Source: Psychrobacter aquaticus CMS 56 (GTDB lineage: Bacteria; Pseudomonadota; Gammaproteobacteria; Pseudomonadales; Moraxellaceae). Taken from it: a stretch of 64,000 bases of DNA. Location: contig NZ_AUSW01000035.1 of the NCBI RefSeq assembly GCF_000471625.1, positions 310,001 to 374,000 on the forward strand, in the 5' to 3' direction. Shown piece by piece: positions 1 to 64,000 of this stretch (its first letter is position 1; each line of letters begins with the position of its first letter). A model generated the notes under the pieces. That model was not told where the DNA came from and made no database searches. It was given only the letters and a program-made list of their open reading frames with translations. The translations under genes and the position numbers were made by a program.

Positions 1-64
1 CTGTATAAAAACCTGCCAAATAGCTAAGTATCAAGAACATTGAGCAGTAAAAAAAGGAACTAGG

Positions 65-102
65 AAAAAGGGATTAGGCTTATCGTCTAATCCCTTTTTT
101 TG
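65..102 (+). terminator. Intrinsic terminator of an upstream gene
   Basis: An A-rich tract leads into a GGGATTAG / CTAATCCC stem with a short loop, followed by a run of seven T. It probably ends a gene lying before the window. The flanking A and T tracts would let it act in both directions. Confidence 0.8.
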
Positions 103-324
103 TGAAAAATTCAAGAATAAGGACACGCTTCAACATGAGACCAAATACCACACTGACTTATGCCAAGTTAAACACTCGATAAGCGGATTCATCATTAAGA
201 CTTTGTCAAACAAACTGCTAGCATGGTTCTCATTATCCATAGAGCCGCACTCAAGGCGTTATCGGTTTTATATTTTTATCGGTATGTTGAAAAAATGGTT
301 CTATTCACTTTATTGAGAACACCT

Positions 325-1407
325 ATGCAACCAATGAGCAAAAAAATGACTAACACAGGCGTGCAAACGCGCATTCTTAGTATTAGTAGCCTACTGGCTG
401 TTACTTTGTTTACGATCGGCTGTAGCTCCAACGACACCAATGCAGCAGGCGAGCAGCAAAATATCGAGCTATTAAATGTCTCTTATGATGTGTCACGTGA
501 TTTTTATAAAGAATACAACGTACTGTTTAGTGATGACTATCAAAAAGCAAATTCAAACAGTAAAGTAAATATCAATCAATCGCATGGTGGCTCGAGCAAA
601 CAGGCGCTATCCGTTGCTAACGGCTTGCAAGCGGATGTGGTGACTTTTAACCAAGAAAGCGATGTAAACCTGCTGGTCGAAAAAGGCTTGGTCGCTGATG
701 ACTGGCAACAAGCATTACCAAACAATGCCGTACCCTATACCAGCACCATGGTGCTATTGGTGCGCGATGGCAATCCAAAAAACATCAAAGATTGGTCAGA
801 CTTAGCACGCAGTGACATTGATGTGGTCATCCCCAACCCAAAAACCAGTGGTACTGCACGCTATGCCTTCTTAGGCGCTTATGGCTATGGCTTGCACCGT
901 TTTAAAGAAGACAGCAACCAAAACCCTGTCCAAACCAATGCCTTTATCCAAAAACTGCTAGCAAATGTGGTCACTTATGACAATGGGGCGCGGGCCGCGA
1001 CGACCAGCTTCGCCCAGCGCGGCCTAGGTGATGTGCTGATTACTACCGAAAATGAAGCACATCTGGTCGCCAATCAATTTGCCAAGGGACAAGTTGATAT
1101 CGTTTATCCAAGCTATTCTATTTTGATTAGCAATCCAGTTGCAGTCGTGACTGCGGTCACTGATAAAGGTGGCAAGACGACGGCAGCCAATGCGTATTTA
1201 AAAGGCCTATGGGAGGCACCTGCACAGGAGTTGCTGGCACAGATGTATATGCGTCCTAGTAATGAGCAAATTCTCGCGGCCCACAAAGACACTTTACCTG
1301 CCATCACTACTTTTGAGCCAACAACTGTCTTTGGCTCGTGGGATCAGATTATGGAGACATTCTTTGTCGATGGGGGACGTTTTGATCAGCTGGCACGAGT
1401 AAAATAG
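325..1407 (+). CDS. sbp: Sulfate-binding lipoprotein, copy 1
   Basis: Extracellular solute-binding protein of the sulfate/thiosulfate ABC importer, which hands sulfate to CysT/CysW. About 360 aa. The N-terminus has a hydrophobic segment ending in a lipobox-like TIGC, so it is probably a lipoprotein. The family core is clear (NVSYDVSRDFYKEYN, QSHGGSSKQA, GTARYAFLGAYGYG). The reading frame is open from 223, but GAG seven bases upstream and the position of the signal peptide favour ATG at 325. A second paralogue follows directly, and cysT, cysW and cysA lie downstream. By eye the two copies are roughly 60% identical. Confidence 0.9.
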   Translation: MQPMSKKMTNTGVQTRILSISSLLAVTLFTIGCSSNDTNAAGEQQNIELLNVSYDVSRDFYKEYNVLFSDDYQKANSNSKVNINQSHGGSSKQALSVANGLQADVVTFNQESDVNLLVEKGLVADDWQQALPNNAVPYTSTMVLLVRDGNPKNIKDWSDLARSDIDVVIPNPKTSGTARYAFLGAYGYGLHRFKEDSNQNPVQTNAFIQKLLANVVTYDNGARAATTSFAQRGLGDVLITTENEAHLVANQFAKGQVDIVYPSYSILISNPVAVVTAVTDKGGKTTAANAYLKGLWEAPAQELLAQMYMRPSNEQILAAHKDTLPAITTFEPTTVFGSWDQIMETFFVDGGRFDQLARVK

Positions 1408-1516
1408 CCGCTGGTTATTCCTTTTTGGCAATAACATACGCATATTCATCATTAAACATAATAAGACGACGCTGTTAGCATACTTGTATTACTCAACAGA
1501 TACCTTCGAGGGACTC

Positions 1517-2602
1517 ATGACATACGCCACGCGTTATCAACAAAAAAGCAAAACACTTAACGTCTTGAGCATTGCTGGCGTTGCATTGACCTTGGGACTT
1601 GCTGGCTGTAGCAACAATGAACAGGCAGAGGCGGGTGCGGATGGTACGGCAACAGGTCAAAATATCGAGCTACTAAACGTTTCTTATGATGTATCCCGTG
1701 ACTTTTATAAAGACTACAATCCACTATTTGTTGAGCACTACAAAGCTGAAAATCCAGACAGCGAGATTCTCATCAAGCAGTCACATGGTGGCTCCAGTAA
1801 ACAAGCACTATCGATTGCTAGTGGTCTGCAAGCAGATGTCGCAACCATGAACCAAGGCTCTGACATTGAGCTGCTTGAGAAAAAAGGCTTGGTTGAATCC
1901 GATTGGGCAAGCAAATTCCCTGATAATGCCGTGCCATTTACCAGTACTATCGTCTTGTTGGTGCGTAAAGGTAATCCAAAAGGCATCAATGACTGGCAGG
2001 ATCTGACCAAAGAAGGCGTTGAGATTGTCATGGCCAACCCAAAAGTCACGGGTAATGGTCGTTATGCCTTCTTGGGTGCTTACGGTTATGGTTTAAACGC
2101 TTTTAACAATGATGAAGCAGCAGCAAAAAACTATGTCAGAGACATGCTCAAAAACGTCAAAGTTTATGAGAACGGCGGACGTGCCGCCACGACGACGTTT
2201 GTACAGCGCGGGATTGGTGATGTTTTAGTGACTTTTGAAAACGAAGCCAATTTGGCAGTCAATGATTTTGGTGCCGGTAAAGTAGATATCGTTTATCCAA
2301 AATATTCTATCAAGTCAGAAAGCCCAGTGGCAGTTGTGAAATCAGTGACTGACAAAAAAGGCACAACCGAGGCCGCAACAGCCTATCTTGATTACTTATG
2401 GAGCGAGCCTGCTCAGCAGTTGGCGGCCGATTTATACTTACGTCCTAGCGTCAAAAGTGTGCTTGATAAAAACAGTGACAAATTGCCACCACTTGATACT
2501 TTCAGCCCAAATGATGCCTTTGGTACATGGGATGAAATCATGAGTACTTATTTCAGTGATGGCGGGGTATTCGATCAGCTGGCCATTAATGCGCCGCAAT
2601 AA
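1517..2602 (+). CDS. sbp: Sulfate-binding lipoprotein, copy 2
   Basis: Second periplasmic sulfate-binding protein, about 361 aa, with a lipobox LAGC after a hydrophobic signal segment. Sulfate-binding family motifs match copy 1 (NVSYDVSRDFYKDYN, QSHGGSSKQA, RYAFLGAYGYG). The frame extends upstream to a TTG at 1484, but a strong GAGGG sits five bases before the ATG at 1517, so that start is chosen. It lies about 110 bp after copy 1 and is separated from cysT by a hairpin-containing gap. The duplication may give two affinities or partial specificity for thiosulfate or another oxyanion; this is inference. Confidence 0.92.
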   Translation: MTYATRYQQKSKTLNVLSIAGVALTLGLAGCSNNEQAEAGADGTATGQNIELLNVSYDVSRDFYKDYNPLFVEHYKAENPDSEILIKQSHGGSSKQALSIASGLQADVATMNQGSDIELLEKKGLVESDWASKFPDNAVPFTSTIVLLVRKGNPKGINDWQDLTKEGVEIVMANPKVTGNGRYAFLGAYGYGLNAFNNDEAAAKNYVRDMLKNVKVYENGGRAATTTFVQRGIGDVLVTFENEANLAVNDFGAGKVDIVYPKYSIKSESPVAVVKSVTDKKGTTEAATAYLDYLWSEPAQQLAADLYLRPSVKSVLDKNSDKLPPLDTFSPNDAFGTWDEIMSTYFSDGGVFDQLAINAPQ

Positions 2603-2674
2603 TCATTATTAAAGCGCAGTAACCGCACTAATAAACGCCCAGCAGTTAGTATAGGCATTAAGTCATAAAAAAAC

Positions 2675-2712
2675 CCATAAAGGACATGGCGTTCTACGCT
2701 ATGTCCTTTATG
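2675..2712. terminator. Strong hairpin between sbp and cysT
   Basis: A 12-bp inverted repeat (CATAAAGGACAT / ATGTCCTTTATG) with a 14-nt loop. It is preceded by seven A but lacks a T run on the + strand. It could be an attenuator or mRNA-stabilising structure that keeps binding-protein levels above permease levels. Read on the minus strand it is followed by a T run. Confidence 0.55.
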
Positions 2713-2820
2713 ACATAATTATTTGTAAACCAGTCCTTTATAAAATAGACGGACCAATCATAACTTTGATACAACATGGTCTTACGATAAGTACCATCAG
2801 ATAGGCAATAGGACATCACT

Positions 2821-3705
2821 ATGAGTGCAACATCTTCTTCTGCCAGCAAACCCCTTGCTAAAAAAGGGTGGCTGACACGTTTGCGTCAACGCAATGTGTT
2901 GCCGGGGTTCGGTCTGAGCATGGGCATTACTGTCTTTAGTTTATCGTTATTGGTGGTATTACCGTTTGCCATGATGGCTTATACCACCACACAAATGGGC
3001 TGGACGGGGTTTTGGGAAACCATTACTCAACCGCAGGTCACTGCTGCTATCAAGCTGAGCTTATGGATGTCATTTTTAGCCATGCTCACCAATATGGTAT
3101 TCGGTACGCTGGTGGCATGGGTGTTGGTTCGTTATGAATTTTGGGGTAAATCACTAATCAATGCGCTGGTTGATCTGCCATTTGCTTTGCCAACGGCAGT
3201 CACTGGTATCTCGCTTGCCACTCTTTATGCCCCAAACGGCCTCATAGGACAATGGTTCGCCAAATTTGATATTCAGGTCGCTTTTACGCCAATAGGTATT
3301 TGGTTGGCCTTGGTTGTGGTGAGTTTTCCTTTTATTGTTCGTGCTGTCCAGCCTGTTTTAGCGGAGCTGTCGGTTGAGTTTGAAGAAGCCTCAGCGGTAC
3401 TGGGCGCCAATCGCTTAACGACGTTTCGCAAGGTTATCCTACCAGAGCTGCTACCCGCTTTGTTGATGGGTGCGGGGATGATGTTTGCACGTGCCACGGG
3501 CGAGTATGGTTCGGTGATTTTTATTGCAGGCAATATTCCGATGCAGTCTGAGATTTTACCACTGATTATCATCAGTAAGCTTGAGCAGTTCGACGTTCAA
3601 GGCGCTTCTGCGGTTGCATTATTTATGCTAATGATCTCATTTGTCATTTTATTGACCATCAATATCGTACAGTGGAAGCTGTCGCGCCGTGTAGGAGCTC
3701 GCTAA
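2821..3705 (+). CDS. cysT: Sulfate ABC transporter permease CysT
   Basis: Inner-membrane permease of the sulfate/thiosulfate importer, 294 aa, the usual size for CysT/CysU. About six hydrophobic membrane spans follow a short basic N-terminus. The EAA loop that contacts the ATPase is visible as EEASAVLGANRLTTFRKVIL near residue 190. It is followed after one base by cysW, so the two are co-translated, and partners CysW and CysA. The start ATG is the first in frame; the ribosome site is weak. Confidence 0.95.
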   Translation: MSATSSSASKPLAKKGWLTRLRQRNVLPGFGLSMGITVFSLSLLVVLPFAMMAYTTTQMGWTGFWETITQPQVTAAIKLSLWMSFLAMLTNMVFGTLVAWVLVRYEFWGKSLINALVDLPFALPTAVTGISLATLYAPNGLIGQWFAKFDIQVAFTPIGIWLALVVVSFPFIVRAVQPVLAELSVEFEEASAVLGANRLTTFRKVILPELLPALLMGAGMMFARATGEYGSVIFIAGNIPMQSEILPLIIISKLEQFDVQGASAVALFMLMISFVILLTINIVQWKLSRRVGAR

Positions 3706-3706
3706 T

Positions 3707-4639
3707 ATGCAAATCTCCAATAGCTACGACTACCAAAGCAATCCAGCAACCAAAGATACGCCATGGATACGCCGCACTTTTATCGTTATCGCTGTGCTAT
3801 TTATGGTTATCATGTTGGTCGTCCCATTGCTGGCCGTGTTTTACGAAGCATTCAAAGGTGGCTGGCAGTTGTATATCGCATCGCTGGTTGATCCTGAAGC
3901 GCTACAAGCGATCAGACTTACCTTAATTACAGCGGCCATTGTCTTGCCCATCAACATGGTAATGGGTGTTGCGATTGCATGGCTCGTGACGCGTTATCAG
4001 TTCAAAGGCAAACAGCTGGTCACCACGTTGCTTGATTTACCCTTTTCGGTGTCGCCCGTTGTGGCAGGTTTGATGTTTGTATTGTTATTCGGCCTCAACT
4101 CCACGGTTGGTGGCTGGCTTGAGAGCATGGGTTTTCAAGTGATTTACGCGGTTCCAGGTATTATTTTGGCAACCCTATTTGTCACTTTCCCATTTGTGGC
4201 ACGTGAGCTGATACCGCTGATGCAGACTCAAGGCGACTCTGAGGAGCAAGCCGCATTGACTTTGGGCGCTACTGGTTGGCAGACTTTTTGGCATGTGACG
4301 TTGCCAAATATCAAATGGGCGCTGCTTTACGGTTTGATTTTGACCAATGCACGAGCGATGGGTGAGTTTGGCGCGGTGAGTGTGGTGTCAGGTCACATTC
4401 GCGGGGAGACCAATACCATGCCATTATTGGTTGAGATTGCTTATAACGATTATAACTTTACGGCCGCTTTTGCCCTATCGAGCTTACTGGCGGCACTGGC
4501 ACTGGTGACACTCCTTATTCAGCAAGTCATGACCAAGCTACAAGAGCGTAAGTTTGCCAAGTCTGAGCGGCTGGCAAGTGCGCCTGAGCTGCCAGTGAGC
4601 GCCAACGCGACTGTTCCAAAAAGTCAAGATAAGTCTTAA
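3707..4639 (+). CDS. cysW: Sulfate ABC transporter permease CysW
   Basis: Second inner-membrane permease of the sulfate importer, 310 aa. It has multiple membrane spans and an EAA loop (EEQAALTLGATGWQTFWHVT) around residue 180. It starts one base after the cysT stop, indicating translational coupling. The C-terminal 25 residues are a hydrophilic Ala/Ser/Pro-rich tail. Confidence 0.95.
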   Translation: MQISNSYDYQSNPATKDTPWIRRTFIVIAVLFMVIMLVVPLLAVFYEAFKGGWQLYIASLVDPEALQAIRLTLITAAIVLPINMVMGVAIAWLVTRYQFKGKQLVTTLLDLPFSVSPVVAGLMFVLLFGLNSTVGGWLESMGFQVIYAVPGIILATLFVTFPFVARELIPLMQTQGDSEEQAALTLGATGWQTFWHVTLPNIKWALLYGLILTNARAMGEFGAVSVVSGHIRGETNTMPLLVEIAYNDYNFTAAFALSSLLAALALVTLLIQQVMTKLQERKFAKSERLASAPELPVSANATVPKSQDKS

Positions 4640-4757
4640 ACGATACTTTTTAAATGCGTAGTATTAGATAAGCCATAGAAAACCGAATATTTTATAAATG
4701 AGTCGTTGCTGGGACAACCACCACGACACGTCAAAAGATATAATAAGAGAACCCATT

Positions 4758-5480
4758 ATGAGCATCGAGATTCGCAACGTTAATAAAAAATTTGGTCAAT
4801 TCACCGCCTTGGACGATATCAATATCACCGTACCAACTGGCAAATTGACTACGTTACTGGGGCCATCAGGCTGCGGTAAAACCACGTTGCTGCGTATTAT
4901 CGCGGGTTTAGAATATGCCGACTCTGGGCAAATATTATTCGATGAGCTGGATGTAACCGATACGCCTGTACAAAAACGCCATATTGGCTTTATGTTTCAG
5001 CACTACGCCCTGTTTCGTCATAAAAATATCGCGGACAATGTCGCGTTTGGCTTGACCTTATTGCCAAAAAACGAGCGTCCAAGCAAGGCTGATATCAATA
5101 AACGCGTCGCTGAGCTACTAGATTTAGTACAGTTACCACACATTGCCAATGCTTATCCGCATCAGTTATCGGGTGGTCAGCGTCAGCGCATTGCGTTGGC
5201 CCGAGCCTTAGCGGTGAAGCCAAAATTATTGTTACTCGATGAGCCATTTGGGGCATTGGATGCCAAAGTGCGTAAAGAGCTACGTACTTGGCTAAAAAAC
5301 ATTCATCATGAGCTGGGCATCACCAGTATTATGGTGACGCATGATCAAGAAGAAGCCCGTGCGGTCTCTGATGAGATTGTTGTCATGAACCAAGGACGAG
5401 TAGAGCAGGTAGGGACGTCAGAGGAGCTGATACACCAGCCCGCCAATGCGTTTATCAGTGACTTCTTAGATTTGGTATAA
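4758..5480 (+). CDS. cysA: Sulfate ABC transporter ATPase CysA, short form
   Basis: Cytoplasmic ATPase that powers the CysT/CysW permease. Visible motifs are Walker [10 protein letters not shown] (about residues 35-43), Q-loop FQHYALF, signature LSGGQRQR, Walker [13 protein letters not shown] and the switch His in VTHDQEEA. Length is 240 aa, whereas enterobacterial CysA is about 365 aa. The C-terminal TOBE-type regulatory domain is missing, and the frame ends naturally before a terminator. An in-frame ATG at 4698 exists, but the protein aligns from MSIEIRNV, with AGAGA-like bases upstream. Confidence 0.92.
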
Positions 5481-5531
5481 ACAGGTTTGAGGCAACAGTC
5501 CTATCAGCAACCATATCCTCCAAAATAAAAG

Positions 5532-5556
5532 AAGACCTATTACTCATAGGTCTTTT
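5532..5556 (+). terminator. Intrinsic terminator after cysA
   Basis: AAGACCTAT / ATAGGTCTT stem with a five-base loop, followed by a T run. It ends the sulfate transport operon and lies before the convergent ArsR gene. Confidence 0.88.
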
Positions 5557-5615
5557 TTATGCGTTCAAGCATGTCTAAGCACATCTTAATACCAATATTA
5601 TTTAGGCAGGAGGAT

Positions 5616-5939
5616 TTAGGCAGGCTTTGGCATATTGATATCTTTGGTGAGTATTTGCTCATAAGTGATATCTAAAATGTCTCGGCACCATTCTGGCAGG
5701 TCATCAGCAACTTCGTACCACATCCACGTGCCATCACGAACACAGTGTAAAACACCCAGTTTCTTTAAATGATTCAAATGACGCGATATTGTTGGTTGGG
5801 GTTGATCGAGTATTTCCACCAGCTCACCCACACAGCGCGCTTCTTTTTTGAATAGAATTTGAAATATTTTTAAGCGTGTCGGATCGGATAAAACTTTAAA
5901 TAACTCGATAGGTTGTATCGTAAAATTATTATCAGACAT
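5616..5939 (-). CDS. ArsR/SmtB-family transcriptional regulator
   Basis: Small DNA-binding regulator, about 107 aa. The winged-helix core is clear: LSDPTRLKIFQILF, then the recognition helix region QPTISRHLNHLKKLGVL and a wing DGTWMWYEV. The canonical ArsR metal box (ELCVCDL) is reduced to a single Cys (ARCVGEL), so metal sensing through that site is doubtful. The frame is open to 5963, but the ATG at 5939 has a GGAAT-type upstream sequence and fits family length. It faces away from bfd across a long gap containing a Fur-like palindrome. Targets are unknown. Confidence 0.85.
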   Translation of the reverse strand: MSDNNFTIQPIELFKVLSDPTRLKIFQILFKKEARCVGELVEILDQPQPTISRHLNHLKKLGVLHCVRDGTWMWYEVADDLPEWCRDILDITYEQILTKDINMPKPA

Positions 5940-6297
5940 AGAGCAATTCCAATAGGGCTTCATTAATAGGCGTTCAATATACCAGCAGTAATAAACAAAA
6001 TCGATTAAAAAATGAGCTAATTTACAGTTCGTCGTTAATCTACTACCTTTGATATAATCCGGTTACATGAATGCTTGTATTTACTTACATTAATTAAGTA
6101 CGTGTAATATAACAATATTTTATGCAAAATTAATCAGCAAATACTATTGCAAACGATAATAGTTATCGTTATTATACACAAAGCAATTAACATGATGTTG
6201 CGTCATAAGGCAAAGCAAGCAGTTCATCTAAGATTTGCCTTAGCGACACTTTATATACATAAGCAGTAAAAAATAGCGGTATTCAGAGGAGCAGTCC
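5940..6297. other. Divergent regulatory gap between arsR-like gene and bfd
   Basis: 358 bp, AT-rich, with no plausible coding frame. It contains the Fur-box-like palindrome at 6152-6170 and presumably the promoters for both flanking genes. No other structure was recognised. Confidence 0.6.
6152..6170. promoter_or_regulatory. Fur-box-like palindrome upstream of bfd
   Basis: Perfect 8-bp inverted repeat AACGATAA-TAG-TTATCGTT, followed by further ATTAT. This resembles the GATAATGATAATCATTATC Fur consensus. Its position about 130 bp before bfd fits iron-dependent repression of Bfd. Assignment is by pattern only. Confidence 0.65.
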
Positions 6298-6489
6298 ATG
6301 TACGTATGTATCTGTAACGACGTAAAAGAAAAGCAAATCAAAGCCGCCATTGCTGCAGGCATTGATACCCTTGACGGTCTAAAAAATACTCTCGACGTTG
6401 CGACTTGCTGTGGCTGCTGTGAACCCATGGTCAATGATTATTTAGATGAGCATCACGCCAACTTAGATGTCTTGGCCTATGCCGTTTAG
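6298..6489 (+). CDS. bfd: Bacterioferritin-associated ferredoxin
   Basis: [2Fe-2S] ferredoxin that delivers electrons to bacterioferritin heme so stored iron can be released. 63 aa, the usual Bfd size. The four cluster cysteines are visible as CIC near the start (C4, C6) and the CCGCC group near residue 38. A strong ribosome site (GAGGAG) precedes the start. The partner bfr genes lie 345 bp downstream, and the Fur-like site upstream fits induction under iron starvation. Confidence 0.95.
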   Translation: MYVCICNDVKEKQIKAAIAAGIDTLDGLKNTLDVATCCGCCEPMVNDYLDEHHANLDVLAYAV

Positions 6490-6833
6490 CATAACTGGTT
6501 AAGGCACTCTCTATCTTTAATGACTCAAATAATTACGCATCTATCTGCATATAACTGCTTTATAAAATCGCTGACGGCCATGCGAGCTAATTATGATTCT
6601 CAATTAGCATCTTATTCTTAGTTCATAATATTACAAGCTCTACAGAACCCATATGTTACTATATCTTTGTAACGTTATAGGACGTTTTGTTGATTCTGAT
6701 TTTTACGGATCAGTTCACCAATAATGCTTTTATTATATAAATTATTGTGAATATACTTGGGTATGTCCTCAATCTGAACAAGAATGAGAACACGCCCTAA
6801 TATCCGTAAAATATAAATAGGGGAGTATGGGTT
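6490..6833. other. Intergenic gap bfd to bfr
   Basis: 344 bp without a gene. An inverted repeat GCTAATT / AATTAGC at 6586-6608 followed by a T-rich stretch may be a weak terminator for bfd. The rest is AT-rich and probably holds the bfr promoter. No clear Fur box was seen here. Confidence 0.45.
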
Positions 6834-7322
6834 ATGATAGGTAGCCAAAAAGTCATTGATTATTTGAATTTCTTGTTAGGTGGTGAGCTTGCGGCTCGTG
6901 ACCAGTATTTTATTCACTCAGAAATGTATGCTGAGTGGCATTATGGCAAGTTGTATGAGCGTATTCATCATGAGATGGCAGATGAGACCTTGCACGCTCA
7001 AGCGATTATCCGCCGTATTCTCATGCTGAGTGGCACGCCAAAAATGACTGTCGATTCCATTAATATTGGCAGCACTGTTCCTGAAATGCTGCAACTTGAT
7101 TTGGATTTAGAGTATCAAGTACAGCAGCATCTAAAAGACGGTATTGCGCTTTGTGAAGCAGAACGCGATTACGTCACACGTGAGATGCTGGTTGAACAGC
7201 TCAAAGACACCGAAGAAGATCACGCACATTGGCTCGAACAACAGTTACGCCTTATCAACATGATAGGTTTGCCCAATTATTTACAAAGTCAAATGGCTGA
7301 AGTCACTCCCAATCTTGTTTAA
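6834..7322 (+). CDS. bfr: Bacterioferritin subunit with ferroxidase centre
   Basis: Iron-storage subunit of the ferritin-like 24-mer, 162 aa. The ferroxidase ligands are present: E18, E51 and H54 ([10 protein letters not shown]) and the later E-x-x-H in EEDHAHWLE. The residue that normally provides the heme-ligating methionine (position 52) is Thr, so this subunit probably cannot bind the inter-subunit heme. The next gene encodes a partner with the opposite pattern, suggesting a hetero-polymer as described for two-subunit bacterioferritins in Neisseria and Pseudomonas putida. The ribosome site GGGGAG is strong. Confidence 0.93.
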
Positions 7323-7390
7323 TATCCTTGTAGATATTAAGATCGACGACAATATTTATTTTGAATAGCAAACAGAAAAGGAGAGAGACA

Positions 7391-7873
7391 ATGAAAGGAA
7401 ATAAAGAGGTCATTCGCGCTTTAAATAAAGTGCTTGGACAGTCACTAATTGCCATTAATCAGTATTTTTTACATGCGCGTATTGCCCGTCATTGGGGATT
7501 AGAAGCGCTTAATGACTCGTTGTACAAACAGTCTATCGCCGAGATGAAGTGGTCAGATGAGCTGATTGCGCGTATCTTGTTATTGGGTGGTCTGCCGAAC
7601 CTACAAGAATTGGGTAAAGTGCTGGTAGGTGAAGATGTACCAGAAATGATTGACTGTAATTTGCGATTAGAAAAGCAAAAATTTGCCATTATTACGGATG
7701 CTATCACCTTATGTGAGACGCAGGCTGACTATGTCTCTCGTCAACTACTGGTTACTTTAAAAGATGGCAATGAAGAGTATCAAGATTGGTTAGAGACGCA
7801 GGAAGACTTGATTGAAAGCATTGGAGTAGAACGATATATCCAATCGAAAATCAATGACGACGATACGCCCTAA
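7391..7873 (+). CDS. bfr: Bacterioferritin subunit with heme Met, no ferroxidase centre
   Basis: Second bacterioferritin subunit, 160 aa. M52 (IAEMKW) is kept, so heme can be bound, but ferroxidase ligands are lost: position 18 is Ser, position 54 is Trp and the late His is Gln (EEYQDWLE). The start at 7391 is set by a strong AGGAGAGAG site. The frame is open upstream to 7361, but that start has no ribosome site. It is 68 bp after the first subunit, which it complements: one oxidises iron and the other carries heme for Bfd-dependent release. Confidence 0.93.
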   Translation: MKGNKEVIRALNKVLGQSLIAINQYFLHARIARHWGLEALNDSLYKQSIAEMKWSDELIARILLLGGLPNLQELGKVLVGEDVPEMIDCNLRLEKQKFAIITDAITLCETQADYVSRQLLVTLKDGNEEYQDWLETQEDLIESIGVERYIQSKINDDDTP

Positions 7874-7916
7874 ATCATTTCTGCGTACGGAATGAGCAGC
7901 TCAGCCGTTCAAACTT

Positions 7917-7960
7917 GCCAGCGTGTGTTTGATAAATATCAATTACCCGCTGGCTTTTTT
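7917..7960 (+). terminator. Intrinsic terminator after bfr pair
   Basis: GCCAGCG / CGCTGGC stem with a long loop, directly followed by TTTTTT. It separates the bfr genes from the convergent exporter gene. Confidence 0.75.
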
Positions 7961-7964
7961 GTGT

Positions 7965-9341
7965 CTAATATAAACCACGACCATCTTCAGGCTTTAGGCG
8001 CAAAAAGTACAATCCTGACAGAATGGTTAAAACTCCCATTATCCAATAAGTGATATGGAATGCCGTTAAGGTGTCCATTTCAAACTGCTCACGTAAGATA
8101 TTGAGCACCGCTGCACCAAAAGCGATACCAAAGCTAATAGCCAGCTGTTGATTGACTGCCATCAAGCTGTTGCCGCTACTGGTCTGCGCGCCTTCTAAAT
8201 CACCGATAGTAATGGTGTTCATTGCACTAAACTGCATGGAGTTACAGGCGCCCATCACCGTCAGAATAGGTATAAACCAAAGCCATTGTGAGGCATCATT
8301 GAACTGCGTCAAGACAAGGATAAGCGATCCCATAAATAAGGTATTGTAGACCAGAACTTTGCGGTAGCTAAAGCGTTGAATGATTTTACTGACAAATGGC
8401 TTAACCCCAATGGCGCCCACCGCAATGGGCGCAAGTAGCCAGCCAGCTTGCGAAGGTGAATACTCAAATACCACTTGTAATAATAGCGGCAATAAAAATG
8501 GCACGGCACTGATACCGAGGCGCGTGAATAGATTGCCAGTAATACCAACACGAAAGGTGCGAATATCAAACAAACTCAGGGGAAATAACGGCATAGCTCG
8601 CCGCTTGGCATGCCAGACGTAAGCACCAATCAATATACTCGCGCCCAAACCCATTAATAACCCATAAAATCCACGACCTGTCTGCGACCCAAATTCAACG
8701 GCCATAGTAAATCCACAAGCCGCTGCTGCAAACAATAAAAACCCCGTCCAATCGAGACGTTTGGTATCCTCAAATAAAGCGGGTACCATTTTTTTACCCA
8801 AGATAAAGCCGACCAACCCCATTGGTATATTAATCAAAAAAATCCAATGCCAGCTGGTGTATTGTACGATGTAACCACCCAAAACAGGCCCTACCAAAGG
8901 CGCTACCAATGCGGGAATCACCGCAAAGTTCATTACCGTTAAAAGCTTATTGCGTGGATAAGACTTGACCAATATTAAACGGGCAACGGGGGTCATCATG
9001 GCACCGCCAATACCTTGAATGATGCGCGAACCAATCAAAAAATCTAACGTAGGGGAGGCGGCGCATAGTAGCGAGCCAATACAGAAGATGATGATTGCTG
9101 ATAAAAACACTCGACGAGTGCCATATTTATCGGCTAAAAACCCACTAATAGGAATAAAAATAGCCAAGGTCAACGCATAACTGATCACGGCCCATTGCAT
9201 CTTTAGGGGCGACTCACCCAGCGCTTGTGCCATTTGCGGTAATGACGTATTTAAAATGGTGGCATCTAGGATCTGCATGAATAGCGCTACCGCTAGGACA
9301 TAGGGCAGGTATTTTTCTTGTGTTGGGGTTAGCGTTACCAT
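7965..9341 (-). CDS. mdtD: MFS multidrug exporter, DHA2 family, MdtD-like
   Basis: Proton-driven inner-membrane exporter, about 458 aa, 12-14 hydrophobic spans. Motifs: LDATILNTSLPQMAQALGES in the first helix, the loop GFLADKYGTRRVF (motif A), GGAMMTPVARL, and antiporter motif C GPVLGGYI. The C-terminal SAMNTITIGDLEGAQTSSGN closely recalls E. coli MdtD, so the name is offered with caution. The frame extends to 9398, but ATG at 9341 (MVTLTPTQEK) with TGAGA upstream fits the family. Monocistronic, convergent with bfr. Substrate unknown. Confidence 0.85.
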   Translation of the reverse strand: MVTLTPTQEKYLPYVLAVALFMQILDATILNTSLPQMAQALGESPLKMQWAVISYALTLAIFIPISGFLADKYGTRRVFLSAIIIFCIGSLLCAASPTLDFLIGSRIIQGIGGAMMTPVARLILVKSYPRNKLLTVMNFAVIPALVAPLVGPVLGGYIVQYTSWHWIFLINIPMGLVGFILGKKMVPALFEDTKRLDWTGFLLFAAAACGFTMAVEFGSQTGRGFYGLLMGLGASILIGAYVWHAKRRAMPLFPLSLFDIRTFRVGITGNLFTRLGISAVPFLLPLLLQVVFEYSPSQAGWLLAPIAVGAIGVKPFVSKIIQRFSYRKVLVYNTLFMGSLILVLTQFNDASQWLWFIPILTVMGACNSMQFSAMNTITIGDLEGAQTSSGNSLMAVNQQLAISFGIAFGAAVLNILREQFEMDTLTAFHITYWIMGVLTILSGLYFLRLKPEDGRGLY

Positions 9342-9645
9342 CTCAATCTCATTAGATATGGCATCGTAAATAAAATAAATAGTACATTTACGATCCAATC
9401 GTTATATAAGCGGACTAGTATAAGAAAGACTGAATCATAATAAAAGTGACGCAAGGTAACAACTCTGGAACAATGTTATAAAACCACAAGCAAATAGACA
9501 ATCACACTGATTACAAGAGAGGACTTTAATGTAGGGGTTGGTTCTCGCTATAGTGGACTTTCGCTAACGGCTTAAGAAAAAAACATAGGTAAATAACGTT
9601 AGCAGAAGTATTAATAACACCAAAAACACCAACTGAGGATATGTT
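9342..9645. other. Divergent gap with inverted repeat
   Basis: 304 bp between the divergent exporter and yghU-like genes. A 7-bp inverted repeat GCTAACG (9563-9569) / CGTTAGC (9597-9603) lies about 45 bp before the yghU start and could be an operator. No gene was seen. Confidence 0.4.
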
Positions 9646-10500
9646 ATGAGTCAGGACAATACTAAATCTAGCAACCATGCCGATGGCCAAAATGATAAAT
9701 ATGTACCACCAAAGGTTTGGGTACAGGATAAAGACAACGGCGGTAAGTTTGCCAGCATCAATCGTCCGACAGCTGGCGCGCGCCATGATAAAACGCTACC
9801 AGTAGGCGAAGCTCCGCTACAGCTCTATTCACTAAACACGCCAAATGGCGTCAAGGTCAATATGCTGCTAGAAGAATTGGCAGAGCTTGGTCTCAAAGGC
9901 GCTGAATATGACGCTTACAAAATCGATATCTCGGCAGGCGATCAGTTTGGTTCGGGGTTTGTGGCTATCAATCCCAACTCAAAGATTCCAGCGTTGGTCG
10001 ATCATTCTAATAAAGAAGGGGGCGAGCCTATTGCTGTCTTTGAATCCGGTGCAATCTTGATGTATTTAGCAGAAAAATTTGGCAAATTCATTCCTTTAGA
10101 GGCTGGCAAAGCTCGGGCCGACTGTCTGTCTTGGGTCATGTGGCAAATGGGCAGCGCGCCCTTTTTAGGCGGCGGTTTTGGACATTTTTACGCGTATGCA
10201 CCTGAACCACTTGAGTATCCAATCAACCGCTATACGATGGAAACCAAACGACAGCTTGACGTACTTGATACCCATCTCAAAAATAGTGAGTATATGTGTG
10301 GCGATAAGGAAGAAGATTATAATATTGCCGACATGATTATTTGGGCATGGTATGGACAACTGGTACTTGGCAAGCTCTACGATGCCGCAGAGTTTCTACA
10401 AGTAGATGACTATGAACATGTAAAACGTTGGGCGCAGAAAATTGCCGAACGTCCTGCCATTAAACGTGCTGTAGACTTGCCGTTACAACCAATGGTTTAA
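9646..10500 (+). CDS. yghU: Glutathione S-transferase family protein, YghU-like
   Basis: Cytosolic thioredoxin-fold GST related to E. coli YghU, a glutathione-dependent disulfide-bond reductase. 284 aa. An N-terminal extension of about 60 residues precedes the GST fold, as in YghU. The N-terminal domain shows LYSLNTPNGVKVNMLLEEL, then INPNSKIPALVD and ESGAILMYLAEKFGKF (glutathione-binding region). The C-terminal helical domain includes NIADMIIWAWYGQL. GAGGA lies upstream of the start. A terminator follows. Confidence 0.88.
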   Translation: MSQDNTKSSNHADGQNDKYVPPKVWVQDKDNGGKFASINRPTAGARHDKTLPVGEAPLQLYSLNTPNGVKVNMLLEELAELGLKGAEYDAYKIDISAGDQFGSGFVAINPNSKIPALVDHSNKEGGEPIAVFESGAILMYLAEKFGKFIPLEAGKARADCLSWVMWQMGSAPFLGGGFGHFYAYAPEPLEYPINRYTMETKRQLDVLDTHLKNSEYMCGDKEEDYNIADMIIWAWYGQLVLGKLYDAAEFLQVDDYEHVKRWAQKIAERPAIKRAVDLPLQPMV

Positions 10501-10538
10501 TTTTTCAATGGATAACAGGCATTTATAGTAGCAATAAG

Positions 10539-10569
10539 GCTGATAAGCGATTCGTTTATCAGCTTTTTT
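10539..10569 (+). terminator. Intrinsic terminator after yghU
   Basis: GCTGATAA / TTATCAGC stem with a nine-base loop, followed by TTTTTT. Confidence 0.88.
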
Positions 10570-10933
10570 ATTGACTTTATTGTTTGTATATACTCATATA
10601 TGATTATACCTAATAGCAACATACTTTGATTTTTTACATAAAAATACATTAGTATAACAGATAGAAACATTGGTACGTTAAGATAGCGGTGCACTACTCC
10701 TAATGGACTGGTGTTTATACTTCTTCTATTGATGAGTAACGATTATGAAGAATGATAGTAGTAAGCTGATGACCCTGCCTTTACAGGAAAGCACTGGCGA
10801 TCTCATTTTTTCTCACCCTAACGTTAGTACCAATCAGGAGCGGCAATGTAGATACGTTTTTAGTTACTCAAAATCGTATTACATCACGTATTCGAACATC
10901 AATATTAAAAAAATAAAAAAGACGCTATTATTA

Positions 10934-12022
10934 ATGATAAAAAATAAAATACTACTCCCTATATCCATATGTGCGGTTATAAGCACCGCTTTCTTTAGCA
11001 CAGCAAGTATGGCAAGCACGGGGATTGAATTTACCAGTCAAGACTGGCAGGTCGTCTGTGACAATACTCGTACTTGCCGGCTAGCTGGCTACCAAGCAGA
11101 AAACAATAGCGAATTTCCTATATCGGTATTGCTGGTACGTCGCGCTGGCGTAAACGCTGTTGTCGATGGCAAAGTAAAGCTTGGCGGTGCCAAAGAAAGT
11201 TCATCCAAGGCTTTAATGCAACTGGGCAATCGTCACCGTATCTCTTTGTTTATTAACGATAGAAATTATGGCGAGATCAAACCTTTTTCAGCCGCAGCGG
11301 GGAGTGCTGATTTGACCGCTACGCAAGTAAGCGCTCTATTAGAAGCTCTGACTAAATCCAGCAAGATCGAACTGGTACTGCGTAACTCGCGCTGGCAGCT
11401 TTCTGACAAAGGCGCGAGTGCCGTTATGCTCAAGGCCGACGATGCTCAAGGCCGAGTAGGAACATCAAGCGCCTTTATTCATAATGATGCCGCGACCAAG
11501 CCTAATAGTAGAGTACTGTCGCCTAAATCTATGCCAACCCTGCGCTTTGTAGCGCCTAACCCGAAAGCCGTTTCCAATACCAACAAGAAGTTTGCTATGC
11601 GAGCTTCGCAATTAGTCACACTAATGAAAGGTACGATAAAAGAGGTCGATATTGACTGCCCAAATCTGTCAGATAAATCGCCATGGCGTGTCAGCCGCCT
11701 AAATAGCTCGCAGCTGCTAGTACAGCATGATTGTTGGACAGGCGCTTACAACACAGGCATAGGTATGTGGGTCATTAATGATAGCAAGCCTTATAAGCCG
11801 AAGCTGGTCACAACTGATGCTACTGGCTACGATAAAGGTAAAATAACCTCAGTTCTCAAAGGGCGCGGTATTGGTGACTGTTTAAGTAAGGTCGATTGGG
11901 TATGGACTGGTAGCGGCTTTGAAAAAAGTCACGAAAGCACCACTGGACTGTGTCGACTGATTGAAGCAGGCGGGGCATGGCAGCTACCCACTTATGTCAC
12001 TGACGTTAAAATAATGTCATAG
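10934..12022 (+). CDS. DUF1176-family exported protein
   Basis: Protein of unknown function with an N-terminal signal peptide (basic start, hydrophobic core, cleavage near SMAS) and a DUF1176-like body: EFTSQDWQVVCDNTRTCRLAGYQ, SVLLVRRAG and GDCLSKVDWVW. Cys pairs suggest periplasmic disulfides. 362 aa from ATG 10934. The frame is open back to 10745, which would put 63 unrelated residues before the signal peptide, so the inner ATG is preferred although its ribosome site is weak. Monocistronic. Role unknown. Confidence 0.75.
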   Translation: MIKNKILLPISICAVISTAFFSTASMASTGIEFTSQDWQVVCDNTRTCRLAGYQAENNSEFPISVLLVRRAGVNAVVDGKVKLGGAKESSSKALMQLGNRHRISLFINDRNYGEIKPFSAAAGSADLTATQVSALLEALTKSSKIELVLRNSRWQLSDKGASAVMLKADDAQGRVGTSSAFIHNDAATKPNSRVLSPKSMPTLRFVAPNPKAVSNTNKKFAMRASQLVTLMKGTIKEVDIDCPNLSDKSPWRVSRLNSSQLLVQHDCWTGAYNTGIGMWVINDSKPYKPKLVTTDATGYDKGKITSVLKGRGIGDCLSKVDWVWTGSGFEKSHESTTGLCRLIEAGGAWQLPTYVTDVKIMS

Positions 12023-12605
12023 CGGCTAACGCAATCAACGAATTACTTGTTGCATGACTGATTTAAGCGGGTCATGATTGATAATATCGAACGAATTTCT
12101 ACAATAATTTAAAAAATAGGTACAGATAATTTTTTAATGTGTTATACTGCGTCGCCACGTTAGCTTATGCTTTCGTGAATTATGAGATTGATAACATCGC
12201 CTGCGATTTTGGGTCTAGGATGACCATAAGTAATTGTTGCCGATGATTTTGTGTACTTAAATAACGCCTTATAAATATATCAGTTATTTTTGACTCATAT
12301 CTTATCTGTTAGTCTATAAATTTGGACTAAATTGGTTGTTGTTTGCGGTTATTTGCTTTGGACAAAGCATCAATAATGCGCTTATATCGATCAAGGATGA
12401 GACACTCGGCACTACCACCAAAATACGTCAGACAGCACGAACGCATTTATTGTAGAGGCTCTAAGCTTAATTGGCTTGGCTTCTGATTATCGACACTTTT
12501 ATGTGGTCCGATAGTTCTTTAATAAAGGCAGCGTGGTGAACGGTTATCAGTGGTATGCATCAAGCTTGCTGAATTTACAGCAGCTTATACTTACCAAGGA
12601 TTCTT
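12023..12605 (+). promoter_or_regulatory. Long untranslated leader before DEAD-box helicase
   Basis: 583 bp without a credible gene. A candidate extended -10 (TGTGT then TATACT at 12143-12148) would give a leader of about 450 nt. Cold-induced helicase and cold-shock mRNAs of gammaproteobacteria often have such long 5' leaders, so a cold-responsive or autoregulated leader is possible. This is inference; no known riboswitch was recognised. Confidence 0.4.
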
Positions 12606-14279
12606 ATGACTGACATCTTATCTGCAATCGCCGCTGAAAACGGCATCATCGAAAGCACCAATACACCAAACGCTACTGCAAACACTGACACTCAAGCGGC
12701 TGCTACTGACGCCACTGAAGAAAATAATAAAGTCACCTTTACCGATCTTGGTATTGCTAAGCCAATTCTTACTGCGCTTGATCGCAGTGGCTATACCAAT
12801 CCAACACCTATTCAAGAACAAGCCATTCCTTTTGCTCTAGCCGGTCGTGACCTTTTATTGTCAGCGCAAACGGGTAGTGGTAAAACGGCGGCATTCGTCA
12901 TCCCAGTACTTGATCGCTTAAGCCGTGCTACTAGCTTTGACAAACTAACCAAAGCCCTTATCCTAACGCCAACGCGTGAGCTTGCTCAGCAAGTACATGA
13001 CAGTGTCCGTACTTACTCTAAAGACATGCGCGGTCTATTCTGCGTGCCATTAGTGGGCGGCGCACCATACAATGGTCAGATCACTGCTTTGAAAAAAGGC
13101 GTTCAAGTGATTGTTGCGACTCCTGGTCGCCTACTTGACCATATCAATGCGGGCCGTGTTGACCTATCAAACCTAGAAGTATTGGTACTTGATGAAGCTG
13201 ACCGTATGCTTGACATGGGTTTTGCTGATGATATCAGTGACATCCTACGTGCCGCGCCTACTGATCGTCAAACGATTATGTGTTCAGCGACTTGGGATGG
13301 CCCAGTAGGTAAAATCGCTGCCAGCTTCACTAAGAACCCTGAGCGTGTATCAATCAAAGTAGAATCTGCACACATCGAAGAAAAAGTGTATTACTGTGAT
13401 GACTTTGATCACAAAAACAGATTGCTTGACAAAATCGTTTGCCAGCAAGATATGGAACAGATAATTATCTTTGCTGCTACTAAACGTAGCACTGAAAAAC
13501 TGGCCAAGCAGCTACAAGAAGCCGGTCATAAAGCCAGCTTCCTACATGGTGATTTGCCACAAAGCAAGCGTAACCGTATCGTTCAAGACTTGCGTAATGG
13601 CAAAGTTAAAATCCTAGTAGCAACGGATGTTGCCGCTCGTGGTTTAGACATACCAGCCATCTCGCACGTCATTAACTATGACTTACCGCGTCAAACAGAA
13701 GATTACGTCCATCGTATCGGTCGTTGTGGTCGTGCTGGTCGTACTGGTATCGCTATCAGCTTATGTAGCATGGATGATCGTCCACAGCTAAACGCTATCA
13801 ACCGTTATTTAGATCGCAAAATGGAAGTATGTATCATCGAAGGCATGGAGCCTAAGAAGACTTATGTACCTAGCGAAAACAAAGGTAATGGTCGTGGCCG
13901 TGGTCGTGGTCGCTCAAGTGGCGGCGGTAATGGTCAAGGCCGTGGTCGCTCAAGCGGTGGCTATCAAGGTAATCCCGCTAATGCTCGTGGTCGTTCAAGC
14001 GACAGCGCACCTACTGGTCAACGCGCCAGCAATGACAGCGGTTATCAAGGTAAGCCACGTGACGCGTCAGGCAAACCAAATGAGCGTTCAGGTGGCAAGC
14101 CGTATCAAGGCAAGCGTACTGGCGGCCCAAGCCGTGGCGATAGCACTGGCGTTCCACGTGGTGAGCGTGCAGCAACTGGTCGTGGTCGTCCAAGTGGCAG
14201 CCAAGGTCGTCCAGCAGGTCGTTCTGACAGCCGTGGTCAAGGTCGTCCGAACGGCGGCAACCGTGGTAACAACTCGTAA
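12606..14279 (+). CDS. DEAD-box RNA helicase with RGG-rich tail
   Basis: ATP-dependent RNA helicase, 557 aa, RhlE/CsdA-like core. Motifs in order: Q motif (GYTNPTPIQEQAIP), I AQTGSGKT, Ia PTRELAQQ, II DEAD, III SAT, then in domain 2 HGDLPQ, ATDVAARGLDIP and VI HRIGRCGRAGRTG. Residues from about 425 to the end are a low-complexity tail rich in Gly, Arg and Ser (RGRGRGRSSGGG-like repeats), a typical RNA-binding and condensate-prone segment. Likely roles are mRNA decay or ribosome assembly at low temperature. A short acidic/Ala-Thr stretch precedes the core. AAGGA before the start. Confidence 0.93.
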   Translation: MTDILSAIAAENGIIESTNTPNATANTDTQAAATDATEENNKVTFTDLGIAKPILTALDRSGYTNPTPIQEQAIPFALAGRDLLLSAQTGSGKTAAFVIPVLDRLSRATSFDKLTKALILTPTRELAQQVHDSVRTYSKDMRGLFCVPLVGGAPYNGQITALKKGVQVIVATPGRLLDHINAGRVDLSNLEVLVLDEADRMLDMGFADDISDILRAAPTDRQTIMCSATWDGPVGKIAASFTKNPERVSIKVESAHIEEKVYYCDDFDHKNRLLDKIVCQQDMEQIIIFAATKRSTEKLAKQLQEAGHKASFLHGDLPQSKRNRIVQDLRNGKVKILVATDVAARGLDIPAISHVINYDLPRQTEDYVHRIGRCGRAGRTGIAISLCSMDDRPQLNAINRYLDRKMEVCIIEGMEPKKTYVPSENKGNGRGRGRGRSSGGGNGQGRGRSSGGYQGNPANARGRSSDSAPTGQRASNDSGYQGKPRDASGKPNERSGGKPYQGKRTGGPSRGDSTGVPRGERAATGRGRPSGSQGRPAGRSDSRGQGRPNGGNRGNNS

Positions 14280-14341
14280 TAACACTATTGTTAATGGTTG
14301 ATCGAAGCTTTTGATCTAACTATATAACCTAGTACAAAAAA

Positions 14342-14370
14342 AGCCAGATACTTGTTATCTGGCTTTTTTG
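14342..14370 (+). terminator. Intrinsic terminator after helicase
   Basis: AGCCAGATA / TATCTGGCT stem with a five-base loop, flanked by an A run before and a T run after; probably active in both directions. Confidence 0.9.
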
Positions 14371-14492
14371 CGTTTGCTTGCTTTGCATCTATGGCTGTCT
14401 TGAGTGGCGAGTACAAGATAGTGGCTTGCGCGTCTTTTTCGCCTTGTCTATACTGATTCACTTTTGCCAGTTGTATCTCTCGGAGCGCCTTG

Positions 14493-15737
14493 ATGCCTGT
14501 TACCTCACATTTAGCCATTGATAGCCTGCCGTTAGCGTTTGGCATTATTATGGCCATCATCGGTTTGGTTTTTTATACCCAAGGGTTGCCCAGTAAATTC
14601 TGGCAACGATTTTATGCGGTATTGCCCGGTATTGTACTATGCTGCTTTATACCAGCCACACTAAATAGTTTAGGGGTTTTTGCTGACGGTATCGGCTCAC
14701 AAATTTATGGCTTTACTGCGACTTATCTATTGCCAGCCAGTTTGCTATTGATGACCTTGTCGATGGATGTGCCCAAAATACTTGGCTTAGGTTGGAAAGC
14801 GATTGCCATGTTCTTCGCTGCCAGTATCGCCATTATCATCAGTGGCCCCATTAGTTTAGGAATAGCTAAGTGGGTGTCGCCTTCGATGTTTACCGATGAT
14901 ACGTTATGGCGCGGGTTTTCGGCCGTGGCGGGGAGTTGGATTGGCGGCGCGGCCAACCAAGCGGCAATGAAGGAGCTGTTTGGGGTCAGCGATGATTTGT
15001 TTGGCATGATGATTTTGGTGGATACCACCAACGCCTCACTGTGGTTACTAGCGATTTTGGTGATGGCAAAACACAGTGACAAAATAGACCGTTTCCTAAA
15101 GGCAGATACCAGTAGCATCGATAAAGTTGTTAAAGCGGTCGAGAGTTATGAGCGTGACCATGCTCGTCCTGCCACCTTAAATGATTTGATGGTGATGTTT
15201 GGTTTGTGCTTTGCCATGGTCGGGGTGGCGCACTTTTTGGGCGAGCAAATTGCAGAATTTTTTGCGCCGTATAAATGGGCGGTACAATACAGCTTTGCTA
15301 GTGCGTTTTTTTGGATGGTGGTCATTATTACCTTAATCGGTGTTGGATTCTCATTTACCAAAGTCCGCAGGCTCGATCATGCGGGCGCGTCTAAAATCGG
15401 TACAGTGTTTATCTTTGTATTGATTGCGGCAATCGGTATGCAGATCAATTTGGCTGGCATTGTCTCGCAGTGGCGACTATTGCTTATTGGCTTTTTATGG
15501 ATGAGTATCCATGTCATCATCATTTTTGCTGTCGCTAGACTCATCCGCGCGCCATTTTTCTTTTTGGCGGTTGGTTCCAATGCTAATACGGGCGGCGCAT
15601 CATCAGCCCCAATTGTCGCGACGGCATTTCATCCGTCGCTTGCGCCAGTAGGCGTATTTTTGGGAATTTTGGGTTATGCGGTGGGCACGTTTGGCGGTTA
15701 TATCAGTACCCACCTGATGCGGTTGGTGGTGTCTTGA
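14493..15737 (+). CDS. DUF819 family membrane protein
   Basis: Polytopic inner-membrane protein of the DUF819 (YjcL-like) family, 414 aa, about ten to twelve hydrophobic spans. Conserved-looking loops include GSWIGGAANQAAMKE and GSNANTGGASSAPIVA, which are Gly/Asn-rich and could line a transport path. The start at ATG 14493 is set by CGGAG eight bases upstream. It stands alone between two terminators or spacers. A transport function is suspected for the family but not demonstrated by anything visible here. Confidence 0.82.
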   Translation: MPVTSHLAIDSLPLAFGIIMAIIGLVFYTQGLPSKFWQRFYAVLPGIVLCCFIPATLNSLGVFADGIGSQIYGFTATYLLPASLLLMTLSMDVPKILGLGWKAIAMFFAASIAIIISGPISLGIAKWVSPSMFTDDTLWRGFSAVAGSWIGGAANQAAMKELFGVSDDLFGMMILVDTTNASLWLLAILVMAKHSDKIDRFLKADTSSIDKVVKAVESYERDHARPATLNDLMVMFGLCFAMVGVAHFLGEQIAEFFAPYKWAVQYSFASAFFWMVVIITLIGVGFSFTKVRRLDHAGASKIGTVFIFVLIAAIGMQINLAGIVSQWRLLLIGFLWMSIHVIIIFAVARLIRAPFFFLAVGSNANTGGASSAPIVATAFHPSLAPVGVFLGILGYAVGTFGGYISTHLMRLVVS

Positions 15738-15928
15738 TGCATTAGAGTATCGTTAAAATAGATTGATGCTCTAAAGGGGTTCTTTTTATTCGGCAATGCA
15801 CTAAGTTAAGTCAAATCGATGTCACAAAATAGTGCAATGCTTAGCGAAAACGGCGTTTTTGGAATGGTATAAAACTTGCCACGTGATAGATGTACTTATA
15901 ATCTATTTAACTATTAAGGGTATGTTTT

Positions 15929-17155
15929 ATGTTTAAAAATACAGTTCTTTCCTTGTTTGTTCTTAGCGCACTTGGTACTTCGGCATCTTATGCAGACAGT
16001 TTTATTATGCTCAAGCAAATGTCTAACAAACCTGTTCGGTTAACAGAAGGTGACTATAAAGGAAACTATTACGTACCATCAACTTTGAATACCATCACGT
16101 GGGGTTATTTACCCAATAAAGATGCCAAGCCAGTGCTATCTGTGGCATCTGGTAGCACTGTCACATTTGATACGGTGTCCCATGAGGGATTACTTGAAGA
16201 TCAGGGACGTGACGCTGAAAAGTTTTTTACTTCAAAAGGAGTCAACGCAGCATTTATTTTGGATGAAGCAAAAGCGATCACCAATTCCACATTGAGCCAC
16301 GATTTTGATAAAGATGGGCCTCATATCGTGACGGGTCCTATTGAAATAAAGGGAGCGAAACCTGGTGACGTATTAAAAGTAGAGGTATTAAAAGTAGAGC
16401 CGCGTGTGCCTTATGGTGTGATTTCTAATCGTCATGGTAAGGGCGCTTTACCTGGAGAGTTTCCTAAAAAGACACCCCAAGCAGGTGCCTCCGCTGATAA
16501 TCCTGAACGCTATGGCAATGTTTCAGTATTCACACCCATAGAAAAAAATGCCTCAGGTGATTATGAAGGTGTTTTAGAGGCTGATTCTGGTTCGTCTATC
16601 CGTTTTCCACTTAGCCCGTTTATGGGATTAATGGGTGTTGCGGCTAACACCTCAGAAAAAGTACATTCAGTACCTCCTTCGTTTTATGGTGGTAATATAG
16701 ACATTAATGAATTGGGCGCTGGTTCCACTGTCTACTATCCAGTGCAAGTAGACGGTGCTTTGTTTTATACAGGCGACAGTCATTTTGCACAAGGTGACGG
16801 CGAGGTGGCACTGACAGCGCTAGAAGCGTCTGCCCGTGCGACGTTTAAATTCACATTGTTAAAAGCGGGGAAGGACCCTGTACCGGGTAAAAAAATTGAG
16901 CAACCTTTGGCAGAGAACGCTGAGTTTTGGATCACACCGGGCTTAGATGCAGATCTAGATGAAGCAATGAAGAAGTCTACTCGTGAAGCCATTCGTTTCT
17001 TGAATCAGGAGTATGGCATCGATGAATCAATAGCTTATGCTTATTTAAGCGCTGCAACCGATTTTGAGGTGTCGCAAGTAGTTGATAAAACCAAAGGGGT
17101 ACATGCAAAAATTCGTAAGTCAGATTTTAAGGAATTCGAAAAAACCACTAACTAA
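15929..17155 (+). CDS. Exported acetamidase/formamidase family protein
   Basis: Member of the FmdA/AmdA amide hydrolase family, 408 aa, with a clear signal peptide cleaved after about residue 22 (ASYAD). The family signature is visible around residues 130-150 as GPHIVTGPIEIKGAKPGDVLKVEV, and later as SVPPSFYGGNIDINELGAGS and DSHFAQGDGEVALTALE. FmdA proteins are usually cytoplasmic, so export to the periplasm is unusual. A conserved-looking C-terminal helix region follows. AAGGG ribosome site. Monocistronic. Confidence 0.88.
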   Translation: MFKNTVLSLFVLSALGTSASYADSFIMLKQMSNKPVRLTEGDYKGNYYVPSTLNTITWGYLPNKDAKPVLSVASGSTVTFDTVSHEGLLEDQGRDAEKFFTSKGVNAAFILDEAKAITNSTLSHDFDKDGPHIVTGPIEIKGAKPGDVLKVEVLKVEPRVPYGVISNRHGKGALPGEFPKKTPQAGASADNPERYGNVSVFTPIEKNASGDYEGVLEADSGSSIRFPLSPFMGLMGVAANTSEKVHSVPPSFYGGNIDINELGAGSTVYYPVQVDGALFYTGDSHFAQGDGEVALTALEASARATFKFTLLKAGKDPVPGKKIEQPLAENAEFWITPGLDADLDEAMKKSTREAIRFLNQEYGIDESIAYAYLSAATDFEVSQVVDKTKGVHAKIRKSDFKEFEKTTN

Positions 17156-17550
17156 GTACCAAGCTAGTATTTTATAAACCCACTCAAAATCTAGTATTTG
17201 GTCTTTAAGAGGGTTTTATTCAACTTTTTTTATCTATATTGTAATTAGTCTTCATGACTGAATGATTGATCATTTGTGTGAATATATAGCATATGCATTA
17301 AATATACTTGGTAGTTATATCAGGATGCAGTTGGTGTTATTGATCGTATCCCAAGATATAAACCACTATTGGCTTAATATTGTCTTATCGCCGAACTAAG
17401 CCCGCTTTACTGCGGGTTTTTTGTTGTCAAAATGCCCATCATTTAAGTTATCGTTTTGTCTCTCTGTACTACTAATACGTAAGCCTAGCCTTAGCCTTTG
17501 ATGAGTACGTGTTACCCTTGAAACAGTGATTTAAAAGGACTCATAACTTT
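17156..17550. other. Intergenic gap with two terminator-like hairpins
   Basis: 395 bp without a gene. It holds an imperfect AAACCCACTC / GAGGGTTTT hairpin (17176-17217) behind the amidase gene and a second, stronger terminator at 17401-17422. The 180 bp between them has no visible gene. A small RNA ending at the second terminator is possible but unsupported otherwise. Confidence 0.45.
17401..17422 (+). terminator. Intrinsic terminator upstream of uvrA-like gene
   Basis: CCCGC / GCGGG stem, six-base loop, followed by TTTTTT. No + strand gene directly precedes it other than the amidase, which already has its own hairpin. Confidence 0.75.
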
Positions 17551-20115
17551 ATGGCTAATACAAATAATAAAAACACTCCGAATAAGCGTAAAAGCTATCT
17601 TAACAATAACAACAATATTCAGGTTAGGGGCGCGCGTGTTCATAACCTAAAGAACATTGATGTTGATTTACCGCGCAATGCGTTAGTGGTCTTCACAGGT
17701 ATATCAGGTTCAGGCAAATCCTCATTGGCATTTGGGACGTTGTTTGCCGAATCTCAACGCCGCTATCTTGATTCCGTGTCTCCTTATGCAAGACGCCTGA
17801 TCGATCAAGTCGATGAGCCAGACGTCGATGCAATAGAAGGGTTGCCACCAGCTGTCGCTCTGCAACAGCAGCGTGGTACACCCTCGGTACGCTCATCCGT
17901 GGGCAGTGTGACTACCATCTCCAATGGTTTACGTATGCTGTACTCACGAGCAGGCGCATATCCAGCAGGACAAGAAATGCTGTATGCTGATGCGTTTTCG
18001 CCCAATACGCCAGATGGCGCTTGTCCGAGGTGTTCGGGCATTGGCCGCGTGTTTGAGGTGACAGAAGAGCTACTGGTTCCAGATAACACCAAGACCATTC
18101 GTGAACGGGCGATCGCCGCATGGCCGCCTGCGTGGCAAGGTCAAAATCTTAGCCGTATATTAACCACGCTAGGACATAATATTGATGAGCCTTGGCACAC
18201 ACTACCAAAAAAAAACCGTGACTGGATCTTGTTCACTGATGAAACACCCACGGTGCCGGTCTATCCTGAATACAATATTGAGCAAACGCGCGAGGCGATT
18301 GAGACAGGCGAAAAGCCGAACTACATGGGCACTTTTACCAGTGCCAAGAATTTCATTTTGCATTCTTTTGCCACTACCCAAAGCCCGCGTACCAAAAAAC
18401 GCGTCTCGCAGTTTATGCAAATATCTGAGTGTCCAGAGTGTCATGGCAAGAAGCTAAAAAAAGAATCGCTGTCCGTTAAATTTGCAGGATTGGATATTGG
18501 CGAGCTGTCACAGCTGACCCTCACGGAGCTGGCACTCAAACTTGAGAAGACCGCTCATACAAAGCTAGCCGATGACATACCAAACCGTGAAAAAGCCATC
18601 GTTGCCCAGCGTATTGCCAGTGATATTCTCTCCCGTGTGGACGCGATGACTAGGCTCGGACTTGGCTACTTATCGCTAGAACGCACAACACCAACGTTGT
18701 CGCCAGGTGAGCTACAGCGTCTGCGACTAGCGACGCAAATTCGCTCGCAACTTTTTGGCGTGGTTTATGTGCTTGATGAGCCATCGGCAGGTTTACATCC
18801 TGCCGACACTCAAGCATTACTAGGTGCCTTGGATGAGTTAATCACGGCTGGTAACTCCGTGTTTGTGGTTGAGCATGACGTTAGCGTAATTAGGCACGCA
18901 GATTGGGTGGTTGATGTCGGGCCAAAGGCTGGCACACATGGCGGACAGATTGTCTATAGCGGGCCTATCGAGGGGCTGCGTGAGATTGCGCAGTCGCATA
19001 CTGGTCAATACCTCTTTGCCGATACGACTAACGATCAGTCAAAATCTAGCATAAGACAGCCAAGCGCATGGCTCAAGCTTGCAAATATTGAACGCAATAA
19101 TATAAAAGGTCTAGACGTGGCGTTTCCGCTTGGGGTGATGACCAGTGTCACTGGCGTCTCAGGCTCAGGAAAATCGAGTCTTGTCAGCCAAGCATTGGTA
19201 GAGCTTATCAATGAGGCATTGGGTCAAAAAATGGTCGCGGAGTCACCTGTAGGTGAGGCGGATCTGCTTGAACAAGAGCTTGAATCCGTAACGAGCGGTG
19301 AAATCATTGCTGGTATGGAATACGTACGCCGCCTTATTAATATCAATCAAAAAGCAATCGGACGGACGCCGCGATCCAATCTGGCAACGTATACAGGATT
19401 ATTTGATGAGGTGCGTAAACGGTTTGCGGCAACCAAACAAGCAAAAGCTCATGGTTTTGATGCGGGTCGCTTTTCATTCAATACGCCAAAGGGACGTTGC
19501 CCAAATTGCGAAGGCTTGGGGTTTGTCAGTGTCGAGCTGTTGTTTTTGCCGAGCGTCTATGCGCCTTGTCAGGTTTGTCATGGTCAGCGCTATGATGAGG
19601 AAACCTTGGCCATTACTTATCGAGACAAAAATATTGCCGAAGTGCTGGATTTGACGGTCGAAGCAGCTCATGCGTTCTTTATTGATGAAGCGCCTATTTT
19701 ACGCGCCTTAGAGGCTTTGCTACAAGTGGGGCTTGGTTATTTACGCCTAGGTCAGCCAGCTACCGAGCTGTCAGGCGGTGAAGCTCAGCGTATCAAGCTG
19801 GCAACTGAGCTGCAACGGATACAACGCGGCGACACGCTATACATATTGGATGAACCAACCACGGGTCTACATCCTGCCGATGTAACCATGCTCATGGCAC
19901 AATTAAATGGTCTGGTCGATGCTGGCAACACCGTCATTATGGTTGAGCACGATATGCAAGTGGCCAGTAACAGCGATTGGATTATCGATATTGGGCCAGG
20001 AGCAGGGGATGCGGGCGGCTTGATTGTCGCACAAGGCACGCCCGATATTGTCGCCCAATCAAAAGAGAGTCGTACCGCACCATTTTTATTGGCGTCACGA
20101 CCGTTTTCAGATTAG
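17551..20115 (+). CDS. UvrA-like excinuclease ATPase (short UvrA2-type)
   Basis: Twin-ABC ATPase of the UvrA family, 854 aa, roughly 90 aa shorter than housekeeping UvrA. Walker A motifs are GISGSGKSSLAF (about residue 50) and GVSGSGKSSLVS (about 535). Cys pairs CPRCSGIG, CPECHGKK, CPNCEGLG and CQVC are the zinc modules. Signatures LSPGELQRL and LSGGEAQRI each precede LDEP. The short length and divergent core resemble UvrA2/DrrC-type proteins linked to drug or DNA-damage tolerance. No uvrB or uvrC is nearby. AAGGA precedes the start. Confidence 0.88.
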   Translation: MANTNNKNTPNKRKSYLNNNNNIQVRGARVHNLKNIDVDLPRNALVVFTGISGSGKSSLAFGTLFAESQRRYLDSVSPYARRLIDQVDEPDVDAIEGLPPAVALQQQRGTPSVRSSVGSVTTISNGLRMLYSRAGAYPAGQEMLYADAFSPNTPDGACPRCSGIGRVFEVTEELLVPDNTKTIRERAIAAWPPAWQGQNLSRILTTLGHNIDEPWHTLPKKNRDWILFTDETPTVPVYPEYNIEQTREAIETGEKPNYMGTFTSAKNFILHSFATTQSPRTKKRVSQFMQISECPECHGKKLKKESLSVKFAGLDIGELSQLTLTELALKLEKTAHTKLADDIPNREKAIVAQRIASDILSRVDAMTRLGLGYLSLERTTPTLSPGELQRLRLATQIRSQLFGVVYVLDEPSAGLHPADTQALLGALDELITAGNSVFVVEHDVSVIRHADWVVDVGPKAGTHGGQIVYSGPIEGLREIAQSHTGQYLFADTTNDQSKSSIRQPSAWLKLANIERNNIKGLDVAFPLGVMTSVTGVSGSGKSSLVSQALVELINEALGQKMVAESPVGEADLLEQELESVTSGEIIAGMEYVRRLININQKAIGRTPRSNLATYTGLFDEVRKRFAATKQAKAHGFDAGRFSFNTPKGRCPNCEGLGFVSVELLFLPSVYAPCQVCHGQRYDEETLAITYRDKNIAEVLDLTVEAAHAFFIDEAPILRALEALLQVGLGYLRLGQPATELSGGEAQRIKLATELQRIQRGDTLYILDEPTTGLHPADVTMLMAQLNGLVDAGNTVIMVEHDMQVASNSDWIIDIGPGAGDAGGLIVAQGTPDIVAQSKESRTAPFLLASRPFSD

Positions 20116-20148
20116 GACACAACCAAAGCCTTATGTAGCACGAGGCTG

Positions 20149-20889
20149 TTATTCCCAGTAGTCGTCAGGGCTCTTAGGTAATTCAACCAAAGTACGACGT
20201 AATGCCTCTGACCACTGATGACGAATGGTATTAAAGTACGCATCATGCTCATCGATACGGCGGCCTTTGGGCAGGGTTAGACTATCATTGTTATAAAGCA
20301 CAAAATCTATCGGCATGCCTACTGATAAGTTTGAGTGAATCGTTGAGTCAAAGGATAGCATTAACGCCCGCGCTGCGTGTTTCACATCCGTGTCATAGCT
20401 GACAGAACGATCCAAAATAGGCTTGCCGTATTTGCTCTCACCTAATTGAAAGAACGGTGTATCTTCAGTGGCTTTGATACAGTTGCCTTCAGGATAGATT
20501 CTATATAGCTCAGGTGGCTGGCCTTTAATTTGACCGCCGAGCATAAATGAGCTAGTAAATGCGCCATCGACACTAGCATTAGCGACTTTTTTTGCATGGT
20601 TCATTTTTTCGCGCATACATTCACCAACCATCTGCGCGGCATCAAATAACGTCGTGACAGTATTGAGATTACTCTCAAGGCGCTGATCAATGTCGTTTTG
20701 TAGTTTGTTGAATACCGCTTGCGATGTCGCTAAGCTACCAGCTGTCTGTAGCACCATAAACCGCTCGCCTTCAATGCCATATTGATACAGTTTCCTGAAT
20801 GTCGATATATGGTCAACGCCCGCATTGGTACGGGTGTCGCTAGCAAAGACCATACCGTCTTTTAGGCGAATAGCAGCACAATAAGTCAT
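20149..20889 (-). CDS. Anbu proteasome-type peptidase
   Basis: Ntn-hydrolase of the T1 peptidase group, 246 aa, recognised as Anbu (ancestral beta-subunit). After Met removal Thr1 is the nucleophile (MTYCAAIRL). Asp17 (ASDTRTN) and a Lys near 32-33 (FRKLY) complete the site. Last gene of a minus-strand trio with a transglutaminase-like protein and an ATP-grasp/alpha-E protein, the association known for Anbu in many proteobacteria. It starts 41 bp after the transglutaminase stop with AAAGGG upstream. Family members form open ring or helical oligomers. The substrate is unknown. Confidence 0.9.
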   Translation of the reverse strand: MTYCAAIRLKDGMVFASDTRTNAGVDHISTFRKLYQYGIEGERFMVLQTAGSLATSQAVFNKLQNDIDQRLESNLNTVTTLFDAAQMVGECMREKMNHAKKVANASVDGAFTSSFMLGGQIKGQPPELYRIYPEGNCIKATEDTPFFQLGESKYGKPILDRSVSYDTDVKHAARALMLSFDSTIHSNLSVGMPIDFVLYNNDSLTLPKGRRIDEHDAYFNTIRHQWSEALRRTLVELPKSPDDYWE

Positions 20890-20930
20890 AAAAACCCTTT
20901 AATGCATAAACGTAATAAAATTAGTGAATG

Positions 20931-21716
20931 TTATGATAGTCTTGTGACCAGTACTTGACTGTAAAGATTTTCGTAACCGCCGCCCATTCTGACACCGCGC
21001 ACAGGAGCGGTATCTAAGTAGTCTCGACCAACAGCGACGTAGACATGCGAGTTTGGTTGAAACAGCTGATTTGAGATATCAAAAGTATACCAGTAACCAT
21101 CCAACCATACCTCTGCCCATGCATGACTCGCCATGTGATTTTCGGTGTCGTCATACAGATAGCCCGATACATAACGGGCTGGGATTTGTTGATCTCGTAA
21201 GAGACTCAAAAACACATGCGTATGGTCTTGACACACGCCTGCGCTTGTCGCAAAAGATTCTGCAGCAGTCGTACCGACATGAGTCACATTTTTTATAAAA
21301 GGCATTTTCATGATGAGAGCATTGGCCAATGCTTTTAGGCTGTCATGGGTCGGGGTTTTTAGATAAGGCGCAGCAAATTCGCGCATCTCTTCTGAACACT
21401 TGGTCAGAGGTGTTTGTACTGTAAACAATAGGTAGGGGACATGAGGCGTATCCTCTACACGGGTGGTCTCCGTATCGATCTCGACGATACCTGACGCTTG
21501 CATTTGTAGATTGTTATGAGCCTCGTTACGACTGAGAGTGAGCCAGTCATTGCCAAAACCGTCTTTTTGATTGGTGGCCACTTTGGGGAGCATCACCTCC
21601 CATTTATGAATGATTTGGTGCGGCATCTGCATGGGCGTCATGCGTATGTACTGGACGCTACGTTGTGCAAGCTCGCCATAATAATAGTTGGTTTGATGGC
21701 TGATTTGAAGTTTCAT
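20931..21716 (-). CDS. Transglutaminase-like cysteine peptidase of Anbu operon
   Basis: 261 aa with a beta-rich N-terminal domain typical of bacterial transglutaminase-like proteins (QISHQTNYYYGELAQRSVQ) and a papain-like core. The triad is visible: Cys in AGVCQDHTH, His in SHAWAEVWL and Asp in FDISN. Such proteins may be amidases or peptide-bond-forming enzymes. It sits between the ATP-grasp/alpha-E gene (62 bp gap) and the Anbu gene, supporting a shared pathway of peptide tagging or turnover. AGGAAG ribosome site. Confidence 0.9.
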   Translation of the reverse strand: MKLQISHQTNYYYGELAQRSVQYIRMTPMQMPHQIIHKWEVMLPKVATNQKDGFGNDWLTLSRNEAHNNLQMQASGIVEIDTETTRVEDTPHVPYLLFTVQTPLTKCSEEMREFAAPYLKTPTHDSLKALANALIMKMPFIKNVTHVGTTAAESFATSAGVCQDHTHVFLSLLRDQQIPARYVSGYLYDDTENHMASHAWAEVWLDGYWYTFDISNQLFQPNSHVYVAVGRDYLDTAPVRGVRMGGGYENLYSQVLVTRLS

Positions 21717-21778
21717 AATATCTTCCTATTTTTCTGTTTATTTCATATGTCTCATTAACACCTATTATTGGTTTGCGG

Positions 21779-24136
21779 CTAGACACCTTGACGCAATATG
21801 ATATTGAACTCTTTACTAATCAGCTCAAAATCACTGAATTTCTTCGATCTGATCATCTGATTGGCCAGACGCGTCAGCTCACGCCAGCGCGTGTTCTCCG
21901 GTAACTCATTGATCCAGTACTTAAATTCAAGACTGATTTCTATTGAGTCTTCTTCTAACAAAACCGCACGCTCTAGCTGCTCAAAATGACGACCTAATTG
22001 CCAAAATCCAGTCACCGTCGGGTGTTCTTGTTTCATAGCAGCATTACAAGCATGTAGCTGCAAGGTCGCTGCCCGATACGTGCCTGCGCTTGAGAGCCGC
22101 TTGATCAAGTTATATAACTCGGCGGTATCTTTACCAATGACGCCTTTGGCCTCCTGCACATTGTCATCAATCGACTGCACGATGTTTGGGATGATATTTT
22201 TTTCTAAATCAGACAGCATTTGCGCTTTCATGGTTCTAAGCGACTCATCTTCATCTACATCAAAACCTAAATGGCTGATTAAGTGCTTCACTTGTGATTT
22301 TTTGAGATCATCTTTGATGAGTTTTTTCATAACATCGTCATAGTAATACAGGCGCTCGCTATATCGACCTAGCCATATTAAATGACTGGCGGTGGAGAGT
22401 AGCAGTATCATTGGCGCATCATCTAGCGTTTCATAGCCAGCTTCTAGCGGTTGTACACGATTATAATAGTTGGTATGAGCTGAACTATTGGAGTCTAATG
22501 AGGCAGGCGTGCATCTGTCGGCTTGACCATTGGTTTTTTTGGTAGAGGACGGTAAATGGCTGTCATCGACGACCCACGTGTCTTTAATACCACCGCCTTG
22601 AGAGGAGTTGACGACTAGCGAGCCTTCAACCATTGCTACTCGCGTTAAGCCACCTGGCACAATGTCCACTGAGCCATCGCCATGACTGAGAACAAAGGGA
22701 CGCAAATCAATGTGCCTTGGCGCGATACCGTCACTTACGGCAGTGGGGTTAGTGGATAAAGAGATGGTCGGCTGGGCAATAAAACCAGCTGGATTTTCAA
22801 GCAGGCGCAGGCGATACTCTTCGATCTCTTTTTTGGTCGACGTTGGGCCAATAAGCATCCCATAGCCGCCTGAGCCTTGAGTTTCTTTTACCACCAGTTT
22901 GTCTAAATTATCGAGTACGTATTTTAGCTCATCAGGCTTACGGCACTGATAGGTTTCGATATTGGGTAAAATAGGCTCTTCATTTAAATAGAACTTAATC
23001 ATATCTGGCACGAAAGGATATAGACTCTTATCATCAGCGACACCAGTACCGGGTGCATTAACGATAACCACATTGCCAGCACGGTAGGCACTCATGAGTC
23101 CTGACACGCCCAATATAGAATCAGACTGAAAGGCCAGCGGGTCAATATATGGGTCATCAATACGGCGATAGATCACATCGACTTGTACCTTACCACGAAT
23201 GCCTTGCATGTAGACTTTGCTGTCTTCAACAACCAAATCATAACCATGTACCAGTGGCACATTCATTTCATGCGCTAAAAAGGCATGTTCATAATAGGCG
23301 CTATTAAAACGTCCTGGGGTTAAGATGACGACTTGTGGATCATATTTGGACGTTGAGCTGGCAAGACAGGCTTTGAGACGGTTGGGATAATCACTGATGC
23401 CCATAATAGGGGTGTCAGCGAATATATCCGACAATAGCGTCTCTGATATATTACGGCTTTCAAGCATGTACGAGACGCCTGACGGAGTACGTAAATTGTC
23501 CTCTAAAACACAAAACTTGCCCGTCTCGTCTCGAATCAAGTCAATACCGCTGATGTGCGAGTAGATTGGCTTGTCCAGCTCAATGCCCATCATCCAAGGC
23601 TCGTAGCAGCCACTGGCATAGACGTAACTGGCAGGCACGATATCGGCCTTCATGATGGCTTGGTCATGATAGATGTCATGCAAAAAAGCGTTGAGCGCGG
23701 TGATACGTTGTTTACAACCAGCTTCTATCTGTTTCCATTCGCTTGCGGCGATAATACGTGGAATGATATCAAATGGAATCATACGCTCGATATTCTGAGC
23801 ATCACTATAAACCGTAAAGGTAACCCCTTTGCGGTAAAAAATGTTTTCTGCTTGTTCATTTAAATAGTTAAGGGCGTCCATGTTGATATTGTCAAGCCAG
23901 TTACCAACTACTTGTGCAACTGGCCGATACTGGCCTTTACCCGTCTGCAGCTCATCGAAACTTTTTGCCTTTTTTTCAGACTTTGGCAAAGGTTCTTTGG
24001 CAGTTGTCACTGTAAGATTGTCGCTATCAGCATTGTGTGATTTTATGGATTGACTTTGGCTCTGACTCTGGTTTTTAGTGTTTCCTTCGTCTTTGTTTTG
24101 AGTCTGAGATTGACTTTGAGATGACTTCTGATTCAT
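21779..24136 (-). CDS. Circularly permuted ATP-grasp protein fused to alpha-E domain
   Basis: 785 aa, first gene of the Anbu operon. Residues 1-60 are a Ser/Gln-rich low-complexity tail. Residues about 75-480 form a circularly permuted ATP-grasp domain (CVLEDNLRTPSGVSYML, VILTPGRFNSAYYEHAFLA, KETQGSGGYGMLIGP), a fold that makes peptide-like amide bonds. After a linker, residues about 570-785 match the helical alpha-E domain (LLLSTASHLIWLGRYSERLYYYDD). These two are separate genes in many relatives, so this is a fusion. Start ATG 24136 is chosen over 24169 because of AGG upstream. Role: predicted peptide ligase of unknown product. Confidence 0.9.
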   Translation of the reverse strand: MNQKSSQSQSQTQNKDEGNTKNQSQSQSQSIKSHNADSDNLTVTTAKEPLPKSEKKAKSFDELQTGKGQYRPVAQVVGNWLDNINMDALNYLNEQAENIFYRKGVTFTVYSDAQNIERMIPFDIIPRIIAASEWKQIEAGCKQRITALNAFLHDIYHDQAIMKADIVPASYVYASGCYEPWMMGIELDKPIYSHISGIDLIRDETGKFCVLEDNLRTPSGVSYMLESRNISETLLSDIFADTPIMGISDYPNRLKACLASSTSKYDPQVVILTPGRFNSAYYEHAFLAHEMNVPLVHGYDLVVEDSKVYMQGIRGKVQVDVIYRRIDDPYIDPLAFQSDSILGVSGLMSAYRAGNVVIVNAPGTGVADDKSLYPFVPDMIKFYLNEEPILPNIETYQCRKPDELKYVLDNLDKLVVKETQGSGGYGMLIGPTSTKKEIEEYRLRLLENPAGFIAQPTISLSTNPTAVSDGIAPRHIDLRPFVLSHGDGSVDIVPGGLTRVAMVEGSLVVNSSQGGGIKDTWVVDDSHLPSSTKKTNGQADRCTPASLDSNSSAHTNYYNRVQPLEAGYETLDDAPMILLLSTASHLIWLGRYSERLYYYDDVMKKLIKDDLKKSQVKHLISHLGFDVDEDESLRTMKAQMLSDLEKNIIPNIVQSIDDNVQEAKGVIGKDTAELYNLIKRLSSAGTYRAATLQLHACNAAMKQEHPTVTGFWQLGRHFEQLERAVLLEEDSIEISLEFKYWINELPENTRWRELTRLANQMIRSKKFSDFELISKEFNIILRQGV

Positions 24137-24359
24137 AAATACCTCACATATCCTTGTTAAAGTTATCATTTATGACAAACACACTGTCTATGCTCAGTCG
24201 GCTAGCACTTGTATTACAATCAACAGGTAGTCTATATCTTGTAATAACTATACAACGTATGCTAAACAATATACAACAAGAGTTAAGTAATGGTTATTGA
24301 GCAATCTTAACTTAAATGCAATAAATTGAATTGATGTGAGTGATAGGAGAAGAGCAGAC

Positions 24360-24998
24360 ATGAAATTCGCGGAGAGATTTTTAGCGCTGGTCAGTGTGGG
24401 ATTAGCAGCCAGCATAGGTATGACTGCCTGTAGCAGCGAGCCACAGCAAGCAGTTTTGCCAGCGGGTAGTACAGTCGTTGCGCTCGGGGACTCTTTGACT
24501 TATGGTTATGGTACAAACTTAGAAACAGCTTATCCTATGGTACTGGCTGAACTGAGTACATGGAAAGTCATCAATGCAGGGGTCAATGGTGACACATCCG
24601 CAGATGTGCTCGCTCGAGTGAATGAGATTGTAAAACAAGCGCCTGAATTGGTGCTGCTTGGCGTTGGAGGTAATGATGTGTTGCAACGTCTGCCGCCTGA
24701 TAAGACGCGCGCCAACATTATTGCCACTATTGATACGTTAAAGTCTGCGAATATCGACGTTGTCCTCATTGCAGAGCCATACTTTAGTACCAGTGCCTTG
24801 TTCGGTAAAGCAAGTGACAATCCATTGTACGAAGATATTGCTAGTGCTCAAGATGTGCCTTTATACTCTGGCGGTTGGTCAGCGGTACTATCAGATGACA
24901 CTCTAAAATCCGATCGAATTCATGCCAATCAGGCAGGCTACCGGCATTTTGCTGAAGGCCTGTATGAGTATTTACAAGATGAAGGCATGGCACAATAA
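24360..24998 (+). CDS. tesA: GDSL-type esterase/thioesterase lipoprotein, TesA-like
   Basis: SGNH hydrolase, 212 aa. Block I is GDSLTYGYG (Ser), then block II Gly in NAGVNGDTS, block III Asn in GGNDVL and block V Asp/His in DRIHANQAGY. A hydrophobic leader ends in a lipobox-like TAC (MTACSSE), implying a lipid-anchored periplasmic esterase. E. coli TesA is also periplasmic but soluble. ATG at 24360 is supported by GGAGAAGAG; the frame is open to 24336. Last core gene before the retron island. Confidence 0.9.
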   Translation: MKFAERFLALVSVGLAASIGMTACSSEPQQAVLPAGSTVVALGDSLTYGYGTNLETAYPMVLAELSTWKVINAGVNGDTSADVLARVNEIVKQAPELVLLGVGGNDVLQRLPPDKTRANIIATIDTLKSANIDVVLIAEPYFSTSALFGKASDNPLYEDIASAQDVPLYSGGWSAVLSDDTLKSDRIHANQAGYRHFAEGLYEYLQDEGMAQ

Positions 24999-25011
24999 AG
25001 TTTTAGTAAAG

Positions 25012-25049
25012 ATATGGGCAGGTAAAACAGCATTTTATCTGCCCGATAT
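25012..25049. terminator. Bidirectional hairpin between tesA and RT gene
   Basis: Near-perfect inverted repeat (ATATGGGCAGGTAAAA / TTTTATCTGCCCGATAT) between converging genes. There is no long T run, but the stem is about 16 bp. It probably terminates both tesA and the retron operon, and may mark the left edge of the island. Confidence 0.65.
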
Positions 25050-25064
25050 TACCCGCCCATAAAA

Positions 25065-26522
25065 TTATTCATTCAGCAAAGATGTGCTTTCAGCGCTACT
25101 CTTAGTCTCTACTACTTTGGCTTGCTCGCGCAGCGTATCAATTTTTGCTAAGTAGTTTTGACCCAGTTCCTGCTCTGCTGAGGCGATCCAAGAGGCATAT
25201 CCTGATAAAGTTTCAAGCGTTTCATCCTCACGTAAAGGCTGCCCTGAGGCTAGGTTATGAAGCGCTGCACGTAGCATACGTTTTATGTGACGCGGTACTC
25301 TTGGTACGCCTTCGCCATTGATCACCATGCCCGTCACATTGTGCTGATTGCCAGTACGAATGACACGCGTCTTATCATTGTTTAAAGTAAATCCTTCCTC
25401 ACGCAAAATCTTCTGTACGGAACCCAGTAGCTGTCCAATCAACTGGTTGTGATCAGCAGGCTGGACATTAGCCTGAACATTAGCCTGAACATTATTTTCA
25501 GCGCTCGTAGAACTGACAGGTAAGCTAAACGTTAAATCATCGGCGTAGCGGCTATAGCGCAGACCAACTTTATCTGCCAGTCCTGTTAGGCGACGATCAA
25601 GGTTCAAACACACAATATTTGTCAATGCCGGACTGGTAGGCGCGCCTTGCGGTAACGCTCTGTCACTAAGGGCGACATAATAAGTTGTGCCATTTTGCTG
25701 AACGACCTGCCTTGGTGATTCCGTACATAATAAAGCCAGTAAAATGGCTATTTTCTCAGGGTAGCCTGCGTGACGAAACACGCCTTTGACGCGTCGCCAA
25801 TGTACACTAGGGAAGAAATCTTTTACATCAAGCTTGATTAATAGGGCACTATTGCTGTGCACGGCTGCGTTGGTAACAATGGATTTACCGCGGACAAAAC
25901 CGTGAGCTGCGCCGTGCGTCATTAAGTTATTTAAGATGTTTTCTAGAATCCAGCGCTGAACAAATTTTAGACGAGGAATAGGCGACCATATATGCCGAGG
26001 TGTGCCGTTACGTTTGTTAATCGTAAAATGCGTGTAGGGAATATTGGTAGCCACGTCTCTTTGATAGCAAAGCCCTTTTAGCTGCGGTACAGTCAGATTG
26101 ACGGCTTCTGCCAATTGAGTATGTTTGCTTATAAGTGGCAGTTTGTTTTCAATGAGTCGATTGCTAGCGTCTTTGACATCCCATTTGTCCATGCTGGTAT
26201 CATCTGACCAATAGATATGGCGACCCAGATAAACGATGTGCTGCGCTTTGTAAGCTTGCCATGCCTGTTTTTTGAGACTTTTTTCTTCAGCGGCTTCTTT
26301 TTTGAGGGACTTTTTATAACGTTCGCGCTCTTTTGCCGTCATATTATCAATGGGCTTACGCTCGACTATAAAGCCGTGTTGCAGCATTTGCTGCTGGATA
26401 TATTGATAGCGTCCGCCAGCTTCCTCAATATCTTGCCAAAGTTGTTGCCATTGGCGCTCAGCAGGCGTCATCGTCTGCGCGGGGCTGATATAGTCGGTTT
26501 GCTGACTGTTTACTGTGCTCAT
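25065..26522 (-). CDS. Retron-type reverse transcriptase
   Basis: RNA-directed DNA polymerase, 485 aa, last gene of the four-gene operon (3-bp gap after the SWIM gene). Retron hallmarks are all visible: NAAVH (218-222, the NAxxH box), catalytic LDVKDFFPS (231-239), LPQGAPTSP (290-298), YADD (326-329) and VTG (396-398). About 150 residues precede the fingers, with a Lys/Glu-rich probable coiled coil at 62-92; most retron RTs are nearer 320 aa. A 12-nt in-frame repeat encodes NVQANVQANVQ after the YADD region. It should make msDNA from the RNA at 40088-40334, which is on the other strand and 13.6 kb away. Confidence 0.95.
   Translation of the reverse strand: MSTVNSQQTDYISPAQTMTPAERQWQQLWQDIEEAGGRYQYIQQQMLQHGFIVERKPIDNMTAKERERYKKSLKKEAAEEKSLKKQAWQAYKAQHIVYLGRHIYWSDDTSMDKWDVKDASNRLIENKLPLISKHTQLAEAVNLTVPQLKGLCYQRDVATNIPYTHFTINKRNGTPRHIWSPIPRLKFVQRWILENILNNLMTHGAAHGFVRGKSIVTNAAVHSNSALLIKLDVKDFFPSVHWRRVKGVFRHAGYPEKIAILLALLCTESPRQVVQQNGTTYYVALSDRALPQGAPTSPALTNIVCLNLDRRLTGLADKVGLRYSRYADDLTFSLPVSSTSAENNVQANVQANVQPADHNQLIGQLLGSVQKILREEGFTLNNDKTRVIRTGNQHNVTGMVINGEGVPRVPRHIKRMLRAALHNLASGQPLREDETLETLSGYASWIASAEQELGQNYLAKIDTLREQAKVVETKSSAESTSLLNE
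25461..25496. repeat. 12-nt tandem repeat inside RT gene
   Basis: Nearly three direct copies of a 12-base unit (ACATTAGCCTGA phase) give a repeated QANV tetrapeptide in the RT just after the catalytic palm. The unit is a multiple of three, so copy-number change would lengthen or shorten a surface loop without breaking the frame. Confidence 0.8.
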
Positions 26523-26525
26523 AAA

Positions 26526-28688
26526 TCATACCCCTTTATTTTCGATAAAGCCTTGAGCTTCAAATCTGGCAATGTGTTGTAAAAATGCGGCGTGTGCTTG
26601 GGCAGGTTGGTTAAATACGAACTGCTGGCGCGTACTGTCATTATCCATAATATGTTCGATCAGCACTTTTTTATGGTCGCAAGTCAAATGCACATAACTG
26701 ATAGTGTGCCCAGTATGTTTACGTGTCGTCTGCCTTGCATCCGTGTCAATTGGCGTCAAACCTTGTGCAAGAGCCGATAAATCCAATATGTCATTGGCGG
26801 ACAGCGTTGATCGAGCAGCATTGTTGGCTGATTGCTGTTTCGTCTTAAATACGTTTTGCGCTGGGTATGGTGCTGCTTTCTGTGATTTTTGATGATGCTT
26901 GGGAACACGTTTGCTGAGTGTGCGCGTGTCATGCCAGCTGTTTGTTTGCGTGTGGTCGTACTGATGGTAGCTCAAGCGTAGAGCAATAAGATGCGCGCAT
27001 ACACCTTGGCTGAGGCGATGCTGCAAGTACTGCGGACAGCTGCACTCGGCACGGCTGACCAAGCCATCCTCGCCCAGTTGCAACTGGCTGCGATAGGTGC
27101 GGCGATCTTCCTTAACCTGAATATCTGCGCTGATGGATACGCCTTGCGTCACCACGGTTTGCACGCTGAGATTTTGTACGCTATCTTCGCGGCTCACTAA
27201 GTCAAAGGCCTGTTTCTCTGCCTCGTTATGATGTGCAAACTGCGCCATCTCTAGCGGCGTTTGCGTCAGCGGACGATAGTAATAAGATTGATTGGCAATA
27301 TCATAGCGAATCAAACCCTGCTGCGCACCTGATAGCAGCTGCTGGCGTACATAACTGGTTGTAATGGGGTTGTCTTGCGTACTTAAACGCTCGCTCAAAG
27401 CATCAATACCGCTTGGCTGTTCGGCCAGTGCTTGCATCAACGGCAATACGTTATTGTTTTCTTTATAATCACTATCAAGCACATTGTACTGCGGACGTTT
27501 GGGCAATAGTAAATCAAAATTTAGTGACTGCGACCAATTAGCTTGGCTAAAGCCTGTCATGGCAAAGGTAAAATGAAATCCTTTACCTGTGAGCGTCCAG
27601 TAGCTTGGCATACCTTGTCCAAGCAACGACACACTAACGGTATCAGTATGCGGTAACAAGCGCTTTAACAAACTCAGACGACGGCGACCCCACAAGCGAA
27701 TGAGCTTGGATTTTTGTCCTTGATACGGGGTTTGCTGGCGACTCACTTGGCTGGTGACGGCGATGTCAAATGGCTCTAAAATTATCACGGGTAGCTGCTG
27801 CGGTATCAGCTCGATTAATAAGCCGCGGCGCTTACCCTTGATATCGGCATGCATGCGCAGCTCAAACAACACGTTGTACAAAGCAATAGGGTCGAGATCA
27901 ATACGCTCTTTGGCCAGCTGACCTGCTGACTGTACTTGCAATAATGCCCGTATCCAGCTTTTGGGCACATTGATGCGTTTTTCGATGACTTCATTTTTGT
28001 CTTCAGGTTCGCCGTCATCTGTCTCTGAGGATTCTGATCGTTGCAAACGCACAGCCTCTTGACCAATATCTAACGTGGTCGTCTGATGATCACGAATCTG
28101 CTCTATACCGTCAAACAAGGCGCTGCTGTAGTCGATACTGGTGGTACCTAGCACCGTATCAGAGTCCATTTCAAACAAATCACGCTGCAAAGTCAACTGC
28201 GCATAGCAGCCTTCATCACGGCTAAACACCTCAAAGCTGACACCCTCTTGATGCACTTGAATGATAGGGTCAAGGATACAAAAGGCGAGAGGATCGTTAT
28301 TAAATAACCACGTGAAATAATCACGCTGGGCAGAAAACAAGTTTTTGTTGCGACTGGCACGGCGCATTTGCCTAAAAACTGTATAAGCGGCGCGATCTTT
28401 TGGTACATAGCGGTAATCGCTACTGACCACGTCAAATAAGGCGAGCAAGCTGTCTCGAAACACAAGCGGATCTTTGACTCTGCCATGAAAACTGACTGCA
28501 TCGCGATGCATCTGTGTAAACAGCGCCACATGTTGGGTGTGATCAGATTGATTATTCTCAGATAAGCTCACATGGCTGGGCGCGGCATACTGTAGCTGCA
28601 TCATCATGCCATTAGCACTATTAACATGGTCTGCTGGCGTGCTATCTGCATTTTGCTCGATTGTGTTTTCTACTAGATTATTGGTCAT
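26526..28688 (-). CDS. Winged-helix / SWIM zinc-finger protein of retron operon
   Basis: 720 aa. A SWIM zinc finger is visible as C549-x-C551 ... C564-x-H566 (CSCPQYLQHRLSQGVCAH). Just before it, residues about 415-475 read as a winged-helix segment (PLMQALAEQPSGIDALSERL, ending RYDIANQSYYYRP). The N-terminal 400 residues are a mixed fold with no family I can name. SWIM modules bind DNA or proteins, so a nucleic-acid recognition role toward msDNA is plausible. It overlaps the giant gene by 11 bp and is 3 bp from the RT, so it is translationally coupled. AGGA lies before the start. Confidence 0.88.
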   Translation of the reverse strand: MTNNLVENTIEQNADSTPADHVNSANGMMMQLQYAAPSHVSLSENNQSDHTQHVALFTQMHRDAVSFHGRVKDPLVFRDSLLALFDVVSSDYRYVPKDRAAYTVFRQMRRASRNKNLFSAQRDYFTWLFNNDPLAFCILDPIIQVHQEGVSFEVFSRDEGCYAQLTLQRDLFEMDSDTVLGTTSIDYSSALFDGIEQIRDHQTTTLDIGQEAVRLQRSESSETDDGEPEDKNEVIEKRINVPKSWIRALLQVQSAGQLAKERIDLDPIALYNVLFELRMHADIKGKRRGLLIELIPQQLPVIILEPFDIAVTSQVSRQQTPYQGQKSKLIRLWGRRRLSLLKRLLPHTDTVSVSLLGQGMPSYWTLTGKGFHFTFAMTGFSQANWSQSLNFDLLLPKRPQYNVLDSDYKENNNVLPLMQALAEQPSGIDALSERLSTQDNPITTSYVRQQLLSGAQQGLIRYDIANQSYYYRPLTQTPLEMAQFAHHNEAEKQAFDLVSREDSVQNLSVQTVVTQGVSISADIQVKEDRRTYRSQLQLGEDGLVSRAECSCPQYLQHRLSQGVCAHLIALRLSYHQYDHTQTNSWHDTRTLSKRVPKHHQKSQKAAPYPAQNVFKTKQQSANNAARSTLSANDILDLSALAQGLTPIDTDARQTTRKHTGHTISYVHLTCDHKKVLIEHIMDNDSTRQQFVFNQPAQAHAAFLQHIARFEAQGFIENKGV

Positions 28689-31600
28689 AATGATGTCCTT
28701 CGACCTGATTCTGTTGCTTGGCTGTCCGCTTTGTATGAGCGGCCTTCAGCACCTCTATATTTGGCGCTTGTGGGCGTTTTTGCTGCGCACGTTCCATACC
28801 CCGTTGCCAGCGCCGCAAAACTTTGTAAGCCAGTTTTTTCAGCTCAACGTCAGTATGGTGGTCAGCACTAGCAATTGTATTTATTAGAGACTCAAGCCAC
28901 GTGCCAATCTTGGGGTCGTGCAGCTGTCCGAGTGCTTCGATGGCACCTACCTGTATTGACGTATCAACGTTGTTGCCCTGCGCACAGTGATATAGCGCGG
29001 CGGCGTCTTTTGCTTTTATCCATACCAGTAGCTGCTGGTTTAGGTTTGTTTGAGGCGTGTCGGTAGGCAGTGTTTTTGTTTCATTTAGTTTGACCGATTG
29101 ATCGCCTTGCAAACTGAGACGCTCAAGCAAGGTAGACAGTAGGGCTCTATTGTCTGCCGCCAGTTGTACTATCTGGGCATTTGCTATGGTCGTCAAGATT
29201 GGCATCAGCTCAATAAGCAGATGATCGTCGTTTTCTTGCCGTGCCAGTAGCCCCAATAAGGCTTGCTGCCAATACTGATTGACCGCAGTGGCAAGCGTGG
29301 TGACGCTACTGATGACAGGTGATGACAGTTGCGAAGCTAACCACTCAAACACTGAATCACTGGGTGCGGTGTAGCGACAAATGAGCCATAACAGCGTGGT
29401 GATAGTGTTCATCACCTGCTGCACATCATTTAGCCATGCAGTATGACTCATCATCGCTGATTGCGCGGTGACGCTATCAAGTAAGGATTGCCATTTGTGC
29501 TGTGCGGCTGTCAGATAGCGTTTGCAGGCGGCTTGCATCTGCGTATCGAAATACTGGCTAGGGTACTGTGTTAAATAGCGCAGTCCCAAATGCTGTATCT
29601 GCGCATCAGAGCTATCAATCAAACTGCCCAATTGTGACGGACTCATCTCAGGTTTCGCCAGTAAGGCGTTTTGTAGGGTGATACACGTCTGCGTGGGCAG
29701 TTGGTGGCTATACTGAGTGATAAATGGTGCAAGCGTATCAATGCTGCTATGCTTGACAATACGTTTTAAACTAAGCGTTGCTAAGCTGGCAGCAAAATCT
29801 TCATGGATGTTTTGTATTGCGGCCCAATCGTATGGATAAATGTGATCAGTACGGTCACCCCACAGGTTTTGCGCGGCCGTATAAGCGGCTTCCAGTATCG
29901 CTTCATGATTGGTATGTTGGCTAAGAATATCTATCAGTAACGCCTTGCTCGCCTCACTGTCGTGATGCGCTAGTAGCGAGATGGCATGTTGCTGCGGTGC
30001 AAACGGTAATTGCTCAGACAACTGACGCTGTATATAGCGACGAATCTCTGCCCAAGCGGCGGCTGTGTTTAGCCAACGTAGCCCATTTAGCCAATGAGTG
30101 ATCGCAGGATTATAAGGCTGCAATTCAGGGTCTGATAACTGCGATTTTAATAATGCAAAAATCTGCGCACTGTATTCAAAGTGGCCACCATGAGCGATAT
30201 GTCCCAAGGCTTCACAAGCCACATCTTGTAAATAGTGCTCATTCTCTTCTGCCAGTTTGATCAACTTATCATAAGCCTTATATAGCGCAGCTGTCGTCTC
30301 AGTCGTTTGGCTTAAAGGCGACTGTGCTGGCATGTCTGCTGGCTTAACGCGCATCATCTCGCCGATGGCAAGTACGCTACGGCGGCGAACACTACCATCG
30401 GCATGGTAGTCAATACTGGCCATTAAGGTGCTCAATCCTTCGCTATTGCCGCAGTGTGCCAAGCCCTCTGCTGCCAAAAACGGTACTTGTGCCTCTTTAT
30501 GTGACAGCGCTTTTTTGAGTATGCTTTTTAGTATACTTGCATTGTTTTCACGTTTTTTAACACGGTAAGAGACCGCTTTGATCAGGTTTTGAACATATTT
30601 GTCGGGTAGCTGGTCATAAGATAGTGCCAAAACATTATCGATACGCCCCGCGATATCATTTCTATCCTCAGCATCATCTGGCATGCTCACGGCAGGCATC
30701 CAAGCCAATGATCTGAACAGCTGGGCGGCATGTGCGTAGTCGGCATAGCGAAGTAATAAAGTAAATAAGGACAATAGCGCTTCAAGGTCTCTTGGGTGCT
30801 GGCGTTGCAGCCAGCGTAAGTCTTTATGCTCACTCAGATAATCGTCAATGGGTTGATCATAGCCACTTATCATCACTAATACGTCAAACAGCTGCTGGCG
30901 CTCTTGAGGTGCGTCGCTCTCCGGATGCTCAAACAACTGTTGCAAGCGTTGCCGTAGTGGCGCGGCCAAATTCGTATCGCGAAGCGCGGCAATACACCTG
31001 TATACGTCCGCGTTTGACAGCCTGATCGATGAGTTGTCCAGTAAAGCAAGCAGTTGACTGTAAGTCGTCTGAGCGACTTGCTCGATCGCATTTTTATCAA
31101 AATTCTCAATCTGCGCCGCTCTAATACGCTGATAAGATTGCAATGCTTGAGTGATGAGAGAGAGTACTTGACCTTGCTCATGCTTGCTCGTACTGTCCAC
31201 TAAAAAGACAAATAAATCGTCAATCAGCAGAGTATCGCTAAACCTTGTATCAGCAAATAATACCTCATCAAAATCGATGAGCTGCATAAAGGTTTGATAG
31301 CGTGTTTGCCAATCATGACAATGGCGCGCTTGTAATAAAAAGGTCAACTTGTCTTGGCGCAATGCTTGCTCTGATAATATTTGCTCAGAGGCGTTGGCTG
31401 CTAGGGCGGCTTTGTTAGAGGTGCGCGTTGTGACCTGACGCCACTCACTAACCAGTTGTCGCAAGAGTGGCAGGCTCTCGGTTTTCAGCGCCATTAAGCT
31501 GGCTGGCAAATGACCCAGACGCTCTTTTAGTAGCTGGTAAGTCTCTTCTGCCAAGAGCTCATGATTGGTGGTTAGCAAATTGCTCAGTTGTTGATTGCTG

Positions 31601-34600
31601 GCGTCATCTTTGTTGTCAATCACGGTCGATTCAGTCTCTAGGCTACCAATTAGACAGTGCAAACCGCGCTTGACCATATCGCGATAAGGCGCGCTCATTG
31701 CATGTTCTGCCAGTCTTGATGCAGGTATGGGCAGCTGAGACAAGCAGTCCCAAACCAGCTCACGTGTCTCAATATGATGGCGGTGCAATAGGGGCAACAG
31801 CACACGACTGACACTGTCTGACCAGTCCGTCGCCTCCATCACCGCAGGTTGATAGTCGTCGTCTGATATGCTGGCTGATACCGTGTTTGATACTACAGGC
31901 TGCGTAGTAAGCCACATGAGCCCGCGAATGGCTTGCTCTGTGCTGCTGTGATTATCCTCGCTTTCACGAATAACACCAAGCCATGCACCAAAAGCCAGTG
32001 TTTGATAATCATAGTCAGTAGCTGTGTTGCTCGCACTTATTTGGTTAAGATCATCGATATGCTTTGGGCAGTGATGACGCTGAAGTAAGGCATTGATGCT
32101 GCGCTGCCACGTTTGTAGGGCGGTAAGCACTTGTGCCTCTTGGTCATAAGGTCGTAGCGTCAATAGATTCGATAAATTGCACAACACCTGCACTGCGTGA
32201 GCGCGTATTAAGGGCTGCTCGTGCTGAGTCAAATATGCAAGCTGCTGTAAGCTGTTGATATCCACAGTACTGAATATGCTGGCACGCGCGTCAATAGTGT
32301 TACACGCGTTTACGCCGCTGGTCTCTGATAGCATCGTCAAAACGGTTGGGTGCGCAGACAAAATATTGCCAATCTTTAAAGTAAGGTGTTCACTGAGATA
32401 TTGCCAATTGGACATCATAGGTAGACCAAAGCGCGCCAAAATATGAGCATACACAACGGCGGTATCATTATCTGCAAAGCTAAGCGCTTCTATTAAGCGC
32501 TTAGGTCGGGTAAGCGGCGCTGCTAAGGCATCAAATATCAGCAATAATCCGGCAGCAGGCGCATAAGATTGGTTGTCAAATAACACGTGCAGTTGCTGAG
32601 CTTGAGTAATACCCAAACCCGATCGTGCTTGCAGCCACTGAATAGGACTCATAGGCTCGACAAGATGGCGCAAGCTATCATTATGGCTGTCACTGGTACG
32701 CGCACCATTACTCGCGGTATTGTTAAAAAAGTGCTGCCCGCGACCATCGCCCCAAACCGCCAAGGCCAAACTGGCGGATTGACGGACGAGGGGGCGTTCA
32801 TCTTTTTGCCATGTGGCCAGTAACTCGGCATCTTGAGCCGTGGTAATGTACATAAGCTTAGGTGCAAGCCCTTTAAAATCGGCATCAGAATGGTGTAGAT
32901 AGCGTGCATACCAGTCCAAGGCGTTATGGTTTTTTGGATCAGAGAGTGCGGCCAAACCAGTCAGCGCTTCGGTGATATGCTGATGCCACTGCTGGTAATC
33001 GTCGTTGTTTTTACTTTTGCCCGTGGATATGGGCATATCTTTGTTCAGGTACTGTGTAAATACCTCATAAGCTTTTGTTTCGTACTGTGCTTTTATGGGC
33101 TCGGGGTAGCTACTGGCTTGACTTGCCAGCAATTTGGCAACGGTCAGCTGAATATCAGGGTAAGGGCTATTTAATCCTGCGTTAAGTAACGCCTCATAAT
33201 CGACCAAACTGATATTATTGTCATTTGCAGCATCATCTGAGCTGTGATTGGATAACACACCGCTGTCGGTTAGGGTTAAAGCGACCTCTAATGCCTGTTG
33301 GCGCAAATCTATACTATTGTCTGCCAATAACGCCATTAAGGCAGGCATTAGCGCACGTAGCTGCTGTTTACTGGCTTTGGCTTGTAAATGATTAAGCGCC
33401 AAACGTTTGGTATCGAGATGAGGGCTGGCAAGCGCGGTCAGTAGCAGATTGGTGAATCCCAATCGCTTGCTGTTTTTAAGCGCGGTATCAAAGGCTTGCT
33501 TACGAATATTGGCAAAGGTATCTGCAAGCAGTAAGGTCAGTACGGATTGATTAATGTCTACATCGTCTGGATTCTCACCCGTTTTTGATGGATTTTGTAA
33601 TAGCAATCGCTGCCATTCTTCTAGTGCTACTTGATGCACGTCTTCAAACAGACTGTGCTGTAGCTTTTCAATCATACTGATGATGGCGGTTTTGGAGGCG
33701 CGTTCAAGTGCTCGATTAAGCAGTACTTTAACCACCTCGAGACGGATGCTAGTAAAGGGATTATTCAGTGCCTGCTCTAATATCGCGCTCATGCTGGGTG
33801 AGTCAACGGACTTTTTTTTGTTATTAAGTACTTGCGTTAACAATATCGCAAGCGCGCGCTCATGAATGTCTTGATGCGTTGAAGCAAAACCAAACGCTAC
33901 CCAAGATAAGTCATCATTCACCAACTTGCCCAAGGCACTCATGGCTACTTGGCGTACGCCAGCATCGGCATCGTCAAGCAAGGTAGGCAAAATGGCTTGA
34001 CCGTCGGCGATCTGTAGATGGCCGAGCGCTGCCGCGACCCCTGTACGAACGAACGCATCATTATCATGATGCATAAAACGTATTAAGGTGCCAAATGCGC
34101 GTTTATCCTGTAAACAGGCGAGTGCATAGGCGGCGCGAAAACTGATGTCGTCGTGGCGGTTGCTCAGATTTTGTAACAGCGGATCAAGGCAGGAGTTGCT
34201 GAGTATGGGACGTGTCAATACGGCCGCGTTAGGTGTATTTTTTGATACTTCTTTTACTTTTTTCGCAGGTGTTTGCTCTGTTTGCGTGACAAAATCTTGC
34301 GTACTTAGGGCAAGGCTAACAGCTTGGCTATTAGGTGCATTTTCAGTGACGTTGTTATTATCCGTATTTTGGCTGTTGTTTTGATGCTCAAGACGTGTAC
34401 CTATCTTGGTATTTAATAGCTCATAATGATCTGTCGTACGCTTATCAATTTTTAAGTTATCAAAGACCGTACCACGCAATAAGCGAAAATCATCAAAGTC
34501 AGTTAGGGTGCGCAGCAGTTGTGTATCATTTTGAGCATTAGCTTGGTGCTTTAAGGCAGTAATAAGCTCAGGCTGCGCCAGTAAAGCGGTATAAAAGGCA

Positions 34601-36436
34601 GTTTGTCTAACGTCAGTTTGATGATGACCTTGTAGCAACATCAACTGGCGCGCCACTTCTGGGTGGTCTAATAAGCCACGCTGATATAGCCGAATCAGTC
34701 CTGTCTGAATGGTATCAGGATAGCGGCTGTCCAAAGCCATAAAATCCGCTTTTGGGCTGGCGTCTGGTAGTAAATACTCAAGTGCTGCTAAGGCTTGGCG
34801 GCGAATGGGTAGCATAGAGTGCGACAACGCACCCTGCAAAATCGGTAAAACACGGCGTTGTCTGTCCACGTCACCAATGGCAATTTTTAGATAGCCTTGT
34901 AGCGCTGCACTAATGACATCTTCATTAGTGCGACTAAGGGCATACTCTAAATAGGCTGGCAAGGTGTGCAAGCTACTGGTATCAGCGGTAGCCGCTGCTA
35001 ACCCATCAAATGCTGCAAGGCGGACACTGCTGCTGCGTGCTGAACCGAGTTGTTCCTCAAGTATCGGTAAACGCGCCGCAAGTTCTGTACCTGCCAGCCA
35101 TTGCACCAGCTGTAATGCACGGCTGGCGCTCAAGCCATTGCTGCGATCTGCCAGAATGCGTTCAATCAGCTTGAGGGTCTGATGATCGACTTGTGATTCA
35201 AGCAGTGCGATACCGTCTAAAAATGCCGCTTCACTATTATTGCTGCTGTCGGTTAGTAGCTGCTGAATGCGATGATAACCGTCTTTAATGACATGGGCGA
35301 CCGTCAGCAGCTTACCGTTTTGCTCTTCATCAATGGGTAAAAAACGCAAACTTTGATCCGTACCAACGGCAAGTAGCGCAGGTTTTTCTGCATAGCTTGT
35401 ATATGCCAGTCGCTGCGTTTTACCAATGTCTTCCTTGCAAGTGCTTGGTTGACCTTTCTCAAATGCCCATGACTTAATACTGCCATCATCTGCACTACTA
35501 AATAGGCGTGTATCTGAAACACAAAGCGCGGTGATCATTTGACCATGATGGCTGGACTTGGCTCTATCTATCGCCTGTAGCTCCCCTTGTACATGGGTGC
35601 GATAAAGATGCTTGTCTGTACCTGACCGAAAAAAAATAATGACTGATAGGCTCAAAACATAAGGCATTGACGCGGCCTTGGTGTAGTGGCTTACTGCTAC
35701 TTTGTATCAACTGAGCGTTGGTATTCGTATTATCATCGCTATTTATCCATTGATAACTGCTGACGATACCCAGATCATCTCCTACCACCAACCATTTACC
35801 ATCGCTTGAGGTAGCAAGGGCGGTGGCGCGCTGTGGCTGATTGTCAGAATAAGGCTGTACAATAATTCTTGCACCTGTCGCTCCTACTTGCGCTGACGAT
35901 TGTGAAGAGGCGTTACCAAAAAACGGACAAATGACAATATGGTGAGGATATAGCACGATGACAGCTTGATGCAGCGTGCTCATAGCAATGGCTTGTGGGG
36001 ATTTATCTGCTGGCAAATATGCAGACGCTGCGTCTTTGGTATTATTTGCCGTATCAGTAATAACTGTGAGTAACGAATCAGTACTGATTTGATTGATAAC
36101 CTCTGCCTGCCAGTCAGTCTCATATAAATGACCGTTACAGCCGAGCATGATGATACTGTCATTGGCAGTAGTAATAATGGCATCCATCGCACAAGGTAAA
36201 GCTGTTGTTGATAAGCTTACTTGTGCACCCATATTATCGAGTCGATACAAGGTTGCATTGTTAGTAGCCATATTATTACCGTCAGTGCCTAATGACTGGT
36301 GGGTGATAAATAAACTGCGACCTTGCGTGCTTGGTAACGCTGATGACTTTGTGTTTTTTGATACGTGCTCAGTATCAGGCTGTCTGCTGACCAAGCCTAT
36401 GATATGACCCCAATAGGGCAATGTGGTTGTGTTCAT
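28678..36436 (-). CDS. Giant WD40 / HEAT-repeat protein, frame broken at a T8 tract
   Basis: Two overlapping frames (36436-35564 and 35667-28678) make one gene of about 2585 codons if one base of the A8/T8 tract at 35629-35636 is skipped. The joined sequence reads HYFFRSGTDKHLYRTH, restoring a WD40 repeat. Residues 1 to about 380 form a WD40-like propeller (ALATSSDGKWLVVGDDLG, VNALCFEPISHYFF, ITALCVSDTRLFSSADDGSIKSW). The rest is a long array of HEAT/ARM-type helical repeats (LRQQALEVALTL, VRQVAMSALGKL, VRRRSVLAIGEM). No enzyme motif was seen; it looks like a scaffold. It lies 32 bp after the BRCT gene and overlaps the SWIM gene by 11 bp. The break may be a sequencing error, phase variation, slippage or decay. 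Confidence 0.85.
35629..35636. repeat. A8/T8 homopolymer at the frameshift
   Basis: Eight A on the + strand (eight T in the gene). Upstream coding is in one frame and downstream coding resumes one base off; seven T would give a continuous gene. Runs of this length are prone to replication and transcription slippage. Confidence 0.9.
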
Positions 36437-36468
36437 GATCTGATCTCAGTTGAAATGGCGGCTATAGG

Positions 36469-39400
36469 CTACAAATGCATGGACAGATTGGGGTAGCGGT
36501 GCAATAAGCGCGTGACCGCGACCAAACATGCATGACGCTCCATCTTGCCTGCTGAATGGGTAAAGGTGAATAAGGAAGGCATTATCAGTGCAGCAAAATG
36601 CTCATCGGCCAATCCCACATCACGGAACGTCTCAATCAAGGCCAATTTTGCTTGGCTGGCAGGTATGGGTTTGGGCGAGACAGTTTGCTTTTGGTCTGTC
36701 GCCACGTGTGTTTTATCAGTGCGCTGTGAGTAACGGCTTGATTCATGCTTTTGCGTGCTTACGCGATTGTCGCCTTGTGAGTTGCTCAGTCGTCCTGGTG
36801 GCAACTCAAACAGTCCACGTTTTAGGAGCATTAATAACTGATTTAAATCGGCAGGGGGATTGGTGGACCAATCACTTGGCTGGGCGTGGCTTGTGTTTTT
36901 TGTGTCAACGTCATCAGCTTGAGATTTATAGTATTGATCGGCTGGCTGCCAATGTGGTGAGACATGGCGCGTCTTATAATGTTGCCAAAGCATGGTCACC
37001 GCTGCATAGCGTACTTCACGATCAGTGCTTTGACTGAGTATATAAAGCGCCTGTGGGTTCTGAAATTGGCGATGACGCTGTAATAATGTCATGCCCAGTT
37101 GTCGCGCCCGTCGTTTTTTGCTGCCAATGAATGTGTTGAGCATGGTCTCGTTTAATTTTTCTGCAGACACATGATAAGCGCGATTGCTAACAGATGGGGC
37201 TGCCAATAGTGCTCGCTGTAATAACTGCGTGACCTCTGTATAAGGAGACTCTGCCATAATCAGCCACAACGTCGGAGTCGGGGACCATCTTGCCAGTTCA
37301 TACTCTGTCAATAAAAGTCCAAAGTTGCGTAGCGCTTGCTGACTGCTTTGTAATAAAGGAATGACGCGTTCCGCACTAAAAAAAGAAGCAGGAATAATGG
37401 CATCCGGATCGACAGGTCTGTCCGTCAATGCCATGCAAATCTGTTCATGGTGATGGCTCAAATAATGGATAGCAAGCTCACTGATGGGAGCAGTAGGGTC
37501 ATCAACCGCCATTGCCCACAATACTTCAGAACCTGCCATGGTGTCGTCTTCGGATACTGCGCGCGATTGTCCGGTCAGCATCTGCAAAAACGCGGTTTCG
37601 GAGATAATCTTGAGTGTTGCTCCTGCGGTGATCAACTCTTCGGCCTTGAGTTGCTTGCTGCCTTTTCGACCTGCACCATACAGAGGCGAGCCTTCATCGC
37701 CAATCACTAGATAGTCCAGTTTATTATTAACGGCACTACTGATAGCGCCATTGGCGGCTTTGACCAGTTTTTCAGCGTCGCCACGGCTCATGCTTTGCAT
37801 TTTCCCAGTGAACAAATAGCGTTGACCAGCCAAATCAACCTCAGTATCAGCGACAGCGATGTGTACTTCTTGGTTTATGTTTTCTTCTGAGAGTGTGTTC
37901 TGATTAACTAAAAAATCAGCAGGTAGAAAGCCTTTATTGATACGCTCAATCGCAAATTCGCGGTAGGCTGTCTGCTCGCTGCGTGCAAGTGTCATTAGCC
38001 AATCAAATGTCAATTGCGTTGGCGCAAACCTTCGCACATCAGCGAGCCAGCCACGTACGGTATCTGCCAAATAGTCATCAAAGGCTAAGTTTTTTTGCCA
38101 TTGTTTGACCGTATCTGAGTTCAAATGATGATTTATGTCATCATGACCATGGCTATAATTGGTGAGATAAGGAGAGGTTTTGAGCTGCACCACCTCACTA
38201 CTGCTATGCCAATCAGGTTCATAGGCGAGGGTATGCCAATAACTCATGTCCATCTTGGCTGCTGATAAAATATCTTCATTAATCCAATCAATGATTGTCT
38301 CTTGCGCCAGTGGATGCAGCAATAAATATTGCCAAATTGTGCTATCGATATGGCTTAAATCAAGGCGTTTGAGTTCTTGCAGCAAAAACTCCATGCACAG
38401 CAACGCACTGTCATTATTATCAGAGGTGTCCAGCTGTACTGCTAAACGAATAAAATAGTCACTGCCAAGCTCATGCGCGCTATATAACTCAGGCATTCTG
38501 CGTACGGCAAAGCGTGTGCTGTAGCGCTGATTGCTGGTCAGTCGCGCAAAAAACCATTCAGCAGTCAGATCACGACGTGTGAAGTGTTTACTAAGTTGCT
38601 CGGCCGCAATACGATGGTGATAAATCGTATCTAGTAGTTGCCCCCAACCTGATACCCCGACATCAGTGACAGGATTGCGACTTAAAATAACATTGATTGC
38701 AAAGCCACGAACCGGCTCGCAATCTGAGATTGCCAGTAGCATCAGCTCAGATAATGGCAGTGCTTGGGCATAGCTTTTAGCATAATCGATGGCATACTGA
38801 TAGGCGGCAGGATATTTTGAATGTAATAACTTGAGCACCACTTCATGTAATCCAAGTGTCATAAATTTAGATTTCTCAAAATTCGGGGATTGCTCAATCA
38901 GCCATACAATCGTCTCATCGCGTGCCTGACTGTGTGCATAGCCTGCAGATAGGTATTGAATGGTTTGGCAGCTGACATCACGCAGCTGAATCTTAAAATC
39001 ATGCTTTAAGCTGTCAGTCGCAAACTGCCGTATGGCTTCATTTTTAGCCGTGGCCAGCAGTCTGATAAGTGGTGCAGTATCACGTTGCCACGCTTCTTTA
39101 AAAGCGCGGCCCTTGCTATCAAATAATTTGCGTGGTGTATGGCTATGAAAGCGATTGACACCATAATCAATCGAATTATGAAAACAAATATGATTGAGCA
39201 CCCAGCTATTAAGCTGCGGCGGCTGGCCGACTGTCATGGCTTCATCATAGCTGGCAAGTACAGAGACGGCTGCGTCGATATAGCCAGTAGGCATCTGTTG
39301 CCCAAGTTTACGCAGATAGCGCCATGATCTGAGGCTCATATAGGTTTTGGTGGCAAGACTGACAGGGTCTCGTGCGCTTTTGTCAAAACGATGCAAATCA

Positions 39401-39849
39401 ATTTTGGCAGCAATAGACGCAAAAACCTCATAATCTTGCTCATATTCTGCCACTTTATAAATATACTTTAACCCTTTCCAAACGCCATAACTTAAGAGCA
39501 GCTCGTTAATCGCTTGCTTTAAAATAGCCCGTGAATAAGCACTTTTTTCTTCCCAAAGCGCGATTAAGATCAAGTAGATTTTGTAGCGATCAGGAAGGGA
39601 GTATGTGCCTTCATCTGCCTCTAAAGTTGCAATCATAGCCACGCGCTCTGCAAACTGTACCTCAGGGTGCTGCTCACGGAACGAATAACTCATTACCTTA
39701 TTTAAAAATCGCTCAAATGTCAGCTCGTCACCTGGTATCGGCGACTCAGGTAACGGATCGGGCTGCTGAGCTAATAAACAAAGCTTTTCGACCAAGCTTG
39801 GGTCTTGTACCTGCCAAGCATGCTGGATTTTTTTGAATGAAAGGCTCAT
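36469..39849 (-). CDS. BRCT-containing helical protein, first gene of retron operon
   Basis: 1126 aa, mostly alpha-helical with HEAT-like segments (AVTMLWQHYK, AIRQFATDSLKHDF). A single BRCT domain lies at about residues 672-762: LAGQRYLFTGKMQSMSRGDAEKLV, then GGAISS-like AANGAISSAVNNKLDYLVIGDEGS and LKAEELITAGATLKIISETAFL. This resembles the BRCT of NAD-dependent DNA ligase. BRCT modules bind DNA ends or phosphoproteins. Residues about 1010-1075 are polar and low-complexity. It opens the minus-strand operon 238 bp from the divergent msr-msd RNA. No catalytic motif was recognised. A sensor or DNA-binding partner role is inference. Confidence 0.85.
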   Translation of the reverse strand: MSLSFKKIQHAWQVQDPSLVEKLCLLAQQPDPLPESPIPGDELTFERFLNKVMSYSFREQHPEVQFAERVAMIATLEADEGTYSLPDRYKIYLILIALWEEKSAYSRAILKQAINELLLSYGVWKGLKYIYKVAEYEQDYEVFASIAAKIDLHRFDKSARDPVSLATKTYMSLRSWRYLRKLGQQMPTGYIDAAVSVLASYDEAMTVGQPPQLNSWVLNHICFHNSIDYGVNRFHSHTPRKLFDSKGRAFKEAWQRDTAPLIRLLATAKNEAIRQFATDSLKHDFKIQLRDVSCQTIQYLSAGYAHSQARDETIVWLIEQSPNFEKSKFMTLGLHEVVLKLLHSKYPAAYQYAIDYAKSYAQALPLSELMLLAISDCEPVRGFAINVILSRNPVTDVGVSGWGQLLDTIYHHRIAAEQLSKHFTRRDLTAEWFFARLTSNQRYSTRFAVRRMPELYSAHELGSDYFIRLAVQLDTSDNNDSALLCMEFLLQELKRLDLSHIDSTIWQYLLLHPLAQETIIDWINEDILSAAKMDMSYWHTLAYEPDWHSSSEVVQLKTSPYLTNYSHGHDDINHHLNSDTVKQWQKNLAFDDYLADTVRGWLADVRRFAPTQLTFDWLMTLARSEQTAYREFAIERINKGFLPADFLVNQNTLSEENINQEVHIAVADTEVDLAGQRYLFTGKMQSMSRGDAEKLVKAANGAISSAVNNKLDYLVIGDEGSPLYGAGRKGSKQLKAEELITAGATLKIISETAFLQMLTGQSRAVSEDDTMAGSEVLWAMAVDDPTAPISELAIHYLSHHHEQICMALTDRPVDPDAIIPASFFSAERVIPLLQSSQQALRNFGLLLTEYELARWSPTPTLWLIMAESPYTEVTQLLQRALLAAPSVSNRAYHVSAEKLNETMLNTFIGSKKRRARQLGMTLLQRHRQFQNPQALYILSQSTDREVRYAAVTMLWQHYKTRHVSPHWQPADQYYKSQADDVDTKNTSHAQPSDWSTNPPADLNQLLMLLKRGLFELPPGRLSNSQGDNRVSTQKHESSRYSQRTDKTHVATDQKQTVSPKPIPASQAKLALIETFRDVGLADEHFAALIMPSLFTFTHSAGKMERHACLVAVTRLLHRYPNLSMHL

Positions 39850-40087
39850 AGAGGTTTGCCTTAATAATAATGGTGTCAGCGAATGTTATTTTGTAAGCAT
39901 ATAAAAGCCTATTTGAGAATAAATATCAAGAACTTTTGTCAATCAAAAAATAGAAACACGACACTGAATGACGCTCAAGCAAACAAACATAATTGTGCGA
40001 CACTATATGACGCATGCGTATCAAAAACTGTAATTATTAAACAAAGATTGATTGACAGCCTAATTGAGATTCAGGCAAAATAGGGAC
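39850..40087. promoter_or_regulatory. Divergent promoter region of the retron
   Basis: 238 bp, AT-rich, between the operon start (-) and the retron RNA (+). On the + strand the promoter at 40052-40081 drives the RNA. On the minus strand TTGATA (39929-39924) with TTTATA (39904-39899, 19-nt spacer) or TTGACA (39942-39937) are candidate elements for the operon. A 66-codon + frame at 39883-40083 crosses it but looks like noise. Confidence 0.5.
40052..40081 (+). promoter_or_regulatory. Sigma70-like promoter of retron RNA
   Basis: Perfect -35 TTGACA (40052-40057), 18-base spacer, -10 CAAAAT (40076-40081). Transcription would begin about seven bases later at G40088, which is the first base of the a1 helix. 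Confidence 0.72.
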
Positions 40088-40334
40088 GTTGTGAGATTTA
40101 GCGTTTCGCCATTCTTGGTGAAGGACGATGCTGCGTCGTCCACGAGTCAAGCCATTACATTTTACCCAAGGAAGACTGTTTCAGTCCTGCTAATACCTAG
40201 ATAACACCTCTAGTGTCATTAGCTCGCTGGCGCAACCACGCAATCGTGGTTGAGCTAATGCACTAGAGGTGTTATCTAGGTGCAGTCCAGTGAGTCTTCC
40301 ATGTACCAGGTTATGAGGTAGATTACACAACACC
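40088..40334 (+). ncRNA. Retron msr-msd RNA, divergent from its RT operon
   Basis: The + strand shows every standard retron element. a1 (40088-40100) pairs with a2 (40319-40331) as a 13-position helix with one A-A mismatch and two G-U pairs. The priming G is G40101 in TTAGC, just after a1, as in Ec86. Two msr stem-loops follow: 40105-40122 (loop TTCT) and 40123-40141 (6 bp, loop TGCTGCG). Then comes a very long msd hairpin (40196-40280), closed further out by GGAAGACT (40170-40177) / AGTCTTCC (40293-40300). A promoter lies before it and a terminator after it. It is transcribed away from the operon, so RT and RNA are separate transcripts. Confidence 0.92.
40196..40280. repeat. Long msd hairpin
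   Basis: Inverted repeat with a perfect 20-bp outer stem (40196-40215 / 40261-40280), a single-base bulge, a 9-bp stem (CATTAGCTC / GAGCTAATG), a 7-base asymmetric loop GCTGGCG (40226-40232) and an 8-bp apical stem CAACCACG / CGTGGTTG with a CAAT tetraloop. It should become the double-stranded part of the msDNA. Confidence 0.95.
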
Positions 40335-40374
40335 GAATGAGACATCGTAATGATGGCATTCAAGACGTTAAACC

Positions 40375-40411
40375 AAACCCAAATCAGTATATGTACTGAC
40401 TTGGGTTTTTT
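40375..40411 (+). terminator. Intrinsic terminator of retron RNA
   Basis: AAACCCAA-A-TCAGT stem pairing with ACTGA-C-TTGGGTTT around a short loop, ending in TTTTTT. It lies 41 bp after a2 on the same strand as the RNA, which supports the + orientation. Confidence 0.88.
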
Positions 40412-40610
40412 ATTGCCTCTGTTATGGTAAATTTACTGAAAAAATAGGCGATAAAATGCGTAAAAATAAGATTTAGTTAGTTAAAGGGCCTGGGCTTATT
40501 ATAAGGTAGTCTATAAGTGGATTCTGAGCACCCATTGCTGAGTAATTCATGTTATTAGCTATTAGCAGCAATTGATAAATATGATTTATGTATGAGTAGA
40601 GGTCACATAA

Positions 40611-41603
40611 ATGAAAGCGACTGAAAATAGTGAGAACTCAAAAATTGAGATATACGAGAGTGCGGATGGGAAAGCACAAGTAGACGTACGTTTTGAACAA
40701 GAGACGGTTTGGCTGTCGCAAGCACAAATGACCGAATTGTTTGGTCGTGATCAGTCCGTTATCTCACGTCATATTGCCAACGCTATGAGCGATGAAGAAG
40801 TATTTGAAAAAAGCAATATGCAAAAAATGCATATTGCAAATGCTGATCGACCCGTGACTTTTTATGACTTGGATGTGGTTATTTCGGTAGGTTACCGTAT
40901 TAAATCGCCGCAAGGTGTACAGTTTAGACGGTGGGCAACCCAGCGCTTACGTGAATACTTGGTGCAAGGATATACGCTTAACCAACAGCGCTTTGATAAA
41001 AACTCTGCCGAATTACAGCAAGCGTTAAACTTAATCAAAAAAACTGCCCAAAGTCCTGAGCTGAACACGGATGAAGGACGCGGCTTAATTGAAATAATCA
41101 GTCGCTATACACAGACATTTTTATGGTTGCAACGCTATGATGAAGGTCTGTTAGATGATCCAGCAGGACAGGAGGGCGGCGTATTACCCAGTCCGACTGA
41201 AGCGATGACAGCGCTCAATGATTTAAAATTGCAATTAATAGACAGAGGCGAGGCGACGGCGCTATTTGCCAAGCCTCGTGGCGATGGCTTGAGTAGTGTG
41301 CTTGGTAATTTAGAGCAAACGGTGTTTGGCGAGCCTGCTTATCCAACGATTGAGAGTAAAGCGGCGCATTTATTGTATTTTATGGTGAAAAATCATCCTT
41401 TCGTTGATGGCAATAAGCGCAGTGGTGCTTTTTTGTTTGTAGATTTTTTACATCGTAATAATCGACTGTTTAATGAGCAAGGTGAAATGGTTATTAATAA
41501 TACGGGGCTTGCCGCATTAACGTTGCTGGTCGCTGAGTCTGACCCGAATCAAAAAGAGACGTTAATTAAATTGATTATGAACATGTTGTCGCTGGAGGTT
41601 TGA
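40611..41603 (+). CDS. RhuM-family protein with Fic domain
   Basis: 330 aa. Residues about 10-130 match the virulence RhuM family (TVWLSQAQMTELFGRDQSVISRHI, DLDVVISVGYRIKSPQGVQFRRWA, YLVQGYTLN). The C-terminal half carries a Fic/Doc core with the active motif HPFVDGNKRSG near residue 262, so AMP or phosphate transfer onto a target is likely. Such RhuM-Fic proteins are common in accessory and defence islands. It starts 200 bp after the retron RNA terminator, on the same strand as that RNA, and could be an independent module. Targets are unknown. Confidence 0.88.
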   Translation: MKATENSENSKIEIYESADGKAQVDVRFEQETVWLSQAQMTELFGRDQSVISRHIANAMSDEEVFEKSNMQKMHIANADRPVTFYDLDVVISVGYRIKSPQGVQFRRWATQRLREYLVQGYTLNQQRFDKNSAELQQALNLIKKTAQSPELNTDEGRGLIEIISRYTQTFLWLQRYDEGLLDDPAGQEGGVLPSPTEAMTALNDLKLQLIDRGEATALFAKPRGDGLSSVLGNLEQTVFGEPAYPTIESKAAHLLYFMVKNHPFVDGNKRSGAFLFVDFLHRNNRLFNEQGEMVINNTGLAALTLLVAESDPNQKETLIKLIMNMLSLEV

Positions 41604-41671
41604 TAGGCAATATTTAACCTTAGTAATAATAAAAGACGTATATTGAAAACTAAAAATAGAGGAAATCCAAC

Positions 41672-42427
41672 ATGTTCAGCATCATAAAAGACTGGCGCGA
41701 TCAGCGTATATTGGACAACAGCCCATTTACCGCGGAAGACTGGACGCAAGCGGCTGAGCGTATTGTCATACTTGATAGATTGGATCAAGACGAGCTAAGC
41801 CGCCTATTTGATTTAGCAACCTTATTTTTGGATGATAAGTCGATCACTGGCGCTCAAGGTTTTGAGATTACTGACGCTGTTAGGCAGTCCATCGCCTTAC
41901 AAGCGTGCCTGCCCATTTTAAACCTCAGCCTTGAGTGGTATGCTGGCTGGTCGTCGGTCATCATTTATAACGGTTCATATAAGAGCGACAGTACTACCGT
42001 AGATGAATTCGGCATTGTCCACGAGGGTCAGCAACACCGTAGCGGTGAAGCATGGCAGCGTGGTCCCGTCATTCTGTCATGGAAAGATGCCAAGCACTCA
42101 GGCGAGCGCGACGGGCATAATGTCGTGATTCATGAGTTTGTGCATAAACTTGATATGCTTAATGGTCGCGCCAATGGCTTTCCGCCGCTGCAACCAGATA
42201 TGGATCCCGCTAGGTGGACTGAGGTAATGAGCCGTGATTTTGAAGACTTCCAAACCCATCGCAAGTCAGGACTTGATCGTTATGGTGCAACCAATCCAGC
42301 AGAGTTCTTTGCGGTGCTTAGCGAGGTGTTTTTTGAGACACCGCAAAAGCTGGTGGACGCATATCCTGATATTTATAACATTATGGTTAAGTTTTTTCGG
42401 CAAACGCCACTTGAGACAAAGTCATAA
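41672..42427 (+). CDS. mtfA: Zinc-dependent peptidase MtfA
   Basis: 251 aa, M90-family metallopeptidase. The zinc motif HEFVHKLDM (HExxH) lies near residue 155, followed by EFFAVLSEVFFE with the third ligand. In E. coli MtfA binds and inactivates the repressor Mlc. Whether that partner exists here is unknown. First core-type gene on the right side of the island, so the right edge of the island lies between 41603 and 41672. AGAGGAAA ribosome site. Confidence 0.92.
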   Translation: MFSIIKDWRDQRILDNSPFTAEDWTQAAERIVILDRLDQDELSRLFDLATLFLDDKSITGAQGFEITDAVRQSIALQACLPILNLSLEWYAGWSSVIIYNGSYKSDSTTVDEFGIVHEGQQHRSGEAWQRGPVILSWKDAKHSGERDGHNVVIHEFVHKLDMLNGRANGFPPLQPDMDPARWTEVMSRDFEDFQTHRKSGLDRYGATNPAEFFAVLSEVFFETPQKLVDAYPDIYNIMVKFFRQTPLETKS

Positions 42428-42475
42428 AACTCGGAATATATCATTTATTGAATATAATACAGTGACAATCAATAG

Positions 42476-42515
42476 AAAAGGGCGGTGCGTCACATGCAAT
42501 GTGTTGCCCTTTTTT
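42476..42515 (+). terminator. Intrinsic terminator after mtfA
   Basis: AAAAGGGC / GCCCTTTT outer stem enclosing an inner CACAT / ATGTG hairpin, followed by a T run. It faces the convergent lipoprotein gene. Confidence 0.8.
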
Positions 42516-42544
42516 AATAAAAAATCAACGGTTTATACTTTTAA

Positions 42545-43210
42545 TCAAACTGTCCATGGGTCATTAATAATGGCGACTAAATAGCGCTTGCCTTGATACT
42601 CATCAAATACCAGACGCAGCACTCGCCAATCCATACCCGAATATTGCTCAGTTCCTGCATAATAAAACTCAACCACATCTGAATTTTGATATATTTTCTT
42701 TAAATTATTGATAGAGTTGCCATTATTTTTAAAGTCATTAATGCCTATACTCGCGTTATTGAACTTTTTAGCATTTACCCAAGTGTCCAAGTAGGTAGGT
42801 AATGGCTCGATTAAAAGGTCACCAGTACCGTCTTTTTCGCCCCATGTGAAGCGGATTTTTGACTGTTGCAAGTATTGAGCATATTGTTCACGACTAAAAA
42901 CTTTGTCTGTTTCAGGCCGCACATAAGCATACATTGATAAACGAACGCCACGCGTTGGATGAATGTCATTGGTGATACTGGCATAGTCTTTATTAGCGAG
43001 CGTACGCTGGATACGTAACGCTTGTTGTCTAAGGGCTTGTTGACTCATATCAGAGACAACGGCTGTTGATGAGTTTACCTTGGCTGGATTGAAAATAGTC
43101 GCGTTAGGCTTAGCAAAAGACTGACAACCTGTTGCCACCAATAAAAAAGACAAAAATCCGCCAGTAGCCAATTTAAAGGAATGGGCTTTGAGTGTAGATA
43201 ATGTCGTCAT
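42545..43210 (-). CDS. Lipoprotein of unknown function
   Basis: 221 aa from ATG 43210, which has AAGGA five bases upstream (the frame is open to 43246). A signal segment with lipobox ATGC (LLVATGCQS) is followed by a globular region with aromatic-rich strands (FTWGEKDGTGDLLIEPLPTY, YRYLVAII-like end). No family recognised. Convergent with mtfA. Confidence 0.7.
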   Translation of the reverse strand: MTTLSTLKAHSFKLATGGFLSFLLVATGCQSFAKPNATIFNPAKVNSSTAVVSDMSQQALRQQALRIQRTLANKDYASITNDIHPTRGVRLSMYAYVRPETDKVFSREQYAQYLQQSKIRFTWGEKDGTGDLLIEPLPTYLDTWVNAKKFNNASIGINDFKNNGNSINNLKKIYQNSDVVEFYYAGTEQYSGMDWRVLRLVFDEYQGKRYLVAIINDPWTV

Positions 43211-43370
43211 AAGTATCCTTATCGCAACGGTTGGCGATATAATCATTATTGTGAATATATAGGGTTTTTAATTGATAAACCTGAATGATACGATAATACA
43301 GCAGAGTCAGCATATGGGTATGATGTAATAGGTCATGATCCTCATATGATTTAGGCTCGTAGAGAACGCC

Positions 43371-43859
43371 ATGACGATATATCACTCACTGACGCTGTTA
43401 TTGACAATGGGACTAGTCGCTACTTATCCGGTCATGGCGGATAGTATAGCGCCGGCACCAACGATGACTGCGATGAAAATAGCCACCATTACCAAAATGT
43501 ATCAGCAAGATATCGATAATGAAGGTATGGATAATCCTACGGTATTGCAGCAATATGCTAATACTGAATTACAAGCGGCTATGCAAGCTGAGCGAGATTA
43601 TTTTGATCAAACGCAAATGTCCTGTCATGTGGGTTACGATGTGTTATGGAACTCGCAAGATCCTGATTACGAACAAGACAAACAGTTTGCGGTAACTGAG
43701 CAAGGATTGGTTCAGGTAAGCTTGGCAAAAGGTAGCCAGATCTATTATGAGTTGTCGTGTAGTGATTCTGATGGTAAGGCTGATTGCCAAGTGGCAGATG
43801 TAATTTTGGATAACGATGGTAGATCTTTACGAAAGCATTTGCTAGAAACGTGTCGTTAG
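43371..43859 (+). CDS. Small exported protein of unknown function
   Basis: 162 aa with a signal peptide (hydrophobic core to about residue 23, PVMAD). The mature part has two or three Cys pairs (MSCHVGYD, LSCSDSDGKADCQV, ETCR) that suggest disulfides. Divergent from the lipoprotein gene across 160 bp. No family recognised. Confidence 0.65.
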   Translation: MTIYHSLTLLLTMGLVATYPVMADSIAPAPTMTAMKIATITKMYQQDIDNEGMDNPTVLQQYANTELQAAMQAERDYFDQTQMSCHVGYDVLWNSQDPDYEQDKQFAVTEQGLVQVSLAKGSQIYYELSCSDSDGKADCQVADVILDNDGRSLRKHLLETCR

Positions 43860-44342
43860 CAGAAAGCCAATATAATTAAGCAATATGAATGGATATGACT
43901 CAACCTCCAAACCCGTTGGTTTGTTTTCGCATAATGTATATTATGTTAAATAAGGTTTGTTTTACGATGTTATATCCTAATTAACATTGGCTGGTTAATT
44001 TTATTCTTTTAACTAAAAGTCTATGGCTTTGTACGGTACGCTATAGCTTTCCATTTCCAAAAAATTCGGTGACGCGCTAGCGATTTCATCACTCTTTGTT
44101 TTGATAAATTTACCGAGATACTTATTTTACGCGCCTGATTCAATATCACCTCCCTTCAATAAATACTCAATTACTAACATATCAGTATCAATCGTTAAGT
44201 GTTTTGGCTTTACTATGGTTTTAAAGGTAATGGTGAGTCATGGTTTCTGCTATATATTGCTCTATTAAAAACGGCGATAATATGTTTAGCTTAAGCTTCG
44301 CTAATAAAAACAACCCACACATTAACAATAGAAAAATAACTT
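43860..44342. other. AT-rich gap without a gene
   Basis: 483 bp. A weak hairpin CCAAACC / GGTTTG at 43907-43923 followed by TTTT may terminate the preceding gene. The remainder shows no reading frame, repeat or RNA motif that I can support. Confidence 0.5.
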
Positions 44343-45020
44343 ATGATTACTTTACACGGTTTTGCTGCGAGCAACTATTACAACATAATAAAACATACTC
44401 TGTTATATAAAGAAATCCCATTTCAAGAAAACCTTATATTTACTGGTAGCGATGAGCTACTTGCTGTCAGCCCAATGGGCAAAGTGCCTGCTATTACAGC
44501 GGCTGACGGCATTAGTCTGTCAGAGTCGAGTGTCATTTGCGACTTCATTGAAGAGACCTACCCTGCCATACCGCTGTATCCTGAATCGGCTACAGAGCGT
44601 GCAGCTGTGCGTCAAATTATGAAAATAGCAGAGCTTTATTTTGAATTGCCAAGTCGTCGCCTGATTTCTTATGTTTTTTCAGGCACCGATGCGCCTGATG
44701 CCCTCAAACAAGAAGTACGTCAAGTGCTCGCCCGTGGCATTCCTGCTTTAAATCGCTTATGCCATTTTTCACCTTGGATCGCAGGTAAAGAGTTCACGAT
44801 GGCTGACATTTATGTTCATTATGTCAACGCTATTGTCAACGTCGTTGGCTCGACCCAGCTTGACTGGGATGTGTTGGCAGAGATACCAGGTATGAAAGAA
44901 TGGAGTAAGACTATGAGACAATCTGACATTGGCCAGAAGATAGAAGCAGATCGCGTAGCAAGTATGCCCAAATTTATGACGCATGTGAAAGCTCAGATAC
45001 AAGCAACGCAGTCTAAATAA
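44343..45020 (+). CDS. Glutathione S-transferase
   Basis: 225 aa cytosolic GST. Thioredoxin-fold N-terminus with a Ser/Tyr active-site region (GFAASNYYNIIKHTLLYK), cis-Pro in GKVPAIT and the glutathione-binding ESSVICDFIEE. Helical C-terminal domain with FTMADIYVHYVNAI. It starts an apparent two-gene unit with the downstream dehydrogenase (44-bp gap), suggesting joint detoxification of an electrophile. Confidence 0.88.
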   Translation: MITLHGFAASNYYNIIKHTLLYKEIPFQENLIFTGSDELLAVSPMGKVPAITAADGISLSESSVICDFIEETYPAIPLYPESATERAAVRQIMKIAELYFELPSRRLISYVFSGTDAPDALKQEVRQVLARGIPALNRLCHFSPWIAGKEFTMADIYVHYVNAIVNVVGSTQLDWDVLAEIPGMKEWSKTMRQSDIGQKIEADRVASMPKFMTHVKAQIQATQSK

Positions 45021-45064
45021 TGTAAGTGTGCCACATATCTCATCATTCGCTGGAGCAAAAAATT

Positions 45065-46192
45065 ATGACCGATAAAAATATCCAACTGGTTTCAACCATC
45101 AGTGACGACAACAAACTAACACTTAGCTTACAAGATATCGGGATGCCGCAGCCTGGTGCTGACGAAGTCGTCGTCCGCATTGAAGCGGCACCGTTGAACC
45201 CATCTGATTTTGGGGTAATGTTTAGCGCGGCTGATATGTCAACTGCTGTACAATCAGGCACTGATCAAAACCCTATTATTACGGCTGATGTTCCTGCCAA
45301 AGTCATGCCAGCACTCAAAACGCGTGTGAATAAGAACACGCCTGTGGGCAACGAAGGCGCTGGCACGGTGGTAGCAGCAGGCTCATCGCCCGCAGCAGAA
45401 GCATTAATGGGTAAAATGGTGGCTGTGATTGGCGGCGGAACCTATCGTCAATATCACTGCGTCAATGTAAGAAACTGCCTAGAATTAAAAGAAGGTACAA
45501 CGGCTAAAGAAGCCGCCTCGTCTTTTGTAAATCCACTTACCGCATTAGCGATGGTCGAAACCATGCGTGCTGAAAGTCACAAGGCCATCATCCATGCGGC
45601 AGCAGCGTCTAGCCTCGGTCAAATGCTCAACCGCATCTGTATGGCCGATGGTATTGATTTGATCAATATCGTGCGTAAAGAAGAACAAGAAAAATTATTA
45701 CGTGATATGGGCGCAAAATATGTGGTTAATTCAAGCAGTGATGCGTTCATTGGAGATTTAACGGCAGCGATTGCCGAAACAGGTGCCACTATTTCATTCG
45801 ACCCTATTGGCGGTGGTCAATTGACCAGCGATATTCTGAACTGTATGGAAGCAGCCATCACTCGTGATGTGGAAGAATACAGCGTTTATGGCTCAAACAC
45901 GTTTAAACAAGCGTATATTTATGGTGCATTAGACCGTGGCCCTATTACGCTGAACCGTAACTTTGGTTTTGCGTGGGGTGTTAATGGGTTCTTATTGTTC
46001 AATGTACTTGGCAAGCTCGGCACCGAGACGGTCGCATCGATGCGCAAACGCGTGGCAGAAGAAATCACCACTATATTTGCCAGCAGTTATACGCATGAAG
46101 TCACACTGCAAGAAGCGTTGCAGTTACAGTCAATTGCTGCTTATGGCAAACAAGCGACTGGTGAGAAGTATTTGATTACGCCTCAGAGATGA
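45065..46192 (+). CDS. MDR-type zinc-binding-dehydrogenase-like oxidoreductase
   Basis: 375 aa medium-chain dehydrogenase/reductase. GroES-like N-terminus (VVVRIEAAPLNPSDFGVMF), GNEGAGTVVAAG, and a Rossmann domain with AAASSLGQML in place of the usual GxGxxG and VNSSSDAFIGDL. Catalytic-zinc Cys/His residues are not apparent, so it is likely a quinone- or enone-reductase type. Start ATG 45065 has GGAG upstream; the frame is open to 45026. Downstream of the GST gene and ended by a strong terminator. Confidence 0.82.
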   Translation: MTDKNIQLVSTISDDNKLTLSLQDIGMPQPGADEVVVRIEAAPLNPSDFGVMFSAADMSTAVQSGTDQNPIITADVPAKVMPALKTRVNKNTPVGNEGAGTVVAAGSSPAAEALMGKMVAVIGGGTYRQYHCVNVRNCLELKEGTTAKEAASSFVNPLTALAMVETMRAESHKAIIHAAAASSLGQMLNRICMADGIDLINIVRKEEQEKLLRDMGAKYVVNSSSDAFIGDLTAAIAETGATISFDPIGGGQLTSDILNCMEAAITRDVEEYSVYGSNTFKQAYIYGALDRGPITLNRNFGFAWGVNGFLLFNVLGKLGTETVASMRKRVAEEITTIFASSYTHEVTLQEALQLQSIAAYGKQATGEKYLITPQR

Positions 46193-46221
46193 TAATGAGT
46201 TAAAAAAAGCCGTTTTGAAAT

Positions 46222-46257
46222 AAAAAAAGCAGACATCGAGTGTGATGTCTGCTTTTT
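46222..46257 (+). terminator. Intrinsic terminator after dehydrogenase gene
   Basis: GCAGACATC / GATGTCTGC stem with a six-base loop between an A7 run and a T5 run; works in both directions and also serves the convergent gene. Confidence 0.9.
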
Positions 46258-46315
46258 CCATATGCGACTCTCTTTTGAAGAGCATATGGCAAAAGGCGAT
46301 GTGTAGTTCTTTACG

Positions 46316-47284
46316 CTAGTCATCGGTTTCTCGGTACAAGGTGCTCTGTGACTCTTGTCTAAAATCCTCGTAAGTGATGGCTGCCTCAGTATTCGATTCG
46401 TCAGCGATGGCAGGCGCAGTTTTAGGCATTTCTACTACTACCACGTTATTAGTGACAGCATTCTGATCCTGATTGGTTGCGCTAATATTGCCCTGTTGCG
46501 CCTCTACTGCCAAGTTATCGGTAGAGCTGGCATCAACAGAAATCGGATTGTCTATCGTACTCGTTGGCTGCGCTGTACTAGTAATGACCGGACTGGCAGG
46601 TTCAGTCGCCGCAGGAACAGCTTTCTCTGTTGAAGTTGATAAAATACCAGTAAAAATAAGCGTTACGACAATAATAACAATCAATAATGAGCCAAAAATC
46701 ATACCAATGATGAGTGGTTTTTTGCTACTCGCGAGCTTATCTTGTGATGGTATTGATTCTTTGACGGCTGACTGTATTGGTGACTCTTGAGAAATCACGC
46801 TAGCACTGTCTGGTATGTAAGTATTTTCTTTAGTATCAGCTAGCCCAGTGGTTTTATTGGTAGGAGCGCCATAACTGCCATCAGATCCAATATTAAATGA
46901 AGGTTCATTTAAATGACTGTCTTGCGATGATATGTGTGCATCTGGTAATAAGTCTCTACTTACCTGTGTTTCTTGAGCTAAAAAATCAAAGGGCGCATCT
47001 GTTGCCTCCAGCCCTACTTCTCTACCCGTGTCTTGACCTGAGAACAACTCAAGCTCGTTTGCACTCAAAGGCTCAAAAGCAGATGAATTCAAGGCAGATG
47101 AGTTTTTAGCATTTTCTAACGGTTCGACATCATCAGTCTCACTATTATTGCCATCCTCATTCTGAACACGACTGATAAAGCGTTCGTAGATGTTATTGTT
47201 AGTAACATTGCGTGATTTTTTACTGGAAATTTCAGCCCATTTTTCCTCAAAATCCGTTTCAAAGTCGTTTTTTTTGTCGCTCAT
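46316..47284 (-). CDS. Single-pass membrane protein of unknown function
   Basis: 322 aa. An acidic, Ser/Asn-rich N-terminal half (about 185 residues) is followed by one strong transmembrane span (about 190-214, IIGMIFGSLLIVIIVVTLIF) and a Thr/Ala/Val-rich tail. Charge pattern suggests the N-terminus is cytoplasmic and the tail periplasmic. No domain recognised. Divergent from the LysR gene. Confidence 0.7.
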   Translation of the reverse strand: MSDKKNDFETDFEEKWAEISSKKSRNVTNNNIYERFISRVQNEDGNNSETDDVEPLENAKNSSALNSSAFEPLSANELELFSGQDTGREVGLEATDAPFDFLAQETQVSRDLLPDAHISSQDSHLNEPSFNIGSDGSYGAPTNKTTGLADTKENTYIPDSASVISQESPIQSAVKESIPSQDKLASSKKPLIIGMIFGSLLIVIIVVTLIFTGILSTSTEKAVPAATEPASPVITSTAQPTSTIDNPISVDASSTDNLAVEAQQGNISATNQDQNAVTNNVVVVEMPKTAPAIADESNTEAAITYEDFRQESQSTLYRETDD

Positions 47285-47576
47285 AGGATGATACCAAACC
47301 AGTGTATGGGACTGGCCTTAAATGATTGCCAAAATGACGTGATACCTATCCCAAAAAAATATGATTTGCAGTGTCAAACTCATGTAACCTATCAAAAACA
47401 ATACTGATATAGGATTTCTTGACGACTCAAAATTTTGGCAATGGTATGATGATGTTTCTTGCTAAAATGTAACCATTGTAACAATGCTGTTGGCAAACAA
47501 TATAATTGCTCGTCTCATTATCTTCAAGCACAATTTATTTTATCGTATCAGTATTTGTAAAATATAGGCAAAAAAC

Positions 47577-48590
47577 ATGGATTTAAAACAGCTGAATGCG
47601 TTTATTGCCATTGCAGATTTGCGCAGTTTTAGCGCGGCTGCAACCAAGACAGGGTTATCACAGCCCAGTCTGAGTCGTTTGCTTAAGCAGCTTGAGACAG
47701 AAATGGGAGTAGAATTGATTGACCGTTATCACAGACCGCTGCATCTGACCGAGGCTGGCGCGTTTTTTTACGACAAAATCAGTACCATATTGACAGAGAT
47801 TGATACCGTCACCAGCATGGCTCAGCGGTTATCAGCACCAAGCAGCGCGCTAAATATAGGCTTTGTACCCTCAGTGCTTTATGGTTTGCTGCCTGAAATC
47901 ATTGCCATGTTAAAGCAAGCCAGCCCCAATATTGACGTCACTCTCAAAGACATCAGCTCCTATCAACAAATGGATGCGCTCAAATCTGGTGAGATAGATA
48001 TTGGTTTTGGGCGCTTTGCTCATCAAGACCCTTGGATTCAGCAAATATTGCTTCGCCATGAGCGTTACGTTGTGGCATTGCCAAAATCCCATCCGCTAGC
48101 TCATGTACGTGAGCAGCGCTTGATAGATTTGGCGAACAATCGCTTGATTTTATATCACCAAACCCATTTGCCCATATCGGCTGCTGTGACACAAGCACAG
48201 CCAACAAGCGATAAACTGGCCACGCATACAAACAGCCACCGTGTAACCAACGAGCCTGTATCGTTTAGCGCACCTATCACTGAACCCTTATTGCATTTGT
48301 TTGCACAATACGGTATTTCACCATTTATGACCACGACAGTGAGTGACTTACAAGTAGCGCTCGGCTTGGTGGCAGCTGGCGAAGGAATTACGCTGGTCCC
48401 TGCCAGCCTTCAAACCGTGCGTACCGAACAAATCAGTTATCAACGCTTGGTGCATGAAAACGTCACCTCCCCTATTTATTTGCATACCTTAAAAGACTTT
48501 GTCCATCCAAAAATACCCGATCTGCTCACTGCTATCTATCATGTGTATGAGCAGCGCGGGATTACCTATCGGCGTCAGCAATTTACTTAA
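47577..48590 (+). CDS. LysR-family regulator, probably of the methylcitrate cluster
   Basis: 337 aa. N-terminal winged helix (LKQLNAFIAIADLRSFSAAATKTGLSQPSLSRLLKQLE) and a periplasmic-binding-like effector domain with a variable insert around residues 205-225. Upstream of and co-directional with the transporter and prp genes, so regulation of propionate catabolism is a reasonable inference; in enterobacteria PrpR is of another family. No ribosome site stands out; the ATG follows AGGCAAAAAAC. Confidence 0.85.
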   Translation: MDLKQLNAFIAIADLRSFSAAATKTGLSQPSLSRLLKQLETEMGVELIDRYHRPLHLTEAGAFFYDKISTILTEIDTVTSMAQRLSAPSSALNIGFVPSVLYGLLPEIIAMLKQASPNIDVTLKDISSYQQMDALKSGEIDIGFGRFAHQDPWIQQILLRHERYVVALPKSHPLAHVREQRLIDLANNRLILYHQTHLPISAAVTQAQPTSDKLATHTNSHRVTNEPVSFSAPITEPLLHLFAQYGISPFMTTTVSDLQVALGLVAAGEGITLVPASLQTVRTEQISYQRLVHENVTSPIYLHTLKDFVHPKIPDLLTAIYHVYEQRGITYRRQQFT

Positions 48591-48814
48591 CAATCAGCAT
48601 ATCTAAATATTGACAGCCATTATCAAATTAATAGCGCTAATAGATAGTAATTGTTAATAATTTATAAACAATAATTCGATTCATAATGATTTATTGGCTT
48701 AAGTACGCAAAATAATGATTATCTTGTCTCATTATAGGTGTGCTAAAGTCGCTGCTAAACGTTTCTGTTTTGTTTATTTATTCTCTTGTTTCTTAACCTA
48801 TTATTCTAGTGGCA

Positions 48815-48846
48815 GACAGCCTATCACTGGTCAGTGATAGGCTGTC
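48815..48846. promoter_or_regulatory. Perfect 15-bp palindrome upstream of Nramp-like gene
   Basis: GACAGCCTATCACTG / CAGTGATAGGCTGTC with a two-base centre, 23 bp before the ATG at 48870 and 10 bp before its ribosome site. There is no T run, so it is not a standard terminator. It could be an operator, a leader hairpin or a transcription-termination/attenuation site. Confidence 0.75.
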
Positions 48847-48869
48847 GCTTGATATAATTTGAGGTATTT

Positions 48870-50141
48870 ATGACCACACAACGAACACAGAACCTTGATA
48901 GCGCTACCAGCCAGGAAGGCTTTAGTTGGCGCATCTTTGGTCCAGGTATTTTGATGGCCACTGCTGCTATCGGTGGCTCGCACTTGATTTCCTCAACGCA
49001 GGCCGGTGCCATCTATGGTTGGCAGTTGGCGATTATGATTATTTTGGCCAACGTTTTTAAATATCCGTTTTTTCGTTTTGCCACCGACTACGTCTACGAT
49101 ACAGGCGAGAGTTTGATTGCAGGTTATGCCAAACGCTCAAAGGTTTATCTGTGGGTCTATTTCATTCTATCTATACTATCAGCCGTCATTAGTACAGGTG
49201 CCGTATCGCTGCTTGCTGCGGTGATATTGGGCTTTATGTTACCTACCTCCCTTGCCTTATCGACGATAACTCTGTCCTTAATCATCGTGGTTGTGTCGTG
49301 GTTTTTTCTGATTGCGGGACATTATAAGCTGCTCGATGGCGTGACCAAGTGGATTATGATCGCCCTGACAGCAGCCACGGTGGCCGCAGTGGTTATTGCT
49401 GCTGGCAAGCCAACCGTCATGGCAGTGGACTTTGTTGCCGCCTCGCCTTGGAATCTCGCCACATTAGGATTCATCGTGGCACTGATGGGCTGGATGCCAG
49501 CGCCACTTGAGTTTGCCGCGATTACCTCTATGTGGACGTCGGCCAAGGTTAAAGCCGATCACACCACGCACCGTCAGGGCTTACTTGATTTCAACGTTGG
49601 TTACTTGGTTTCCGCAATTTTGGCGTTGTTTTTCTTGGCGCTCGGTGTGTTTGTTCAGTATGGCTCAGGTCAAGAGATTGAGCTGGTGGGCGGCGCGTAT
49701 GTTAATCAGCTGATTAACATGTACACCGCGACCATTGGTGAATGGTCGAGATTGCTGGTCGCCTTCGTCGCCTTTATGTGTATGTTTGGCACCACCATCA
49801 CTTGTGCGGACGGTTATGGCCGCGCCAACGCTGAGTGCTGGCGTTTGCTCAAAGGTGAGAGCGAGATCAATAAAAAACAAATCGCTTTTTGGACGACTTA
49901 TGCCATCGGTGGCGGTTTGGTGATTATCACCTTCTTTACGGGTCAATTAGGCGCTATGTTGAAGTTTGCGATGGTATCAGCATTTGTGTCCGCTCCTATC
50001 TTTGGTTGGTTGAACTACACATTGGTCAAAAGCCATAAAAAACTGTCCGTTGGTATGAATGCCTTGTCTATCGCGGGTTTAATCTTCTTGACAGGTTTTG
50101 CATTATTATTCCTAGCCAATCTTGCCGGTCTATTTGGTTAA
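48870..50141 (+). CDS. Nramp-fold transporter lacking canonical metal ligands
   Basis: 423 aa, about 11 membrane spans, Nramp family by overall pattern (FGPGILMATAAIGGSHL in helix 1, GWMPAPLEFAAITSMW in helix 6). Canonical Nramps have DPGN in helix 1 and a Met-Pro-His-Asn type motif in helix 6. Here these are AIGG and MPAP, so the Mn/Fe-binding Asp, Asn and Met/His are missing. It is unlikely to be an ordinary Mn importer. Location directly before prpB suggests a link to propionate or a cofactor. GAGG ribosome site. Confidence 0.85.
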   Translation: MTTQRTQNLDSATSQEGFSWRIFGPGILMATAAIGGSHLISSTQAGAIYGWQLAIMIILANVFKYPFFRFATDYVYDTGESLIAGYAKRSKVYLWVYFILSILSAVISTGAVSLLAAVILGFMLPTSLALSTITLSLIIVVVSWFFLIAGHYKLLDGVTKWIMIALTAATVAAVVIAAGKPTVMAVDFVAASPWNLATLGFIVALMGWMPAPLEFAAITSMWTSAKVKADHTTHRQGLLDFNVGYLVSAILALFFLALGVFVQYGSGQEIELVGGAYVNQLINMYTATIGEWSRLLVAFVAFMCMFGTTITCADGYGRANAECWRLLKGESEINKKQIAFWTTYAIGGGLVIITFFTGQLGAMLKFAMVSAFVSAPIFGWLNYTLVKSHKKLSVGMNALSIAGLIFLTGFALLFLANLAGLFG

Positions 50142-50192
50142 ATGTGTTTGTTTAAATAATACGCTGCTGAAATAAACTGTCTTCCTTCAAAT

Positions 50193-50230
50193 AAAAAAAG
50201 CCTTTGTCGCCTCGCTACAAGGGCTTTTTT
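50193..50230 (+). terminator. Intrinsic terminator after Nramp-like gene
   Basis: AAAAAAAGCC-T-TTGT stem pairing with ACAA-G-GGCTTTTTT. It separates the transporter from the prp operon. Confidence 0.88.
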
Positions 50231-50351
50231 CTGCCTAAAAGATAATAACAATGGGCAACCACTTACCCTTTATATTTGTAAATAAATGTAAAAAAATACA
50301 TGCCTAATACCTTTATCGTTTTAGCAATTTGAATACTGGCTCTTACGAATC

Positions 50352-50474
50352 ATTGATAATTGGATAGCACTATTCAATTATCAAATAATATTAATATTAA
50401 TTAAAAATAAATTAAATAATACTAATTATTGATAATGAAACGTTGCTTTGCAATGATTGATAATTGCGTATAAT
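50352..50474 (+). promoter_or_regulatory. prpB promoter with repeated TTGATAAT boxes
   Basis: The sequence ATTGATAAT occurs at 50352, 50428 and 50456. An inverted copy AATTATCAA at 50376-50384 pairs with the first as a 9-bp palindrome. The last copy lies between a -35-like TTTGCA (50447-50452) and a perfect -10 TATAAT (50469-50474, 16-base spacer), so a bound regulator would block or bend the promoter. It lies 48 bp upstream of the prpB start. Confidence 0.65.
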
Positions 50475-50521
50475 CGATGACAATAACGAGAATAATCACC
50501 CCTCCATGTAAGGATTACGAC

Positions 50522-51415
50522 ATGACTTTAGCAACGGCTGGTGCTCGCTTTCGCAGTGCCCTGAAACAAAAAAACGATAACAATCAACCGCTACAAATTG
50601 CGGGCGCGATTAACGCCTATACCGCGATGATGGCAACGCAAGTCGGTCACCAAGCACTATATCTCTCTGGTGCAGGCGTCGCCAATGCCTCATTTGGCCT
50701 GCCTGACCTAGGTATGACCAGTTTGGATAATGTCTTAGAAGATGCACGTCGCATTACCGATGCCGTAGACACGCCGTTACTGGTCGATATCGATACAGGC
50801 TTTGGTGGCGCTTTTAATATTGCTCAAACCATCAGAAAAATGGAAAAGGCAGGCGTGGCGGCGGTACATATCGAAGACCAAGTCTCACAAAAACGCTGTG
50901 GTCATCGCCCTAATAAAGAAATCGTCAGTATCTCAGAGATGGTCGATCGTCTAAAAGCCGCGCTAGATGCCAAAACTGACCCTGATTTTGTGGTAATGGC
51001 ACGTACTGATGCCTTATCCGTTGAAGGACTAGATGCCGCTGTTGAGCGCGCTGTTGCCTTTGCTGAGGCAGGCGCTGATATGATCTTTGCCGAAGCCTTA
51101 ACCGATATCGAGATGTATCGCAAGTTTACAGAAGTATTAGATATTCCCGTGTTAGCCAATATGACTGAGTTTGGTCAAACCGATTTATATACCACCGAGC
51201 AATTATATGGCGTGGGTGTCGATATGGTGCTGTACCCATTGTCAGCGTTTCGGGCAATGAACAAAGCAGCATTGAATGTCTATCAGCATTTAATAAATGA
51301 TGGCACGCAAGAAAAAGTCGTTGATACCATGCAGACCCGTATGGAGCTATATGACTTCTTAAACTATCATGAGTTTGAGCAAACGCTAGACAAATTGTTT
51401 GCCGATAACAAATAA
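50522..51415 (+). CDS. prpB: Methylisocitrate lyase
   Basis: Cleaves 2-methylisocitrate to pyruvate and succinate in the methylcitrate cycle. 297 aa. The signature loop KRCGH ([14 protein letters not shown]) holds the catalytic Cys. DIDTGFGG and the Mg-binding acidic residues are present ([14 protein letters not shown]). Start ATG 50522 follows AAGGA; the frame is open to 50477. First gene of the prpB-prpC-acnD-prpF group. Confidence 0.96.
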
Positions 51416-51475
51416 GTATTTCTCACTTCACTTTAACCAACCTCTAAAAAAGCCACCAATAAAAGGATTTTAATC

Positions 51476-52618
51476 ATGGCAGCACAGAAAGAACTTTCAG
51501 GCGCAGGTCTTCGTGGACAAGTCGCTGGTAAAACCGCACTCTCAACCGTCGGAAAATCAGGCTCTGGTCTGACTTATCGCGGTTATGACGTGTCGGAGCT
51601 GGCGGACAAATGCATTTTTGAGGAAGTGGCCTACTTGCTACTTTATGGCAACTTGCCAACGCAAAGTGAGCTTGATGCTTATCAAGCCAAGCTAAAAACC
51701 CTGCGGGGTCTGCCTCAAGCGCTCAAAGACGTGCTTGAGCGTATTCCTGCCAGCGCCCATCCCATGGACGTATTACGTACGGGCTGCTCGATGCTTGGTA
51801 ACCTTGAGACCGAGACAGACTTTGCCGAGCAAAATGATCAAACCGATCGCATGTTGGCGGTGTTCCCATCCATTATCAACTACTGGTATCGCTTTACCCA
51901 TGACAACGTGCGTATCGAGACAGAAACAGACGATGAAACCATTGGCGGTCATTTCTTACATCTGCTAAAAGGTGAAAAGCCAAACGAGCTACACACCAAG
52001 GTCATGAACGTCTCCCTTATCTTGTATGCTGAGCATGAGTTTAACGCCTCAACTTTCACCGCTCGCGTGTGTGCGTCTACGCTGTCTGATATCCATTCTT
52101 GTATCACAGGCGCGATTGGCTCACTGCGTGGTCACTTGCATGGCGGCGCGAATGAGGCGGCGATGGATATGATTGAAGGCTTTGGCTCAGCGGATGAAGC
52201 TGAAACCGAGATGATGGCGATGCTGGCACGTAAAGACAAAATTATGGGCTTTGGTCACGCTATCTATAGTGAATCAGATCCGCGTAACGTGGTCATCAAA
52301 GAATGGGCTGAAAAATTGGCCGCTGACGTTGGCGATACCGTGCTATACCCTGTCTCAGTACGCTGTGAAGAAGTCATGTGGCGTGAGAAAAAACTGTTCT
52401 GTAATGCTGACTTTTTCCATGCATCGGCCTATCACTTCATGGGTATTCCAACCAAACTGTTCACGCCAATTTTTGTGTGTTCGCGCTTGACTGGTTGGGC
52501 ATCACACGTGTTTGAGCAACGTGCCAACAACCGTATCATTCGCCCAAGTGCGGAATATATCGGTGAAGAATTGCGTGCTGTGCCAGAGATGAGTGCGCGT
52601 CAAGTTAATATTAAATAG
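51476..52618 (+). CDS. prpC: 2-methylcitrate synthase
   Basis: Condenses propionyl-CoA with oxaloacetate. 380 aa, citrate-synthase fold. Conserved segments: GLTYRGYDVSELA near the start, catalytic His regions GHLHGGANEAAMDM and GFGHAIYSESDPR, and the C-terminal GWASHVFEQRANNRIIRPSAEY. Spaced 60 bp after prpB with AAAAGGA upstream. Confidence 0.96.
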   Translation: MAAQKELSGAGLRGQVAGKTALSTVGKSGSGLTYRGYDVSELADKCIFEEVAYLLLYGNLPTQSELDAYQAKLKTLRGLPQALKDVLERIPASAHPMDVLRTGCSMLGNLETETDFAEQNDQTDRMLAVFPSIINYWYRFTHDNVRIETETDDETIGGHFLHLLKGEKPNELHTKVMNVSLILYAEHEFNASTFTARVCASTLSDIHSCITGAIGSLRGHLHGGANEAAMDMIEGFGSADEAETEMMAMLARKDKIMGFGHAIYSESDPRNVVIKEWAEKLAADVGDTVLYPVSVRCEEVMWREKKLFCNADFFHASAYHFMGIPTKLFTPIFVCSRLTGWASHVFEQRANNRIIRPSAEYIGEELRAVPEMSARQVNIK

Positions 52619-52765
52619 AATTTAGTTTGTAGGATGTGCCATGCGCATCCTACCATTAGCTTAATTTTTTTAGCAAAATTGAATTTTATATTGATAAACG
52701 ATTTTGCTAAAAAATTTACCCCTTTTTTTCTCCTATTCAAATTAGCCAACCGCCAAAGGTGACTT

Positions 52766-55435
52766 ATGGACAACGCTCTAGTACAGCCAATGAACGATGA
52801 ATTTAAAAAGCCCTTGCCCGGCACTGACCTTTATTACTTTGACACACGCGCAGCCATTGAAAATATCGAAGCGGGCGCGTATGACAAACTCCCGTTTTGC
52901 TCAAAAGTATTGTGTGAAAATTTGGTTCGTCGTTGTCCACCAGAAGATTTAACGGCTGCACTCAAGCAGCATATAGAGGGCAAACAAGACTTAGATTTTC
53001 CTTGGTATCCTGCCCGCGTCGTTTGTCATGATATCTTGGGACAGACCGCCTTTGTAGATTTGGCAGGTCTACGTGATGCCATCGCTGAGCAAGGCGGTGA
53101 CCCTTCTAAAGTCAATCCTATTGTGCCGACCCAGCTCATCGTTGACCACTCACTAGCCGTTGAACATGCCGGCTTTGAAGAAAACGCTTTTGAGAAAAAC
53201 CGTGCCATCGAAGAGCGCCGTAACGATGACCGCTTTCACTTCATCAACTGGTGTCAGTATGCCTTTGACAATGTCAACGTCGTGCCACCCGGTAACGGCA
53301 TCATGCATCAAATCAACCTAGAAAAAATGTCGCCTGTCGTCCAAGTGGTACAGAATAAAGCCGGTGAGTCAGTTGCGTTTGCTGATACCTTGGTCGGTAC
53401 AGACAGTCACACGCCAATGGTTGACGCATTGGGTGTAATCTCCATTGGTGTTGGCGGATTAGAGGCCGAAAGCGTCATGCTAGGTAACCCATCCTACATG
53501 CGCCTGCCAGATTATGTTGGTGTCAAGCTAACGGGTAAATTGCAGAAAGGCATTACGGGTACGGATTTGGTGCTGGCCATGACGGAGTTTTTGCGTGATG
53601 CAGGCGTGGTTTCGACTTATATTGAATTCTTCGGTGAAGGCGCACGCCAATTAAGCGTTGGTGACCGCGCTTCTATCTCCAATATGACGCCTGAATATGG
53701 CGCAACGGCTGCGATGTTCTATATCGATGAGCAAACCATCGACTATTTACGTCTGACAGGTCGTTCTGAAGCGCAAATAAAATTGGTTGAGCAATATGCC
53801 AAGCAAACAGGACTATGGGCTGATGGTATGGAAAACGTGGAATACGCGCGCGTGCTTGATTTTGATTTGTCAGCGGTCGTCCGTAATATGGCAGGGCCGT
53901 CGCGTCCACATGCACGCGTATCGACCACCGATTTAGTTGCCAAAGGCATCGCTCATGGTGCTGATGAAAAACTCCCTGAACCAAAAGATGGTCTCATGCC
54001 AGATGGTGCGGTGATTATTGCGGCCATTACCAGCTGTACCAATACCTCTAACCCTCGCAACATGGTGGCTGCAGGTTTGGTTGCCCGTAACGCCAATGCC
54101 AAAGGCTTATTGCGTAAACCTTGGGTAAAATCCTCACTCGCGCCCGGCTCAAAAACGGTCAAAATGTACTTAGAAGAAGCAGGTCTCATGCCTGAGCTGC
54201 AAGAGATTGGCTTTGATGTGGTTGGCTTTGCTTGTACCACGTGTAACGGTATGAGCGGTGCGCTTGACCCTGATATTGAGCAAGAAATCATTGACCGTGA
54301 TTTATTCACCACGGCGGTACTGTCTGGCAACCGTAACTTTGACGGTCGTATTCATCCTTATGCCAAGCAAGCATTTTTAGCATCACCGCCACTCGTTATT
54401 GCCTATGCCATCGCGGGTAACATTCGTTTTGATATCGAAAAAGACTCACTAGGTAAAGATCAAAATGGCAATGACGTTTATCTAAAAGACATCTGGTTCG
54501 ATGATGACGAAGTGGATGCGATCGTTGCCAAAGCGGTGAAGCCAGAGCAGTTTAACGCCGTCTACATCCCGATGTTTGATGAAGCCAAAAAAGATACAGG
54601 TAAAGCATTAAGTCCACTCTATGACTGGCGTGATCAGACCACGTATATTCGCCGTCCACCGTATTGGGAAGGGAAAATGGCGGCGATGAATAAACTCACT
54701 GGTATGCGTCCGCTTGCCGTATTAGGTGACAACATCACCACCGACCATTTGTCACCTTCTAATGCGATTTTGGGGGATTCTGCTGCTGGCGAGTATCTCG
54801 ATACCATGGGTTTACCAGCGGAAGACTATAACTCTTATGCTACCCATCGCGGCGATCATTTAACCGCCCAACGTGCTACGTTTGCTAATCCTAAACTGCT
54901 CAACGAGATGGTTCGTGATGGCATTGATGGTAGGCATGGCAACGTGATTCAAGGCTCGCTGGCACGTGTAGAACCAGAAGGTCAGGTCATGCGCATGTGG
55001 GAGGCGATTGAAACCTACATGAACCGCGAACAGCCGCTTATCATTATCGCGGGTGACGGCTATGGTCAAGGCTCAAGCCGTGACTGGGCAGCGAAAGGCG
55101 TGCGCTTGGCGGGTGTGGAAGCGGTCGTCGCTGAGGACTTTGAGCGTATTCATCGTCAAAACTTGGTCGGCATGGGCGCGCTTCCATTGCAGTTTGAAAA
55201 AGGCACGACGCGAAACACGTTGGCTATTGATGGCACAGAAGTATTTGATGTCACCGGTGAGGTTTCTGCTGGCGGGCTGATGACTTTGGTCATTCATCGT
55301 ACGGATGGTAGCACCACTGAAACGCCCATCATCTGCCGATTGGATACCGCTGATGAAGTCAAAATGTATAACGCTGGCGGCATGCTACAGCGATTTGCTA
55401 AAGAGTTTATCGAAGGGACGTTAGATATTGTTTAG
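52766..55435 (+). CDS. acnD: Fe/S-dependent 2-methylcitrate dehydratase
   Basis: Aconitase-family enzyme that dehydrates 2-methylcitrate and works with PrpF. 889 aa. [4Fe-4S] ligands are in ITSCTNTSNP and FACTTCNGMSG; substrate loops include TDSHTPMVDALG, DNITTDHLSPSNAI and GDGYGQGSSRDWAAKG. The presence of AcnD with PrpF replaces PrpD-type dehydratase. Separated from prpC by 147 bp with no obvious terminator. prpF is displaced by about 1 kb of toxin-antitoxin DNA. Confidence 0.95.
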   Translation: MDNALVQPMNDEFKKPLPGTDLYYFDTRAAIENIEAGAYDKLPFCSKVLCENLVRRCPPEDLTAALKQHIEGKQDLDFPWYPARVVCHDILGQTAFVDLAGLRDAIAEQGGDPSKVNPIVPTQLIVDHSLAVEHAGFEENAFEKNRAIEERRNDDRFHFINWCQYAFDNVNVVPPGNGIMHQINLEKMSPVVQVVQNKAGESVAFADTLVGTDSHTPMVDALGVISIGVGGLEAESVMLGNPSYMRLPDYVGVKLTGKLQKGITGTDLVLAMTEFLRDAGVVSTYIEFFGEGARQLSVGDRASISNMTPEYGATAAMFYIDEQTIDYLRLTGRSEAQIKLVEQYAKQTGLWADGMENVEYARVLDFDLSAVVRNMAGPSRPHARVSTTDLVAKGIAHGADEKLPEPKDGLMPDGAVIIAAITSCTNTSNPRNMVAAGLVARNANAKGLLRKPWVKSSLAPGSKTVKMYLEEAGLMPELQEIGFDVVGFACTTCNGMSGALDPDIEQEIIDRDLFTTAVLSGNRNFDGRIHPYAKQAFLASPPLVIAYAIAGNIRFDIEKDSLGKDQNGNDVYLKDIWFDDDEVDAIVAKAVKPEQFNAVYIPMFDEAKKDTGKALSPLYDWRDQTTYIRRPPYWEGKMAAMNKLTGMRPLAVLGDNITTDHLSPSNAILGDSAAGEYLDTMGLPAEDYNSYATHRGDHLTAQRATFANPKLLNEMVRDGIDGRHGNVIQGSLARVEPEGQVMRMWEAIETYMNREQPLIIIAGDGYGQGSSRDWAAKGVRLAGVEAVVAEDFERIHRQNLVGMGALPLQFEKGTTRNTLAIDGTEVFDVTGEVSAGGLMTLVIHRTDGSTTETPIICRLDTADEVKMYNAGGMLQRFAKEFIEGTLDIV

Positions 55436-55577
55436 GTTGTTTAAGGTTTAGCATGACAGGCAAGCAAGTATAAAAGCGCCGATGTTGTATAGCTTGGTTA
55501 TATGACATCAGTTTTTTCGTTGATAGTAACGGATATTTGTATGATACTTTATAGAAGTTATTACTAAGAGAGACTCT

Positions 55578-55833
55578 ATGAAAATTATCAGCTTTTCTGA
55601 AGCAAACAGAGACTTTCAAGCTGTCTTAGATACAGTAAACGATGGTAATGATATAGTTTTTATAAACCGTCAGAATGATAATGATATGGTTGTCATGTCG
55701 CTTGTACAATAGCTTGATTGAGACACTTTATTTGTTAAAGTCGTCTGCTAATGCAGCTCATCTAGCGACGTCTATCGCCCAGTATCGAAATGATCAGATT
55801 CAGAAGAATCTCTATGCTAAAGTATCAATTTAA
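55578..55833 (+). pseudogene. YefM/Phd antitoxin relic with frameshift
   Basis: ATG 55578 opens a YefM-like start (MKIISFSEANRDFQAVLD...VVMSL) that stops at 55712 after 44 codons. The typical YefM C-terminus continues in another frame from 55711 (SLIETLYLLKSSANAAHL...) to a stop at 55833. Loss of about five bases near 55705, where relatives have the Asp-Ser-Tyr-Asn turn, explains the break. No yoeB-like toxin follows. Its tail overlaps the convergent toxin gene by 17 bp. Confidence 0.82.
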
Positions 55834-56107
55834 CGTCGCGATAAAAATTTTCGTGTGCCCCTACCATTAATAAAGTCAAAACCAATTCACCATCATCAAT
55901 TTGATAGGCTAGTAGCGTTAACTGCTTTACCATTTTAAACTTATAAACACGTACAGCGGACAAGTCACCTGCCTTCTGTGTACCTAGATTAGGGTCATCA
56001 ACGATGGCACGTATAGCGTCATCTAAATCAGACTTTTGGTTTTTATGTAATTTTTTAACGGCTTTTTTAAAACTATGTGATTGAACAATACTTAAAGATG
56101 GCTTCAT
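55817..56107 (-). CDS. RelE/ParE-family toxin
   Basis: 96 aa toxin of the RelE/ParE/YafQ superfamily: basic N-terminal helices (SHSFKKAVKKLHKNQKSDL), central strands (DLSAVRVYKFKMVKQLTLLAYQI) and a C-terminal HENFYRDVK. The His/Tyr end is YafQ-like, so it may be an mRNA interferase, but gyrase inhibition cannot be excluded. 17 bp after its antitoxin in the usual antitoxin-first order. Confidence 0.85.
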   Translation of the reverse strand: MKPSLSIVQSHSFKKAVKKLHKNQKSDLDDAIRAIVDDPNLGTQKAGDLSAVRVYKFKMVKQLTLLAYQIDDGELVLTLLMVGAHENFYRDVKLIL

Positions 56108-56124
56108 TATTTTCCCAACATAAA

Positions 56125-56346
56125 CTATCCAAATTCGAAAGGCTCAACCATACCAGCATCGACTTCTGCTTTGGCAATTAATAGCTGGCGCACAAATTCA
56201 TAGGATAGGTCAGGATTATCTTCCATAATTTGACCGATAGTCGCCCAATGTTCAATTTGCTTTGGTGGTGTACGATGTTGAGCTTTTGCAATTGCATGCG
56301 CTTTGTCGACTAACGATCGATCAAGTCGGATACTGGCTGTTGCCAT
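56125..56346 (-). CDS. ParD-like antitoxin
   Basis: 73 aa. N-terminal ribbon-helix-helix style start (MATASIRLDRSLVDKAHAIA) and ParD-like body (IEHWATIGQIMEDNPDLSYEFVRQLL). Strong GGAG before the ATG. Forms a toxin-antitoxin operon with the next gene and probably represses its own promoter. Inserted between acnD and prpF on the opposite strand. Confidence 0.83.
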   Translation of the reverse strand: MATASIRLDRSLVDKAHAIAKAQHRTPPKQIEHWATIGQIMEDNPDLSYEFVRQLLIAKAEVDAGMVEPFEFG

Positions 56347-56459
56347 GATATTCTCCTAAATAAGTTAAAACTCAGCAAGTTATACTGTTGTAGCATTTTA
56401 CCACAATTATTAGATATTACCGAATCCCATTCTGATAAATTGAAAAAGGACTTTCTATA

Positions 56460-57689
56460 ATGACCGAATCAAATCAACCTTTCGCCCCGCAAATCTCCAT
56501 CCCCGCTACCTATATGCGCGGTGGTACTTCAAAAGGCATGTTCTTTAAATTGTCTGATTTACCAGAACGCTGTCAGCAAGCAGGTAGTGACCGTGACAAT
56601 TTCTTATTGCGAGTCGTCGGTAGCCCAGATCCCTATGGTAAACAAATTGACGGTTTGGGTAATGGTACGTCTAGCACGTCAAAAACGGTTATTTTGTCAC
56701 CAGCGGATAGCGATGACCATGATGTCAACTATCTGTTTGGACAAGTGAATATTGCCAAGCCTATGATTGATTGGGCGGGTAATTGCGGTAACTTGACGGC
56801 AGCGGTTGGCGCTTGTGCCATCAATATGGGGCTGGTGGATACCGCTAAAGTGGCAAAAAGTGCGGAAAGCGGTATTCTCGAAGTACGCATTTGGCAAGAA
56901 AACATCGGCAAAACCATCATCGCCCATGTGCCTGTATATACGGACGCGCAAGGTAAGGTTCACGTCCAAGAAACGGGCGATTTTGAATTAGACGGCGTCA
57001 CTTTCCCCGCCGCTGAAGTCAAAATTGAATTTATTGATCCTGTCGATTCTTCAAGTGATATGTTCCCTACGGACAACCTGGTCGATGACTTTGATGTGTC
57101 TGGCTGTGGCTTAGAGACCGATAGCGTCAAGGCGACCTTTATTAGCGCAGGTATTCCAACCATCTTTATGCGCGCAGAAGATTTAGGGTTTACAGGGACT
57201 GAGCTACAAGGTGATATTAATAGCGACAGCGATTTACTTACCAAACTTGAGACAATCCGTGCCAAAGGCGGTGTCGCTATGGGACTGTTCCAAGACATAA
57301 GTGAGGCTCAAACCAGCCAGCACATTCCTAAGCTTGCTTGGGTAGCCCCTGCCCAAAGCTACAGCGCTTCTAGCGGTAAGGCGGTTGAAGCCAAAGACAT
57401 TGATCTAGTCGTGCGTGCCATGAGTATGGGGCAATTGCATCATGCCATGATGGGCACAGCAGCCGTCGCCATTGCCGCCTCAGCCACCACACAAGGGACA
57501 TTGGTCAACGAAGCCGCTGGTGGTCAGGCGCTGAACGAAGTACGTTTCGGTCATCCATCTGGCACATTATTGGTTGGCGGAAAGACAGAACTGATTGATG
57601 GTCGCTGGCAAGCCAAAAAAGTGTCGATGAGTCGCTCGGCAAGGCGTATCATGGTCGGTGAAGTGTTTGTGCCAGCGGATTCGTTTTAA
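56460..57689 (+). CDS. prpF: 2-methylaconitate cis-trans isomerase
   Basis: Converts the AcnD product to the isomer used in the cycle. 409 aa, diaminopimelate-epimerase fold. Family starts with PATYMRGGTSKGMFF; other marks are GNCGNLTAAVGACAINMGLV with the active Cys, and SGCGLETDSVKATFISAG. AAAAGGA upstream. Because the TA module separates it from acnD, it probably has its own promoter or depends on long read-through. Confidence 0.95.
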   Translation: MTESNQPFAPQISIPATYMRGGTSKGMFFKLSDLPERCQQAGSDRDNFLLRVVGSPDPYGKQIDGLGNGTSSTSKTVILSPADSDDHDVNYLFGQVNIAKPMIDWAGNCGNLTAAVGACAINMGLVDTAKVAKSAESGILEVRIWQENIGKTIIAHVPVYTDAQGKVHVQETGDFELDGVTFPAAEVKIEFIDPVDSSSDMFPTDNLVDDFDVSGCGLETDSVKATFISAGIPTIFMRAEDLGFTGTELQGDINSDSDLLTKLETIRAKGGVAMGLFQDISEAQTSQHIPKLAWVAPAQSYSASSGKAVEAKDIDLVVRAMSMGQLHHAMMGTAAVAIAASATTQGTLVNEAAGGQALNEVRFGHPSGTLLVGGKTELIDGRWQAKKVSMSRSARRIMVGEVFVPADSF

Positions 57690-57707
57690 TAATTTGGAAA
57701 TTTTAAT

Positions 57708-58067
57708 ATGATTGAAGATACATATTTGAAGGAACAACTCAAAGAGTCATTCCTTATTATTGATTCTTGTTTAAAGTCCTATTATGCAAACGAACCATAT
57801 ATGTATAAGCCTCTTGCAGGTCAATTACGGATTCTATTTTGTGATTCAAATAGAAAAAAGGATAACTCTTTGCTTCCAAGGGTTTTCCCAGATATAAAAC
57901 TAAACGCCTTAGAAGATATAAACTGGGATGAGAATGAGAGTTCTTCTGTACAGATAATTCAGAATTCTAGCAATACTAGCAGAATTGCAACGATGCCTTT
58001 CGAGTTGATGCAATATACTAATGGATTAGTAATTCCAAATTTTATATTCGCTAATCAAAAAAAATGA
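57708..58067 (+). CDS. Small protein of unknown function, AT-rich gene 1
   Basis: 119 aa, no signal peptide or membrane span. The coding is distinctly AT-rich (many AAT, ATA, TTA codons) compared with prpF and the ABC gene around it. Its stop overlaps the start of the next gene by four bases (ATGA), a sign of a true translated pair. No family recognised. Confidence 0.65.
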   Translation: MIEDTYLKEQLKESFLIIDSCLKSYYANEPYMYKPLAGQLRILFCDSNRKKDNSLLPRVFPDIKLNALEDINWDENESSSVQIIQNSSNTSRIATMPFELMQYTNGLVIPNFIFANQKK

Positions 58068-58417
58068 TAGATATACCAACATGGGTTGAACAGTATTTAA
58101 CTCACCATCCTACAACTTTACAAGTTAGAGATGTTATCAGAGATATAGCAGATAAAGGTGGTGGTGCTCATGTAGACTCTAATCCTTCAGCCAAGCAACG
58201 ATACATGAATAAGATGACACCTTTTGGCCGTCAATACGGAGAAATGTTTATTATAGCCATGGCTAGACTAGCACAACGAATGGGAGAAGATATTTTTGAC
58301 TATAAAGGCTTTAGACCTTCTGCTGAGTTGAATTTTGAAGCTTATATGTCATATAAATCAGTAATAATGGCTCATAGTGACTACTCTAATGCGATTACAA
58401 ATAACTTAAAGAAATAG
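58064..58417 (+). CDS. Small protein of unknown function, AT-rich gene 2
   Basis: 117 aa, mostly helical in appearance. A conspicuous segment IRDIADKGGGAHVDSNPS near residue 25 may be a conserved site (Gly-rich turn plus His-Val-Asp). Overlaps the previous gene by four bases, so the two act together. Same AT-rich coding; likely recently acquired. Function unknown; a small defence or toxin module is only a guess. Confidence 0.65.
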   Translation: MIDIPTWVEQYLTHHPTTLQVRDVIRDIADKGGGAHVDSNPSAKQRYMNKMTPFGRQYGEMFIIAMARLAQRMGEDIFDYKGFRPSAELNFEAYMSYKSVIMAHSDYSNAITNNLKK

Positions 58418-58482
58418 ATAAAAAACTATAGTTTTAGTAGAAATTAATTTTTTTATCTAATGTAATAATACGTAAACTAATT

Positions 58483-60336
58483 ATGCCAACACCTTCCCAG
58501 ACACGCCGCGCACCCTTAGACAAAAAACCGCCGCTCAAAAAAACGGAGCGGCGGGCTTTGCTATGGGATATCCTCAAAAAACTTGCCGTCTTTGCTGCAC
58601 CTTACAAGACGTTGATTATCGCTACTCTCATTTTGACAGTGCTTGGCTCATTTACCGCGCAGGTCAATGCCTTTGTGCTGCGATATGCTGTCGATACCTT
58701 AACCAAAATCGCCACCTTGTCCGATCCTTGGGCGGCTGGTGTACGCATGTTAACGATCATCAGCGCGGTGTTATTAACCAAGGAGATACTGTCGATATTT
58801 ATCTCATTTGGCCAACGATTTTTTGGTGAAAAAATCCGTATCAATCTGTCTCGGGATTTATCACAAAAAATCATCGAGCGTATTTTGACGTATCGCATGG
58901 CATTTTATACCAGTAGCGAGAATGACAGTGGTAAACTGCAAACCCGTATCGACTTGGGCGTGAGCAGCCTGACGACCTTAGTCCAAAACTTCTTTATCGA
59001 CATGCTACCGTTGTTTGCCAGTGCGATTGTCTCGCTCGTTATTATGTTTTCGACCAATTTTTGGATTGGTCTGGTCGGTCTTATCATCATTCCGATTTAC
59101 TTTTTTATCAGTCAAAAACAAGCGAGACGTTTGCAAGGGTTTCGTCGGCAGATGCGAGGGTTTCGAGAAGCCAAAAGCGGTTTGGTGATTTCGATCATTA
59201 ACTCTATTAGTGTGGTCAAATCCTTTGTTCGTGAGCCTATAGAGGCCGAAAAACACCTCGCCATTCAAAAAGACATGACTGACAATCAGCTGCGTATTCG
59301 TAGCATTGGTTTTATTTATGATGCAATAAAGACCTTTATTGAACAAATTGGTGTGGTTGTGATTATTTTGCTCACCTCTTATTTTGTGTTAAAAGGCGAG
59401 ATGACCATCGGCATGATTTTATTTCATGTCATGCTGTTTCAGAACGTCGCTGCCCCTATCCGGCAGCTGCACCGTATCTATGATCAAATCAATAATGCGC
59501 TGACTTATGCTGAAGGGTTTTTTGATATTTTAGAAGATGACGAGCAAGTTGAAAATATCAATGGCATAAAAAACCCCGATCTTAAAGGTCATATCGAGCT
59601 TAAAAATGTCGATTTTACCTATCCCAATGGCACACAGGCGCTAAAAGACGTCAGCTTTACCATCAAGCCCAATCGCATTACTGCGCTAGTCGGTTTGAGC
59701 GGCGCTGGCAAGAGTACTATTATTAGCCTATTGGTAAAATTCTATGAGCCAGATGCGGGCAAGATTTTGTTAGATGGGCGTGACCTAGCCGACTGTGACA
59801 CCCATGAGTTACGCCAGCGTATCGGTTTGGTGCTACAAAGCAATCATATTTTCTCAGGGACAATCAGTGAAAATATTCGCTATGGTAATATTGAGGCAAG
59901 TGACGAAGATATCATTGTCGCTGCCAAAAAAGCCTCCATTCATGACCAAGTCATCAAACTGGCGAATGGTTATGAGAGTACGGCAAAATCCCTGTCTGGT
60001 GGTCAGCAGCAGCGTATTGCGCTGGCAAGGATGTTCCTAAAAGATCCGCCCATTGTGTTTTTGGATGAGCCGACCGCCAGTCTCGATGCCATCGCCAGTC
60101 AACAGGTCAAAAAAAGCCTAGATTTGATCAAAAAAGACCGCACAGTGATTATGGTTTCGCATAACATCGCCCAAATCATTGACGCTGATGACTTAGTGGT
60201 GATCGAAAACGGTCAAGTGGTCGAGAATGGCACGCATGAGGAGCTGTATGAAAAAGGTGGGAAGTACTTTGAGATATTTAGTGCCATGTCTGATAGTTTG
60301 AACTTGGACAAGATCAGTCAAACTATCAATGGTTGA
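58483..60336 (+). CDS. ABC exporter, fused permease-ATPase
   Basis: 617 aa type IV ABC half-exporter: basic N-terminus, six membrane spans to about residue 330, then an ATPase with Walker A GLSGAGKST (about 405), signature LSGGQQQR and Walker B IVFLDEPTASLD, His switch VMVSH-like. Forms homodimers that export lipids, peptides or drugs. Monocistronic. Substrate not predictable from sequence. Confidence 0.9.
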   Translation: MPTPSQTRRAPLDKKPPLKKTERRALLWDILKKLAVFAAPYKTLIIATLILTVLGSFTAQVNAFVLRYAVDTLTKIATLSDPWAAGVRMLTIISAVLLTKEILSIFISFGQRFFGEKIRINLSRDLSQKIIERILTYRMAFYTSSENDSGKLQTRIDLGVSSLTTLVQNFFIDMLPLFASAIVSLVIMFSTNFWIGLVGLIIIPIYFFISQKQARRLQGFRRQMRGFREAKSGLVISIINSISVVKSFVREPIEAEKHLAIQKDMTDNQLRIRSIGFIYDAIKTFIEQIGVVVIILLTSYFVLKGEMTIGMILFHVMLFQNVAAPIRQLHRIYDQINNALTYAEGFFDILEDDEQVENINGIKNPDLKGHIELKNVDFTYPNGTQALKDVSFTIKPNRITALVGLSGAGKSTIISLLVKFYEPDAGKILLDGRDLADCDTHELRQRIGLVLQSNHIFSGTISENIRYGNIEASDEDIIVAAKKASIHDQVIKLANGYESTAKSLSGGQQQRIALARMFLKDPPIVFLDEPTASLDAIASQQVKKSLDLIKKDRTVIMVSHNIAQIIDADDLVVIENGQVVENGTHEELYEKGGKYFEIFSAMSDSLNLDKISQTING

Positions 60337-60441
60337 TAGACGTTTATATCGTTATAATGCCATTCATTTGCAACACCTCAATGTTTCATCTCTATCAATT
60401 AATGAATCATCAATAATCGATTTGCCAAAAGCTGCTGAATT

Positions 60442-61068
60442 ATGACCTGTGAATTTTCTATCAAAACGTTTGATGAGCTGACCTCAGTTGATCTTTACCA
60501 TATCTTAAAAGCGCGCTCACAAGTATTTGTGGTCGAACAAAACTGCCCTTATCAAGACATGGATGAAGTGGACTTTGATTGTCTGCACCTTGTCGCTCAT
60601 CAAAATGAGGCTTTGGTGGGTTATTGCCGCATTATTCCGCCTGAATTTAACAAGTTAAAATCCAATTTGTCTGTAGCCGATCCTACTATTAAGGCTAGCA
60701 ATACCGACATGTCTGCCATTGGTCGTGTGCTCGTACTGCCAGAGCACCGAGGTGAGGGTTTATCAAGGCAAATGATGACTCATGCCATCGCGTATTGCCG
60801 TAAGAAATATGGCAAAAAACGCCCTATTATCATCTCTGCACAAGTCTATTTGCTCAGCTTTTACGAGTCTTTGGGCTTTGTGCCGGAAGGCGATCATTAT
60901 CTTGAGGATAATATTGAGCATGTAAAAATGGTTCTGCACGTTGCCAAAAAAACCAAAGTGCGCAAAGAGCAAACAGGTACGGCCACCACCGCGACCAAAG
61001 TCATCAGCTTTTTGCTGTTTATTATGGCCGCGCTGTTTATTTTGGGTCTGCTGTACTTGATGATTTAA
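60442..61068 (+). CDS. GNAT acetyltransferase with C-terminal membrane helix
   Basis: 208 aa. Residues 1-160 resemble ElaA-type GNAT enzymes (LYHILKARSQVFVVEQNCPYQDMDEVD, then AIGRVLVLPEHRGEGLSRQMM as the acetyl-CoA loop, and SFYESLGFVPEGDHYLED). A basic linker leads to a strong terminal transmembrane helix (about 183-208, ISFLLFIMAALFILGLLYLM). ElaA is normally soluble, so this tail anchor is an unusual addition. Confidence 0.85.
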   Translation: MTCEFSIKTFDELTSVDLYHILKARSQVFVVEQNCPYQDMDEVDFDCLHLVAHQNEALVGYCRIIPPEFNKLKSNLSVADPTIKASNTDMSAIGRVLVLPEHRGEGLSRQMMTHAIAYCRKKYGKKRPIIISAQVYLLSFYESLGFVPEGDHYLEDNIEHVKMVLHVAKKTKVRKEQTGTATTATKVISFLLFIMAALFILGLLYLMI

Positions 61069-61143
61069 ACAGTTGATGAATTAGCTGGCTCGAACGTTTT
61101 TTATGTCACGCAGCAAACCGTTACTGTCTACTATTATTGCCCA

Positions 61144-61929
61144 CTACCACGGTATAGACTCACCTGCCCAATCAACGAAGCTACCTGATTGTGCGCCTGT
61201 CATACGGCTTAGCACTTCTAATAAGCATTCGGCACTATAGGCTGGCGAGAATAAGTGTCCGTCAGCCACGTTGCCTTGAAACGGTGCTGACAATTGGGTA
61301 TTTACCGTACCCGGCTGCATGACCACGACGCACACGTCTTTGAGTGATCTGCTCCACTCGATACTCAGATTTTTCATACCCATATTCAACGCCGCTTTAC
61401 TCATCCGATAGCTGTACCAACCGCCCAGCTGATTGTCACTGATACTGCCCACACGTGCCGATATCGTCGCAAAAACGGCTGGATGGTCATTACTACGGCA
61501 AGCGCTCGCCAATAGTGGTTTGATGTGTTTGGCAATGAGCAAGCTTGCCAACGCATTTACTTGCATATTCTGCAAAAAAAACTCAGTCTCAACCTGACGC
61601 AGCGCTTTCTCTGGTTGCTGCGTTGCCGTGTGTAATAGCCCTGCACAATTGATGACCCAGTCAATATGAGTGGCTTTTTGACGAATGACATCAGTCGCTT
61701 GTTTGATGCTCTGTTCATCGCAGATGTCCATGGGTATCCAGTGCAAATTGTCCGCGGCAAAATCAGGCACATTTTTATGATACGTCGCAAAAATTTGGCG
61801 GTTGTCTTTTTCACTAGAGCTTTCGCTAACTGTATCGCCATGATTGGTCGTGCTGTCTACTAACTGCTCCACCATGGCTCTGCCGATGCCACCCGTACCA
61901 CCGATAATTAGACACGTTTTATGATTCAT
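61144..61929 (-). CDS. SDR-family oxidoreductase
   Basis: 261 aa short-chain dehydrogenase. Cofactor motif GGTGGIG near the N-terminus, NCAGLL, catalytic Ser in TISARVGS, and Tyr-Lys in YSYRMSKAALN. A CsgA/YwfD-like NAD(P) enzyme of unknown substrate. AAGGAA ribosome site. Convergent with the GNAT gene, divergent from the DUF2868 gene. Confidence 0.88.
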   Translation of the reverse strand: MNHKTCLIIGGTGGIGRAMVEQLVDSTTNHGDTVSESSSEKDNRQIFATYHKNVPDFAADNLHWIPMDICDEQSIKQATDVIRQKATHIDWVINCAGLLHTATQQPEKALRQVETEFFLQNMQVNALASLLIAKHIKPLLASACRSNDHPAVFATISARVGSISDNQLGGWYSYRMSKAALNMGMKNLSIEWSRSLKDVCVVVMQPGTVNTQLSAPFQGNVADGHLFSPAYSAECLLEVLSRMTGAQSGSFVDWAGESIPW

Positions 61930-62122
61930 AACGATTCCTTTTTTTGATTATTGTTAACGGCGTCTTATGAGATTTGTCATTAATATCGTCCTGTTATGAC
62001 CAATTTTGGCGTATTTTTATCAGATTTACCATGACAAAAAGGTATAAAACCTCAATTATATATACGCTACAATCATTAGAAATGTCTCCAAATAAACGCT
62101 TTTATACGGATGTTATCGCCTT

Positions 62123-63517
62123 ATGCTATCTCCCCAAGATCAATTGACTGAGCTGGTACGCACGCTTGAGACTCAGCATCATGTCTTTGCCACTGACCCG
62201 CTGCTTATCACCGAAAAGCTACAAGGCGAGGATGGCAAACCGATACAAAAGTTGCAGCGCAGGGCATCGCGTATCGACAGTAATGGCGCTATGGCACAAG
62301 TGCTGGGTAAGATTGAGGGTCGTATTAAAGGCATCATGGTTGTTATGAGTGTGGTGTGGTGTCTGTCAGGGTTTTTAGGGTTATTTACGTTATTACAGAC
62401 CAACGTGGTGAATTTCTTTTATGTATTGGTCTGCCTGCTGGGTTTCCATACCATTATGCTGGTAGGCTGGCTGCTACTGACCTTGGTCAATCGCGGCAAA
62501 CCATCTTCGAACTGGTTTGCCAGTTTTGTGAGTCCCAGTTATCTTATCCGTGGTAAAGATGATGTGACGAAGGCGGCAGTCGACTTGTACGAACGTCAAT
62601 TGCAGCACAGTGGTATGCGCTGGTATCTTGGCAAATTCAGTCATCAGTTATGGCTGGCCACGTTAACAGGTATGCTACTGGCGATTATATTTTTATTAGT
62701 CGTACGTCAGTATAGCTTTAGCTGGGAGTCAACCCTACTCTCCGATCAGGCGCTCATTACGTTGACTCAGATACTTGGCTGGTTACCAAGCATGGTGGGA
62801 TTTGATGTACCGGACAATGCCTCCATCGTACAGAGCCGATTGGTGACCGAGGCGATGTCACTCTCTGTGGCACGGCAATGGGCGGGCTTGTTGGTGGGCA
62901 GTTTATTGCTGTACGGTATCGTGCCGCGAGCGATAGCATGGATGTTTTGTGCACTCATGTTTCGCCGTAAAAAAATGCGTTTGGACATCAAACAGCCTTA
63001 TTATCAAAAAATACTAAACTTTTGGCAACGCCATGTCGTGGATGCCGATGATTTTAAGCAAGCACCAGCGCCTATCGCCCCAAAAGCGACGGTCAGCGCT
63101 GGCAAGAAAGTGGTGGCGTTACTAGAATATCCATCAGCGCAAGACAACTGGTGGCAATCTGGTGTGGGTACTGATTTGCATGACAATAATGACGTTGAGA
63201 ACTTCGGTATCATTGATGATCGTGAAGACATGGCACGACTAAAAATTTATTTAGACCATCATCCTGTACAAGTGTTGTTGGGCATTCATAGCAAAGCGCT
63301 GCCTGACCGCGGCACGCTACGCAAACTTGACCAAATCGCCAGTCATGCAAAAGATGGGTTAATTGTACAATTACTTGGTGAAACGGGTTTTAGTGAAGAT
63401 AAATCGGATCAAGAAGGCGCTGGATTGGAATTATCAGATAATAAAAACGTTCGTGACCAACAGTGGCAAACCGCGCTGTCTGCTCGAAAAATAGGTTTGG
63501 TCAATACCGATGCTTAG
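62123..63517 (+). CDS. DUF2868 membrane protein
   Basis: 464 aa with several transmembrane spans (two around residues 72-120, one near 180-200, one near 260-285) and a soluble C-terminal domain. Matches the DUF2868 pattern by membrane layout and by its partner: the next gene is a DUF3482-type GTPase, a pair often found together. The two may form a membrane GTPase complex of unknown role. Confidence 0.78.
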   Translation: MLSPQDQLTELVRTLETQHHVFATDPLLITEKLQGEDGKPIQKLQRRASRIDSNGAMAQVLGKIEGRIKGIMVVMSVVWCLSGFLGLFTLLQTNVVNFFYVLVCLLGFHTIMLVGWLLLTLVNRGKPSSNWFASFVSPSYLIRGKDDVTKAAVDLYERQLQHSGMRWYLGKFSHQLWLATLTGMLLAIIFLLVVRQYSFSWESTLLSDQALITLTQILGWLPSMVGFDVPDNASIVQSRLVTEAMSLSVARQWAGLLVGSLLLYGIVPRAIAWMFCALMFRRKKMRLDIKQPYYQKILNFWQRHVVDADDFKQAPAPIAPKATVSAGKKVVALLEYPSAQDNWWQSGVGTDLHDNNDVENFGIIDDREDMARLKIYLDHHPVQVLLGIHSKALPDRGTLRKLDQIASHAKDGLIVQLLGETGFSEDKSDQEGAGLELSDNKNVRDQQWQTALSARKIGLVNTDA

Positions 63518-63606
63518 TTAGAACGTAGTCGCTTAATCAACGCTTAGCCAGATTTTTACTATAGATGGCTGCTGTTTTTGGTCATCAATCAATATAAGAC
63601 GCTATT

Positions 63607-64000
63607 ATGAATAATGACAATAAAAAAGATAATCACGATCACAATAAGCCTGTTGGTCTCTTTGCAGACAAAGCTTACGAGGCAAACACTGATATCCCTG
63701 AACTGCCTGTGACTCAGTCAATGCCAACTCAGGATAACACGGAGGGTAAGCAGCCGTTATTTGCTGAGACATCAACACCAGATACAATGCCAGATACAGT
63801 GAAAAATATCACAAAAAAAACCATTGCCAGTGGTGAAGCGCTCAAATTGGCCGTTGTGGGTCACACCAATACTGGCAAAACCTCCATACTGCGTACTCTA
63901 TTACGTGATGTCTATTTTGGTGAAGTCAAAAACGAAGCAGCGACCACACGCCACGTCGAGCAAGCACAGCTAACAGACAGTCAAACAGGTGAAGTGTTGG
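63607..64000 (+). CDS. DUF3482-type GTPase, N-terminal part (cut by window end)
   Basis: Open frame from ATG 63607 to the last base. After a polar lead of about 75 residues comes a P-loop GTPase start: KLAVVGHTNTGKTSILRTLL (G1), with switch I Thr in AATTRHVE. The match to YfjP-like DUF3482 GTPases rests on this and on the DUF2868 neighbour. The C-terminal part is outside the window. Confidence 0.75.
   Translation, partial: MNNDNKKDNHDHNKPVGLFADKAYEANTDIPELPVTQSMPTQDNTEGKQPLFAETSTPDTMPDTVKNITKKTIASGEALKLAVVGHTNTGKTSILRTLLRDVYFGEVKNEAATTRHVEQAQLTDSQTGEVL

Follow-up and report, generated by a model that had tools for sequence, protein, structure and literature searches.

The operon and the RNA element opposite it

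The window, that is, the whole stretch of 64,000 nucleotides of Psychrobacter aquaticus CMS 56 that was analysed, carries on its minus strand a predicted operon (genes A to D) that ends with a retron-type reverse transcriptase (RT) and, back to back with it on the plus strand, an RNA element with the parts of a retron msr-msd. The features are listed below by window position; R1 is a covariance model described in the next section.

25065-26522, minus strand: gene D, retron RT of 485 aa (PADLOC RT_XIII, 521 bits)
26526-28688, minus strand: gene C, SWIM_XIII protein of 720 aa (PADLOC, 513 bits)
28678-36436, minus strand: gene B, HEAT-ARM, two overlapping open reading frames (35564-36436 and 28678-35667) matching consecutive parts of one PADLOC model
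36469-39849, minus strand: gene A, HEAT-ARM/BRCT-like protein of 1126 aa (PADLOC HEAT-ARM_XIII, 1021 bits)
39901-39929, minus strand: candidate operon promoter (TTGATA, 17 nt, TTTTAT), read by eye from conserved blocks in an intergenic alignment of 11 sequences
39959-39974 and 39998-40013, no strand: two copies of the palindrome CGACA-N5-TGWCG, between the two divergent promoters
40052-40081, plus strand: sigma-70-like promoter of the RNA gene (TTGACA, 18 nt, CAAAAT), ending 6 nt before a1
40088-40331, plus strand: msr-msd-like template RNA (R1 match of 233 bits at 40085-40334; fold z -10.8)
40088-40100, plus strand: a1, pairing with a2 by sequence and fold
40101, plus strand: candidate priming (branching) G in TTAGC, directly 3′ of a1
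40105-40122, plus strand: msr stem-loop 1, by folding
40123-40141, plus strand: msr stem-loop 2
40167-40303, plus strand: msd, with a conserved base helix, a fast-changing upper stem and a conserved tip
40319-40331, plus strand: a2
40375-40411, plus strand: intrinsic terminator-like hairpin and T run (-16.4 kcal/mol, own-rule scan)

The HEAT-ARM, SWIM and RT_XIII proteins of retron type XIII are thus all encoded in one predicted operon according to PADLOC, with gene B split. The BRCT match of gene A is below the Pfam cut-off. YADD, NAxxH and VTG motifs are marks of retron RTs, and gene D carries all three; its best match among the sequences of solved structures is the Ec86 RT, while DRT2 is matched at E 8e-6, and NCBIfam retron models match it with scores below their cut-offs. 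The RT has a long N-terminal extension, the RVT_1 match beginning at residue 168. It starts at 26522 on the minus strand, 13,566 nt from the RNA start at 40088, as the original prediction had it (13.6 kb), although its predicted rank as the fourth gene holds only when the split HEAT-ARM gene is counted once. The order A-B-C-RT is found in the 31 of 65 related loci that reach the RT and in five further Moraxellaceae stretches. In a close relative (L178) gene B is one open reading frame of 2586 aa with WD40 and HEAT matches; the frame break in the window lies near a T run at about 35.63 kb and may be an assembly error or a loss of function, and because gene B is split the window's copy of the system may be inactive or misassembled. 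The same genome encodes a second reverse transcriptase at G000:C14:39138-39632 (52.8 bits to RVT_1). On the other side of the RNA, beyond its terminator, a RhuM/Fic-type gene at 40611-41603 matches the PADLOC candidate PDC-S23.

Structure and conservation of the RNA

The RNA stretch folds at -114.6 kcal/mol, as compared with a mean of -69.4 (sd 4.2) in 200 shuffles, none of which is as low; a chance fold is rejected. The architecture foreseen from the letters is borne out by sequence and folding: the a1/a2 helix of 13 positions consists of 12 pairs, two of them G-U, and one mismatch; G40101 stands in TTAGC directly after a1; and two msr stem-loops are followed by the msd hairpin in the standard retron order. 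The base helix of the msd is formed by 40167-40177 and 40293-40303, and its upper stem by exact 20-nt arms (40196-40215 and 40261-40280). The element is present in a single copy in its own genome, where the 20-nt arm has no match beyond its own two with up to 3 mismatches, and a phage search with the msd gave one match at E 0.4. Rfam yielded no family at gathering score for the whole window, for the RNA stretch (matches up to E 10) or for six related loci; three microRNA models at E 0.24-1.8 are far below their gathering scores and look like chance.

Alignment A4 consists of 24 sequences, the window and others from 22 loci, and the same set built R1 (247 positions), so that matches of R1 to these 24 are obtained by construction; the seed profile was made without the three relics and a fourth row that contains unread bases. 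There are 61 consensus pairs in A4, 44 of which show double (compensatory) changes. Paired cells amount to 90.5%, against 36-44% in slid controls, and the covariation score is 0.566, against 0.11-0.15. In 500 shuffles of A4 all measures exceed every shuffle except the pair-type count, which is reached by 16 of the 500, and every measure stands well clear of the slid controls. On A5, an alignment fitted to the model in which distant RNA copies have 96.4% of cells paired, the pair-type count is reached by 88 of 500 shuffles and the other measures by none. TAGC after a1 is invariant in all 24 sequences of A4; in four copies read from the deltaproteobacterial MAG G1053 it is replaced by TTTCGAC. 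The original prediction had proposed an alignment as a check, and here its a1/a2 helix and msr fare unequally. Msr stem-loop 2 (97.4% of cells paired, four of eight pairs changed on both sides) and the inner part of a1/a2 are kept with compensatory changes, the cross-phylum consensus holding only the inner six a1/a2 pairs, with the outer ones lineage-specific; stem-loop 1 is less constant, with compensatory changes among Psychrobacter and missing or reduced in the distant rows L100, L110 and L101. The stretch 40088-40331 on the plus strand is a real, conserved msr-msd-like RNA. P. nivimaris (L014/L068) carries the inner segment of the msd hairpin in the opposite orientation to the rest of the alignment; its R1 score is lower, and a match of 71.8 bits is found on the opposite strand.

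The RNA accompanies the operon. Among 299 genomes of the family, gene A is found in 30, in three of them only as fragments of 77 residues (profile positions), and the RNA in 31, namely the same 30 and G260, whose match sits at a contig end. In 26 of the 30 fetched loci, own included, BLAST finds both RNA ends, oriented to gene A as in the window; of the other four, two are cut by a contig end, L028 has the RNA on the other strand and L029 was fetched from within the gene. The three relics (L030-L032, in G118, G212 and G166) have the gene A fragment in an open frame of 114 aa, and their RNAs lack the tip and one of the two upper msd arms. Under stricter filters only the own genome matches R1 among 398 genomes of the phylum. 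R1 has no match in three genomes with strong SWIM_XIII homologues (L048-L050, in G790, G686 and G842), and therefore the R1-type RNA may mark one subtype of type XIII, with these three perhaps belonging to another with its own RNA. Plasmids gave no match in the DNA search; the protein search gave 20 records, in which no more than 12% of gene A is matched, in or close to the BRCT part.

Position, strand and signals of the RNA across lineages

A scan of named genomes for gene A relatives gave 65 loci, which include Pseudomonadota, Planctomycetota, Verrucomicrobiota, Thermodesulfobacteriota, Myxococcota and Acidobacteriota. In these the RNA is divergent from gene A in 20, upstream on the same strand in 16, on the same strand but cut by a contig end in two, after the RT in one and without a match in 26. 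All 20 divergent loci are from Psychrobacter, and the window and G006 are divergent too. In the single after-RT case, Candidatus Uabimicrobium (L101), the RNA lies directly 3′ of the RT. Fifteen of the 16 same-strand RNAs lie 75-484 nt from the point where the gene A match begins (with the nearest copy taken for L076), and that of L092 lies 1547 nt away; L114 has a short RNA, at 97 bits. The divergent layout is thus one of several: most other lineages have the RNA on the same strand, one has it behind the RT, and myxobacteria have it away from the operon.

A gene A tree of 62 rows was made by a quick method; L071 (broken gene A), L102 and L105 (partial) and L116 and L117 (BRCT only) were left out and L025 was added. 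The RNA position is not known for nine rows, and the same-strand labels of L078 and L083 rest on contig-end-cut matches of 40.4 and 17.5 bits. The 21 divergent rows fall within one Moraxellaceae clade of 23 rows with an SH-aLRT of 100; in the other two rows, L059 and L061, the RNA is truncated or lies beyond the contig, and because of these rows the program counts three label changes. As the divergent rows form one clade, and both L075 (Moraxellaceae) and L073 (Thiofilum), which stand next to it, have the RNA on the same strand as the operon, the same-strand upstream position is likely to be ancestral there, with a single inversion in Moraxellaceae. The distant state is found chiefly in Myxococcota but needs nine changes on this tree, in which long branches make single placements unsure.

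The strand of the RNA can be read from its helices as well as from the model. R1 scores 233 bits on the plus strand of the window and 13 bits on the minus strand. In the a1/a2 helix, msr stem-loop 2 and the msd base together there are 43 G-U against 2 A-C cells, and 17 against 0 in the seven divergent rows. The upper msd has no such bias (21 against 19, with 0 of either kind among the divergent rows), as would be expected if that part is selected as DNA.

The promoter-like site of the RNA gene (10 of 12 matches) is weak alone: the scan gave one site in 1 kb against 3.1 in shuffles, and the claim of a promoter therefore draws on conservation, the -35 lying within 1 nt of one fixed place in all 21 divergent matches (TTGACA in 19, TTGCCA in 2). 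Outside the divergent group no promoter at a fixed place was found. Downstream of the RNA a terminator-like hairpin is present in all 21 divergent copies, in 8 of 17 same-strand ones, in the one after-RT copy and in 9 of 20 distant ones, the remaining 9 same-strand and 11 distant copies having none by the rule used; on the other strand such hairpins number 4, 0, 0 and 1 in these groups, and they occur in 4 of 295 simple shuffles. A stricter terminator scan listed none at 40375-40411, nor did the promoter scan list the candidate operon promoter at 39901-39929. Taken together, the R1 scores, the excess of G-U over A-C and the conserved promoter and terminator signals uphold the assignment of the RNA to the plus strand. 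The palindrome between the promoters matches twice in the window against 0.18 expected, and at least two matches occur in 3 of 100 shuffles; in a slightly looser form it recurs in the 900 nt before gene A in 13 of the 20 divergent Psychrobacter loci and in L075, and in none of 32 others, 10 short loci and L116-L117 being left out of this count. It is a guess from this pattern that the pair might serve as an operator.

RNA genes also lie far from the operon. A whole-genome R1 search covered 14 of the 26 loci without a match, and the RNA was found elsewhere in 13 of these 14 genomes, namely eight MAGs, four Nannocystis and one Minicystis; binning may be a source of error in the eight MAGs. On the complete chromosome of N. 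poenicansa an RNA pair lies at 7.768 Mb, 3.4 Mb from the operon (11.154-11.167 Mb); on that of Minicystis rosea the RNA lies at 2.751 Mb, 1.9 Mb from the operon (0.866-0.879 Mb); and on a single contig of N. exedens an RNA pair at 9.285 Mb lies about 5.6 Mb from the operon (3.663-3.676 Mb). Each of the three has one full-length gene A match, which is in the operon. In a Byssovorax MAG the RNA is on the operon contig, about 15 kb past the RT. Fifteen stretches round distant copies (up to about 10 kb on each side, contig permitting) contain no homologue of genes A to D except one RT match of 26% identity; two of the 22 strong distant matches, both from G1053, were left out of the fetched stretches. 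The MAGs L084, L091, L104 and L106 have one RT_XIII-like RT per whole genome (E 1e-10), at a place that fits the operon RT, which leaves the distant RNA no alternative partner of that kind; two or more RT_XIII-like matches are found in 9 of the 13 genomes, and for this reason the operon RT can only be presumed to use the distant RNA in those nine. In the MAGs L170 and L171, R1 matches at positions 37-230 only.

Some genomes have several copies. The four Nannocystis genomes have tandem RNA pairs, the members of which differ in the msd stem and are alike between species, and Thiolinea (L076) has two copies. G1053 (L172, L173 and L176) has six strong R1 matches and several RT_XIII-like matches, and the four copies read share a common msr with partly different msd stems. 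In N. exedens a weak R1 match (20.9 bits, E 0.08) stands immediately 5′ of a second RT_XIII-like RT (G1044:C1:7168236-7169923), and a weak match is paired with a second RT in three other Nannocystis genomes (17.9-20.9 bits).

Interpretation and comparison with known retrons

The stretch 40052-40411 on the plus strand is very probably an autonomous template-RNA gene of a type XIII retron, set back to back with the minus-strand operon from 39849 to 25065, and the proposed mode of working is as follows. The two promoters would fire separately; the RNA would stop at its own terminator and fold, and the RT would recognise it through the msr, prime at the 2′-OH of G40101, a role assigned by likeness to known retrons, and copy the msd from about 40303 back to about 40165. 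The product would be a hairpin msDNA of roughly 140 nt, and the complex of RT, RNA and DNA would presumably act with the large HEAT and SWIM proteins in a phage-triggered defence. The sequences show the conservation, structure and strand of the RNA, its own conserved signals, its co-occurrence with the operon and its lineage-variable position; from it we infer the transcription, priming, msDNA, complex and defence. The reading as a retron with divergent RNA and RT, put forward in the original prediction, is supported by the type XIII proteins, the covarying RNA and the strand tests.

In a broader proposal, held with less assurance but still judged rather probable, the template RNA of this subtype would be a free-standing, trans-acting gene. 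One RT would be served by inverted, moved or megabase-distant RNA genes, in several copies with a common msr and different msd and thus giving several msDNAs, and the divergent unit of Psychrobacter, in which palindromes lie between the promoters, would set RNA and protein dosage separately.

The RNA might instead be a structured template or scaffold of the operon whose RT makes no branched msDNA and is more of the DRT type. The long N-terminal extension and the unusual partner proteins agree with this, and the msDNA is here a predicted product; however, a1/a2, TAGC at the helix end, msr followed by msd, the NAxxH and VTG motifs, and Ec86 as the closest sequence of a solved structure, with DRT2 reaching only E 8e-6, make this improbable. 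Much less probability still is given to a reading of the element from the minus strand as the leader of the operon mRNA, with the plus-strand features as a by-product of near-symmetry. The msd is palindromic and both strands fold, and the msd of Se72 is described in a 2019 review (PMC6868368) as transcribed in both directions, but such a leader is at odds with the 13 bits of R1 on the minus strand, the asymmetry of G-U and A-C, the plus-strand hairpin with its T run, and the same-strand relatives, which carry the identical strand in the operon direction.

It is equally hard to credit that a mobile or recombining palindrome, either MITE-like or derived from an msDNA by retro-copying, has come to lie beside the operon by chance. 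Its position does vary by lineage, some genomes have several copies and the inner msd of P. nivimaris is inverted, but the own genome has one copy, the RNA co-occurs with gene A and distant copies keep their pairing and msr in an alignment fitted to the model. 

Should whole lineages have their RNA away from the RT, searches confined to the neighbourhood of the RT will miss template RNAs, and systems that seem to lack an RNA may have one in trans. They would be natural examples of retron RNA supplied in trans, of an RT that makes more than one msDNA and of RNA and protein under separate control. Since close relatives differ mainly in the msd stem, the finding also bears on what msd hairpins sense.

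In the literature searched, including parts of PMC12548924, PMC6868368 and PMC8867640, no type XIII RNA and no divergent or distant retron RNA is named; the main descriptions of type XIII lie outside this scope, so that priority is unsettled and absence from print is not claimed. According to a 2019 review, Retron-Sen1 (Se72) has an unusual cassette with an msd transcribed in both directions (PMC6868368), whereas the window RNA is supported on one strand and as a separate unit. The same source gives Retron-Nex2 (Ne144) of Nannocystis exedens an RT with an extended N-terminus (PMC6868368), a feature shared with the RT of the window. The second RT_XIII-like RT of N. exedens (an open frame of 541 aa) might, as a guess, be Nex2/Ne144; an RNA-like match adjoins it, whereas the strong R1 pair lies elsewhere with no RT nearby.

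All products of the operon match models of retron type XIII in PADLOC-DB (RT_XIII, HEAT-ARM_XIII, SWIM_XIII and WGR_XIII). With Retron-Eco1 (Ec86) and other classical retrons the system shares the RT motifs and sequence, the order a1-msr-msd-a2 and the G after a1. The 2019 review presents the retron as one polycistronic cassette in which promoter, msr, msd and RT are joined (PMC6868368). The usual layout, with the RNA 5′ of the RT on the same strand and in one transcript, is not that of the window, where the two lie on opposite strands with separate signals. A joint transcript of RNA and RT is treated here as typical of retrons and not as defining them. Reviews characterise retrons by the joining of RNA and RT; in contrast to the joint cassette of classical retrons, the RNA of the window would be a separate gene on the opposite strand, 13.6 kb from its RT, and in some relatives it lies megabases away.
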